From the IMG/VR virus record IMGVR_UViG_3300029264_000349, positions 1 to 39,711 of that record: 39,711 nt of DNA, one strand, 5' to 3'. The stretch's first letter is position 1, and each line of letters begins with the position of its first letter. This DNA comes from a virus. Positions 1 through 39,711 of the stretch are shown here, in pieces. The notes below the pieces were generated by a model. It did no database searches. It saw nothing but the letters and a program-made list of their open reading frames with translations, and was not told the DNA's origin. The position numbers and the translations under genes were made by a program.

Positions 1-111
1 GGCGCAAGCGTCAGGGTCTAGCTCAAAGGCCTGATTGATGGTTAGGCCGGCGGACATAAGGCCAATATCCATAAGACCTGCCCCGCAGAAGTACGAGTTC
101 ACGGTTATCAA
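1..111 (-). CDS. C5-cytosine DNA methyltransferase, N-terminus only (cut by window edge)
   Basis: The minus strand is open from a start near base 111 to the window edge. It encodes NSYFCGAGLMDIGLMSAGL followed by an FELDPDAC stretch. FCGAG-L-D-G is motif I (SAM binding) of Dcm-type 5-methylcytosine methyltransferases, and the acidic ELDPDA segment is motif II. The preferred start is TTG at 111, because GAGG at 121-124 lies 9 bases ahead of it; GTG at 102 is the alternative. The catalytic PC motif and target-recognition region lie outside the window, so activity cannot be judged. It directly follows the adenine methyltransferase gene and is probably co-transcribed with it. The likely role is modification of phage DNA against host restriction (inference). 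Confidence 0.8.
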   Translation of the reverse strand, partial: MITVNSYFCGAGLMDIGLMSAGLTINQAFELDPDACA

Positions 112-126
112 TGGGGATTACCTCGG

Positions 127-1797
127 TTATGCGGTGGCTACCAGAATCACAACGGACACTGATGCGCATGCAAAGCAGTTGTCATAAGGCCCGTGCCACT
201 CACATTGCATGCTTGGCAGTGGGTTCTTGTTCTTGGCGCCGGATGGCAGGATGGCGACCAGTCGGCCGCCAGGGCGCAGCATTGTCGCCGCGCGCTCCAA
301 GTGGGCTTGCCATCGGCCTTGGTCGAACGGCGGGTTCATCACGATGCGATCAAAGCCTGTGGCGCCATCCCATTTGGTGAAGTCCTTGGTCAGCGGCTTC
401 AGGTCTTTGGCTTCCAGCACCTTGCAGTGCAGCGGGCTTATTTCAACGCAGCACAGGGAGCGGCCACCACTCATCAGCTCGGCGATGCTGCCAGTGCCGG
501 CGGACGGCTCAAGGCAGTCGTGATGGGGATCGATTGCCGCGAGCTCTACAGCCTGTTCAGCCAGATCGCTGGGCGTCGGGTAGAACTGATGGCTCTTCTG
601 GTCGGGGACACAACCGCTGACAACAATCTGACTTATGACCTCTTGCGGCTCATAGTCGAACTGCCAGAACCTTGCGTGCGCCTCGGTGGCGCGTACCCCG
701 CCAATGGCTTCCAGCACCCTCTCAGCCTCGGCAAGTGAGTGCTTGTCGTGATCGCCGTGATCGAATTTCATAGTCATTGGCACCCTTTCCCAACCATGAA
801 GCCTGTCCCCTCCACGCGGGACGTGAAACGGCTTCATTCCGGACAGTAAGCCGATCACCGAGAAAGGCAGGGGCCGCTCCATTAGCTCAAAATCCTTGAT
901 CTTGCGCTGACGTTTTGGCCTGGTTCGGTTCTTCTCGGGGATCGCCGCCGGGTAGATGCTCGCCAGCACGCCATTCAGCCGCCAGGCTACGTCCGGATGA
1001 ACCTCAAGGTGGGCCGTGCCCACGCCGTTGTAGATGCGCATGCGAAGTGACCCGCCGTCGATGCTGTGCCATTGGCCATTCGGGTACCGGCAGCGGCTGA
1101 TGGTGTCGCCGGTCACATGGTATTTCGGCTCATCCCGGCCCATGAATTTGGCGATAACGCAGCGCAGATCATTGATGACGCCTGCCGTGTCGTGATCAAC
1201 GGTGTCGTAATGGGTGATCGCTCGCCCCAGGATCATGCGCTTGTTGAAACCTTCTGGGCAGTTGGTGACGTGCGTTTTGCTCAGTGAGCGAAAGATGCCG
1301 TCGATTCGCTCGGCGAAGAACTGCGACCGGCTGTGCAGTAAGTGCGACAGCGTCGATCGCACCGACTCTTCCTCGAACTCGGGCAGAGGTGGCTGCTCCT
1401 TTTCACCGGTACGCGAATTTGCTTTGATGCCCAGTGGGTTGCGGATCTGCTCGTTCCACTCTGCACGTCTAGCTTGCGGCATGTAGTCCAGCACGTCAGT
1501 CATGTGCAGAGCTTTATTCCAGTACATGCCGTTCAGGTGGCCGATGGCACCGCGCACGTCAAACAGGTTGCCGATGTGATGCGGGATTCCGTTGCGGTCA
1601 TCGCGCAAGTTGCCGTTGATGAAGTGAGTCAGCGCACCGGTGTGCTCTTCCTGTTCAACCGCCGCGGCTAGAGCTTCAATACGCTCACGCATGCCTCGGT
1701 ATTCGCCAACCAGGCTATCCACCAGATCGGATGAAACAGGCGCAAAGAACTGCGCCACGTCGTCGACAAGCTCGCCGACATGGGTAATGGCATTCAT
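127..1797 (-). CDS. DUF4942 protein fused to class I N6-adenine-type methyltransferase
   Basis: This 556-residue protein has a DUF4942-like N-terminal and central part and a C-terminal Rossmann methyltransferase domain. EPSAGTGS at about 430-437 is motif I and binds SAM, and NPPF at 488-491 is the (N/D/S)PP(Y/F) catalytic motif typical of N6-adenine or N4-cytosine DNA methyltransferases. An RPGG loop follows at about 508. The start is supported by AGAGG 8 bases upstream. The gene sits near the distal end of the early-left operon, just before a C5-cytosine methyltransferase. Known members of this architecture occur in phages and plasmids. Protection from restriction is the likely role but the target sequence is unknown. 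Confidence 0.85.
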   Translation of the reverse strand: MNAITHVGELVDDVAQFFAPVSSDLVDSLVGEYRGMRERIEALAAAVEQEEHTGALTHFINGNLRDDRNGIPHHIGNLFDVRGAIGHLNGMYWNKALHMTDVLDYMPQARRAEWNEQIRNPLGIKANSRTGEKEQPPLPEFEEESVRSTLSHLLHSRSQFFAERIDGIFRSLSKTHVTNCPEGFNKRMILGRAITHYDTVDHDTAGVINDLRCVIAKFMGRDEPKYHVTGDTISRCRYPNGQWHSIDGGSLRMRIYNGVGTAHLEVHPDVAWRLNGVLASIYPAAIPEKNRTRPKRQRKIKDFELMERPLPFSVIGLLSGMKPFHVPRGGDRLHGWERVPMTMKFDHGDHDKHSLAEAERVLEAIGGVRATEAHARFWQFDYEPQEVISQIVVSGCVPDQKSHQFYPTPSDLAEQAVELAAIDPHHDCLEPSAGTGSIAELMSGGRSLCCVEISPLHCKVLEAKDLKPLTKDFTKWDGATGFDRIVMNPPFDQGRWQAHLERAATMLRPGGRLVAILPSGAKNKNPLPSMQCEWHGPYDNCFACASVSVVILVATA

Positions 1798-1836
1798 AGT
1801 TGATACCTCTGGCCGGCCGGCCGGGTGGGGTTAAGC

Positions 1837-2343
1837 TCAGCGCTTATTTCCGAAGGTGATGGCGTACTTGATGGCCCAAAGCTGAACAGTGCCTCTTGAT
1901 ACCCCGATCCATTGAGCCGCATCATTTATCGTTGATCCGCCAGCAGCGCTTAACCGCATCTGCTTTATCTGCTCGTCAGTCGGGCCGGCTCGACCAGGGC
2001 GGCGACCTTTGCCGCTGCCAATGTTCAAGTCCAATCCGTGCTCTTTCGCGGCTTTGCGCACCAAGCCTTGTGATTTGCCCAGTTTTGCTGCTATTTCCGC
2101 TGCCGATAGGTCGCCAACAAAAGGCTTTATCTGGACAGCCAGGTCTGCGCGTATGGCTTTGTTCTTCGCCGATCTAGCGTCAATGGCTACCTTCATATTG
2201 GCGTGCAGGTTTTCGATGCCGGACGGCTTGTGCGGCGCTGACGTTGGCTCTGCTTTATGCCCTGATCGACTGTTGCGCTTAGCTTCGTCGATCATGGCTT
2301 GGGCTTTGACCAGGTGTTCGGGGATGGCGTGTTGCATAAGCAT
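1837..2343 (-). CDS. helix-turn-helix DNA-binding protein, function unknown
   Basis: A 168-residue basic protein with two candidate helix-turn-helix segments. One is at about residues 78-100 (LSAAEIAAKLGKSQGLVRK) and the other at about 135-157 (INDAAQWIGVSRGTVQLW). A Gly/Arg-rich linker lies between them. GGAG 9 bases upstream supports the first ATG; an ATG two codons later is also possible. It lies between the recombination genes and the methyltransferases in the early-left operon. It resembles resolvase-type or transposase-type HTH modules without any catalytic domain, so a regulatory role is likely, but I do not recognise the family. Confidence 0.65.
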   Translation of the reverse strand: MLMQHAIPEHLVKAQAMIDEAKRNSRSGHKAEPTSAPHKPSGIENLHANMKVAIDARSAKNKAIRADLAVQIKPFVGDLSAAEIAAKLGKSQGLVRKAAKEHGLDLNIGSGKGRRPGRAGPTDEQIKQMRLSAAGGSTINDAAQWIGVSRGTVQLWAIKYAITFGNKR

Positions 2344-2374
2344 GAGTTTTACTCCGTGACGCTGCCGCGTGACG

Positions 2375-2623
2375 TTATGGGTTTTTCATAATGTCCCGTA
2401 ACGCCTCGTCAGACAGCTTGCTGATGTTGTGGATTGCCCTGGTAACCGCATCGTTGTTTTCTTCGATGCCGGCCACGCTCTTGATGCGCTCCAAGCAATC
2501 TGCCGTGCCCTTGTAGACGGGCATGTTCAAGATGAAAGCGGTCAGCCGTTCGTGTCGCTCACTGTCCCGCAGCTTCCGTCGAGCACGCATTTCGCGCATC
2601 CGCTCGGCTCCGGACTTTGCCAT
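2375..2623 (-). CDS. small phage protein of unknown function
   Basis: An 82-residue protein with a strongly basic N-terminus (about ten Arg/Lys in the first 25 residues) and a helical, acidic C-terminal half. GGAGACGCA before the ATG is a good ribosome-binding site. The layout is compatible with a small DNA-binding protein such as a ribbon-helix-helix type, but no diagnostic motif is visible. It lies directly downstream of the exonuclease gene. Function is not assigned. Confidence 0.6.
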   Translation of the reverse strand: MAKSGAERMREMRARRKLRDSERHERLTAFILNMPVYKGTADCLERIKSVAGIEENNDAVTRAIHNISKLSDEALRDIMKNP

Positions 2624-2661
2624 TGCGTCTCCATACCCCTTAACGGGGAGGGTGGGAGGGA

Positions 2662-3294
2662 TTAGGCGGCCTTGGCGATTCGCTCGCGCATTTCCGATTC
2701 AAGCTCTGCAAGCTCTTCGAGAAAGGCTTTCACTTCGGCTTCCATCTTGCGGATGCGGGCTTCGTCGCGCTCATAACGGCAGCGAACGTACTGCAAGGCT
2801 TCAGGCATACGGTCGTCGAAGCTGACAAAGTCGACCCACTCAAGATCGGCGCACGACATTTGCGCGAGCATCTGCCACTCGTACTGCGTATCATGCTTGC
2901 CGGCCTGCATCACGGCGATGTGATTGGCGGTGTTCGGGCACTTAATCTCAAGTCCGCCACGGCCACGGGGCAGCTGGATTACGCCGTCTGGTGAAGCTGC
3001 AAAGCCCGCAATTGTCGGATGAAGGATAAGACCCACCTCATCGATCATTACGCCTTGATCAATCTCGTAAGCAGATCGTGCAAGCGGCTCAAGCTCGGTC
3101 CCGCGCGCCATGGCTGAACTGGTAAACCCTTCCTCGCGCTTACCGGTAAGACGCTCGCACAGCAAGGCCATCATGTAGTTCTTTCGGCTTGCGGATGGGG
3201 CGCCGCCACGACCGGAAGCCATCACGTCTTTCACTTTGCTAGCTGTGACGCGGCCCAAACGAGCCGCGAACCATTCCTCAGTTCCCTGTTCCAT
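2662..3294 (-). CDS. exo: lambda Exo/YqaJ-type 5'-3' exonuclease
   Basis: A 210-residue PD-(D/E)XK nuclease of the lambda exonuclease (YqaJ) family. It should degrade the 5' strand of double-stranded DNA ends to leave 3' single strands for Bet annealing. The N-terminal W-ARLGRVTASK and SASRKNY segments, GTELEP near 65-70, ASPDG with Asp103, and LEIKCP with Glu116 and Lys118 reproduce the conserved pattern; Asp, Glu and Lys of the last two motifs are the expected metal and catalytic residues. Length matches the family. The gene overlaps the 3' end of bet by 17 bases, suggesting translational coupling, as expected for partners in a Red-type system. Confidence 0.92.
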   Translation of the reverse strand: MEQGTEEWFAARLGRVTASKVKDVMASGRGGAPSASRKNYMMALLCERLTGKREEGFTSSAMARGTELEPLARSAYEIDQGVMIDEVGLILHPTIAGFAASPDGVIQLPRGRGGLEIKCPNTANHIAVMQAGKHDTQYEWQMLAQMSCADLEWVDFVSFDDRMPEALQYVRCRYERDEARIRKMEAEVKAFLEELAELESEMRERIAKAA

Positions 3295-4021
3295 CGCTCA
3301 CCTCCTCGAAAAGAACCTCTTCTTCATGCTCAATTGGCGCGCTGAGTTCTTTCTTTCGCTCGTCCTTAGCCTTGGTCAGTAGTGCGCGGGAGCCGGGAAG
3401 CTCTTTCCACGCAGTAGTGAATGCTGATTGCAGCTCTTCCATAGATTGCGCGTTCTCGATGGTCTCAACGGCTGGGCCTGGATTCTCGTTGGCAGCAGGC
3501 GTCACATCGCGCTCAACGATCCGCTGGGCTTCGTCTTCATCGAAGATGCCAGCAAATCCGAACGCCAGGCGGGCGCATTGGATCATTGCCTTGTGGCGCA
3601 GCATCCGCTTTGGGTGAGACTTCCAAGGCTGCGTCTCGCGCTTGCACTCGCTCATCCACTCAGTGACTTTGATAGGATGGCCCCGGTCTTTTCGGTGGAT
3701 AATGCAAGTGCAAGACTCTGCATCCTGCTCGAAGTCCATGCCATCGAATTGAGGGTTGTCGTTGATGATGCGCGACCAGCCATCAACGCCGACAACCGGG
3801 ACTATTCCGCCCTTGTCAGGGAAGGCATAAATTTCTTTGGTCCATGGGTTCAGTCCGTACTGATCGGCAACAATCATCAGCGCTTGCATCTGCGAGTCGC
3901 TGACATTTCCCTTGAATGCAGTCGCCTTTAGCGTTTGCATCATTTCGTTAGGGTCTACGCCGAACCGGTCAGCCATGCGCTGACTCAGGTTGGCGGGCTT
4001 GATGGTGGCTAGATTGCTCAT
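3278..4021 (-). CDS. bet: Bet/RecT-family single-strand annealing protein
   Basis: A 247-residue recombinase of the phage Bet family. It binds single-stranded DNA and anneals complementary strands during phage recombination and replication. Family signatures are visible in order: MQALMIVADQYGLNPWTKEIYAFP at about 44-67, IVPVVGVDGW near 73-82, a PI-VTEWM strand, and the W-HPKRMLRHKAMIQCARLAFG stretch at about 133-155. The C-terminal third is acidic and variable, as in other Bet proteins where it may contact SSB or partner proteins. The exonuclease gene follows with a 17-base overlap and a coiled-coil protein gene precedes it closely, forming a Red-like recombination cassette. Confidence 0.93.
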   Translation of the reverse strand: MSNLATIKPANLSQRMADRFGVDPNEMMQTLKATAFKGNVSDSQMQALMIVADQYGLNPWTKEIYAFPDKGGIVPVVGVDGWSRIINDNPQFDGMDFEQDAESCTCIIHRKDRGHPIKVTEWMSECKRETQPWKSHPKRMLRHKAMIQCARLAFGFAGIFDEDEAQRIVERDVTPAANENPGPAVETIENAQSMEELQSAFTTAWKELPGSRALLTKAKDERKKELSAPIEHEEEVLFEEVSDGTGN

Positions 4022-4028
4022 AGGAACC

Positions 4029-5099
4029 TCAGTAGTTGATAACGATATTGGGGATCTGCTTCTTCGCGATCAGCACGACCGCCTGTTTCGCGCAGTCCTC
4101 CGGCATGCCGCCGGCAATGAATGCGTCCAGCGCTGCTCGGTTGACCTTGGCCTTATTGGCCACATCCGCTTCACGCTCCGCTGCCTGCCGTGCAATCTCT
4201 TTCTGCTCGTCCAAGTAGCGCTGGCGTTCCGCTGCTGCTGCGGCCTCTGCCTTGGCTGCAGCGTCCTTCTCTGCCTGTTCGGCGCGCTGCTGTGATGCCA
4301 ATCGTTCGCGCTCTGCGGCTTCGGCCTGTTGCTGCAATTGGCGTTCCCGGGCTTCTGACTGGGCCTTGGCTTCTGCTTCCCGGCGAATGACCGCCTCGCG
4401 CTCTGCCTGGGCGGCTTGCGCTGCTTCGGCCCGGGCGCACTCTTCAGCTTCACGGACAAGCTGGGCTTCACGTTCGCGCTGGGCCTGCGCCGCCTGCTCT
4501 TCGCGTAGACGCTCAAGCTCCGCTTGCTGGGCCTCTTGTGCTTGACGCTTGGTCAGCAGCTGTTGCAGCGCTTCCAGGCTTGCCGCTTTGGCTCGGTGCG
4601 CCTCGGCTTCAAACTCCTGCCACGACTCGGTGATGTCGATTTCCTGCAGGTTATTGATCTGCACCTGAATGCCAGCGGCGCGAAGCTCGTCGGATACCAC
4701 CGCGAACTCTTTCAGCTGGTCTATACGCTCTTCAAAGTCAGCAACGCGCGCCGCCTCCTTTGCTTCCCAATCTGTCAGGGGCTTGCGCACCTCATCACGC
4801 AGGGCGTCCATGCTATTCACGAACTCGCGCAATTCAGCCTCTACGATTCGCGGCTGATCCTTCAGGCGCTTCAGGTAGTCGCGGCCAGGGTTCTCGACGG
4901 CTTTCTTCGACTTGCTCACCTTCGCGGCCAGGCTTGCCACACGGTCGCGGCCTTTCTTGGTGCTGAGGTCTGGCACCTCGCCAGTTACCTCAGAGCGCAC
5001 CCGCTCAATGAAAGGCTTCAGGCCATCAGTTACATAAATAAGAGGCGCGTTGTCCTCGCTGATGTCGCCAACCGACACCAGTTGCTGTTGTGCATTCAT
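4029..5099 (-). CDS. Ala/Glu/Gln-rich coiled-coil protein of the recombination cassette
   Basis: A 356-residue protein whose residues from about 175 to 325 are almost uninterrupted Ala, Glu, Gln, Arg and Lys with heptad-like spacing, predicting a long coiled coil. The N-terminal 170 residues are a mixed globular-looking domain and the last 35 residues form a small cap. Such segments attract misleading TolA labels. The gene ends 7 bases before bet, so co-translation with Bet and Exo is likely. Homologues beside recT/bet in other phages are known only as hypothetical proteins; a scaffold or accessory role in recombination is inference. AGGACAAGACA before the ATG is an adequate ribosome-binding site. 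Confidence 0.75.
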   Translation of the reverse strand: MNAQQQLVSVGDISEDNAPLIYVTDGLKPFIERVRSEVTGEVPDLSTKKGRDRVASLAAKVSKSKKAVENPGRDYLKRLKDQPRIVEAELREFVNSMDALRDEVRKPLTDWEAKEAARVADFEERIDQLKEFAVVSDELRAAGIQVQINNLQEIDITESWQEFEAEAHRAKAASLEALQQLLTKRQAQEAQQAELERLREEQAAQAQREREAQLVREAEECARAEAAQAAQAEREAVIRREAEAKAQSEARERQLQQQAEAAERERLASQQRAEQAEKDAAAKAEAAAAAERQRYLDEQKEIARQAAEREADVANKAKVNRAALDAFIAGGMPEDCAKQAVVLIAKKQIPNIVINY

Positions 5100-5108
5100 T
5101 GTCTTGTC

Positions 5109-5198
5109 CTACAAAGAATTAGCGATGCTCTGGCCGCCTATGACAGCGCCCCAGAAGATGAAAAAGCCGATGTCTTGCCAGATTAGGTAGCGGGTCAT
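5109..5198 (-). CDS. 29-residue hydrophobic microprotein
   Basis: A short frame begins with MTRYLIWQDIGFFIFWGAVI and ends nine residues later. Most of it is hydrophobic and aromatic and could form one membrane helix. Its ATG shares ATGA with the stop codon of the upstream Ea22-like gene, so it can be translated by re-initiation. Its end lies 9 bases before the start of the coiled-coil gene. It fills what would otherwise be a gap in a tightly packed operon, and this coupling is the main evidence that it is real. Function unknown. Confidence 0.5.
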   Translation of the reverse strand: MTRYLIWQDIGFFIFWGAVIGGQSIANSL

Positions 5199-5860
5199 GG
5201 CGGCGTCACCGGCTTCCAGTGGGTGATATCAAGGCAGAACTCAATGTCAGCCGTGCCCGCACGATTACTCGATTGCAGTGCATCGACATCGACATAAAAC
5301 TTGTCGTCGATATACCAGGCAGCCGTGTAGCTCGATATTTTTCCGTTGCGGATATCGGCCACTACGCAATTCGTGTCGTTGGCGGGAAGCTCTGACGCTG
5401 TGCGCCACCGCTGCGACTCTTCCAGCTCGCGCAGACGCTTGTGGTCATCAATCAGCGCCTGGGTGACGCTATGACCTAGCTGGGCAATATTGAGGCTGTG
5501 CGCGTACTCCATGACCGGGGTCATGACTTGCAGTTGCTCTGATTTCCAGCGCTGGAGGTCGCGCAGATCTGCGATTAGGGCCAGGACGTTGGCGGGGTTG
5601 CACAGGGCCATGTGCTTAGCGTTTGCCTCAAACATGGCCGCATAAACAGGAGCATTCGTCTTTGATGCTGCCGGAGAGAATGCGATTAGCTGGCGTCCAT
5701 TTTCTAGCCGCTTACCCTCTGTCGTGTAATCAGTAGATATGCTCCATTCGCCAAATAGAGTGCCTTTTGCCTTCCAGTCGCCCGGAGTAGCAGCCTTAGC
5801 CGCCGCCTCCAGCTCTTCTATCAGCTCATCAGTGGTCGATTTAACGAGTGGGGTGGTCAT
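5195..5860 (-). CDS. Ea22/Ead-like early protein with C-terminal DUF551
   Basis: The protein starts with MTTPLVKSTTDELIEELEAA and is 221 residues long. I chose ATG 5860 rather than an in-frame ATG 33 bases upstream because it overlaps the preceding stop codon as ATGA. The N-terminal half, with ANAKHMALCNPANVLALIADL near 90-110, matches the Ead/Ea22-like family of lambdoid early proteins. The end (QRWRTASELPA, then DITHWKPVTPP) matches DUF551, which normally reads W-sv-elPp through THW-p-p. Molecular function is unknown in both families. Confidence 0.7.
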   Translation of the reverse strand: MTTPLVKSTTDELIEELEAAAKAATPGDWKAKGTLFGEWSISTDYTTEGKRLENGRQLIAFSPAASKTNAPVYAAMFEANAKHMALCNPANVLALIADLRDLQRWKSEQLQVMTPVMEYAHSLNIAQLGHSVTQALIDDHKRLRELEESQRWRTASELPANDTNCVVADIRNGKISSYTAAWYIDDKFYVDVDALQSSNRAGTADIEFCLDITHWKPVTPP

Positions 5861-6291
5861 TGGGCTTGCTCCTTGATCTTGCTGCTCACCCAATACCGCA
5901 TCCGAACCCAGCGCTGCTCCGGCGTTTCTGGCTCATAGCGTCCGGTCTGAGGGTTGCAGTTCGTGTAATAGCCTGCCTCGTCATTTTCATAGACAATTTC
6001 GCGGGCCATGGCGTCGGCAATATCCAGCAGCCGCTGCGCTTCCTCCACGCAGTCCGGGTGCTCTGCCTTAACGCCTCTCGAATGAGCTATCACGCCCAAG
6101 GTGCAGAACTCGCCATCAGCCTCAAGCACGCCATCCACCAGCCGCTTGACCGGCATGGCATCCATCGCAGCCGCAAGCTCCTGCAGAAATGCCTGGCCAC
6201 GCTTACCTCGAATGGATGAACTAACCGCTCCGCGCCATCTGATGAGCGCCCATTGGTCGTCGTTGTCGTCGCAATATCCTGATCTGCTCAC
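5857..6291 (-). CDS. conserved phage protein of unknown function
   Basis: A 144-residue protein starting MSRSGYCDDNDDQWALIRWR. It has the conserved-looking core RGAVSSSIRGKRGQAFLQEL and a helical middle ending in a Trp/Arg-rich segment. It resembles a protein often seen in lambdoid early regions with no known function. The start is GTG at 6291, which overlaps the previous stop codon as GTGA. The stop overlaps the next ATG as ATGA, so the gene is locked into a translationally coupled chain. Confidence 0.75.
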   Translation of the reverse strand: MSRSGYCDDNDDQWALIRWRGAVSSSIRGKRGQAFLQELAAAMDAMPVKRLVDGVLEADGEFCTLGVIAHSRGVKAEHPDCVEEAQRLLDIADAMAREIVYENDEAGYYTNCNPQTGRYEPETPEQRWVRMRYWVSSKIKEQAQ

Positions 6292-6407
6292 TTATCACCT
6301 CCCAGCACCGCACAGGCCGTCACCAGAAAGACGCCCAGCGCGATTGATATGTAGATAGCCGCTACAGTGCCGAGTAGCAGGGCTGATAGGGTTTTGAGGT
6401 ATTTCAT
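6288..6407 (-). CDS. 39-residue single-pass membrane or secreted microprotein
   Basis: This frame starts MKYLKTLSALLLGTVAAIYI and continues with a second hydrophobic stretch rich in Val, Leu and Ala before GGDK at the end. It looks like one long membrane helix with Lys at the N-terminus. A Cys lies at about residue 32, but the context (VTACAV) is not a good lipobox. The ATG overlaps the upstream stop as ATGA, and its TGA overlaps the GTG of the next gene. Both couplings support expression. Function unknown. Confidence 0.6.
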   Translation of the reverse strand: MKYLKTLSALLLGTVAAIYISIALGVFLVTACAVLGGDK

Positions 6408-6658
6408 TTGGCACGCTCGGCAAGCATGGCGTCGGCCATGCAATAGGATATTTCGGCAACGGTCGCCATCTGCTGCGCGCTGCTCTCGCCAAGAGAATCA
6501 AGCGTTTCAGCCTGCCATGCGTTGGCCAAATAACCCTGCATAGCCTTAGCCGCGAAGTAGTCGCGCAGGGTCATGCCTTGCGTTTCATCTACGCGCTGAC
6601 CATCAATCGCCGCGCCTGGATGAATTGGAAACGCTGGACCGCCAGTGTCTTTGCTCAT
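6404..6658 (-). CDS. small conserved phage protein (GMTLRDYFAAKA type)
   Basis: An 84-residue protein with MSKDTGGPAFP at the start and the motif GMTLRDYFAAKAMQG in the middle, a signature of a widespread small phage protein family without known function. I place the start at 6658 rather than three codons upstream because ATG there overlaps the preceding stop as ATGA. The C-terminal half is helical. It is one link in the coupled small-gene chain of the early-left operon. Confidence 0.7.
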   Translation of the reverse strand: MSKDTGGPAFPIHPGAAIDGQRVDETQGMTLRDYFAAKAMQGYLANAWQAETLDSLGESSAQQMATVAEISYCMADAMLAERAK

Positions 6659-6882
6659 GCTGCACACTCCTGCTCAATACGCTCTTTGGCATTGCGAAGC
6701 GCAGTGCGCGCTATGGCCCGACACTCGCAGAACTCGTCAAGGCTGATGCCGCCAGTCTTGAAGAAGAATTCAACGTCTTCGTTCACGCTCTTCTTTGCTG
6801 CGTCGTGATCGGCGATCGTCAGAACTGAGACCGGGATGCGCGCAAGGTGCAGGTCAATTACCCGCTGGGCGATCATGTTCAT
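6655..6882 (-). CDS. small phage protein of unknown function
   Basis: A 75-residue helical protein from ATG 6882, chosen over an ATG 24 bases upstream because it overlaps the preceding stop as ATGA. It contains a short beta-like segment (ARIPVSVLTIADHD) and an acidic and aromatic middle, with two Cys in the second half. I do not recognise a family. It is coupled to both neighbours by ATGA overlaps. Confidence 0.6.
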   Translation of the reverse strand: MNMIAQRVIDLHLARIPVSVLTIADHDAAKKSVNEDVEFFFKTGGISLDEFCECRAIARTALRNAKERIEQECAA

Positions 6883-7226
6883 TTCCGCTTGCTCCCTCTT
6901 TCCCAAGCTGCATACAGCATCTGCTCTGCGTGATTTTCCAGTGCCTTGCGCGCTGCCTTGGCCTTCAGCTTCATGCCTGGGTCAGTGCTGCGGCTGGCAG
7001 CCAGGATCAGCTCAATACAGAAGCCGTCAGGAACCATGTCGTATAGGTTTTCATCAGCGCAGAGCTTGAAGGCTTCATAACTGAGGTTGTGGGCATCGGA
7101 ACCGGCCATTAGGTCGCCAACTTCGCCGTCGAAGCTGGGCGCCTCTATAGGCTCTTTCGGCCCCTGCAGATCGGAGTAGCAAAGGTTCGGGCCAGTCGCC
7201 CGTGTAACTCGCTGGTGTGCGTTCAT
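6879..7226 (-). CDS. phage protein of unknown function, first gene after the structured RNA
   Basis: A 115-residue acidic protein with a helical C-terminal third (MKLKAKAARKALENHAEQML). GGAG 7 bases upstream of the ATG is a clear ribosome-binding site. The gene leads the coupled chain that continues to 5109. Directly before its ribosome-binding site lies an ACTCCCT segment (7243-7249, minus sense) complementary to AGGGAGT inside the structured element at 7565-7571. If that element acts as an antisense RNA, this gene would be its natural target (inference). Protein function unknown. Confidence 0.65.
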   Translation of the reverse strand: MNAHQRVTRATGPNLCYSDLQGPKEPIEAPSFDGEVGDLMAGSDAHNLSYEAFKLCADENLYDMVPDGFCIELILAASRSTDPGMKLKAKAARKALENHAEQMLYAAWERGSKRK

Positions 7227-7648
7227 CGTTTATCTCCAGACAAGGGAGTGCCCACAGGCATGGCGTGCATGCTTCTGGGCACTGGAAGGGGGTAAGTGGG
7301 GTGCCCTGCTTTCTATGACGCGATATGCAGGGCCGTACCCGTCGCACGGGCTGCACCTCTTAGCTGGTGCCGCTTGAACCCGCCCGACCGAGAATGCTCG
7401 ATCCGCATAAGCGGGTGATGCAACCAAGGCCTCGAAAGGCCCGCCCGCCGTATTCAATGCCCCGTGCTGGGCTGGCAGGTAACCGGTGTGCACGTTCTGG
7501 CTGGTTACATCTGGAAGGGCTGTCCGGGGCAAACCGGAGGCGCGGAAGAGCTGTGTTGCGCACAACTCCCTACCCGCTAGCCTAATTCCGCGCGATCAAC
7601 TGCGGTTCACAGCCCTTCCAGATGCCCTCTCAGTGAAAGGGCGATGGG
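7227..7648 (-). other. 422-bp stretch without a convincing gene
   Basis: Between the 112-residue and 115-residue protein genes there is no good coding candidate. A minus frame at 7230-7565 (111 codons) is open and could just be a Cys-containing protein, but it has no ribosome-binding site, uneven codon use, and begins inside the structured element. The stretch instead holds nested inverted repeats at 7508-7624, a GTAACC/GGTTAC pair near 7480-7507, and a CCCGT/ACGGG hairpin near 7337-7349. I read it as mainly non-coding and structured. Confidence 0.5.
7508..7624 (-). ncRNA. nested inverted-repeat RNA element, possibly C4-like antisense RNA
   Basis: A perfect 16-bp inverted repeat (7508-7523 CATCTGGAAGGGCTGT and 7609-7624) encloses a second 8-bp inverted repeat (GCGCGGAA 7540-7547 with TTCCGCGC 7586-7593). 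Around the centre, GTTG/CAAC (7555-7558, 7563-7566) can form a small loop. The whole could fold as one long, closed multi-branch RNA in the early-left transcript. C4 antisense RNAs of P1/P7 and many proteobacterial prophages are compact structured RNAs in such operons that silence a downstream gene by pairing near its ribosome-binding site. The C4 label is inference from shape and position only; the inverted repeats are directly seen. Confidence 0.5.
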
Positions 7649-7987
7649 TTACTGTGCGACCCAGAAAGGGTCAAGGTTGATGCTGATCGCGTGGCAGGCG
7701 TTGTTATGCCAAGAGCTGTTCGCGTCATCCTCCCGCTTTCTGTCTTTGCGAAACCGCTTGTCCTGAGCCGCAGCAATCCGCTTTGCTTGCGCAGGGTCTT
7801 TAGGGTTATGCCAGTGCCGCGCAGCTTTTGGGCTGGACCCGATGCGTGCAGGGCGGTATTCGTGTCCGCGTGAACGCGCCTCCCTGTCATAGCCTTGCAA
7901 CTGCCGGGGTATTTCAGGAGCTCCACCAGCAATCCCGGCGCCCAGCATTGCTATCATTCCCGCCATACTTCCCATGCTTGATCTCAT
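7649..7987 (-). CDS. phage protein with hydrophobic N-terminus, unknown function
   Basis: A 112-residue protein from ATG 7987, chosen because AAGGAGAAGG lies just upstream; in-frame codons before it would overlap the LuxR-type gene. Residues 1-22 (MRSSMGSMAGMIAMLGAGIA) are hydrophobic and Gly/Met-rich. The middle is strongly basic (KAARHWHNPKDPAQAKRIAA, then KRFRKDRKRE) and the C-terminus is Asn/His-rich. Similar Lys/Arg-rich small proteins occur in Pseudomonas phages without known function. It follows the LuxR-type gene by 19 bases and is probably co-transcribed. Confidence 0.6.
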   Translation of the reverse strand: MRSSMGSMAGMIAMLGAGIAGGAPEIPRQLQGYDREARSRGHEYRPARIGSSPKAARHWHNPKDPAQAKRIAAAQDKRFRKDRKREDDANSSWHNNACHAISINLDPFWVAQ

Positions 7988-8006
7988 TTCCCTTCTCCTT
8001 CCGTTA

Positions 8007-8381
8007 TCAACAAATCCGAAACACACTCACCACGTCATCACGACGACCGCCGCCCTTTACTCGGACAATGCGGTTACGGGTGACTGGCTGGTGGTCGGGG
8101 GTGGCTTGTACTGCCATCATGCAAATGGCGAGCATGATCAGCAGCGGGGTGATGATTGCGCGCTTCATTGCCTCTGCGACCAGCTGTGCGCGGCTTGAGC
8201 AGCGAAGGTTGCACAGAGACCGGTTCATGTACGTCTTAACCGTGGTGTGCGATAGGCCAAGCACACGGGCCGTCTCTTTGTCCTTGTTGCCGAGCATGCA
8301 GGTGATCAGGCAGCGTATCTGTTGAGCGGTAAGGCCCAAGCCCAAGTGGCCCTGCCAGCCTTGGTGTTCGATAGTTTCCAT
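8007..8381 (-). CDS. LuxR/GerE-type HTH protein with C-terminal membrane segment
   Basis: A 124-residue protein. Residues about 17-72 form a LuxR-type DNA-binding domain: LTAQQIRCL, then GNKDKETARVLGLSHTTVKT with the expected recognition-helix pattern. Residues 75-92 (IITPLLIMLAICMMAVQA) are a strong membrane helix, followed by a basic tail of about 30 residues. There is no receiver or autoinducer domain. GAGGATCAATC before the ATG is the ribosome-binding site. A membrane-tethered DNA-binding domain would be a transcriptional regulator held at the inner membrane, similar in principle to ToxR-like proteins, though the order here is HTH-first and the tail is short. Its targets are unknown. It is the second gene after PL, downstream of acb2. 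Confidence 0.75.
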   Translation of the reverse strand: METIEHQGWQGHLGLGLTAQQIRCLITCMLGNKDKETARVLGLSHTTVKTYMNRSLCNLRCSSRAQLVAEAMKRAIITPLLIMLAICMMAVQATPDHQPVTRNRIVRVKGGGRRDDVVSVFRIC

Positions 8382-8432
8382 GATTGATCCTCGGTTGTTT
8401 CCGATGCCGACTCAGTGAATCGGCATGAGAAA

Positions 8433-8753
8433 TCAAACTCCTGCTGGCTGCGCGACAGCTCGAACCATTGCCATAAGCCCGGTCTGAACGTCAGTCTTGC
8501 CGATGCTCGCCCAGCGCAGCGGTTCAGCGTTATGGAAGCGGATAAGCTCACGCTTAGCGATCGCCTGAGTGTCGCTATCCTCTGCATTGTCGATAGCGTT
8601 ATACAAGCCGATCTCTGACTTCTTCAGGCTATTGACCAGCTCGCCCTGCAATTCCAGCAACTCGGCGCCTTTTTCCTTGATGCGATTCATCAGGTCCACT
8701 TCTTCCTGAGTCAGCTCGCGATAGCCTTTAATCTTGCGGTGTTGGTTTTCCAT
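8433..8753 (-). CDS. acb2: Acb2-family anti-CBASS cyclic-nucleotide sponge
   Basis: A 106-residue protein from ATG 8753, chosen because AGGAACAAACG precedes it and because homologues begin at this Met; the in-frame extension to 8876 looks non-coding. The N-terminus [28 protein letters not shown] is the Acb2/Tad1-type helical hairpin. Tyr11 and Lys26, reported as essential for binding 3',3'-cGAMP in Acb2 of Pseudomonas phage PaMx33, are at exactly these positions. Near the C-terminus [27 protein letters not shown] matches the conserved W-s-gkTdlQ-g-malvRava-P segment. Acb2 assembles as a hexamer and sequesters cyclic di- and trinucleotides, blocking activation of CBASS effectors. Being first behind PL fits immediate-early defence suppression. 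Confidence 0.88.
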   Translation of the reverse strand: [106 protein letters not shown]

Positions 8754-8781
8754 CGTTTGTTCCTGCGTTGTGGGTTTCCCG

Positions 8782-8805
8782 ATGTACCCGGTCGCCCAGG
8801 TACAT
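8782..8805 (-). repeat. 10-bp stem with GCGA tetraloop upstream of acb2
   Basis: In minus-strand RNA, AUGUACCUGG pairs with CCGGGUACAU over ten positions (one U-G wobble) closed by GCGA, a GNRA-type tetraloop. The stem ends 28 bases before the acb2 start codon, so it does not cover the ribosome-binding site directly. It could be a protein-binding RNA element or an mRNA stabiliser. Its ends also carry the ATGTAC half-site seen in the phage operators, although the half-sites are too far apart to form one. Confidence 0.5.
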
Positions 8806-9075
8806 GAGGAAATCTGTCTATCTGCCTCCGTTGTTCGCCACGGTGGGCTGGGCGGGTATTTCCAAAATGGAAACAACCAGTCTCCATCACGCTTTCTTGC
8901 TGGATTCGTATCTCAAGTCTGCGCCCCTGGATACTGTTCAGGGCACTGCCGACTAGCCTGCGTGACTTCGCGTGACTGCGTATGGAGTCACGGCCAGTTC
9001 CAGAGCTGGCATGAAAGGTGAAGTTTGTAGTGCGCTCTGTACCCGTTAGGGGATCACCTTGCGCAGATCCTGATG

Positions 9076-9087
9076 TGTTAAAGAACG
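9076..9087 (-). promoter_or_regulatory. boxA-like antitermination element
   Basis: On the minus strand CGTTCTTTAACA matches 10 of 12 positions of the rRNA-type boxA TGCTCTTTAACA. It lies about 35 bases into the predicted PL transcript and is followed by a possible GGATC/GATCC stem-loop. This boxA-then-hairpin order is that of lambda-type nut sites. No N-like gene is recognised, so the assignment is tentative. Confidence 0.4.
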
Positions 9088-9128
9088 GCGGGTCGAGCCC
9101 TGGGCCGTTTGTTGCTGGCTTGGGAGTA

Positions 9129-9157
9129 AATATGAACTACAGGTACAAAGTAGTCAA
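9129..9157 (-). promoter_or_regulatory. early-left promoter PL
   Basis: The minus strand reads TTGACT (9152-9157), 17 bases, then CATATT (9129-9134). This is a good sigma-70 promoter pointing toward acb2 and the early-left operon, with transcription expected to begin near 9122. Two 17-bp operator-like sequences lie over the -35 and the spacer/-10, as in phage promoters under repressor control. Confidence 0.7.
9132..9148. promoter_or_regulatory. operator OL1
   Basis: ATGAACTACAGGTACAA is an imperfect palindrome (ATGAAC-N5-GTACAA) overlapping the -10 and spacer of PL. It is closely related to the sites at 11427-11443 and 11370-11386 beside the repressor gene. The centre lies 24 bp from that of OL2. 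Confidence 0.65.
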
Positions 9158-9172
9158 GAACCAAAAGTACAT
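9156..9172. promoter_or_regulatory. operator OL2
   Basis: The minus strand reads ATGTACTTTTGGTTCTT, nearly the same as ATGTACTTTCAGTTCCG at 11403-11419. It overlaps the -35 of PL. Its centre-to-centre distance of 24 bp from OL1 equals that of the corresponding pair at PR. Confidence 0.65.
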
Positions 9173-9201
9173 ATTTTTTATAAAGGCCGACGAGCGGACA
9201 C

Positions 9202-9223
9202 AAAAAAACCCGCACAAGGCGGG
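9202..9223 (-). terminator. intrinsic terminator, second of a tandem pair
   Basis: Minus-strand CCCGC-cttgt-GCGGG followed by seven T. It stands behind the terminator at 9238-9260 and backs up termination of the toxin/antitoxin/DUF6941 transcript before PL. Confidence 0.75.
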
Positions 9224-9237
9224 CTGGGGGAGGGTAC

Positions 9238-9260
9238 AAAAAAGCCCGCGCGGGGCGGGC
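9238..9260 (-). terminator. intrinsic terminator of the toxin-antitoxin/DUF6941 operon
   Basis: Minus-strand GCCCGC-cccgc-GCGGGC followed by six T, beginning 24 bases after the DUF6941 stop codon. This is a strong rho-independent terminator that would isolate the cargo cassette from the early-left operon. Confidence 0.85.
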
Positions 9261-9284
9261 TTGTTACACTTGAGAGAAATAGCC

Positions 9285-9710
9285 TTACGAAATTTCTTGC
9301 TTAAGGATTTTTAGCGGCATCGCCTTAAGCTCTCCTTCCTCAGTTGTGACCTTGATCTTTATCTCGCCCGGCTCGCTCAAAACGAGTGGCGAAAATACAA
9401 AATCGAAAATCATATTGTGCCACGGGTCTTGGTCGCCTTCGAGGCCTTGGCTTGGTGGCTGCTCTATCTCAGTCTCAGACAGCTTTGGCTCAGCTAAAAT
9501 ATTCTCGTTAAGAGAGATCTGTATTGTTAAGTGCTTGAATGGCCTGCTTAATGGCGTGACAAGATATAACCTTAGACACAGCCTCGGAAGTGTGGCCGGC
9601 AACTCTCCAATGAGCAAAGAGTCTCCATAAACGCCCACGAATGTCGTTTTACCGCTGGTTTCCGCCCTAAGATCGTCGCAATAAACAGCGTGTGCGTACC
9701 TTTCTTGCAT
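9285..9710 (-). CDS. DUF6941-family protein
   Basis: A 141-residue protein whose start (MQERYAHAVYCDDLRAETSG, then KTTFVGVYGDSLLIGELPATLP) matches the DUF6941 pattern of a short CDD(I/L)R segment followed by a beta-rich domain. Function is unknown for the family. GAGGCCTAAAA lies before the ATG and overlaps the end of the antitoxin gene, only 2 bases away, so the two are co-translated. Base composition is visibly more A+T-rich than the neighbouring phage genes, which suggests a separately acquired cassette. It is followed by two tandem terminators. Confidence 0.7.
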   Translation of the reverse strand: MQERYAHAVYCDDLRAETSGKTTFVGVYGDSLLIGELPATLPRLCLRLYLVTPLSRPFKHLTIQISLNENILAEPKLSETEIEQPPSQGLEGDQDPWHNMIFDFVFSPLVLSEPGEIKIKVTTEEGELKAMPLKILKQEIS

Positions 9711-9712
9711 TT

Positions 9713-10186
9713 TTAGGCCTCAATCTTTGCGCCGTCAGCCAAGGCCGCGACGAGACTAATATCAACACCCAGGGCAGCACTCAGCTTAACCCCTGTTTTG
9801 AGCATGATTGTTTCCGGTCGCTTCTCAATCCGAGCGATATGAGATTGGCTAGTACCAATAGCTTTTGCAAGATCAGCTTGCGAAAGACCTTTTTTCAGCC
9901 TAAGCGTTTTAAGGCTGATCTCTCCGTCGTAAAGCTCTTGTCCGAACGTTTTACGTGCAGCCTTTAGAGACTGAGAAAAAGACGGATCATTGGAAGTGAG
10001 TTCAGCAATGAAGCTATCAATATCTGAGGCACCATCCGCTGAGCACTCGGTTGCTGTCCGCTCAGGAAAGTAGAGGACATTACCTTTGCGCGGAGTTACG
10101 GCCTCAGAAAAGTTGCCCGAACGGCTAGCAGCATAAATCCTCGTATTCTGCGAGGATTCTCTTGGAAATTGGGTGGTTTGAGTCAT
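9713..10186 (-). CDS. XRE/HigA-type antitoxin
   Basis: A 157-residue protein with an extended N-terminal region and a C-terminal XRE helix-turn-helix: ISLKTLRLKKGLSQADLAKAIGTSQSHIARIE at about 93-124. The preceding FSQSLKAARKTFGQELYDGE fits antitoxins of HigBA-like pairs. ATG 10186 lies 62 bases inside the toxin gene; no later good start exists. An in-frame ATG at 10255 is less likely because it overlaps the toxin far more. The order toxin then antitoxin is the HigBA arrangement. The protein should neutralise the toxin and repress the shared promoter. Confidence 0.72.
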   Translation of the reverse strand: MTQTTQFPRESSQNTRIYAASRSGNFSEAVTPRKGNVLYFPERTATECSADGASDIDSFIAELTSNDPSFSQSLKAARKTFGQELYDGEISLKTLRLKKGLSQADLAKAIGTSQSHIARIEKRPETIMLKTGVKLSAALGVDISLVAALADGAKIEA

Positions 10187-10526
10187 AGTTAAAATCTCTG
10201 TCGACGATCCCAAGCACGTAATAAGCGTGCTCTGTTGGTGAGTATCCGTACACAATTCTATAGCTCGTCAAACTATCTTCTAGAATTCTCAACCGCCAAA
10301 GGTTTTTACCCTTTCGGTAGTGTTCCCACCAATGCTTTACCTCGTAATCCAGCTCAGCTATCGGTAGCACGTCTATCAAGTCATGGATTGTTAGGGAGTC
10401 CAAAACCTCTTGATCACCCTTTATCTCTTGAAGAATTACCAAGAGAAGCGCAGCAGCACCTTCATCAAGCGACTTAAGCTTTACAATGTCTATTTTTGCG
10501 CCAGGGGATATATTCAGGGCAAACAT
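10125..10526 (-). CDS. RelE/HigB-superfamily toxin-like protein
   Basis: A 133-residue protein with features of type II RelE/ParE-fold toxins: LTIHDLIDV near 45-53, WWEHYRKGKNLWRLRI near 66-81, YRIVYGY near 88-94 and YYVLGIVDRDFNYD near 101-114. Proteins of this subtype are usually mRNA-cleaving HigB-like toxins. The catalytic residues are not firmly identifiable. The antitoxin gene overlaps its 3' end by 62 bases. The ATG lies within a near-perfect -10 sequence, which raises a question about transcript start or leaderless translation. Confidence 0.72.
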   Translation of the reverse strand: MFALNISPGAKIDIVKLKSLDEGAAALLLVILQEIKGDQEVLDSLTIHDLIDVLPIAELDYEVKHWWEHYRKGKNLWRLRILEDSLTSYRIVYGYSPTEHAYYVLGIVDRDFNYDSNHPISKRILAEYEDLCC

Positions 10527-10552
10527 TATACCTTCCGAGGTATTAAGGTCAA
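10525..10552 (-). promoter_or_regulatory. toxin-antitoxin promoter with embedded operator
   Basis: The minus strand reads TTGACC (10547-10552), 16 bases, TATAAT (10525-10530). The spacer is almost filled by a palindrome, ATACCT-tccg-AGGTAT (10528-10543), ideally placed for binding by the antitoxin. The last two bases of the -10 are the first two bases of the toxin ATG. Confidence 0.6.
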
Positions 10553-10631
10553 CTTGATCCAGACCTTGCGAGCGTCAGAAACGCAGTTATTAAGTTCACA
10601 TCTACCACCGCCCGGCCAGCTAAGGGGAGGG

Positions 10632-11378
10632 TTACAACTTCCGCGCATTCCAAGCCAGCACGGCGCGGGCGTGAACCACCACGTCCGCAATCTCGACCTT
10701 GAACGGGTCATGCTCGCGGTTATCCGATATGACCTTGAAGTGCGTCTTGCTCTCTTTCTGCAATCGCTTGATGTAGACCAGGTTGTCCCAGGTGAAGACG
10801 TACACCCCGTCACCCGTAAAGCTGGTTATACCTCGATCCACAAATACAGGTTCGCCGTGGTTAATAGTCCCGGCCATGCTCTGCCCCCAGCCGGTAATGA
10901 TGGCTAGGTTAGCGGGGCTGGTGTAGCTGATGCCCAGCAAGTCCAAGTGAGACTTGTGCATGGTTACGTGGCGGATGATCTCGACGTAATCATTTGGCAG
11001 CTGACCACTACCCATTGCGCCGCGCACATCATATTGGGGGATCGACAGCTCACCGCTTTGCAGGTCCTTCTTGGAGAAATCAGCACTTATCACGTTGCTC
11101 TCCCTTTTCTCATTTCCGTCATCCGATGACCCCGACGTCATGCCGCCTTCGCCGTATTGGAGCCATTCAATCCGGACTCCGAGCGATTGCGATACGGACA
11201 GCATATTTGATCTGCCGGGCATTGATTCGCCATTTAGCCACTTGCTTGCAGCCTTGTCGGTAGTGCCGGCAATTTTAGCTAGGCGAGTACCTGCGCCCCA
11301 TTCCGCAATACCTGCGTGGGTTAGGGCTTTCTTGAGGCGCTTAACAAACGCCTCTCTTAATTTATCTGCTTGAACCAT
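10632..11378 (-). CDS. CI-like phage repressor (HTH plus S24 peptidase-like domain)
   Basis: A 248-residue protein if started at ATG 11378. Residues about 8-72 form an HTH (TRLAKIAGTTDKAASKWLNG at 31-50), and 115-248 form a LexA/CI-like C-terminal domain. GWGQSMAGTI (Ser167) and YIKRL (Lys204) fit the Ser-Lys dyad. No Ala-Gly cleavage site is visible in the linker, so RecA-stimulated self-cleavage is uncertain. The start is chosen because a TGTAAT -10 (11388-11393) ends 9 bases before this ATG, giving an almost leaderless mRNA as for lambda cI. ATG 11423 (15 codons more) is the alternative but would place coding sequence over an operator. It maintains lysogeny by binding OL and OR. Confidence 0.88.
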   Translation of the reverse strand: MVQADKLREAFVKRLKKALTHAGIAEWGAGTRLAKIAGTTDKAASKWLNGESMPGRSNMLSVSQSLGVRIEWLQYGEGGMTSGSSDDGNEKRESNVISADFSKKDLQSGELSIPQYDVRGAMGSGQLPNDYVEIIRHVTMHKSHLDLLGISYTSPANLAIITGWGQSMAGTINHGEPVFVDRGITSFTGDGVYVFTWDNLVYIKRLQKESKTHFKVISDNREHDPFKVEIADVVVHARAVLAWNARKL

Positions 11379-11386
11379 AGGTTCAG
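11370..11386. promoter_or_regulatory. operator OR3 over the repressor start
   Basis: TTGAACCATAGGTTCAG contains the perfect 15-bp palindrome TGAACCATAGGTTCA (11371-11385) and fits the TGAAC-N5-GTTCA operator form. It covers the proposed repressor start codon and transcription start, so occupancy would shut off repressor synthesis like lambda OR3. Its centre is 33 bp from that of the next site rather than 24. Confidence 0.5.
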
Positions 11387-11387
11387 C

Positions 11388-11416
11388 ATTACACGCGCTT
11401 GCATGTACTTTCAGTT
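11388..11416 (-). promoter_or_regulatory. repressor maintenance promoter PRM
   Basis: The minus strand has TGTAAT at 11388-11393 (5 of 6 to consensus). Seventeen bases upstream is a poor -35, AACTGA at 11411-11416, overlapping the operator at 11403-11419. A weak -35 covered by an operator is what an activator-dependent PRM looks like. Confidence 0.5.
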
Positions 11417-11426
11417 CCGACATAAT
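11399..11426 (+). promoter_or_regulatory. early-right promoter PR
   Basis: TTGCAT (11399-11404), 16 bases, CATAAT (11421-11426). Transcription should begin near 11433 and read cro and the replication genes. The spacer is covered by one operator and the start region by another. Confidence 0.6.
11403..11419. promoter_or_regulatory. operator OR2
   Basis: ATGTACTTTCAGTTCCG lies between the -35 and -10 of PR and over the -35 of PRM. It matches OL2 at most positions. Its centre is 24 bp from that of OR1. Confidence 0.65.
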
Positions 11427-11443
11427 ATGTACCCTGAGTTCAT
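11427..11443. promoter_or_regulatory. operator OR1
   Basis: ATGTACCCTGAGTTCAT is an imperfect palindrome (ATGTAC-N5-GTTCAT) over the PR start site. On the other strand it reads ATGAACTCAGGGTACAT, close to OL1 (ATGAACTACAGGTACAA). Confidence 0.7.
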
Positions 11444-11461
11444 ATTTCAGGAACGGCAAAA

Positions 11462-11692
11462 ATGACCGCTCTAAAGCAAGCAATCAAAAAGGCAGGCGGC
11501 CCAGCAAAGGCCGCAGAAGTATGTGGGATCAGCTCGCGAGCCGTTTACAAGTGGCTCTCTAGCGGGTGCCTGCCGCGCACTGAATACACCGGGGAAACGC
11601 GTTATGCGCATCAGCTGGCGAACGCCTCGGAGGGCGCTTTCTCTGCTGAATGGCTACTTGCCGAAGCGTCACCAAGCAGGTCAGCCGCATGA
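11462..11692 (+). CDS. Cro/YdaS-like HTH regulator
   Basis: A 76-residue protein: MTALKQAIKKAGGPAKAAEV and then CGISSRAVYKWLSSGCLPR. This is the YdaS/Cro-type helix-turn-helix found opposite phage repressors. AGGA at 11449-11452 is the ribosome-binding site. It is divergent from the repressor gene and the first gene read from PR, so it should antagonise repressor synthesis and promote lytic growth. The C-terminal half is Ala/Glu-rich and may dimerise. Confidence 0.85.
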   Translation: MTALKQAIKKAGGPAKAAEVCGISSRAVYKWLSSGCLPRTEYTGETRYAHQLANASEGAFSAEWLLAEASPSRSAA

Positions 11693-11800
11693 CTCCCACA
11701 CCCCAAAGTATCCGCCAATCGTCAACCGTCCATAAGTCTGTTGGTGGTGCTGGGTGGCTGTCCAGTAGTGGGCGGTAGTGGGCGGGGCTGAATTTTGGGC

Positions 11801-11830
11801 AAAGAAAAGCCCGGTGAATCAGACCGGGCT
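11801..11830 (-). terminator. hairpin after cro, with T-run on the minus strand
   Basis: AGCCCGGT (11808-11815) and ACCGGGCT (11823-11830) form a perfect 8-bp stem with a 7-base loop. The T-rich run lies on the minus-strand side, so it would stop leftward transcription toward the repressor region. On the plus strand it is a strong hairpin without a U-tract and could attenuate PR transcription. Confidence 0.55.
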
Positions 11831-11861
11831 CGGGTAGTACCAATAACTGAGGCAACTTTAG

Positions 11862-12620
11862 ATGAATCAGATAATTGAAGCAAGTGCATCCCAAGACCGG
11901 GTAACGATGAGTAGCCGAGATATTGCGGGTCTGGTCGAGAAGCGACACGACCATGTAAAGCGTGATATCGAAAACATGCTTTCGCAGCTCGGTAAAGATA
12001 TCCCCAGTTTTGGGGGCATCTATTTGGACTCAAGGAGCCGTGAGCAAGTCGAATATCACCTCGATCGCGAGCTAACCGAAACCCTGATAACCGGTTACAG
12101 CATTGCATTGCGTCACAAGGTTATTGTTCGGCTGCATGAGCTGGAGTCGCGCAACGCCGTCACGCTACCTCAGTCATTCGCAGAGTCTTTGCGGCTCGCT
12201 GCCGACCTGGCGGAAAAGAACGACCAGCTACAGCTTGAGAATAAGCAGCAATCAACAAAGATCGCCTCACTTGAAAGCCTGTTCAAAGAGGGCATGACCG
12301 CCACCCAGTACTGCAAGGCACTGAACGGCGTGAACGTGATGGCAGTAAACGCCTACCTCTTCGGTCGTCACTGGCTGTTCAACGAAAGCAAGACCAGCAC
12401 TCGCTGGCGTGTGGCTTGCTATGCCCGCGACACCTACATGACCGAACACCAGCAGCAAATCACCCCGCATGGCGCAGAGCCGTTCATCCAGTACACGCCT
12501 GTCTTGCTCAAGAAAGGGGCTGCGCGCCTGCATGAGCTTTATCTGGCTGGCGAGTTACCCATGAAGAAGACGTGGGATGGCTCCTACACCCACATCAAGC
12601 AAGAAAGGAGTGCCGCGTAA
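11862..12620 (+). CDS. Rha-family regulator with KilAC/ANT C-terminal domain
   Basis: A 252-residue two-domain phage regulator. Residues about 15-95 match the Rha (pRha) domain: MSSRDIAGLVEKRHDHVKRD, then VEYHLDRELTETLITGYS and RHKVIVRLHELE. A Gln/Glu-rich helical linker (about 115-140) leads to a KilAC/ANT-type domain (MTATQYCKALNGVNVMAVNA, then LFNESKTSTRW) common in antirepressors. Such proteins interfere with repressors or early gene control; Rha itself affects growth in hosts lacking IHF. The ATG of the replication gene overlaps its stop as TAATG. It is the first gene beyond cro. Confidence 0.85.
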   Translation: MNQIIEASASQDRVTMSSRDIAGLVEKRHDHVKRDIENMLSQLGKDIPSFGGIYLDSRSREQVEYHLDRELTETLITGYSIALRHKVIVRLHELESRNAVTLPQSFAESLRLAADLAEKNDQLQLENKQQSTKIASLESLFKEGMTATQYCKALNGVNVMAVNAYLFGRHWLFNESKTSTRWRVACYARDTYMTEHQQQITPHGAEPFIQYTPVLLKKGAARLHELYLAGELPMKKTWDGSYTHIKQERSAA

Positions 12621-13450
12621 TGGCTCGCTCAAGAAACATCAAACCCGGAATAATGACAAACGAGCTTCTTGGGGAGCTTGAGCCTATCGAGCGGCTTCTC
12701 TTTGTCTATCTGTGGATGCTGGCTGATCGTGATGGCCGTCTGGAGGATAGGCCTAAGCGTATCAAGGCGGAAGCGCTCCCATACGACAACATTGATGCCG
12801 ACAAAGCGCTTGATAGGTTGAGCGCCAAAGGCTTTATCCGTCGCTACGTGGTCGAGGGGCAGAAAGTAATTCAGGTGGTTAAGTTCGCAGACCACCAGAC
12901 TCCGCACGTACGGGAGAAGGGCAGCACACTACCAGAGCAAGGCCCTGAATGTGCCGAGATAGAGCCATCCCCGGAAAAGGTAGAGACAGAGCACAACCTA
13001 GGCAGTGCCGAGGCATCGCCAAGATCGCCTGATTCTCTGATTCCTGATTCTCTGATTCCTGATTCCCTTCAACCCCCTTGCGCACCTCCGGTCCGCGACG
13101 AGGCGCCAAGCTCTGACGACCTGTTCGCAAAGTTCTACCGCCTGTACCCGAACAAGAAGGGCAAGGCCAATGCGGCGAAGGCGTGGAAGAAACTCAAGCT
13201 GACCGACGATCTGATCAACCAGATTTTTGATGGCCTGGGGCGCTACTGCGTATCAGCGGAATGGCTCAAGGATGGCGGACAGTTCGTGCCGCACCCCGCC
13301 ACTTGGCTCAACGGCAAGCGATGGGAAGACGAGGTGAAGCCTGCTGGCAACCTGCACCCATTCCCGGGCAAGTCCCGGCACTCCGGTTTCGAGGAGCGCG
13401 ACTACACCGATGGGCTGAAGCTCAAGGAGGACGGTAGCTATGGACTCTGA
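12620..13450 (+). CDS. phage replication initiation protein (O/DnaD-like role)
   Basis: A 276-residue protein starting MARSRNIKPGIMTNELLGEL. ATG 12620 overlaps the rha stop; codons further upstream lie inside rha. The N-terminal 110 residues look like a winged-helix replication module (ERLLFVYLWMLADRDGRLED). A disordered Pro/Ser linker holds three near-identical PDSLI units at about 150-165. The C-terminal region (FYRLYPNKKGKANAAKAWKKL) is a conserved tail of phage replisome organisers. It precedes a DnaC-like gene, so it probably binds the phage origin and recruits the helicase loader. The origin itself was not pinpointed. Confidence 0.8.
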   Translation: MARSRNIKPGIMTNELLGELEPIERLLFVYLWMLADRDGRLEDRPKRIKAEALPYDNIDADKALDRLSAKGFIRRYVVEGQKVIQVVKFADHQTPHVREKGSTLPEQGPECAEIEPSPEKVETEHNLGSAEASPRSPDSLIPDSLIPDSLQPPCAPPVRDEAPSSDDLFAKFYRLYPNKKGKANAAKAWKKLKLTDDLINQIFDGLGRYCVSAEWLKDGGQFVPHPATWLNGKRWEDEVKPAGNLHPFPGKSRHSGFEERDYTDGLKLKEDGSYGL

Positions 13451-14222
13451 AATGAATACCGCTGTAGGCGAAATGGAGCGCCGCTTGGGCGTGACAGGCA
13501 AGGCTGCTGCCAACTGCGACAAGCACGGCGATTACATCGCAATTCTGCGCGACGGACGTCCGCCAAGCGGCTGCCCTGTGTGTTCCCGACTGGTGCATGA
13601 AGCCGAAGAGGAAGAGCGCCGCCGCACTGAGTTCCTCTGGCGCTACTTGCCGACCGCTCAGATACCCAAGCGATTCAGCGACCGCTCCATCGTCAATTAC
13701 CGCGCCAAATCACCCGGGCAACGCAAAGCGCTCGAAATTTGCACCGAGTACGCCGACAACTTCGATGCGCACAAGGATTCTGGCCGATGCCTGCTGCTGC
13801 TTGGCAAGGTGGGTACCGGTAAGACCCACCTAGCCTGCGGTATTGCCAACCGCCTGCTGCACAAGATGACCCGCCGCGTGGTGTACCGGACTGTCGGTGA
13901 CATCCTGATGGATATCCGGGCCAGCTTCGGCAGCAGGGAGGAAGTCAGCGAAATGGAGCTGATGCGTCCGATCATGAGTGCCGATTTGCTGGTGCTGGAT
14001 GAGGTGGGCGCGACCAAGCCCAGCGAGTTCGAGTTGGCGACCCTATACCGGATCATCAATGGCCGGTATGAGAAGTGCCTGCCAATCGTGATCGTGTCCA
14101 ACCTGGCTGCCAGCGAGCTTGGCGAAGCTATCGGCGAGCGCTGCTTTGACCGGATCAAGGAAGGCGGCGCTGTCGTTGTTCCTTTCGACTGGGCGTCCGC
14201 CCGGGGCGAGGTGATGCCATGA
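13440..14222 (+). CDS. DnaC-like replicative helicase loader ATPase
   Basis: A 260-residue AAA+ protein of the DnaC/IstB class. GKVGTGKT at 122-129 is Walker A and LLVLDEVG at 183-190 is Walker B. The N-terminus has a possible zinc site (Cys26, His29, Cys45, Cys48). ERCFDRIKEGG near 236 holds the likely arginine finger or sensor segment. AAGGAGG 9 bases upstream of ATG 13440 is a strong ribosome-binding site, and the gene overlaps the initiator gene by 11 bases. It should load host DnaB onto the phage origin, the role played by lambda P. Confidence 0.9.
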   Translation: MDSEMNTAVGEMERRLGVTGKAAANCDKHGDYIAILRDGRPPSGCPVCSRLVHEAEEEERRRTEFLWRYLPTAQIPKRFSDRSIVNYRAKSPGQRKALEICTEYADNFDAHKDSGRCLLLLGKVGTGKTHLACGIANRLLHKMTRRVVYRTVGDILMDIRASFGSREEVSEMELMRPIMSADLLVLDEVGATKPSEFELATLYRIINGRYEKCLPIVIVSNLAASELGEAIGERCFDRIKEGGAVVVPFDWASARGEVMP

Positions 14223-14416
14223 AACCCAAACACGAACGCCGCATGCAGCTAAAACAGCGCGCCGACATCGACAAAACCGTGCAGCGATACCTGGGCCTGG
14301 ATTACGAAATCACCAGCACCGACCCCTTGACGCTAACCAGAGGCCGCAGCGTGCAGTACCTGGAGAACGGCGTATTCAAGGACGGCACTGGTCAAAAACT
14401 TCGTCGGAGGGCTTGA
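14219..14416 (+). CDS. small basic phage protein, unknown function
   Basis: A 65-residue protein starting at an ATGA overlap with the DnaC-like gene. It is basic, with LGLDYEITSTDPLTLTRG in the middle and a Lys/Arg tail. No family recognised. The overlap and the ribosome-binding site for the next gene inside its 3' end support coding. Confidence 0.6.
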   Translation: MKPKHERRMQLKQRADIDKTVQRYLGLDYEITSTDPLTLTRGRSVQYLENGVFKDGTGQKLRRRA

Positions 14417-14418
14417 GC

Positions 14419-14856
14419 GTGGATAAGTACATGGAAGCTATTGTTCGGCACGAGAAGGCAAAGCAGGCAGTTGATGGGGTGTCTCGAAATATCGGGTTGG
14501 CGATCAACCGTTGTCCGGTATCGGTCAAGGCTCAGAGCTTGGAAACGCCTAATGCAGAGATGGGCGAGCTATGGGACGAGGCCAGCGGAAAGCACAAAAC
14601 CCACCTTTGGCAAGCGCTCAAGCACCGGGAGCCATCCGACTGCGGTTATGGCGAAACGGGCCTTGGCGATGACGGCATTGACGACGCACTTTCCAAGCAC
14701 GGCGAGTACGCATGCGAGCACTGCCTTGCAGCTTACCGGCTAATCGTTGAGCGGCGTCATTTGCGCAGAGAGTTGGGAAGGGCGCGCATGTCGATCCGGG
14801 CACTGGGCCGTGCAGCCCTCAAATCAGCCGGAATCACGGTCAAGGAGGGTGTATGA
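14419..14856 (+). CDS. phage protein with paired Cys motif, unknown function
   Basis: A 145-residue protein starting at GTG 14419, 8 bases behind GGAGG (14406-14410); a TTG at 14413 would be too close to that site. EYACEHCLAAYRLIVERRHLRREL near the C-terminus contains a CxxC pair and a basic helix. A further Cys pair is not obvious, so zinc binding is uncertain. The N-terminal half is helical. It overlaps the next gene as ATGA. I do not recognise the family. Confidence 0.6.
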   Translation: MDKYMEAIVRHEKAKQAVDGVSRNIGLAINRCPVSVKAQSLETPNAEMGELWDEASGKHKTHLWQALKHREPSDCGYGETGLGDDGIDDALSKHGEYACEHCLAAYRLIVERRHLRRELGRARMSIRALGRAALKSAGITVKEGV

Positions 14857-15170
14857 AGACCGAACAGACGTGCCGAGGGTTTGATATTGCCACCTTCAAA
14901 GATCGGTATGGAGCTTCCTGCTCTCTTCAGAAAAGCAGCCTTGGCTCGGAAGACGCAATTTGGTTTGGCGTTGACGACCCTGAGCCAAAGATTATGGCAT
15001 CCCAAGCCGCCGCTTTCGGGGTGGATGCTATTGAAACGACGGGCTGGGTGCCTTATCCGCTACCCAAGGAAGTACTGCTGAACACGCGCATGCATCTTAC
15101 CCGCGACCAAGTTTCCGAGCTACTGCCAGCTCTTCAGCGCTTTGCTGCAACGGGGGAGCTAACCAAATGA
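14853..15170 (+). CDS. conserved phage protein (RGF-DRYGASCSLQKSS type)
   Basis: A 105-residue protein whose sequence FKDRYGASCSLQKSSLGSED and MHLTRDQVSELLPALQRF closely follows a widespread small phage protein with a short beta domain and a C-terminal helix. The molecular function is not known. It begins at an ATGA overlap and ends overlapping a 37-residue membrane microprotein gene. Confidence 0.75.
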   Translation: MKTEQTCRGFDIATFKDRYGASCSLQKSSLGSEDAIWFGVDDPEPKIMASQAAAFGVDAIETTGWVPYPLPKEVLLNTRMHLTRDQVSELLPALQRFAATGELTK

Positions 15171-15280
15171 CCCCCAAACACCCACTAGACGACCAGCCAT
15201 CCCCTACAGGCAAAGAGATTGCTATCGCCATAGCGCTAGCCGTTGTGTCCTTCCTGCTGATTTTGGGGATGCCGGTATGA
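15167..15280 (+). CDS. 37-residue single-pass membrane microprotein
   Basis: Starts MTPKHPLDDQPSPTGKEIAI; the remaining 17 residues are hydrophobic (AIALAVVSFLLILGMPV) and form a clear membrane helix. The start ATG overlaps the preceding stop as ATGA, and its TGA overlaps the start of the adenine methyltransferase gene. Its place in this continuous coupled chain is the main reason to call it. Function unknown. Confidence 0.6.
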   Translation: MTPKHPLDDQPSPTGKEIAIAIALAVVSFLLILGMPV

Positions 15281-15777
15281 GTATGGGCGGACACCAATCA
15301 GCGGCAATGCTGAAAGACGAATGGCTGACGCCGCCCGAGATCCTGAGCGCGCTTGGATCGTTCGACCTTGACCCGTGCTCGCCCGGTTGGCGCAGGCCGT
15401 GGGATACCGCCGCTGTGCACTACTCGAAGGCGGAAGACGGGTTGTCGCGCGCATGGAGCGGTCGCGTTTGGCTTAACCCACCTTACGGGAGGGAAGCGGC
15501 CGCATGGCTGGCCAAGCTGGCGAAACACGGCAATGGGGTTGCGCTGATCTTCGCGCGGACTGAGACCGATATGTTCTTCCGCCAGGTATGGGAGAAAGCC
15601 GACGCGGTGTTGTTCCTTCGCGGCCGCCTGCACTTCCACCATGTTGACGGCATTCGAGCAGCGGCCAATGCCGGAGCCCCGTCGTGCCTGATCGCCTACG
15701 GCGCAGAAAACGTAAGAGCGCTACAGGAATCAGGGATTGCCGGGCAGCTGGTGATGCTAAACCGAGACAAAACATGA
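15277..15777 (+). CDS. phage DNA N6-adenine methyltransferase (Dam family)
   Basis: A 166-residue protein of the phage Dam-type family. WLTPPEILSALG-FDLDPCS at 16-35 contains the DPC segment that stands for motif I, and VWLNPPYG at 64-71 is the catalytic NPPY motif. ALIFARTETDMFF and LFLRGRLHF follow as in the family. It methylates adenine N6, usually to avoid host restriction or to alter regulator binding. The start overlaps the previous gene as ATGA; a second Met two codons on is possible. It is the third DNA methyltransferase in the prophage. Confidence 0.88.
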   Translation: MSMGGHQSAAMLKDEWLTPPEILSALGSFDLDPCSPGWRRPWDTAAVHYSKAEDGLSRAWSGRVWLNPPYGREAAAWLAKLAKHGNGVALIFARTETDMFFRQVWEKADAVLFLRGRLHFHHVDGIRAAANAGAPSCLIAYGAENVRALQESGIAGQLVMLNRDKT

Positions 15778-15920
15778 AACAGACAAAGTTCCACTTCCGC
15801 CTGCACGACGGTAAGGGCGGCACAGTGATTTACCCGGAGCCGGTGACATTGGAAACCGTCACGGCGGACTGTCACGGGCAGTTCGGGGTTAAGCGGGTAA
15901 GGAGCGTGAGCTATGGGTGA
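15774..15920 (+). CDS. 48-residue phage protein, unknown function
   Basis: Starts MKQTKFHFRLHDGKGGTVIY at an ATGA overlap with the methyltransferase gene and ends SVSYG, overlapping the next gene by 8 bases. It looks like a small beta-rich protein. No family recognised; the overlaps on both sides support it. Confidence 0.55.
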   Translation: MKQTKFHFRLHDGKGGTVIYPEPVTLETVTADCHGQFGVKRVRSVSYG

Positions 15921-16440
15921 AGTCGTGAAGCGCAAGCCGAAGCCAAAGCCGATGCCGGTCTACCTGCTGCTGCGCATGATGGTAGACCCGGCCACCGGCA
16001 ACAAGCGTGCTGCATTCGTTGCAGCTTCAGCGGCTGACGCGTCAATCCTCGCTGAGCGTAAGTACAAGCCCAACACGAAGATCAGGGCAGAGCTGAAGCA
16101 GCCACGCAACAGCAAGTTCAACGGACTGGTTCATGGTCTCGGCAAAGTGCTGACGCAGAACATCGAGCGGTTCAGTCATCTGGACTCGCACGGAGCGGTT
16201 AAAGCGCTTCAGCTGGAGTCGGGCGTGTGCTGCGACCTGCAAGAGTTCGAGCTGCCAAACATCGGGGCCATCACCTGCAAGATTCCGCAAAGCCTGGCTT
16301 ACGACTCAATGCCCGAAGAGCAGTTCCAGCTGTTTTGGGCTGCCTGCTGCGAGCACCTGATTGCCAAGGACTGGCCGACCCTGACCCATGAGCGACTGAC
16401 GGAAATGGCCGAGTTTGAAGGCTTCAAGGTGGCTGCATGA
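15913..16440 (+). CDS. DUF1367-like phage protein
   Basis: A 175-residue protein with a basic N-terminus, then RNSKFNGLVHGLGKVLTQNI, an IGAITCKIPQSLAYDSM-EEQF segment, and a final helix LTHERLTEMAEFEG. The order and motifs resemble DUF1367-type proteins in lambdoid nin regions; function is unknown. It stands just before the Ref-like nuclease and RusA genes, as nin-region genes of recombination and repair do. Start ATG 15913 overlaps the 48-residue gene. Confidence 0.6.
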   Translation: MGEVVKRKPKPKPMPVYLLLRMMVDPATGNKRAAFVAASAADASILAERKYKPNTKIRAELKQPRNSKFNGLVHGLGKVLTQNIERFSHLDSHGAVKALQLESGVCCDLQEFELPNIGAITCKIPQSLAYDSMPEEQFQLFWAACCEHLIAKDWPTLTHERLTEMAEFEGFKVAA

Positions 16441-16736
16441 AAGGACGCAATCCAACTGAAGCCGAGAAGGGCTACCACAACCGCCTAGCCCAAGTGGTGG
16501 GCTGCATAGCCTGCCGCAAAGATGGCAGGTTCAACGATTACGTGAGCATTCACCATATCGAGGGCAGAACGCGCCCTGGCTGCCACATGCGCGTATTGCC
16601 GTTGTGCGGACCACACCATCAGCCCATCGAGCCCGGCGTTATTGCCGTGCACGGCAATAAGACCGAGTTCGAGCGGACCTATGGCAAGCAGGCTGACCTG
16701 CAGGCTGAGTGCAACCGAATATTGGATAGGAGCTGA
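16437..16736 (+). CDS. Ref-like RecA-dependent HNH nuclease
   Basis: A 99-residue protein matching the RecA-dependent nuclease family of phage P1 Ref. Signatures are GRNPTEAEKGYHNRLAQVVG, IACRKDG with Cys23 and Cys26, SIHHIEGRTRPGCHM with His39 and His40, LPLC-PHHQ with Cys57, His60 and His61, and an AVHG-K-FE-YG end. Ref cuts DNA at RecA-made D-loops. This protein is shorter than P1 Ref because it lacks the long N-terminal DNA-binding arm, as in many lambdoid homologues. It starts at an ATGA overlap and lies beside rusA, so a role in phage recombination is likely. Confidence 0.82.
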   Translation: MKGRNPTEAEKGYHNRLAQVVGCIACRKDGRFNDYVSIHHIEGRTRPGCHMRVLPLCGPHHQPIEPGVIAVHGNKTEFERTYGKQADLQAECNRILDRS

Positions 16737-16740
16737 TTGC

Positions 16741-17088
16741 ATGATTGAGCTGCCATGGCCACCGCGCGAGCTAAACCCCAACTCAAGGGTTCATTGGGCA
16801 ATCAAGAGCAAGATGGCGAAGCGCTACAAGGGCGAATGTCACTTGCTGACCATCCATTCGCGCATGACTGTGCCCGAAGGCCCGCTGGTGCTGGACATTG
16901 AGTTTGTGCCGCCAAGTCGTAACCGGCGTGATGATGACAATTGCCTAGCTGCGTTCAAGTCCGGCCGCGATGGAATAGCCGCGGCGCTCGGCATCGACGA
17001 TTCGCGATTCTCCACCAAGTTCAAGCTGGCAAAAGACCCTGTGAAGGGCGGAATGGTTCGGGTTCGGATATACGGGGAGCAAGCATGA
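16741..17088 (+). CDS. rusA: RusA-type Holliday junction resolvase
   Basis: A 115-residue protein with the RusA layout: LPWPPRELNPNSRVHW at 4-19, PPSRNRRDDDNCLAAFKSGRD with Asp64-Asp66 at the active site, a second acidic position at Asp77, and ALGIDDSRF with Asp86 and Asp87. The clustered aspartates bind the metals that cut Holliday junctions. The start at ATG 16741 lies 4 bases after the Ref-like gene; an in-frame ATG further upstream is inside that gene. It should resolve branched DNA before packaging. Confidence 0.9.
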   Translation: MIELPWPPRELNPNSRVHWAIKSKMAKRYKGECHLLTIHSRMTVPEGPLVLDIEFVPPSRNRRDDDNCLAAFKSGRDGIAAALGIDDSRFSTKFKLAKDPVKGGMVRVRIYGEQA

Positions 17089-17762
17089 CCATCTACAGAG
17101 ACGCAGGCCATTGCATAGCCAGGGTAATGAGCATCGAGACCAACGATGGCACGGCCAAGTCAGGCTGGCAGATGCGGTATCAAGCTGGCTTCCCTGAGAC
17201 CCGTGGCGAAGGCTCTGGCCTGAGTGCAGAGGAACGGCTTACCCAGGACGCCATGACGCGGGGGATGCTGCACAGGGAGCTGACAGCGCTGCAATGGAAC
17301 GTGCTGGTGGCCAAGTACAGCATCAATGACCTTGAGGTGGCTGAGGCGGTGCGCTGGCTGATACCCCGCGTGGAGACCAAGGCGCACCGGCTGTTCGTGA
17401 CCAAGGCGGTGACAGCGTGGGCGGTACCACAAAGGGCGAAGGCTGCAGGGCCTGGCAAGCAGGTCAAGTTTACTGATATTGATGAGAGCGAGCCTGAATG
17501 GCGAAAGCAGGCAGAAAGAGTCAACAGAGAGCGCGTGCTGAGAAGCATCAAGGCGGAGCAGCAGCTTTCCGCGTCTCGCATGGTGCTGCCGGATGCATTC
17601 TACGTGCTGCACAATTGGGACGCTGAAGGCACGCCAGAGAGAACGCTGCGGCACTGGCGGCAGCAGATAAACCGCACGCTTGGAAGGGAGGTGGAAGGTG
17701 CGTTTGTCAGGACTGAGGCGGTTCTGAGTAACTATGGCCTATTAACTGACAAGGCTGCTTGA
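17085..17762 (+). CDS. putative Q-like late gene regulator
   Basis: A 225-residue protein from ATG 17085, chosen for its ATGA overlap with rusA. It contains LTQDAMTRGMLHRELTALQW, then WLIPRVETKAHRLFVTKAVTAWAVP, and a C-terminal segment with RTLRHWRQQINRTL. No catalytic motif is visible. Proteins like this are commonly called hypothetical in Pseudomonas phages. Two observations suggest a Q-like antiterminator: it is the last gene of the early-right operon, and it is followed by two tandem terminators before the holin, the arrangement of lambda Q, tR' and S. Sequence similarity to Q proteins cannot be claimed from reading alone. Confidence 0.6.
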   Translation: MTIYRDAGHCIARVMSIETNDGTAKSGWQMRYQAGFPETRGEGSGLSAEERLTQDAMTRGMLHRELTALQWNVLVAKYSINDLEVAEAVRWLIPRVETKAHRLFVTKAVTAWAVPQRAKAAGPGKQVKFTDIDESEPEWRKQAERVNRERVLRSIKAEQQLSASRMVLPDAFYVLHNWDAEGTPERTLRHWRQQINRTLGREVEGAFVRTEAVLSNYGLLTDKAA

Positions 17763-17818
17763 CAGCTTTGCCGTCTTGCCGCAAGATTTACCAATATGCG
17801 GTTTTGCCGCTCTGAAGA

Positions 17819-17845
17819 ACCCGTCCATTGAGGCGGGTTTTTTTA
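17819..17845 (+). terminator. intrinsic terminator, first of a tandem pair before the late genes
   Basis: ACCCG (17819-17823) and CGGGT (17834-17838) form a stem directly followed by a run of T (seven in a row from 17838). It lies 57 bases after the putative Q-like gene and would halt early-right transcription or short late-leader transcripts. Confidence 0.8.
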
Positions 17846-17867
17846 TGCCCGAATTTCAGTGCTCCTT

Positions 17868-17890
17868 GCCTGACCCCATCAGGCTTTTTT
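17868..17890 (+). terminator. intrinsic terminator, second of the tandem pair (tR'-like)
   Basis: GCCTGA (17868-17873), loop CCCCA, TCAGGC (17879-17884), then six T. A textbook rho-independent terminator. The 151 bases from here to the holin start show no other gene; a late promoter is expected near 17765-17815 but only a weak TTGCCG candidate is seen at 17768. Confidence 0.88.
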
Positions 17891-18041
17891 ATTCCAGTTA
17901 TCCAGTCATGCCACGGCGCCTTTGCTTCCAGGCGGGTTAGCTCGTGGTTGTGACTGGGGATTCAACAATTGCGCTGCCAAGTCCAAGGACGGCTCACTAA
18001 TGGGCCAAGCCCCGGAATCTACCACTATGAGGAATCAATCT

Positions 18042-18413
18042 ATGAGCGAGCCGGCATCAACAGCGCTGGCTGGCTTCGGTCTAACCAAGATCGCTGGCTT
18101 CTTCTTCGGCGCCACCTTCGCGGCCATTGTCGTAATGGCCATGACCCAGCCCAAGAGCACGCGAGAATGGGTAGTCGCCCTGATTTGCACTGTCATCGCC
18201 TCAGTGTGTGGCGGTGCCTTCGTTGTGCAGTGGTTCGACCTGCACGCATGGGCAGAGGTGTGGCATGGCTCTGTCGCGCTGGCTGGCCTGCACTTCGTCT
18301 GCGGCCTTCCCGCCTGGGTATTCGTGCGCGCATGGTTCGCATATGCAGAGAAGCGCCAGACCATGACCCTGATCGACATGATCAAAGAGATACGTGAGGC
18401 GTTGGGTAAGTAA
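18042..18413 (+). CDS. holin (three membrane segments)
   Basis: A 123-residue protein with hydrophobic segments at about 16-34, 43-63 and 74-100 and a charged C-terminal tail (IDMIKEIREALGK). Size and topology are those of class I phage holins, which form inner-membrane lesions that release the lysis enzyme. I place the start at 18042 because GAGGAA at 18029-18034 is well spaced; an in-frame ATG at 18027 overlaps this site. It is the first late gene and the next gene's ATG overlaps its stop as TAATG. The lysis enzyme and spanins lie 20 kb away at the end of the late operon, an unusual split. Confidence 0.75.
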   Translation: MSEPASTALAGFGLTKIAGFFFGATFAAIVVMAMTQPKSTREWVVALICTVIASVCGGAFVVQWFDLHAWAEVWHGSVALAGLHFVCGLPAWVFVRAWFAYAEKRQTMTLIDMIKEIREALGK

Positions 18414-19156
18414 TGGCGGGCGTTATCAAGGTCTCAGCAAAAGGCCTTGAGCTACAGGCCAAACGATACGAGCGCTTACACCAGAAGATCATACCTGCTG
18501 CCACGATCGATTCACTTAACTGGACTGCATACGACCTGCGCGACCAGTTAAAGGAAGAGATCGAAAAGGTATTCGACAGGCCTACACGTTTCACCACCAA
18601 CAGCGTTGAAGTGCTTAAAGCCACGCTTAACCGACCAGCAGCAACCGTCCGGCTCAAGGATTACTCATCGAAGGCTGCTCCAGCTGCTGTTTGGTTGGCG
18701 CCCCAGGTGTATGGCGGAGACCGTCGAGAGAAGCGCAGCGAGAAGCTGCTACGAGATCGCGGCATTCTCCCCGCTGGTATGTACGTTGCGCCTGGCTCCG
18801 GCATGAAACTCGATTCAATGGGCAATGTAGGCCGCGGTCAGATGCAGAAGATTCTATCTGGTCTTGGTGCGCAGTCAGATGTGTACCAACGAAGCACGAA
18901 CAGCAAGCGCAGCATCGGTAACCGCCGGCGCTTCTTTGTTATGACCAAGGGCAAGACGCCCCTTGGTATCGCTGAGCGTTTCGGTAAGCAGAGAGAGCAG
19001 GTTCGTATGGTGCTGGCTTTTATTCGCAAGCCTTCCTACTCGCAGCGCTTCGACTTCTACGGCATTGCTGATCAATACATTGATGAACACTTGCCTATCA
19101 ACTTTGACAAGGCATTGGCTCGCAGGCTCGGCGCAGGTGGCAGGGCAGCGGCATGA
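18413..19156 (+). CDS. phage protein, possibly gpZ-like minor tail/neck protein
   Basis: A 247-residue basic protein. The N-terminal pattern (ELQAKRYERLHQKIIPAATI, then NWTAYDLRDQLKEEIEKVFD and RPTRFTTNSVEVLKATLNRP) resembles the minor tail protein Z family, in which an N-terminal helix is followed by an array of Lys/Arg and Asn motifs. The end (FYGIADQYIDEHLPINFDKAL) also fits. However, gpZ is normally encoded among head-tail genes rather than before terminase, so the call is weak. It overlaps the holin stop as TAATG. Confidence 0.5.
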   Translation: MAGVIKVSAKGLELQAKRYERLHQKIIPAATIDSLNWTAYDLRDQLKEEIEKVFDRPTRFTTNSVEVLKATLNRPAATVRLKDYSSKAAPAAVWLAPQVYGGDRREKRSEKLLRDRGILPAGMYVAPGSGMKLDSMGNVGRGQMQKILSGLGAQSDVYQRSTNSKRSIGNRRRFFVMTKGKTPLGIAERFGKQREQVRMVLAFIRKPSYSQRFDFYGIADQYIDEHLPINFDKALARRLGAGGRAAA

Positions 19157-19273
19157 CCCGCCACGACGGGGAGGCAATGGGTCCTCCTGAGGGGGGTGGC
19201 CCCTTGAGGGTAATTCGAACCCCGGTCGTTAGCTACTTATGAGCTTTTTCCAGAGGCAGGTTGTTGTTTCCCC
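19157..19273 (+). other. probable cos region upstream of terminase
   Basis: A 117-bp stretch between the gpZ-like gene and small terminase. It holds GGGTCCTCCTGAGGGGGGTG (19180-19199) and then a GGGTAATTCGAACCCC segment containing the palindrome TTCGAA (19214-19219). Downstream AGCTACTTATGAGCTTTTTC resembles CGCTATTTATGAAAATTTTC of the lambda cos region just before Nu1. With Nu1- and GpA-type terminase subunits following, this is the expected cos site. Exact nicking positions cannot be set by reading. A 29-codon frame at 19153-19242 is probably chance. Confidence 0.6.
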
Positions 19274-19807
19274 ATGGCTAAATCCGAACCCAAGAAACAG
19301 CGCGGCTGGCTAAACAAGTCAGAGATGGCCGCGAGTCTTGGAATATCGGTGCAGGCCTTTGACAAATGGCGGGTCAAGCCGGTCGAGAGGATTGGGCGGG
19401 AAGCGTTCTACACGGCCCGGTCCGTGATCGAAAACCGCCTGGCTCACGCGGAGCGGTCACAACAACCTGACGACGAGGAAGACGGCGGAACGGATGCAAG
19501 GCTGCAGCAGGAGCGGTTGAGGTTAACCGCCGCCCAGGCTGAAGGGCAGGAGCTAAAGAACGAGGTGACCAAGCGCAACCTGGTGCCGGTTGAGTTCGCC
19601 ACTTTTTCACTGACCCGGCTGGCTGCAGAGGTGGCGTCCATTCTCGATACGCTACCGCTGACGCTTAAGCGCAAACATCCGGACTTCGAGACGCGCCACA
19701 TGGACACCTTGCAGCGAGAGCTGGCCAAGGCTCGCAACTTGGCTGCCTCGCTGGACGAACGATTGGACACACTACTGGATGACTATCTCGCTTCCGCAGA
19801 CCTATGA
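19274..19807 (+). CDS. terminase small subunit (Nu1-like)
   Basis: A 177-residue protein whose N-terminus GWLNKSEMAASLGISVQAFD is the winged helix-turn-helix typical of Nu1-type small terminase subunits, which bind cos. An acidic linker (residues about 55-72) leads to a helical C-terminal domain for oligomerisation and large-subunit contact (LKNEVTKRNLVPVEFATFSL). The gene overlaps the large subunit gene by 29 bases. The position directly downstream of a cos-like sequence supports this role. Confidence 0.88.
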   Translation: MAKSEPKKQRGWLNKSEMAASLGISVQAFDKWRVKPVERIGREAFYTARSVIENRLAHAERSQQPDDEEDGGTDARLQQERLRLTAAQAEGQELKNEVTKRNLVPVEFATFSLTRLAAEVASILDTLPLTLKRKHPDFETRHMDTLQRELAKARNLAASLDERLDTLLDDYLASADL

Positions 19808-21695
19808 GCTGAAGCGGGCGGTTCGTCGTGGACTTGCTGCGCTATCTAAGCCAGTGCCAGTGACGGCAGTGGAGTGGGCCAACCAGAATTTCTACCTGTC
19901 TAGCGAGTCAAGCTATCAGGAAGGCAAGTGGGAGACGCTGTATTACCAAGTTGCCATTCTGAACAGCATGGGCAACGACGAGATCCGCACGGTAAACGTG
20001 TTGAAGTCGGCCCGGGTTGGCTACTCCAAGATGCTGATTGCAGCGACTGGCTATCAGGTTGAGCACAAGCGCCGGAACATTCTGGTGCTGCTGCCCACCG
20101 ATGGCGCCGCGCAAGGTTTCATGAAGTCGCAGATCGAAACGATGGTGCGCGATGTGCCGCCAGTTCTCGATCTGGCGCCGTGGTACGGATCAAAGCACCG
20201 CGATAACACACTGGATACCAAGCGTTTCACGCATGGCAAGCAGCTCTGGTGCCGTGGTGGTGCTGCTGCAAAGAACTACCGCGAGTTATCGGCCGACACG
20301 GTCATCTATGACGAGTTGGCCGCCTTTGCGCCGGATGTAGAGAAGGAAGGCAGCCCCACATTTCTGGGCGACAAGCGCACGGAAGGCTCAACCTTCCCGA
20401 AGTCGATCCGAGGATCAACGCCCAAGACCAAGGGTGAGTGTCAGATTGAAGCGGCGGCCGATGAGTCGCCGCATTTGTTTCAGCTCCACATTCCTTGCCC
20501 GCACTGCCAGCAGGAACAGGCGCTGAAGTGGGGTGGCAAAGATACAAAGTTTGGCATCAAGTGGGGCCCTGACGCCCCGCTGGACGCCTGGTATGTGTGC
20601 GAGCACACCGGCTGTGTCATTCGCCAGTTTGAGCTGCAGAACACCCAGGATCAGGCCCGCTGGATTTGCGAGAAGACCGGCATCTGGACCCGCGATGGCT
20701 ACGACTTCTTCGATGGTGAAGAGCTGATCCCGACACCGGAATCAGTGACCTGGCACATCTGGACCGCTTACAGCCCGTTCACCACCTGGGGGCGGATTGT
20801 TCTCGACTTTCTCAAGGCCAAGTCAGACCCCAATAAGCTCAAGACCTTCGTGAACACCACGCTGGGCGAGACCTGGGAAGATGACCAAGGCGAAAAGGTT
20901 GACTGGGAGCAGCTGCACGCTCGCAGAGAGATATGGCAAGGGGTGGTGCCACAGGCGGCCTGCGCGCTGTTTGGTGGTATCGACACCCAAGACGACCGGT
21001 ACGAGGGTCGCGTGTGGGCCGTTGGGCCTGGTGAAGAGCTGTGGCTGGTGGATCGCTGGATATTGCATGGTGACCCAGCCAGCGAAGAGCTACGCCGCAA
21101 GGCAGGCCTGCAGCTGCACAAGCTCTACAGCCGCACCGATGGCGTGCCGATGAAGGTAGAGCGCTGGTGCTGGGACTCCGGCGGCCACTACACCGATGAG
21201 GTTTATCAGGAAAGCCGCAAGCACGGTGTTGCCTGGGTGATCCCAATCAAAGGGGCGAGCACCTACGGCAAGCCGATTGCGAGCTTCCCCAGGACGCGCA
21301 GCAAAGCGAAGGTCTACCTCACCGAAGTGGGGACCGACAACGCCAAAGAGCTGATCTACAACCGCTTCAAGATTCAACCGCAGCCGGGTGCCAATGTGCC
21401 GGGCTGCATTCACCTGCCCGCAAATGACGACATCTGCGACGAGTCGGAGCTGAAGCAGCTCACCGCCGAAGTAAAAGTGCTGAAGATCGCAAGCGGCCGG
21501 CGGGTTTATCGGTGGGACGCCAAAGGCCGGCGCAACGAAGCACTGGACTGCCTGGTGTACGCCATGGCCGCGCTGCGGATCAGCCAGCAGCGCTTTGGCC
21601 TTGATCTGGATTCACACGTTATCGAACCCGCCCAACAGCAGGGCGAGGAAGAAGAGCGCCCGCGCGCTCGGTCAAAATATTGGAGCAGACCTTAA
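19779..21695 (+). CDS. terminase large subunit (lambda GpA family)
   Basis: A 638-residue packaging ATPase/nuclease. VEWANQNFYLSSESSYQEGK near 31-50 is a GpA family signature. KSARVGYSK (76-84) is the adenine/Walker-A-like segment and TVIYDE (174-179) is Walker B. Two Cys pairs (CPHC and the following CEHTGC) near 240-280 form a zinc-like site. The C-terminal half has GGIDTQDDRYEGRVWAVGPG and an ALDCLVYAMAAL tail, consistent with the RNase H-like nuclease. Length matches the family (about 640). It works with the Nu1-like subunit at the prohead portal. Confidence 0.94.
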   Translation: MTISLPQTYELKRAVRRGLAALSKPVPVTAVEWANQNFYLSSESSYQEGKWETLYYQVAILNSMGNDEIRTVNVLKSARVGYSKMLIAATGYQVEHKRRNILVLLPTDGAAQGFMKSQIETMVRDVPPVLDLAPWYGSKHRDNTLDTKRFTHGKQLWCRGGAAAKNYRELSADTVIYDELAAFAPDVEKEGSPTFLGDKRTEGSTFPKSIRGSTPKTKGECQIEAAADESPHLFQLHIPCPHCQQEQALKWGGKDTKFGIKWGPDAPLDAWYVCEHTGCVIRQFELQNTQDQARWICEKTGIWTRDGYDFFDGEELIPTPESVTWHIWTAYSPFTTWGRIVLDFLKAKSDPNKLKTFVNTTLGETWEDDQGEKVDWEQLHARREIWQGVVPQAACALFGGIDTQDDRYEGRVWAVGPGEELWLVDRWILHGDPASEELRRKAGLQLHKLYSRTDGVPMKVERWCWDSGGHYTDEVYQESRKHGVAWVIPIKGASTYGKPIASFPRTRSKAKVYLTEVGTDNAKELIYNRFKIQPQPGANVPGCIHLPANDDICDESELKQLTAEVKVLKIASGRRVYRWDAKGRRNEALDCLVYAMAALRISQQRFGLDLDSHVIEPAQQQGEEEERPRARSKYWSRP

Positions 21696-21910
21696 TGGCG
21701 TACACACAGAAACAGTACGACGAGTTGCAGGCGGCGATTGCCGAAGGCGCGCTCACAGTACGCCATGCCGACAGAACCATTACTTACCGCTCCCTCGACG
21801 AGATGCAGCGCATCCTGCGTGCGATGGCAACAGATCTCGGTGTCGGCAATGCGCCTGGCACTGGTTGCGGCGCTGGGCGTCGGCTCGCCTCGTTCTCGAA
21901 GGGTTACTGA
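21695..21910 (+). CDS. gpW-like head-tail joining protein
   Basis: A 71-residue protein from ATG 21695, which overlaps the terminase stop as TAATG. MAYTQKQYDELQAAIAEGAL followed by a short beta hairpin (TVRHADRTITYRSLDEMQRI) reproduces the compact gpW fold and family sequence pattern. gpW is added after DNA packaging and allows tail attachment. Its position between terminase and portal is the lambda order. Confidence 0.88.
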   Translation: MAYTQKQYDELQAAIAEGALTVRHADRTITYRSLDEMQRILRAMATDLGVGNAPGTGCGAGRRLASFSKGY

Positions 21911-21911
21911 T

Positions 21912-23405
21912 ATGGCGATGATTAGCGACCTGTTCCCCGGTTGGGCTGCAAAGCGCGCCGAAAGCCGCCTCAAGAAAATGCGCAGTGACGTGGCCATGAA
22001 CTCGCTATCGCGCCGCTTCGAGGGCGCCGCCGGCGGTCGGAGAAACGCAGGTTGGCGCGCTGCCGGCACAGATGCGAACGCAGAGAACGGTCCGGCCTTG
22101 GCAATGCTTCGCGCCCGCGCCAGAGACCTGCGCCGCAACAACCCTTACGCCGAGCGCGCCATCAGCGGCATTGCTGACAACGTGGTTGGAGCCGGCATAG
22201 TGCCGCGCCCCATCGCGGCCGACAAGGCTGACATCAAGCGACTGGCCTCGAGCTGGGCCGCCTGGGCTGAAACCGCCCAGTGCGATGCGGACGGCATGGA
22301 AAACTTCTACGGCCTGCAGCACAAGGTGATTGAGGCCGTTGCCGAAAGCGGGGAGTGCCTGATTAGACGCCGTCGCCGCAAAGCTTCTGACGGTCTGGCG
22401 GTCCCGCTTCAGTTGCAGTTGCTTGAGGCTGACTTTCTGGATGAGAGCAAGAGTGGCAATAACGGCGCCAATCTCATTATCCAAGGAATCGAGTTCAGTC
22501 CTATCGGCAAGCGCGTTGCCTATTGGTTGTTCGACGAGCACCCCGGCGCTAACGTGGTGATGCGCTCGATCAGTTCTCGGCGGATACCTGCTGAAGACGT
22601 GATCCACGTATTTCTACCCAAACGCGCTGGCCAGTCGCGCGGCTACACCTGGCTTGCGCCAGTTATGCAGCGCCTGCGCAACTTCGACGAAATGGAAGAC
22701 GCCGTAATGGAGCAGGCCAAGATTGCCGCCTGCTTCGCCGCTTTCATCACCAAGGACGACACCACGGCGAGCAGCAAGACCCCGCCGCTGGTGGATCGTG
22801 TGGAGCCTGGCTTGTTGCAGGAGCTGGGCGTTGGCGAAGACGTCACCTTTGCAGCGCCGCCCACCTTCAACGGTTATGAGCCCTACGCCTGGCAAGCGCT
22901 GCACGCCATCGCTGTTGGTCTGGGTATTCCTTACGAGTTGATGACCGGCGACCTAAAGGGCGTGAACTTCTCTTCGGGCCGCATGGGTTGGCTGCACTTC
23001 GCTCGCCGGGTGGACGTATGGCAGTGGCGCATGATGATTCCGCAGATGTGCGAAACCGTATGGCGCTGGTTTTCCGATGCCCAGGCGCTGCGCCCTGATG
23101 GTCGCATTGTTGACTCGCGCGCCGAATGGGTACCGCCACGCCGTGAAATGGTAGACCCAAAGAGCGAGATTGCCACCGTAAAAGAGAAGCTGCGCAACGG
23201 CCTGATCACCTGGCCAGACGCACTGCGAGAGCTTGGTATTACCGACCCCGCTGCTCACGCCAAAGAGATATCCGAATCCAACAAGATGCTTGATGCATTG
23301 GCCATCGTGCTTGATTGCGACCCGCGCCACCTGTCCGGCGCCGGGCAGGTCCAGGCAGAACCCACTGACCCCAAAGAGGTATCAACCGATGACAGCGACC
23401 AATAA
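21912..23405 (+). CDS. portal protein (lambda GpB family)
   Basis: A 497-residue protein from ATG 21912, immediately after the gpW gene; earlier in-frame Mets would overlap gpW. Family features include ARARDLRRNNPYAERAISGI at about 57-76, FYGLQHKVIEAVAESGECLI near 132-151, a DAVMEQAKIAACFAAFI segment, and YEPYAWQALHAIAVGLGIPY with GVNFSSGRM in the C-terminal third. Twelve copies form the DNA entry channel. It overlaps the protease-capsid fusion gene by 17 bases. Confidence 0.93.
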   Translation: MAMISDLFPGWAAKRAESRLKKMRSDVAMNSLSRRFEGAAGGRRNAGWRAAGTDANAENGPALAMLRARARDLRRNNPYAERAISGIADNVVGAGIVPRPIAADKADIKRLASSWAAWAETAQCDADGMENFYGLQHKVIEAVAESGECLIRRRRRKASDGLAVPLQLQLLEADFLDESKSGNNGANLIIQGIEFSPIGKRVAYWLFDEHPGANVVMRSISSRRIPAEDVIHVFLPKRAGQSRGYTWLAPVMQRLRNFDEMEDAVMEQAKIAACFAAFITKDDTTASSKTPPLVDRVEPGLLQELGVGEDVTFAAPPTFNGYEPYAWQALHAIAVGLGIPYELMTGDLKGVNFSSGRMGWLHFARRVDVWQWRMMIPQMCETVWRWFSDAQALRPDGRIVDSRAEWVPPRREMVDPKSEIATVKEKLRNGLITWPDALRELGITDPAAHAKEISESNKMLDALAIVLDCDPRHLSGAGQVQAEPTDPKEVSTDDSDQ

Positions 23406-25383
23406 GACGCTGGAAACGCCGATGCTCAGTATTCGCGCCGCGGTGCGTCCTGAATCGCTGAATATCGATGACCGCACTGTAGAAATCACATGGACTACCG
23501 GCGCTAAAGGCCGGCGCTGGTCGTGGGATGTTGGCTCTTACAACGAAGAGTTGGAAGTCAGCGATAGCGCTGTTCGCCTTGATCGTCTGAATAACGGCGC
23601 TCCGCTGCTAAATACTCACAAAGCCGAAGACCTTGATGATGTGATCGGAGTGGTTGAGCGAGCGTGGATTGCTGGCGGCGTAGGACACGCTTTGATTCGA
23701 TTCAGCAAGCGTGACGATGTCGAGAAAATCTATCAGGACATTCAAGACGGAATCCTACGCAAGATCAGTGTCCGGTATGCAGTGCACAAGTACGTCATCA
23801 CTGAGGAGCTGGACGGCCAGATTCCGACCTACCGCGCAGTTGATTGGGAGCCTTTGGAGCTTTCAGTTGTGCCAATTGCTTTTGACGACGGCGCGAACAT
23901 TCGCAGCGCCGAGAGCCCTCATGAATATCAGGGCCGTAAATTCCCCACCGTTTTTGAAATTCGTCAGGCCGAGCCTGTCGTTGACCAGGCCGTCGCGGCC
24001 ACCACTAAAGAGGAAGCACCCATGACCGACGAAGAACGCGCGGCCGACGAGCAAGCTCAGGCCCAAATCCGCAAGCAAGCGGCTGAAGAAGAGCGCACCC
24101 GCTCTACCACCATTCGCAGCATGGCCAAGAAAGTAGGCCTTGGCGATGACGTTGCAGACGACTTTGTCGCCCGCGGCGTAACTGTGGCTGATGCCAGCGC
24201 ACAGATGATCGACAAGCTGGCCGAGCGCCAGAATGCCGACCAGCCCGAAACCCGCAACAGCCAGCCGACGGTTACCAGTTCGGTTGACCAGAGCGTGGTA
24301 CTGGCCAAGCGCAACGCCATGCAGAACGCATTGATGAACCGCTGCGATCCCAAAATCAAGCTGGAAGATGCGGCCCGCGAGTTCCGCGGCTCACGCCTGA
24401 TTGATATGGCGCGCGACTTTGTCGAGCTGGCCGGTGGCAGCACGCGGGGCATGACTCCGCAGGAAATCGCCCGCGCCGCTCTTGGCTGTGACCGCAGCGC
24501 CATGCGCGCCGCAGGCATGCACAGCACCAGCGACTTCCCCATCCTGCTGGGCTCTACCGTGAACCGCACCCTGCGCGCGGCTTACGAGTTGGCACCGCAG
24601 ACCTGGCGCCCGCTTGGCCGCCAAACCAGTGTGCCGGACTTCCGCGCTGTCACCCGCGCCGCTTTGGGCGATATCTCTTCACTTGAGAAGGTGAACGAGC
24701 ATGGCGAGTACAAGTACGGCTCGGTAACCGAAGAAGGTGCGCCGCTGACCGTGGGTAAGTACGGCAAGATCATCGCCATCACCTGGGAATCGATTGTTAA
24801 TGATGACCTGGGCGCGATGACCCGTATCCCGCAGGCGTTGGGCGCCGCTGCTGCACAGACTGAATCCAATATTGTTTGGGATCTGCTGCTGGGTAACCCG
24901 AACTTCACCGACGGCACTGCTGTGTTCCACGCGGATCACGGCAACTTGGCTGCCTCCGGTGGCGCAATCAACACCACCACCCTGGCCGCTGCACGCGCTG
25001 CAATGCGCAAGCAGAAGTCTATCGGCGGCAACTTCCTGAACCTGGCGCCAGAGTATCTGGTGGTTGGCCCGGACAAAGAGCTGGAAGCTTACCAGTTCAC
25101 CAGCTCCAACTACGTGCCCGCCAAGAACGCCGACATCAACGATATGCGCAACGCCTCGTTGACTGTCATCGTCGATGCCCGCATCACCGGCAACCAGTGG
25201 TACTTGTACGCCGCCCCTGGTGCCGTTGACACCTTCGAGTATGCCTATCTGGAAGGCGAACAGGGCGTGTTCACCGAAACCCGCGAGGGCTTCGAGGTGG
25301 ATGGCATGGAAATCAAGGCCCGCCTGGTATTCGGCGCCGCCTGGATCGACTTCCGCGGCGGATACAAGAACCCCGGCGCTTAA
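23389..25383 (+). CDS. prohead protease / scaffold / major capsid fusion protein
   Basis: A 664-residue protein from ATG 23389. Residues about 20-185 form a U35/HK97-type prohead protease: NTHKAEDLDDVIG with His77, ILRKISVRYAV with Ser127, and EPLELSVVPIAFD with an acidic partner near 155-157. A charged helical linker of about 200-330 looks like a scaffold (delta) domain. Residues about 355-664 are the major capsid protein, with LLGSTVNRTLRAAYELAPQT and a final AAWIDFRGGY. Fusions of this kind are a recognised phage family. Assembly should involve self-cleavage. An internal start at 24022 may give free scaffold-capsid protein. Confidence 0.9.
   Translation: MTATNKTLETPMLSIRAAVRPESLNIDDRTVEITWTTGAKGRRWSWDVGSYNEELEVSDSAVRLDRLNNGAPLLNTHKAEDLDDVIGVVERAWIAGGVGHALIRFSKRDDVEKIYQDIQDGILRKISVRYAVHKYVITEELDGQIPTYRAVDWEPLELSVVPIAFDDGANIRSAESPHEYQGRKFPTVFEIRQAEPVVDQAVAATTKEEAPMTDEERAADEQAQAQIRKQAAEEERTRSTTIRSMAKKVGLGDDVADDFVARGVTVADASAQMIDKLAERQNADQPETRNSQPTVTSSVDQSVVLAKRNAMQNALMNRCDPKIKLEDAAREFRGSRLIDMARDFVELAGGSTRGMTPQEIARAALGCDRSAMRAAGMHSTSDFPILLGSTVNRTLRAAYELAPQTWRPLGRQTSVPDFRAVTRAALGDISSLEKVNEHGEYKYGSVTEEGAPLTVGKYGKIIAITWESIVNDDLGAMTRIPQALGAAAAQTESNIVWDLLLGNPNFTDGTAVFHADHGNLAASGGAINTTTLAAARAAMRKQKSIGGNFLNLAPEYLVVGPDKELEAYQFTSSNYVPAKNADINDMRNASLTVIVDARITGNQWYLYAAPGAVDTFEYAYLEGEQGVFTETREGFEVDGMEIKARLVFGAAWIDFRGGYKNPGA
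24009..24024 (+). promoter_or_regulatory. internal ribosome-binding site and start in the fusion gene
   Basis: AGAGGAAG at 24009-24016 lies 5 bases before an in-frame ATG at 24022 (Met212, MTDEERAADEQ). Initiation here would give a 453-residue scaffold-plus-capsid protein lacking the protease. It resembles the nested C/Nu3 arrangement of lambda. Position exactly at the end of the protease domain favours function. Confidence 0.5.
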
Positions 25384-25445
25384 TCCATCAACCTGAATGG
25401 GTGCCTGCGGGCGCCCTGACTGCTTTCCAATTCTCGAGGTGACAC

Positions 25446-25796
25446 ATGAAAAACTATGTACAGCCCGGTGACATGATCACCGTTATCGCAACAGCGGCCG
25501 TCGCGTCCGGCGATCTGGTCCGCTCTGGCAGCATTCTTGGCGTGGCGGCTACTGACGCCGCCATTGGCGAAGAAGTAGAGCTGAAGACAGCCGGCGTCTT
25601 CGATCTGGCCAAGACCAGCGCGCAAGCCTGGACTGTGGGCGCACCCATCTACGCGATTGCAGCTTCAAGCCTGCTGACCAATGTACCGGGCACCGGTAAC
25701 TATCTGGTCGGCGTAGCAATGGCGGCTGCCGCCAACCCCTCTGCCACCGGCCGCGTGCGGCTGAACGGCACGCTGGGTCTGGCGGTCACTGCCTGA
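25446..25796 (+). CDS. DUF2190-family capsid decoration-like protein
   Basis: A 116-residue protein, MKNYVQPGDMITVIATAAVA and then SGDLVRSGSILGVAATDAAI, matching the DUF2190 family of small beta-rich proteins. They stand directly behind the major capsid gene and are thought to decorate the capsid. AGGTGAC precedes the ATG. The stop overlaps the next ATG. Confidence 0.85.
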   Translation: MKNYVQPGDMITVIATAAVASGDLVRSGSILGVAATDAAIGEEVELKTAGVFDLAKTSAQAWTVGAPIYAIAASSLLTNVPGTGNYLVGVAMAAAANPSATGRVRLNGTLGLAVTA

Positions 25797-26110
25797 TGAG
25801 CTGGGCCAGCATGCGCGACCGCATGAACCGAGTGAGCATGCGGGCGCTCAATGACGGCCCTGCTTGCTACCAGGACGCTTCGGGCATGCACGATGTGCCC
25901 GAGGTGATGGTTGACTTCAACATTGCCCGCACCGGCCCTGAAGGCGTGTTCCTCACCGAGCAAACCGGCATCACCTATCGCAAGCCTGAGCTTTGCGCGG
26001 TAGTGCGCGGCGGCGTATTCATCTTCGACAATCGTCGGTTTACGGTTGAAGAAGAGATTGCGGATGACGGCCTTTTCGTAACGGTGGCCTGTATGGAGCA
26101 ACGCCGATGA
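25796..26110 (+). CDS. head-tail connector (gpFII-like)
   Basis: A 104-residue protein between the decoration protein and the tail terminator candidate. It contains VMVDFNIARTGPEGVFLTEQ and a final strand-rich region (GGVFIFDNRRFTVEEEIADD). Size, position and beta-rich character fit the lambda FII-type attachment protein family at the head-tail joint. I see no unequivocal motif, so the assignment leans on gene order. Confidence 0.6.
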   Translation: MSWASMRDRMNRVSMRALNDGPACYQDASGMHDVPEVMVDFNIARTGPEGVFLTEQTGITYRKPELCAVVRGGVFIFDNRRFTVEEEIADDGLFVTVACMEQRR

Positions 26111-26574
26111 ATATTCTGACCCTTGGCCGTAAAGCGCTGATAGGAAGGCTCGGCGAAATCACCCAGTCAAACGGCTACCGCACTAACGCTGGTCTGAATG
26201 TGCGCAGCGGGTGGTTCAACGAAGTCATCAAGGAAAGCACCAGTAGCTTCCCTCTCATTGTTTTACAGAAAGCCAGAGATAAGGACCCGCTATGCCGTGC
26301 GCAAGGTATGCGAAAGCACACCGGCTTTAGAGTGGTGGCAGCCGTCAGTGCAGGTCTGGATGACTACGAAGACGTGCTCGATGATCTGGAGCTGGACCTT
26401 ATCGAGTGCCTGATGCCAACCGAAGGCGTGCCGCTGGGCTGGACGCCGGCTGGAATCCCTCAATTGTCTCTCGGCGCAGGCGAACAAGTACCCCCTGGCG
26501 AGGGCCTAGCTGCCGGCACCGTGGTGCTGCCCGTTTATCTTCACACCCTTATTGAAACCCGTTTATCGAGGTAA
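26107..26574 (+). CDS. putative tail terminator (gpU-like)
   Basis: A 155-residue protein starting at an ATGA overlap with the connector gene. SFPLIVLQKARDKDPLCRAQ then HTGFRVVAAVSAGLDDYEDV and LDDLELDLIECLM suggest the alpha/beta ring-forming fold of tail terminators, and the gene lies immediately before the tail tube genes. Role inferred from context. Confidence 0.55.
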   Translation: MNILTLGRKALIGRLGEITQSNGYRTNAGLNVRSGWFNEVIKESTSSFPLIVLQKARDKDPLCRAQGMRKHTGFRVVAAVSAGLDDYEDVLDDLELDLIECLMPTEGVPLGWTPAGIPQLSLGAGEQVPPGEGLAAGTVVLPVYLHTLIETRLSR

Positions 26575-26579
26575 CCCCC

Positions 26580-26786
26580 ATGAGCAAAACCCCAGCAAAG
26601 GCTGTTGAGCGTAAGGATTACAAGCTCAGCGCCGCGCACACCCATGGCGGCAAGGATTGCGCCGCTGGCGATACTGTCTCGCTCACCGCGCGGCAGGCTG
26701 CATTCATCAAACACAAGCTGGTCGGGCAAGACAGCAAAACCGCAAACCCAGCCGAGGCAGTAGCCCCGGCAGTGCAGGAGGGCTAA
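26580..26786 (+). CDS. small protein before tail tube gene (DUF7210-like)
   Basis: A 68-residue protein, with YKLSAAHTHGGKDCAAGDTV and LTARQAAFIKHKLVG. Such short proteins with a G-k-y-aGD-i-l pattern commonly stand before the major tail protein gene of Pseudomonas phages. The function is unknown. GAGGTAACCCCC precedes the ATG, and AGGAGGG for the next gene lies within its 3' end. Confidence 0.65.
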   Translation: MSKTPAKAVERKDYKLSAAHTHGGKDCAAGDTVSLTARQAAFIKHKLVGQDSKTANPAEAVAPAVQEG

Positions 26787-26789
26787 GCC

Positions 26790-27578
26790 ATGCCATGGGT
26801 AAAAGAAACAGCCGTTATTGGCGGCATGACCAAAATTCGTAAGGCTGGTAGCGGCCTTCCGTTCACTCCAATCGGCCTTTGCTCTACTGTGCAGCAAACG
26901 CACGAGACCAATGAGCTGCGCCTGGAAGATACCACTCAGCCATTGGGCGGCACTTACGACAAGCTGGAGAAAATCACGCAGATGGGCATTCAGCTCAACA
27001 TGCGCGAGATTTTCAGCCGTAACTTGGCGCTGCAGATTTACGGCACCGTCTACGATGTGCCGAGTACCTCCGTTACCGGTGAGACGCACATCGCCGAAGT
27101 GGGCGGTACCTGCAAGCTGGAAAAAATGCCGCTCACGATTGAATCGGTGGTGGACGCAGAAACCGGCGCTATCGAATATGTAGAAGACGTCGACTGGATG
27201 CTGACCGGTGCCGGCTTTGAAGTGCTCGCGGGTGGTGACCTCGCTACGGCGATTGCTGGCGTGACAGAAGGCGAGAGCTTTAGCGTAGAGGTGGATTACA
27301 CCTGCGCCGATTATGATGAAATCGAAGCCATCACCGATTCTGGCCAGGAATGGGAGATCATGTTTGAAGGCGCCAACGCAGTCGGCACCAAAGGCAAGAT
27401 CAACGCCTTCTACTGGCGCGTCCGCTTTGGCCTGGCTGAAAGCATGGACTTCATCAGTGTGGAAGACTTCATGGGGCAGACCGTAACCGCAGAAGTGTTG
27501 GCCGATTCAGGCCGTGGCGTTGGTCGCAGCGCTTACATGAAGATCAACAAGCAGAAGAACGTGCCGGTCGCTGCTTAG
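26790..27578 (+). CDS. major tail tube protein
   Basis: A 262-residue protein beginning MPWVKETAVIGGMTKIRKAG. Residues about 20-250 have alternating short strands and acidic loops (GTYDKLEKITQMGIQLNMRE, then EGESFSVEVDYTCADYDEIE) as in siphovirus tail tube proteins, which stack as hexamers around the tape measure. AGGAGGG lies 7 bases before the ATG. Its position after the terminator candidate and before the tail chaperone agrees, although two moron genes separate it from the chaperone. Confidence 0.85.
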   Translation: MPWVKETAVIGGMTKIRKAGSGLPFTPIGLCSTVQQTHETNELRLEDTTQPLGGTYDKLEKITQMGIQLNMREIFSRNLALQIYGTVYDVPSTSVTGETHIAEVGGTCKLEKMPLTIESVVDAETGAIEYVEDVDWMLTGAGFEVLAGGDLATAIAGVTEGESFSVEVDYTCADYDEIEAITDSGQEWEIMFEGANAVGTKGKINAFYWRVRFGLAESMDFISVEDFMGQTVTAEVLADSGRGVGRSAYMKINKQKNVPVAA

Positions 27579-27584
27579 GCTGGC

Positions 27585-27614
27585 TTAGCCCATGGAAGGG
27601 CGCTGTGCTAGATT
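27585..27614 (+). promoter_or_regulatory. possible moron promoter
   Basis: TTAGCC (27585-27590), 18 bases, then TAGATT (27609-27614) with an upstream TG, an extended -10 form. It would allow the moron at 27645 to be expressed in the lysogen independently of late transcription. The match is only moderate. Confidence 0.3.
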
Positions 27615-27637
27615 CCTCCCTATAAATCATAGGGAGG
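27615..27637 (+). promoter_or_regulatory. hairpin covering the ribosome-binding site of the moron
   Basis: CCTCCCTA (27615-27622), a 7-base loop, and TAGGGAGG (27630-27637) form a perfect 8-bp stem. The 3' arm contains GGGAGG, the ribosome-binding site for ATG 27645. The structure would hide that site in long transcripts, so the gene may be translated only under particular conditions. Confidence 0.55.
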
Positions 27638-27644
27638 GACTCCG

Positions 27645-28140
27645 ATGCGCTACCTGATTGCCATTGTGATGGCATTAGCAGCCAACAACGCGCTGGCTGC
27701 TACCGTATTCAAATGCGAGCTGCCGAATGGGCAGACGCAGTTCTCTGATCAGCCCTGCCCGGGTGACGTTGAGAGCGAGCAGATGGAGGTGACTCACGAA
27801 AAGAGCGGAGTTAATTTATCTCCTTCAACCGAGCACCTTGAGTTCCAGCAGCGGCGCGATATAGATCGTGAAAGACAGAGCATTCAGCTGCGCCGCAGTT
27901 CGACGGCAGCTCAAATGGCTAGTGCGCCATGTCGCACTTTCAATAGTAGCGAGCTGCGCACGCTTATCATTAGGCATAATGTGGTTAGCGGCATGAAGAG
28001 GGCGGACGCCTTGCGTGCTTGGGGATCTCCTACGCGCATTAACGGAGACCAGCATGCTTACCACTGGGCGAGGTGGATCATCTTATTTCTACGTTAGAAA
28101 TGGGTGCGTAAATACAGTGCAAGGTCAGTGGGGCGGATAG
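27645..28140 (+). pseudogene. exported DUF4124-domain moron protein with a C-terminal frameshift
   Basis: The frame from ATG 27645 encodes a signal peptide (MRYLIAIVMALAANNALA, cleavage after about residue 18), a DUF4124 domain (TVFKCELPNGQTQFSDQPCP), a Gln/Arg-rich helix, and a BamE-like SGMKRADALRAWGSPTRI segment. It then runs into WIILFLR and stops at 28097. In the +1 frame from 28072 the sequence continues as GGSSYFYVRNGCVNTVQGQW and ends with two Gly and a stop at 28138-28140, which reads as the natural end of such proteins. One extra base near 28068-28074 explains this. It is either a mutation or a sequencing error. The gene lies between tail genes and appears to be cargo. Confidence 0.7.
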
Positions 28141-28186
28141 TCCTTGATGTGGTAAATTTCTTTATAAGACCATCAGGGAGGAATCC

Positions 28187-28555
28187 ATGAAAATCATTGG
28201 CGGTTCGTTTGGGCTGAAAGGCCACGCTTTCGTGGCACGCGACATTTTTGCAGTAGAAGGCTCAACCAAACAGGACTACCGTGCAGACGAGATAGTCTCG
28301 GTAAACGCCAGGATTGAAAAGAGCAGAAAGTTTGGTGTTCTGGGCTTTATTATTGGTGCTTTGCTGTTCACCGTGCTTGGCAGTCTCCTGCTTGGGCCGC
28401 TTGGCGCCGTTTTAGGCTTTGCTATATCTATAGCTGGATCCTTTTATTCGAACACAACCAACATAGTGGATATTGAGTTTCGTGATGGCAAAAAACTGTC
28501 TGCAGAAGGTTCGCCTCGCGCGATAGAAAAGATTACACGATTCGCTAAGAACTGA
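28187..28555 (+). CDS. small membrane moron protein
   Basis: A 122-residue protein. Residues 1-48 and 90-122 are soluble and charged, and 50-86 is a hydrophobic, Gly-rich hairpin of two membrane segments (FGVLGFIIGALLFTVLGSLL, then GPLGAVLGFAISIAG). CAGGGAGGAATCC before the ATG is a strong ribosome-binding site. It is more A+T-rich than the tail genes and is closed by its own terminator, the signature of a moron. Membrane proteins in this position often cause superinfection exclusion; that is only a suggestion here. Confidence 0.7.
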   Translation: MKIIGGSFGLKGHAFVARDIFAVEGSTKQDYRADEIVSVNARIEKSRKFGVLGFIIGALLFTVLGSLLLGPLGAVLGFAISIAGSFYSNTTNIVDIEFRDGKKLSAEGSPRAIEKITRFAKN

Positions 28556-28572
28556 TTTTTTGAATTTTACAG

Positions 28573-28594
28573 AACCCGCTACGGCGGGTTTTTT
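28573..28594 (+). terminator. intrinsic terminator after the two moron genes
   Basis: AACCCGC (28573-28579), loop TACG, GCGGGTT (28584-28590), then a T-run to 28594. It ends moron transcription; late transcription must pass it to express the downstream tail genes, consistent with an antiterminated late operon. Confidence 0.88.
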
Positions 28595-28611
28595 ATTGCA
28601 TGGAGAAAAGC

Positions 28612-28914
28612 ATGGCCGACATCGGGAAAACCGTAGTGAAGATGATTAGCGGACGTGAAGTGATTTGCCGCGAGCTTACAGTAGGCCAGGTGCGGGCATT
28701 GATCGCCAAGGACTGCAAGCAAGACTTGGCCAATGTTGGACTGATGGGCGACATGATGCTGGAAGACGTCGAGGTGTTTACAAACCTCAGCCCTGAAGAG
28801 GTCGATGCGATGCACCCAAGCGTGCTGGCAGACGTGGTAGCTGGCTGCAAGGAAGCAAACCCGCATTTTTTCGCGATGCTGGACAGGTTGAACACGCCTC
28901 GCAAAACAGCCTGA
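28612..28914 (+). CDS. tail assembly chaperone, short form (gpG-like)
   Basis: A 100-residue protein from ATG 28612, with GGAG 6 bases before it; an ATG four codons upstream overlaps that site. MADIGKTVVKMISGREVICR and CRELTVGQVRALIAKDCKQD then LTNLSPEEVDAM-like segments agree with siphovirus chaperones. It is directly followed by the tape measure gene. A slippery heptamer near its end produces a longer form. The short form should bind the tape measure protein and prevent aggregation. Confidence 0.8.
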   Translation: MADIGKTVVKMISGREVICRELTVGQVRALIAKDCKQDLANVGLMGDMMLEDVEVFTNLSPEEVDAMHPSVLADVVAGCKEANPHFFAMLDRLNTPRKTA

Positions 28915-29018
28915 GCCAGCTTGATAGTGTTATTTGCAGCCTGACGGTGCTCGGTCACCACCGGGTGCTTGATTACCCCTGGTCTCTCTTCCTGCGATCC
29001 CTCAAAGGCAACAAGTGA
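28612..29018 (+). CDS. tail assembly chaperone, -1 frameshifted long form (gpGT-like)
   Basis: If ribosomes slip back by one base on TTTTTTC at 28866-28872, reading continues from 28872 for 48 codons as RDAGQVEHASQNSLSQLDSV and further to HRVLDYPWSLFLRSLKGNK, ending at TGA 29016-29018. The product is 135 residues: 87 shared and 48 new. The extension is Trp/Leu-rich and plausible as protein, and its stop overlaps the tape measure start as TGATG. This reproduces the lambda G-T arrangement. Confidence 0.78.
28866..28872 (+). promoter_or_regulatory. -1 ribosomal frameshift site T-TTT-TTC
   Basis: In the zero frame the codons are CAT TTT TTC, so the heptamer has the X-XXY-YYZ form with correct phase. 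It lies 42 bases before the zero-frame stop, where the -1 frame is open for another 144 bases. Both tRNAs can re-pair after slipping. Confidence 0.8.
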
Positions 29019-32000
29019 TGAATGAAGTCGAGCTGAAGCTTACCGCTAATATTGATGAAGCCACCAAGGATGTAGCGCGCTTCAGCAAGGAATACCAGCA
29101 GATGGCCCGAGCGGTAGAAAGGCCGCTGCGCCAGGTGAATAGCTTCCGTGATTTGCAAGAAACGCTGCAAGGCACCCAGCGTGAACTCAAAACAATGCGA
29201 GAACGAGTGCGCGAGCTGGGTGGAGAGCTAGCTCGCACTGCGAATCCGTCTAAGCAGCTGCAAAACGAATACCGAGCTGCAGCTTCCGAGCTGGGCAAGC
29301 TTGAGCGAACTGAAGGTGTGCTTACAAATCAGATCGCGCGGCGCCGCGTTGAATTGAAAGCAGCAGGGGTAGATACCCGTAATCTGGCGGCAGAGCAAAA
29401 TAGGCTTGCGGCTGCCTTGAAATCTGCACTGTCGGCGGGTAGAGCCGATACTTCATTGCGTGATGCGCGCAGCGCGCTGGGCGTGGGTGAGATTGAGAAC
29501 GCGCAGCGTGAGCTGGTCGAGCTGCGGCGTCAGTATCAGCTTGTCACTAAAGATGGGAATCTTTCCGCTACCCAGCGTGCCGAGGCAGAGTCCAACTATC
29601 GCAAAGCAGTTAGTTTATCACTCTCCCAGCTGCGCGTTCTTCGGGAGGCAACGCGTAGCACTGGAATAACCGCGGAGCAAGCCGCCCAGAAAATCATCCA
29701 AGAGCAACGCCGAGTGCGCTCTGAATACCAGCAAACGACACTGGCAGCCCGCAAATCTGCTCTAGAATCTGCGCGTAATGATTTAGGGGTAACACGTTAC
29801 CGAGCACTGAAAGCTGAGTTGAAAACAACGCGCACTCAGTACGAGCTGTTAAAAAACGCGGGGATGTTGACCACCCGTGAGCTCGCTATAGCTCAACAGG
29901 CAATGACTCAGCGTGTTCGTGAGACTCAGCGGGCTCTTCGGGACCTAGCTGCAGAGCAGGATGGGCAGGGTGAAAGTGGAGGGCTGGATCTTTCATCTCT
30001 TGGCATTGCCGGCCCAATCGGTGGGGCTTACGCATTATACCGTTCTATTAAAGGTGTCTCTGATATTACGGATGCCTACAGCCAAATGAATGCGCGTTTG
30101 GCCCTGGTCACTGAATCTCAAGCAGAGTTCAATGAGGTTCAGCAACGCCTTGAGCAAATTGCCGTCGCGTCAGAATCGCCACTTGAGTCATTGATTACAC
30201 TGTACACCCGCATATCAAGGCCTCTGAAAGAGGCAGGCAAAGATCAACGCGAAATACTGGCCATTACTGAAGCTGTGGCATTGTCTTTCCGCGTATCTGG
30301 TGCCAGCGCAACCGAGGCAGAGGCGGGGGTCATTCAGTTTTCGCAAGCACTGGGTGCGGGCGCACTGAGGGGGGATGAGTTCAACAGCGTGGCCGAACAG
30401 GCACCACGCCTAATGCAAGCACTGGCTGATGGAATCGGTGTTCCAGTTTCGGCGCTGAGAGACATGGCCAAAGAGGGAAAGCTTACCGCAGACGTTATAT
30501 CGCGTGCCTTGATGCCACAACTGGAAGTGCTGAGGGCTGAGTCTGAGTCTCTCCCTGGGACCGTTGGTGGCGCGTTGATTCGCCTTACAGATGCCTGGAA
30601 TAAAGCGATTGGTACGGCAGATACTACACCCCTGATCAGTGCCATTGATGACCTCAACGCCACAATAAGCGACCCTAGTGTTATGCAGGGCATTCTAACG
30701 GTGGCAGGGGGGATCGTTACGCTCGCAACCGCCGGTGCTTATGCAGTGTCGGAATTTGGCGAGTTTGGCACCCGGCTGGGGTATATCGCCGCTGCAGCAT
30801 CAGGTGCTACTACCGAGCTTGATGGTATTGAGCAGCGCTTGAAAGATATCGACCGAGGCCTTTCTGGAACGGGTTTAAATCGCACCCTAGATAGCTTTAT
30901 CTACACCAAGGAAGAGCTTCAGAAAGAAAAGGAGCTGCTGCAGGAGCGCCGTGAGACTTTGATCGCTGAGCTAACGGGCATGAACCAGGCGGCGTCAAAA
31001 CTTGGTGATGAGGCCAACCAAGCCGCAGAACAGGCGCAGGCAAAAGCGCTAGAGGCGCGCCAAAAATACGTAGAAGCCCTAAAGCAATCTCAGGCTGACG
31101 AGCTCAAGGCATCCAAAAATTCGCTAAAAAAACTCTTGGCCGAAGAGAAGAAGGCCAACAGTGAGCTGGAGACCATTCGCAAAGAGCGGCTGGATATTCA
31201 AAACCGCTATAAAGAGGCGCTGGAAGGCTTGGGCGGCGGTGATGGGCCAAGCTACGGCGCGGCCCAAACACTGAAAGTGGGCGCCCGTAACGCGCTGCAG
31301 CAGGGCGACGTTGAAGGCGCTCAGCGGCAAGCACGTGAAGCGCTGAAGATACTGCAGGAGTTGGACCAGGCCGGTGAAAATACCTACGGCTTCGAGGGTT
31401 TTATTAAAGAGCTGGAAGGGATCGACTTAGCGGCCAACAAGCTGCAGGAAAACAAGGCGGTTGACGAGCTTGAGCGCATCAACGCCGCCATTGTTGCTGT
31501 AAAAGAACAGGCCGAAGCACTCAAGGATCTGGATGTAAGCGTAAAGCTAGATGACGCCAGTTTACAAACAGCGAGAAACCAGCTGGCTGAGTTTGCTAGA
31601 AGCGTGAACGGCACTGAGTTGGTGATCCCCATTCGTACTGTCTATTCCGACGGCACAGTGGATGTCACCGACATTTCCGACCGTTTTAGAGGTGGCGAAA
31701 GCTTGGGTGGCTTTGCCGGTGGCGGCTGGACGGGGCGGGGCAGCAAGTACCAGGTAGCCGGTGTGGTGCACGCTGATGAATACGTACAACCAAAACACCG
31801 CATGCAAGAGCCTGGCGCGCTGGCCTTTATGGAGGCATTCCGCAATCGCGGTATGTCTTTGCTGCGCAACGGCTATGCCGATGGCGGTCTGGTAACACCC
31901 CAACGCAACCTACCCGCCATACCCCAACTGGCCCCCAGCGTCAGCAGCCAGGGCAGCGGCCTGCAACCACTGAACCTCACTATGCCTAACGGCCAAACCT

Positions 32001-32083
32001 ACGAGCTTAGCGGTCAGCCGTCAGTGCTCGAGCAGCTTGGCAAGGCAGTGGGCACCATGAAACTCAAAGGGAGAAACCGCTAA
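29018..32083 (+). CDS. tail tape measure protein
   Basis: A 1021-residue protein from ATG 29018. The N-terminal 320 residues are a long coiled coil. The tape measure N-terminal domain follows at about 325-510: SIKGVSDITDAYSQMNARLA, then VEQRLEQIA-like segments, LYTRISRPLKEAGKDQREIL and QFSQALGAGALRGDEFNSVA. Hydrophobic stretches occur near 545-590. A second coiled coil at about 650-860 precedes a Gly-rich C-terminus with FAGGGWTGRG. Length sets tail length; about 1.0 kb-residues suggests a tail near 150 nm by the lambda ratio. It starts where the frameshifted chaperone stops and is its client. Confidence 0.93.
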   Translation: MNEVELKLTANIDEATKDVARFSKEYQQMARAVERPLRQVNSFRDLQETLQGTQRELKTMRERVRELGGELARTANPSKQLQNEYRAAASELGKLERTEGVLTNQIARRRVELKAAGVDTRNLAAEQNRLAAALKSALSAGRADTSLRDARSALGVGEIENAQRELVELRRQYQLVTKDGNLSATQRAEAESNYRKAVSLSLSQLRVLREATRSTGITAEQAAQKIIQEQRRVRSEYQQTTLAARKSALESARNDLGVTRYRALKAELKTTRTQYELLKNAGMLTTRELAIAQQAMTQRVRETQRALRDLAAEQDGQGESGGLDLSSLGIAGPIGGAYALYRSIKGVSDITDAYSQMNARLALVTESQAEFNEVQQRLEQIAVASESPLESLITLYTRISRPLKEAGKDQREILAITEAVALSFRVSGASATEAEAGVIQFSQALGAGALRGDEFNSVAEQAPRLMQALADGIGVPVSALRDMAKEGKLTADVISRALMPQLEVLRAESESLPGTVGGALIRLTDAWNKAIGTADTTPLISAIDDLNATISDPSVMQGILTVAGGIVTLATAGAYAVSEFGEFGTRLGYIAAAASGATTELDGIEQRLKDIDRGLSGTGLNRTLDSFIYTKEELQKEKELLQERRETLIAELTGMNQAASKLGDEANQAAEQAQAKALEARQKYVEALKQSQADELKASKNSLKKLLAEEKKANSELETIRKERLDIQNRYKEALEGLGGGDGPSYGAAQTLKVGARNALQQGDVEGAQRQAREALKILQELDQAGENTYGFEGFIKELEGIDLAANKLQENKAVDELERINAAIVAVKEQAEALKDLDVSVKLDDASLQTARNQLAEFARSVNGTELVIPIRTVYSDGTVDVTDISDRFRGGESLGGFAGGGWTGRGSKYQVAGVVHADEYVQPKHRMQEPGALAFMEAFRNRGMSLLRNGYADGGLVTPQRNLPAIPQLAPSVSSQGSGLQPLNLTMPNGQTYELSGQPSVLEQLGKAVGTMKLKGRNR

Positions 32084-32586
32084 TGTCTGCACCCTTTGTG
32101 TTGGGCGGGATTGTGGTGCCGCTGCACGCGGGCGTGCCCGATGTGACCTTTGGTGATGCGGGCGGCTATACGGACTACACCCTGTCTGAGGGTGAGCAGG
32201 TCCGCGCCCGGCATTTCAAGAAACACCTGATCACCATCACGGGATCTGGCTGGATGGCTACGGGGCTGGACGCGCTGGACTGGGATGCCAAGCATGTATT
32301 GCTGTGCCCCAAGCCAAAGCGGGTGGCCACCACCAGCACAGTGGTGAGTATTACCACTGATGTAAGGCCCGATGTGCCGGTGTTTTGCCATGCTCTGGTT
32401 GGGCGCTCGTGGGTACAGACCCCGGTAGCCATGGATGGCCGCGAGGCCACCATCACGCCCGTGGCCGGTGCCAGCCAATACAGTCTTGGCTGGTACCCGA
32501 TGTTTCCCCGCGTGATCTGCAAACCGCCAGAAGACGCCAACGCCGGTGGCGGTGTTTCCTGGCAAATCAACGCCCGCGAGAGTTAA
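32083..32586 (+). CDS. minor tail protein of unknown role
   Basis: A 167-residue beta-rich protein starting at TAATG overlap with the tape measure stop. It begins MSAPFVLGGIVVPLHAGVPD and continues with ARHFKKHLITITGSGWMATG. Lying directly after the tape measure gene, where lambda has gpM and gpL, it is probably a distal tail or baseplate protein. No conserved motif allows a firmer call. Confidence 0.6.
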   Translation: MSAPFVLGGIVVPLHAGVPDVTFGDAGGYTDYTLSEGEQVRARHFKKHLITITGSGWMATGLDALDWDAKHVLLCPKPKRVATTSTVVSITTDVRPDVPVFCHALVGRSWVQTPVAMDGREATITPVAGASQYSLGWYPMFPRVICKPPEDANAGGGVSWQINARES

Positions 32587-32589
32587 ACC

Positions 32590-34299
32590 ATGCTCAATGC
32601 TTATCCGCTCAACAGCGTGCCGCTGAATGGGCTGCCAGGTAGTGCGCTACCAGAAACGGTAGTGATTGAGCCGGGCGACAGCTTTGTGTGGTCGCTGGTA
32701 ATAAAGGTGGGCGGTGAGGATGTGTCCGCTGCCTGCCAGGGCTATAGCGTGAGCGGTTCTGAGGATGGCGACCTGGTTGCCGCTTTTACCTGGCAGTTAG
32801 GGCCAGAGCCCGTGGATCTGCGCAGCTTTGCTGGGCGCAGTGTCACCATTGATTTTGTTGTGCACGGCGATCCGGACGTTGTAGATCGCCGGTTTACCGG
32901 TGAGCTGGTTGAGCCTGAGTTTGATGTGCTCACGCGGCTGCTCAGCTGCCAGGCGACCACTCGGCTCGAGGATGCCTTTGAAGCAAAAGAGCATGCAGAA
33001 ATTGATGCGTTTGTGGCAGGGCGTTGGTCTGCGGATGTATTTGAAGAGCGCGAAGGCCGTTCACGCTGGGATTACACGCTTGAGCGCTTGAGTACCATAG
33101 ATGCCAGCCTGAGCGTTGGCCGTGATGGGACGCCGAGAATCACGAGCTGGAGCCCGGCAGGCGTGGCCTTTGAGTTTGCCCAGGGCTCAGCTACTTACGA
33201 GTCGGCAGACGTGGCGCTGGGTAAGCTCAGCGATACCGTCAACGTGTTTGAAATAGAGCTGGACTACCGTTACAGCCGTTACCGCCAGCGCAACCAATTT
33301 TACTCGTGGCTGCACCCAGGCACCGGCGGTAACACCTCGTTTGATGGCTTTATGGCCTGGCGGGAAGACTCAACCGAGTTGCCAGACGTAGAGATGATCC
33401 GTGAGGCCACCCGCAGCGCAGGCTGGTTTATTCGTAACGAGGAGTTTTTTCGGCTGCCTGGCTCGCTACCCGATCTAGCCTTGCCATGGGGAAATAAAAA
33501 CACAGACCTGTTGCTGGGTGCTGATTGGACTGCAAGCAAGCGTTGGGCACAGCGGGGAGTGGAGCAGTACCGCATTCGGTTGGAGGTGCCTAGTGGTGTG
33601 GCTGCCGTGGGCGAAGTGATTGAACGCCAGCGCGTAGTGCTCGATACCGATACAGACGGCGACAGCTTGTGGGAACAGAGCGGCGACCCAGAAAACGCAG
33701 CAGTCACGGACTTTTCCGAGCTGCCGTTACGCGATAGTGATCGCTTGCAGCTGGCCTTGGATACCATCATGGCGGTTGGCCGTGTTGCGATTCTCAAGTC
33801 GCAGCGCGCCAATCTCGTAACCTGGCAGGTGCCACTTGCTCACGCGCTGGGAGTGGATTTTGGCCAGCGCTTGCGGCTGTACGATCGTATAACCGCGACA
33901 GGCGTAGTGACATCGCTCAGCGAGCAGGTTGATGTTGAGAGCGGAGCGGCAGAGCTCACGATTGGCATTGCGGTGAGTGAGGGCACGGTTACCGCCCCAT
34001 CAGACGCGCTTGTCGTGCCGCCGCAACCGATTTTTGTTGATGACCCTGGCCCCTCAGTTTCTCCAACACTGCCTACCCAAATTGGGTGGCGCAGCACGGC
34101 GCCGGAGTACGACGAAGAGCTTGAAGGCTTCTCTGGCAATTACAGCGTACCCGATGCCGCCGGTGACACGATGGAGCGCTACCCACGCCGCTTTGCGGTA
34201 CCCACACCTGAAATTATCGCCCAGTGGCGTGATGAGGTGACTGCTGAATCAGCGGTGACCTATCAAATCGCACCGCCGGCAGACACGCTGGAGATATGA
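32590..34299 (+). CDS. tail hub/baseplate-like protein
   Basis: A 569-residue protein that begins with the repeated segment LNAYPLNSVPLNGLPGSALP, a feature of distal tail proteins in YuA-like Pseudomonas phages. Regions from about 40-130 and 200-380 are beta-rich (GRSVTIDFVVHGDPDVVDRR, then RQRVVLDTDTDGDSLWEQSG). Size and order suggest a hub analogous to gp27-type or gpJ-type central tail proteins. The role is inferred from position. Confidence 0.6.
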   Translation: MLNAYPLNSVPLNGLPGSALPETVVIEPGDSFVWSLVIKVGGEDVSAACQGYSVSGSEDGDLVAAFTWQLGPEPVDLRSFAGRSVTIDFVVHGDPDVVDRRFTGELVEPEFDVLTRLLSCQATTRLEDAFEAKEHAEIDAFVAGRWSADVFEEREGRSRWDYTLERLSTIDASLSVGRDGTPRITSWSPAGVAFEFAQGSATYESADVALGKLSDTVNVFEIELDYRYSRYRQRNQFYSWLHPGTGGNTSFDGFMAWREDSTELPDVEMIREATRSAGWFIRNEEFFRLPGSLPDLALPWGNKNTDLLLGADWTASKRWAQRGVEQYRIRLEVPSGVAAVGEVIERQRVVLDTDTDGDSLWEQSGDPENAAVTDFSELPLRDSDRLQLALDTIMAVGRVAILKSQRANLVTWQVPLAHALGVDFGQRLRLYDRITATGVVTSLSEQVDVESGAAELTIGIAVSEGTVTAPSDALVVPPQPIFVDDPGPSVSPTLPTQIGWRSTAPEYDEELEGFSGNYSVPDAAGDTMERYPRRFAVPTPEIIAQWRDEVTAESAVTYQIAPPADTLEI

Positions 34300-34300
34300 C

Positions 34301-34699
34301 ATGGGCTCAGCAAAAGATCAGCGCATTAGCGAAACGCTCATGCAAAACCTGGCCGAATCTATGCCGCGTGAAAGGCCAAGCCCAGCACTGAAAAGGGAGC
34401 GTAAGCGCGGCGGTATAGCCGCAAAGCGCGGTTACTTTGAGCGCCAGTATCAGCCCGGTACCGGAGAAACCACCGGCGGCATTGCCAGCCCGTTAACAGA
34501 AGGTGCTGCGGCAGATGCTGACCCAGAGGACCCAAGCAGCCCCTTTCTTGCGCGCGAGAGCTACCCGGCACAAGTCGTTACCAGCTCAGACGGCTTGTTT
34601 GTGTTGGAGGTTACCCCGCCCGCAATCATCACCTTTAGGGACAATAACGGTGAGCCCGCGCAGGTTCGGCTGGCCAACCCATATGCGATCGAGGAATAG
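34301..34699 (+). CDS. tail-region protein of unknown function
   Basis: A 132-residue protein, basic and probably unstructured in the first 60 residues (PSPALKRERKRGGIAAKRGY). The C-terminal half has a small beta domain (VTSSDGLFVLEVTPPAIITF). ATG follows the hub gene stop by one base. It is probably a linker or tail-tip component but no family is recognised. Confidence 0.55.
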   Translation: MGSAKDQRISETLMQNLAESMPRERPSPALKRERKRGGIAAKRGYFERQYQPGTGETTGGIASPLTEGAAADADPEDPSSPFLARESYPAQVVTSSDGLFVLEVTPPAIITFRDNNGEPAQVRLANPYAIEE

Positions 34700-34704
34700 T
34701 CGCG

Positions 34705-36387
34705 GTGAAGCATTCTTTAGATGTGCTCGGCACTTGGGGTTGCCCCTGGCATGGCCTCATCAAAGACAGCCAGTTGACGCTGCCCAATGCCGCCACCATG
34801 CCAATGCGTCAGCCGAACGGGCTGGCGTTTGAGCGCGGCAGCACTCACCTGATCGCGCTGCCCACGGCCCCCGTTGCTGAGCGCACAACAGATCAGCAAG
34901 AGGCTGACGATTTAGCGGGGCGTCAATGGTTAAACAGGGCCCTGATTGCAGGTGACCAGATACATGGCAAGCCTATCGGGCTGGGCAAGTGGATCTATCA
35001 CGACGCTGACGGCAAAAACTGGTTAGTCAGCACCACGCTGCAAGGCTCTGGCCCGGCGCTGGCCCTGTGCACCGTAACGCTGAGGCGTTTTGGTGTTTTT
35101 GGCGGCGCGCCAGAAACTCATGAATACAGCGTGGCCGTACCAGGGCTGGAAGAGGCGCGAGGCTACTGGGGGTTAGCTAGCATCAACGTGCAAGCGCGCT
35201 TGTACAGCGCACACCCGCAAGGCAGTGGCGCTATCTTCGCCGTCATGGGGTTTTTTAATGATGTACTCGAGTGGCGGCCAATAGCCTGGCAGCAGCTAAC
35301 CCTGACCGGCCCAGCAGCGGATTGCACCGTTGGCTTGAATGTACTCTACGACGCCGACACCTCAATAGGGTCAGAGACCGCAGGGGATAGCGGCAGCTTT
35401 GGCAGTGAGCTGGTGCGCTATGAGTTGAAAAGCACTAGCGAGGTAGTAGACACCACCGTAGAAAACTTCCCGAGCTGCAGCGGCACCTACACCAGTACGC
35501 AAACCTTCAGTTTTGGGCCTAGCGGCACGGGTAGCGGTTTTCTGGCCTTCCCTGGTACTGGCTACACCCAGCGCAAGGCAGCGGAAGGCAACATAGTGGG
35601 CGTGGTCTACGGCGCTGATGGCAGCTTAAAAACCATAACGATGGACGCAGAGTGCGACTGGACTGTAGACGCCACCGATGTAACAACCGAGTCAACCAGA
35701 GACCGCGTGTACATCTACGACGTGATCAGCCTGGGCGGCGCCTGCGTGCGCGAAGAGCAAGAGTCTACGCCCGGCCGCTTGGTAGTAAGTCAAACGGTCA
35801 CTAGCAAAGCGGTGTCAAAACTTGCGATCAAAGTCAACGGCGTAACCGCTGCAAGCGAGACCATAACTTACCAGACCGTCAGAACCGGGCGCCTCACGTT
35901 TGTGCTCGGCGACCTGCCCGACAGCGACGTGACCAGTAGCCAAACGTACAGCTACGACTGGACGACAACGCGCTCGACCGGCCATAGCGCAACGGCCACC
36001 GGCTCTGGTGTCGCGCTGGGTAATGAGGTGCTGGGTAGTCATTGGAGCGGGCTCACCGTGGCTTACGAATCGCCCCGGCAACCGTTTGTGGTATCGCAGA
36101 ACCTTTCTGGTGCAGCGGCAGAAATTGAGGGCTACTTTTTGCGCGGCATACGCAGTGCAAATGGGCTATACGGCTTGCAGGCTCAAACCCTTGGGCTTAA
36201 CAGTGCTTACCCTTGGCACTATGAGTTTTTGAGCAGCGTGGCAACGCCAGGCGGTGCATTAGCACTGCCCGCATTGAGCTACAACCGCACCAGCGCTGCG
36301 AGTGATTACCTTTTGCCTTACGGCAGTTACAACCCAATAACCGGCGCAGCAGCCCGCGCCTTGAGCAGCCCTGTCTGCTGGACCTGA
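34705..36387 (+). CDS. large tail-tip protein of unknown function
   Basis: A 560-residue protein beginning at GTG 34705 with GAGGAATAGTCGCG before it. Most of it is beta-rich and Thr/Ser/Gly-rich (VSKLAIKVNGVTAASETITY, then DVTSSQTYSYDWTTTRSTGH), as in virion surface or tail-tip proteins. It contains few Cys. Located between the hub and collagen-like fibre genes, it probably belongs to the tail tip. I do not recognise a family. Confidence 0.6.
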   Translation: MKHSLDVLGTWGCPWHGLIKDSQLTLPNAATMPMRQPNGLAFERGSTHLIALPTAPVAERTTDQQEADDLAGRQWLNRALIAGDQIHGKPIGLGKWIYHDADGKNWLVSTTLQGSGPALALCTVTLRRFGVFGGAPETHEYSVAVPGLEEARGYWGLASINVQARLYSAHPQGSGAIFAVMGFFNDVLEWRPIAWQQLTLTGPAADCTVGLNVLYDADTSIGSETAGDSGSFGSELVRYELKSTSEVVDTTVENFPSCSGTYTSTQTFSFGPSGTGSGFLAFPGTGYTQRKAAEGNIVGVVYGADGSLKTITMDAECDWTVDATDVTTESTRDRVYIYDVISLGGACVREEQESTPGRLVVSQTVTSKAVSKLAIKVNGVTAASETITYQTVRTGRLTFVLGDLPDSDVTSSQTYSYDWTTTRSTGHSATATGSGVALGNEVLGSHWSGLTVAYESPRQPFVVSQNLSGAAAEIEGYFLRGIRSANGLYGLQAQTLGLNSAYPWHYEFLSSVATPGGALALPALSYNRTSAASDYLLPYGSYNPITGAAARALSSPVCWT

Positions 36388-36397
36388 CGGAGATCAC

Positions 36398-37687
36398 ATG
36401 ATCAAGTTCGTTAATAATTATCTTGCTTCTGTCGCGTTGGCGGAAGGCGCTACGGCGGTAGATCTAGATTTGCCTGACGGCGAGTACTTGCTGACCCTGG
36501 CAGACAGTCAAACCGGCGCGACTCGCTGGGAGATTGTGCGAGCAGTAGTTGCGGGCGGAGCCGCAGCGGTTGAGCGTGGCCAGCAGGGTACGTCTGATCA
36601 GCCTTGGGCGGCTGGCAGCGTTATATACTGTGCGCTCACAGCTGGCACCATTGCAGATATGCTTGCGCGTTTGACCGATGTTGAAGGCATTGCGTCCGGC
36701 CCGCTAGTCATCATTGACGAGCTTGCCAGCGTGGGCGATTTGCCGGTCTCAGGCAGTCCCGGCGATGCCTACTTGGTCGCTGGCCACGTATGGATTTGGG
36801 CTACTGGCGCAGCTGAGTGGGTAGACGCCGGAAGCTATCGGGGCGAGCAGGGGGAGCAGGGAGACAACGGCCGTGCCGCTGAGTTTCAGGCCTCCGCTAC
36901 GCATATCCAGTGGCGGCTGGTTGGCGACCCGCACTGGATCGACCTGCTGCCGCTGAGCGCGATCACCGGCGAAGACGGCATCGATGGCACAGATGGCGCA
37001 GACGGACGAGACCCAGAGTTTCAGGCGTCGGCAACGCACCTGCAGTACCGCTTGACCGGCGATACGGAATGGGTAGACCTCCTGCTGCTGTCATCCCTGC
37101 AAGGGGCCGCCGGCAACGACGGTGCAGACGGCCGCGAGATCGAGCTGCAAACCAACCCAACGCACATTCAGTACCGATACACCGGCGAAGCCGCCTGGAC
37201 TGACCTGGTCGCGCTCGCCGCGCTCAAGGGTGACCAGGGCGATACAGGTGCAGACGGCGTGCCGGTAGAGTTTCAGGCCTCCGCTACGCATATCCAGTGG
37301 CGGCTGGTTGGCGCGGCTACATGGACTGATCTGGTTGCTCTTTCCGAAGTAGCCGTGGTTTCTGGCGGCGCTGGCGGCTGGGACGCTCTTATCGAGCCCG
37401 CGATCAGCAGTGGTGTGCTTGTTGTTGATCTTACCGACCCGGCCGGCTTCGCAGTTACTCTGACCGAAGACGTCACAACGCTGACATTCAGCAATGTGCC
37501 GGCCGGGAAGGTAGTCGTATTTACAATCGAGTTCACCCAGGACGGTACCGGGGGTTGGGCGATTACTTGGCCCGCGTCTGTACAAGGAACGCCAGAGCAA
37601 CCGCGTGTTGCAGCCGGGGCTGTCAGTATCATGTCGTTCTACACGCGCGATGGAGGGGCGACCGTTTACCAGGCGCCACTCGTATGA
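36398..37687 (+). CDS. collagen-like tail fibre with four internal repeats
   Basis: A 429-residue protein. Residues about 1-145 are an attachment domain (FVNNYLASVALAEGATAVDL). From about 150 to 330, four units of the type EFQASATHIQWRLVG--W-DL alternate with short Gly-X-Y runs (GEQGEQGDNG, GEDGIDGTDGADG, GAAGNDGADG, GDQGDTGADG). The last 100 residues form a beta-rich C-terminal domain. The layout is that of trimeric phage fibres. GGAG lies 6 bases before the ATG. The stop overlaps the next gene as ATGA. Confidence 0.82.
   Translation: MIKFVNNYLASVALAEGATAVDLDLPDGEYLLTLADSQTGATRWEIVRAVVAGGAAAVERGQQGTSDQPWAAGSVIYCALTAGTIADMLARLTDVEGIASGPLVIIDELASVGDLPVSGSPGDAYLVAGHVWIWATGAAEWVDAGSYRGEQGEQGDNGRAAEFQASATHIQWRLVGDPHWIDLLPLSAITGEDGIDGTDGADGRDPEFQASATHLQYRLTGDTEWVDLLLLSSLQGAAGNDGADGREIELQTNPTHIQYRYTGEAAWTDLVALAALKGDQGDTGADGVPVEFQASATHIQWRLVGAATWTDLVALSEVAVVSGGAGGWDALIEPAISSGVLVVDLTDPAGFAVTLTEDVTTLTFSNVPAGKVVVFTIEFTQDGTGGWAITWPASVQGTPEQPRVAAGAVSIMSFYTRDGGATVYQAPLV
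36881..36926 (+). repeat. 46-bp exact repeat in fibre gene, copy 1
   Basis: Begins GAGTTTCAGGCCTCCGCTAC and is identical over 46 bases to 37268-37313, 387 bases downstream and in the same frame. It encodes the conserved part of the first internal repeat unit. Exact identity implies recent duplication or gene conversion. Confidence 0.85.
37268..37313 (+). repeat. 46-bp exact repeat in fibre gene, copy 2
   Basis: Identical to 36881-36926. It encodes the conserved part of the fourth unit; the second and third units are more diverged at DNA level. Confidence 0.85.
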
Positions 37688-38340
37688 GAAGCGGAAAGTT
37701 CGGATTTTTAAGGACATTTTCGGAGGGTGGAGGTTCGGGCGGCTCATTCCCAGTGATAGAAGGTATTCATGCAGCTGCGGGAGCTTTTACCGATCCAGAG
37801 GTGACTCTGCCCTCCGGGGTCACTGCGGGAGACAGGCTAGTTGTTATTTTCGCTTTTGACGGAAGAAGCACGATAACGATAGCTAGCGGTACTGGTTGGA
37901 CCATTGCTGATCAAAGCCAGGCGTCCGGTAGCGGGCACAGCGCCGCCATATTAACAAAAATAGCTGATGGGGATGACGCTCTAACTATAGGAATATCTGG
38001 GGAAGCGAACCGAATCATAGCGTATCGAATATCCAACGCAGGACAGCTTTATTTTGCGGTAAGCGCAAACAACACATCAGATATGCCAACTTTAGCACCG
38101 GCTGGCGGACCTGATGATTATTTGTGGATATCAGCAATTACAAGAGATGGTGCAGTGGTCGCGACAAACCCTCCAGAAAACTATTCTGGACTTGTAACCA
38201 TTTCGTCCGGTGGTGGTGGCACAAATGTAGCAATGAGCGCGGCAAGCAGAGAGCTTTCTACATCGTCTGAAAAGCCAGGCTCGTTCGATATATCGATTGG
38301 GAACGGTGTTAACTACACTATAGCGATATCGTCGTTATGA
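37684..38340 (+). CDS. tail-tip or fibre-associated protein, A+T-rich
   Basis: A 218-residue protein from ATG 37684, overlapping the fibre stop as ATGA. After a Gly-rich start it has a beta-sandwich-like body (FTDPEVTLPSGVTAGDRLVV, then GDALTIGIS-like and NRIIAYRISNAGQLYFAVSA). The pattern of AGDRLVV-F and W-----SG resembles phage fibre-end domains. It is clearly more A+T-rich than the fibre gene, indicating separate acquisition, as expected of a receptor-binding module. Confidence 0.65.
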   Translation: MRSGKFGFLRTFSEGGGSGGSFPVIEGIHAAAGAFTDPEVTLPSGVTAGDRLVVIFAFDGRSTITIASGTGWTIADQSQASGSGHSAAILTKIADGDDALTIGISGEANRIIAYRISNAGQLYFAVSANNTSDMPTLAPAGGPDDYLWISAITRDGAVVATNPPENYSGLVTISSGGGGTNVAMSAASRELSTSSEKPGSFDISIGNGVNYTIAISSL

Positions 38341-38481
38341 ATAGGTTGCCGGTACTGCAAAACCCGGCTTTGGAACGCCCACATCCTTGTAGAGCCAGAG
38401 CAGCATGCCCGCCCGGGCTGCTGCTGTCGCCGGTGATCTCCGGCAAACGATAACCTCGTCACATCCTCTCGAGTAAACACT

Positions 38482-38964
38482 ATGACCCTGGATCAAATCC
38501 GGCGCGGCCCGATTGCGGCTGCGCTCTCGCTGCTGCCCGACCGTATGACCTCGCCAGAGGCTGAGGTGCAGATGCTGGTCATCGGGCTGCAAGAATCGCG
38601 TTTCGAGCACCGGCACCAGATCGGCGGGCCGGCGCACGGCTGGTGGCAGTTCGAGCTTGGCGGCGGCGTTCGCGGCGTGCTGACTCATTCGGCCAGCCGA
38701 GATTATGCGCGGGGCTTGTGTGCTGCACGCGGCGTTCCGCCCAGTGCGTCGGCTGCGTTTGCTGCGCTGGAGCATGACGACATTCTAGCCGCTGGCTTTG
38801 CTCGGTTACTGCTCTGGACGGACTCACGCCCGCTGCCTGCTATTGGTGAGGTGCAGACCGCTTGGCAGTACTACCTTCGCAACTGGCGTCCGGGTAAGCC
38901 ACACGAAAAGACTTGGGCCCCGCTGTATGCCGAAGCGATGGAAGAGGTGGGCCATGATTGCTAA
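38482..38964 (+). CDS. putative lysozyme-like/transglycosylase endolysin
   Basis: A 160-residue protein. VIGLQESRFEHRHQIGGPAH followed by GWWQFELGGGVRGVL has the (Q)ES-F ... G--QFE pattern of the lysozyme-like transglycosylase fold, with Glu38 as candidate catalytic residue. No signal peptide or membrane anchor is seen, so it would rely on the holin for export. It lies directly before the spanin genes, supporting a lysis role. The weakest point is that I cannot place it in a specific endolysin family. The 141 bases before it (38341-38481) hold no gene that I can see. Confidence 0.62.
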   Translation: MTLDQIRRGPIAAALSLLPDRMTSPEAEVQMLVIGLQESRFEHRHQIGGPAHGWWQFELGGGVRGVLTHSASRDYARGLCAARGVPPSASAAFAALEHDDILAAGFARLLLWTDSRPLPAIGEVQTAWQYYLRNWRPGKPHEKTWAPLYAEAMEEVGHDC

Positions 38965-39469
38965 GTACAAGCTGTGGCTGCAGATCGGCGGGCTGGCCAC
39001 CCTGTTGCTGCTGGGGTTTGGGATTGGGTGGAGCTGGCAGGGCGACCGCTGGGAATCAAAGTACAGCGAGCGCGAAACGGAATACGCAGAGGCGCGGGCA
39101 GAAGCCGAACAGCAGGCCCGGTCAGAAGAGACGCGGCGTGCTGCCGCTGTAGAGGGGATACGTCGTGAAGCGAGAGAAAGGATTGATCAGATTGAAGCTG
39201 ATGCCGCTGATGCTAATAGCACTGCTGTCGGGCTGCGCGAACAAGTTGCCAAGCTATCCCGTCGCCCCGCCCGCTGTCCCGCCGCTGACGATGGAGGCCA
39301 GGCAGAGCCAGACGAAGACAAATTGCGGCTCGGAATCGTGCTTGCAGAGGTGGAACAGGAAGGCCGACGAATGGCTGAAGCGGCTGACCATGCCAGAAAC
39401 GCCGGACTGACGTGCGAAGAGCAGTATGACTCTCTTAATTCCTCCCCAAAACAAAGCGCAAGTCTTTGA
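38954..39469 (+). CDS. Rz-like inner-membrane spanin (DUF2514-like)
   Basis: A 171-residue protein from ATG 38954, overlapping the lysis gene by 11 bases. Residues 9-27 are an N-terminal membrane anchor (LQIGGLATLLLLGFGIG), followed by a long periplasmic coiled coil rich in Glu, Ala and Arg (about 30-110) and a C-terminal region with two Cys. This is the i-spanin form. The o-spanin gene lies nested inside it in another frame, which is diagnostic of Rz/Rz1. Together they fuse inner and outer membranes at lysis. Confidence 0.88.
   Translation: MIAKYKLWLQIGGLATLLLLGFGIGWSWQGDRWESKYSERETEYAEARAEAEQQARSEETRRAAAVEGIRREARERIDQIEADAADANSTAVGLREQVAKLSRRPARCPAADDGGQAEPDEDKLRLGIVLAEVEQEGRRMAEAADHARNAGLTCEEQYDSLNSSPKQSASL
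39165..39410 (+). CDS. Rz1-like outer-membrane spanin lipoprotein
   Basis: An 81-residue frame nested in the Rz gene. LMPLMLIALLSGCANKLPSY gives a signal peptide with lipobox L-S-G-C (Cys24), followed by a Pro-rich stretch (SYPVAPPAVPPL) typical of Rz1. The start is GTG 39165 with AGAGGGG upstream; ATG 39201 would shorten the signal peptide to about 11 residues. Its nesting, lipobox and Pro-rich linker make the call firm despite the unusual start. Confidence 0.87.
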   Translation: MKREKGLIRLKLMPLMLIALLSGCANKLPSYPVAPPAVPPLTMEARQSQTKTNCGSESCLQRWNRKADEWLKRLTMPETPD

Positions 39470-39605
39470 TTTTAAAGGGGCGTATTTGCGCGCAAACCGC
39501 TGTTTATTTTTACAGTCGATTTGCGCGTAAGTCGTTGACCTGAAAAGAGAAATCGACACCATCCATCGCATCACAGGCTTTGATGCCATAGAGAGTAATC
39601 ACGTG
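39470..39605. other. phage-host junction region (attachment site expected)
   Basis: These 136 bases separate the spanin genes from the host dapC gene. No gene is convincing. They hold the palindrome TTTGCGCGCAAA (39485-39496), a second TTTGCGCG at 39520-39527, and an SOS-box-like sequence. The phage attachment core must lie here or in the 3' end of dapC, but it cannot be located without the other prophage end. Confidence 0.6.
39500..39515. promoter_or_regulatory. LexA (SOS) box-like sequence
   Basis: CTGTTTATTTTTACAG has the CTGT-N8-ACAG form of LexA sites with an A+T-only centre. No gene starts nearby in a fitting direction, so it may be chance or the remnant of a host promoter disrupted by integration. 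Confidence 0.35.
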
Positions 39606-39711
39606 TTACAGACCCTTTATGAAGTCGCGGATGCGCTCGGCAGCTTCGATACAGTCACTCAGCGGCGCGACCAAGGCCATGCGCACGCGTCCCGCGCCGG
39701 GATTATAACCA
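39606..39711 (-). CDS. dapC: succinyldiaminopimelate aminotransferase DapC, C-terminus only (host gene)
   Basis: The minus strand from the window edge encodes GYNPGAGRVRMALVAPLSDC and then IEAAERIRDFIKGL with a stop at 39606-39608. NPG-GRVRMALVAP---C-EAAERIRDF is the characteristic end of proteobacterial DapC, a PLP-dependent class I aminotransferase of lysine and peptidoglycan biosynthesis. GRVRMAL holds the conserved Arg that binds the substrate carboxylate. This marks bacterial chromosome and sets the right limit of the prophage. The gene end appears intact, so integration was downstream of it. Confidence 0.88.
   Translation of the reverse strand, partial: GYNPGAGRVRMALVAPLSDCIEAAERIRDFIKGL

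Follow-up and report, generated by a model that had tools for sequence, protein, structure and literature searches.

C4 antisense RNA is a phage RNA with nested complementary segments, Proteo-phage-1 RNA (RF03044) is a structured phage RNA of unknown function, and the RNA anti-CRISPRs and ToxI-like antitoxin RNAs are phage-borne RNA inhibitors of defence. GOLLD and ROOL are large, structured phage and prophage RNAs that are noncoding, lie in many cases near tRNA arrays and contain kissing loops; in GOLLD the 3' region is conserved, the 5' region less so, and the linker sometimes holds a tRNA, and the functions of both RNAs are given as unknown (PMC12286853). The RNA described here resembles GOLLD and ROOL in being a structured noncoding RNA of phages and prophages, in its proximity to tRNA arrays and in its putative kissing loops, but it differs from them in sequence and in being made of small modules of about 95-125 nt that are swapped in an early-operon frame. 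It appears to belong with the large structured phage RNAs, and its cassette-in-frame organisation appears to be without precedent; a literature search, outside which most subscription journals lay, found no description of these modules. No Rfam 15 family matches the RNA: GOLLD and ROOL are absent from positions 6800-8100 up to an E-value of 10 and from the window at gathering score, and two sub-threshold matches, both confined to the plus strand, to snoRNA families of eukaryotes or archaea are attributed to chance.

The window, that is, the whole stretch of DNA analysed, comprises 39,711 nt and corresponds to positions 1-39,711 of IMG/VR virus record IMGVR_UViG_3300029264_000349. The virus is taken to be a temperate Pseudomonas phage, temperate because of a CI-like repressor gene (10632-11483), and the RNA to lie within its minus-strand early operon; the matches of the LuxR-type gene of the window are confined to Pseudomonas phages (19 of 19 records). 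The operon comprises, in order, a promoter-like site, an Acb2/Tad1 gene, the LuxR-type regulator gene (8007-8381), ORF 7649-8026, the RNA and several small genes, with RecT and YqaJ genes further along, past these; the promoter-like site, at 9157-9129, is the only one found, against 0.8 expected by chance. Just upstream of it, two tandem strong hairpins resembling intrinsic terminators (9207-9262, minus strand) lie between a DUF6941 gene and the Acb2-like gene, and a DUF4942 protein with a weak methyltransferase match is encoded further along on the same strand as the early operon (127-1797, minus strand). The product of ORF 7649-8026 has no match in Pfam or PHROGs, and that of ORF 6879-7226 has none in phages, Pfam or PHROGs. 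The noncoding region between these two ORFs gives a minimum free energy z-score of -4.7 (7227-7660). The features of the locus, in minus-strand order, are as follows.

8433-8876, minus strand: ORF with an Acb2/Tad1 hairpin domain (PF24729, E 3.8e-17), upstream of the RNA and in the same direction
7649-8026, minus strand: upstream ORF of 125 aa, whose TAA stop (7649-7651) abuts the RNA
7227-7648, minus strand: whole intercistronic noncoding RNA region, about 420 nt, starting immediately past the stop of ORF 7649-8026 and ending at the ATG of ORF 6879-7226
7624-7642, minus strand: hairpin GCCCUUUC..GAGAGGGC, directly 5' of the long stem; relatives have a hairpin in the same position
7508-7624, minus strand: module 1 (cassette class i), the element of the original prediction, a long stem with three internal helices (R2 model, covariation)
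7609-7624, minus strand: 5' arm of the long stem of module 1, CATCTGGAAGGGCTGT, compensated in phage ZC08 and other homologues
7588-7605, minus strand: P1 hairpin of module 1, CCGC-AGUUGAUCGC-GCGG, with a nearly invariant loop
7538-7583, minus strand: P2 branched stem-loop, where module 1 varies most
7524-7537, minus strand: terminal hairpin CCGG-UUUGCC-CCGG, identical in all 26 aligned sequences
7508-7523, minus strand: 3' arm of the long stem of module 1, ACAGCCCTTCCAGATG, complementary to the 5' arm
7417-7511, minus strand: module 2 (cassette class ii), missed by the original prediction (R3 model, covariation)
7502-7511 and 7417-7426, minus strand: closing stem of module 2, GATGTAACCA and TGGTTGCATC (R3 model)
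7463-7494, minus strand: module 2 loops CGUGC (7490-7494) and GCACG (7463-7467), mutually complementary
7336-7350, minus strand: hairpin CCCGTGCGACGGGTA, common to the 3' end of the ZC08/ZC03 RNA
6879-7226, minus strand: downstream ORF of 115 aa, the 3' neighbour of the RNA

The original prediction started from a perfect 16-bp inverted repeat, and this repeat is indeed present: its arms (7508-7523 and 7609-7624) are 100% complementary, with 85 nt between them, and by simple arithmetic a sequence of 39.7 kb should contain about 0.002 perfect 16-bp repeats with a spacer below 200 nt. The minus strand of 7500-7632 folds with a minimum free energy of -69.6 kcal/mol, compared with -47.7 ± 3.95 kcal/mol in shuffles (z -5.5; 0 of 200 as low), while the plus strand of the region folds nearly as well (z -5.0), so that folding energy does not indicate the strand. 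An 8-bp inner repeat, GCGCGGAA/TTCCGCGC (7540-7547 and 7586-7593), had also been described and exists, but the conserved pairing is a different one, since homologues pair 7588-7591 with 7602-7605 (P1) and form in addition a second branched stem and the CCGG hairpin. In the same way, the proposed extent of 7508-7624 encloses a real element, but the true element is larger, about 7227-7648, with the second module at 7417-7511. By sequence comparison, the inverted repeat is the closing stem of a conserved structured RNA module, the first of two in a noncoding RNA of about 420 nt.

The repeat had been said to sit where no gene is convincing, and we agree. A 111-aa open frame, ORF 7230-7565, is present and could encode a small protein, but it has a TTG start and no Pfam match, and the sense frames of module 1 homologues carry stops, being open in 0, 0 and 2 of 26 sequences across the three frames; the idea of a coding region is accordingly the least probable of those considered here. 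A tRNA was rejected as well, as ARAGORN finds 0 tRNA or tmRNA genes in the window.

Homologues of module 1 were collected with a gapped pattern that matched 29 IMG/VR stretches, and the resulting set, compiled without L317 because of its position near a contig end, holds 28 distinct sequences, including those of the window and of the phages ZC08 and ZC03; alignment A3 takes in 26 of the 28. RNAalifold predicts 37 pairs on A3, of which 19 show compensatory change, and 97.5% of the cells are paired while the loops stay fixed. Two-sided change is seen in 19 pairs, compared with 6.1 in shuffles (0 of 500 reach 19) and 2-7 in slid controls, although independent changes are fewer than the cell counts because 23 of the 26 sequences are close relatives. 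The P1 stem is CCGC/GCGG in 3 and CGCG/CGCG in 23 of the 26 aligned sequences, and all independent two-sided changes in P1 come from the window and ZC08/ZC03. The R2 covariance model, built from the 23 close relatives alone, with the window excluded, matches the window at 7503-7628 on the minus strand with 80 bits (E 2.3e-21), the next-best match in the window having an E-value of 0.65, and also matches ZC08 (E 1.4e-12) and ZC03 (E 3.5e-12); the window element is thus a member of class i. Another model of module 1, R1, matches 2 of 199 Pseudomonas genomes. The strong covariation among homologues and the recovery of the window by models built independently of it support a novel structured RNA, which the original prediction had put forward as its second choice.

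Its first choice was a C4-like antisense RNA controlling the next gene, in which the RNA would occlude the ribosome-binding site of ORF 6879-7226. The 7-nt complementarity between AGGGAGT and ACTCCCT, just ahead of that ribosome-binding site, is present, but it is at the level of chance, as 240 of 1000 module shuffles reach a complementarity of at least 7 nt, and it is not conserved, as AGGGAG falls in P2, a variable stem, and no other aligned member has it. Searching the window with the C4 model (RF01695) gave no match up to an E-value of 10. The window RNA is similar to C4 in being a phage RNA with nested complementary segments, and differs from it in having neither a match to the model nor a conserved antisense site. 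Moreover, a leader dedicated to one gene is unlikely because the neighbours of these modules are many unrelated genes and, in ZC08/ZC03, tRNA genes. Control by C4-like antisense pairing is therefore highly improbable.

The relatives of the window RNA are found in Pseudomonas phages and prophages, and sensitive blastn of the region returned three phage records of two kinds. In Pseudomonas phage ZC08 (Schitoviridae), module 1 lies between the genes for tRNA-Pro and tRNA-Leu, in a gap without annotation, and has the same core as in the window, GTGAACCGCAGTTGATCG and CCGGTTTGCCCCGGAC; its closing stem differs from that of the window, yet is again complementary (GCATCGAGAAGGGATCG / CGATCCTTTCTCGATG). 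ZC03, likewise of the Schitoviridae, also has module 1 inside a tRNA array, and the modules are thus present in both early protein operons and tRNA arrays. In phage Aurca01, the matching stretch is located just downstream of module 1, that is, it corresponds to module 2. The unannotated gaps of 16 phage records contain many short common blocks in mosaic order. A tRNA-Arg gene is found inside the ZC03 RNA (L081:1577-1990), between two copies of a short repeat, whereas ZC08 has no tRNA there, and this reads as a tRNA insertion into a structured RNA.

Several scans with short sequences were also carried out. The exact arm sequence of the window matched 12 contigs once each, and these matches are treated as chance because blastn extended them over only about the length of the arm (16-21 nt). 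A scan with GAACCGCAGTTGATC gave 65 stretches, among which L070, a copy of ZC08, is the sole true relative; L074 reads like ZC08 and is truncated at its end, and the rest look like chance. Only L070 proved real on inspection among the 7 stretches found with CCGGTTTGCCCCGGAC. A scan of genome contigs gave 66 stretches, with class ii modules in L119 and L125 and most of the others from unrelated genera.

Module 2 has relatives of its own. The pattern CCNGCCAGCCCNGCACGGGGC matched 12 IMG/VR stretches, every one a recognisable relative, and the R3 covariance model, made from 12 sequences with the window excluded, matches the window at 7417-7511 on the minus strand with 72.7 bits (E 1.1e-15), which places the window sequence in class ii. 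The closing stem of this class changes while remaining a stem, for example TCTGCAATCTC/GAGATTGCAGA, AGTGTGATCAG/CTGATCACACC and GGTGCGATCTT/AAGATCGTAGC in other members, as opposed to GATGTAACCA/TGGTTGCATC in the window. Among 13 sequences, 97.6% of the cells are paired, and 10 pairs show two-sided change compared with 3.5 in shuffles; alignment A4 has gaps at the ends of the window's long stem and partly misaligns its closing stem, which R3 aligns properly. All 13 sequences have CGUG and GCACG unchanged in their loops, and the CGUGC and GCACG loops possibly form a kissing pair. Taken alone, module 2 of the window folds with a z-score of -1.55, and 8 of 200 shuffles are as low.

In other phages, the cassettes are set in a constant frame, ACAACCAGCGCC-hairpin-AACTGCCCGAT-hairpin-GCATCGG-[arm]-cassette-[arm]-CCGATGC. 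The frame pattern was found in at least 120 IMG/VR stretches, a tally in which copies of one phage may count more than once, and in 40 of 398 Pseudomonas genomes, with 0 matches for the reversed control. The constant 5' frame motif ACAACCAGCGC..AACTGCCCGA with its hairpin is absent from the window, which reads CCCATCGCCC... after the stop at 7649 and bears two cassettes in tandem without the 5' frame. Of 130 frames, 118 have a recognised closing stem, and their arms make up 79 distinct pairs; the other 12 were dropped for lack of a recognisable GCATCGG arm or for a weak stem (2 of the 12 are incomplete). In the frame's long stem, pairing over 57 distinct inner arm pairs amounts to 95.5% when each arm is matched with its own partner and to 58% when partners are swapped; the first hairpin of the frame is found in 143 of 146 frames, with compensated stems. 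The wobble count in 74 distinct long stems, made as a guide to the strand, gave 33 G.U and 37 A.C cells, and such counts lean to G.U because the stem finder and RNAalifold both allow G.U.

The interiors of the cassettes, taken from 111 frames with a stem of at least 13 bp together with three window/ZC08 modules, fall into 33 blast clusters, or about 31 cassette classes once the module 1 members are merged. Frame pairs whose flanks are both at least 95% identical hold different cassette clusters in 17 of 25 cases. Several classes have compensated internal pairs of their own, with few sequences each; the compensated pairs of cluster 0, a mixture, do not exceed those of its slid controls, and for the interiors of 28 cassette representatives the folding energy does not differ from that of shuffles (mean z -0.37, with 3 under -1.5). 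The cassettes of 18 loci have no Rfam match at gathering score, except for Proteo-phage-1 beside the cassette of phage PS-1, and the one Rfam tRNA match in L191 is outside its cassette. Comparison of sequences establishes the predicted fold with its conserved loops, its relatives, and an exchange of cassettes in which the closing stem is kept complementary.

Some cassettes have other peculiarities. The motif GGUAG, chosen post hoc, occurs in the sense orientation in 8 of 31 cassette classes and in the antisense orientation in 1, compared with 2.0 expected in shuffles. The cassettes of cluster 11 (L207, L210 and L274) contain an ATGAAAAAAGC start and may hold a tiny open frame instead of being pure RNA. 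The cassettes of L179, L239, L085 and L258 contain strings like tRNA arms, such as GGGTTCGAATCCC, and a T-arm-like or anticodon-arm-like string was noted by eye in clusters 2, 6, 18 and 25; tRNA mimicry is not claimed, given that ARAGORN (20 loci) and the Rfam tRNA model call none in the loci scanned.

In many related arrays two further hairpins follow, with the mutually complementary loops GGCUGA and (G)AUCAGC. This two-hairpin module (L084, L086, L100 and about 37 other distinct pairs) was found by its first hairpin in at least 120 IMG/VR stretches, and none was seen in the window. Of 40 distinct pairs picked by a script, 30 have loops complementary over at least 4 nt; in the MR13 type of the module both loops change jointly, GCCA with UGGC. 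In phage PS-1 (L083:1211-1560), one intergenic gap contains, in tandem, Proteo-phage-1 (RF03044), a long-stem cassette and the kissing-loop module. The Rfam family Proteo-phage-1 may be one module of larger arrays: in PS-1 it shares the gap with the long-stem cassette and the kissing-loop module, upstream of both, but it is a separate module of such arrays, neither module 1 nor module 2, and its model has no match in the window up to an E-value of 10.

The surroundings of the frames bear on what the modules might do. Of 134 frames, 112 directly follow a stop codon; over the 600 nt upstream, the longest ORF runs in the sense direction for 93 of the 134 and in the antisense direction for 41, and a sense ORF of at least 40 aa ends near the frame in all 102 frames with context. 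The neighbouring genes vary without pattern: 102 loci have 61 different proteins upstream, and the 87 frames for which a downstream protein was found have 70 different ones. Pfam names few of them, recognising 7 families with a single member each among the 61 upstream proteins and DUF551 in 9 of the 70 downstream proteins. The tight linkage of frames to stop codons leaves room for a role in cis, by which the RNA would act in the early mRNA as a structured spacer after the stop, blocking Rho, setting decay or processing, or promoting antitermination for downstream expression, its structure shielding the untranslated gap. A generic shield, however, needs neither invariant loops nor so many cassette sequence classes, the downstream genes are diverse, and module 1 of ZC08/ZC03 sits in a tRNA array, so that a cis-acting element, which deserves to be kept in mind, is rather unlikely.

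The same arrangement could also reflect a function at the DNA level, with the inverted repeats working as DNA to shuffle early genes, either as linkers for recombination or as sites akin to integron attC, as constant short blocks border variable cassettes and variable genes, identical flanks enclose different cassettes, and the frames follow the stop codons of numerous distinct proteins. Integron attC sites have the core motifs RYYYAAC and GTTRRRY at the stem ends, but RYYYAAC is found near the 5' arm in 0 of 118 and GTTRRRY near the 3' arm in 1 of 118 frames, both together in 0 of 118, and neither in the window module. Invariant internal loops, compensating internal stems and the loop-loop complementarity of the related two-hairpin module also argue against a DNA element, which we consider improbable. 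Recombination may well have spread the modules, yet it leaves their structure unexplained.

Action in trans is favoured because module 1 of ZC08/ZC03 is located in a tRNA array, not before an mRNA, and because there is no constant neighbour. With about even confidence, we regard these RNAs as exchangeable modules that are excised from the early transcript and act in trans on a host target. The RNA would be transcribed together with the early operon, and the modules would then be cut from the polycistronic transcript at the long stem, an excision that is plausible since long perfect stems are natural substrates of RNase III. The freed modules would act in trans on an RNA-binding or RNA-sensing target of the host. 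As the least certain step, and by conjecture, this target may belong to host defence, with the RNA as a decoy or inhibitor; a target of this kind is suggested by the cassette turnover, which looks like an arms race, and by the gene of the Acb2/Tad1 type in the operon, Acb2/Tad1 being an anti-defence sponge family, although one gene of this family lends such a link to defence little weight. The modules may in this respect work like RNA anti-CRISPRs and ToxI-like RNAs, as small structured phage RNAs occupying a host defence component.

A broader and more tentative proposal, to which we give clearly less than even weight, is that Pseudomonas phages keep an RNA-effector locus, in which a constant frame at the stop of an early gene presents one out of dozens of exchangeable cassettes, each of which would act in trans as a different inhibitor or decoy of host machinery. 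If this is true, the locus would be the nucleic-acid counterpart of an anti-defence gene hotspot. Because one frame displays different modules in closely related phages, the function of the cassettes can be tested by exchanging them, and the hosts of frame-bearing phages, P. aeruginosa, P. syringae and P. putida, are tractable. If the cassettes are effectors, they would constitute a fast-evolving RNA arsenal of phages that has been overlooked by gene-based searches for anti-defence functions.
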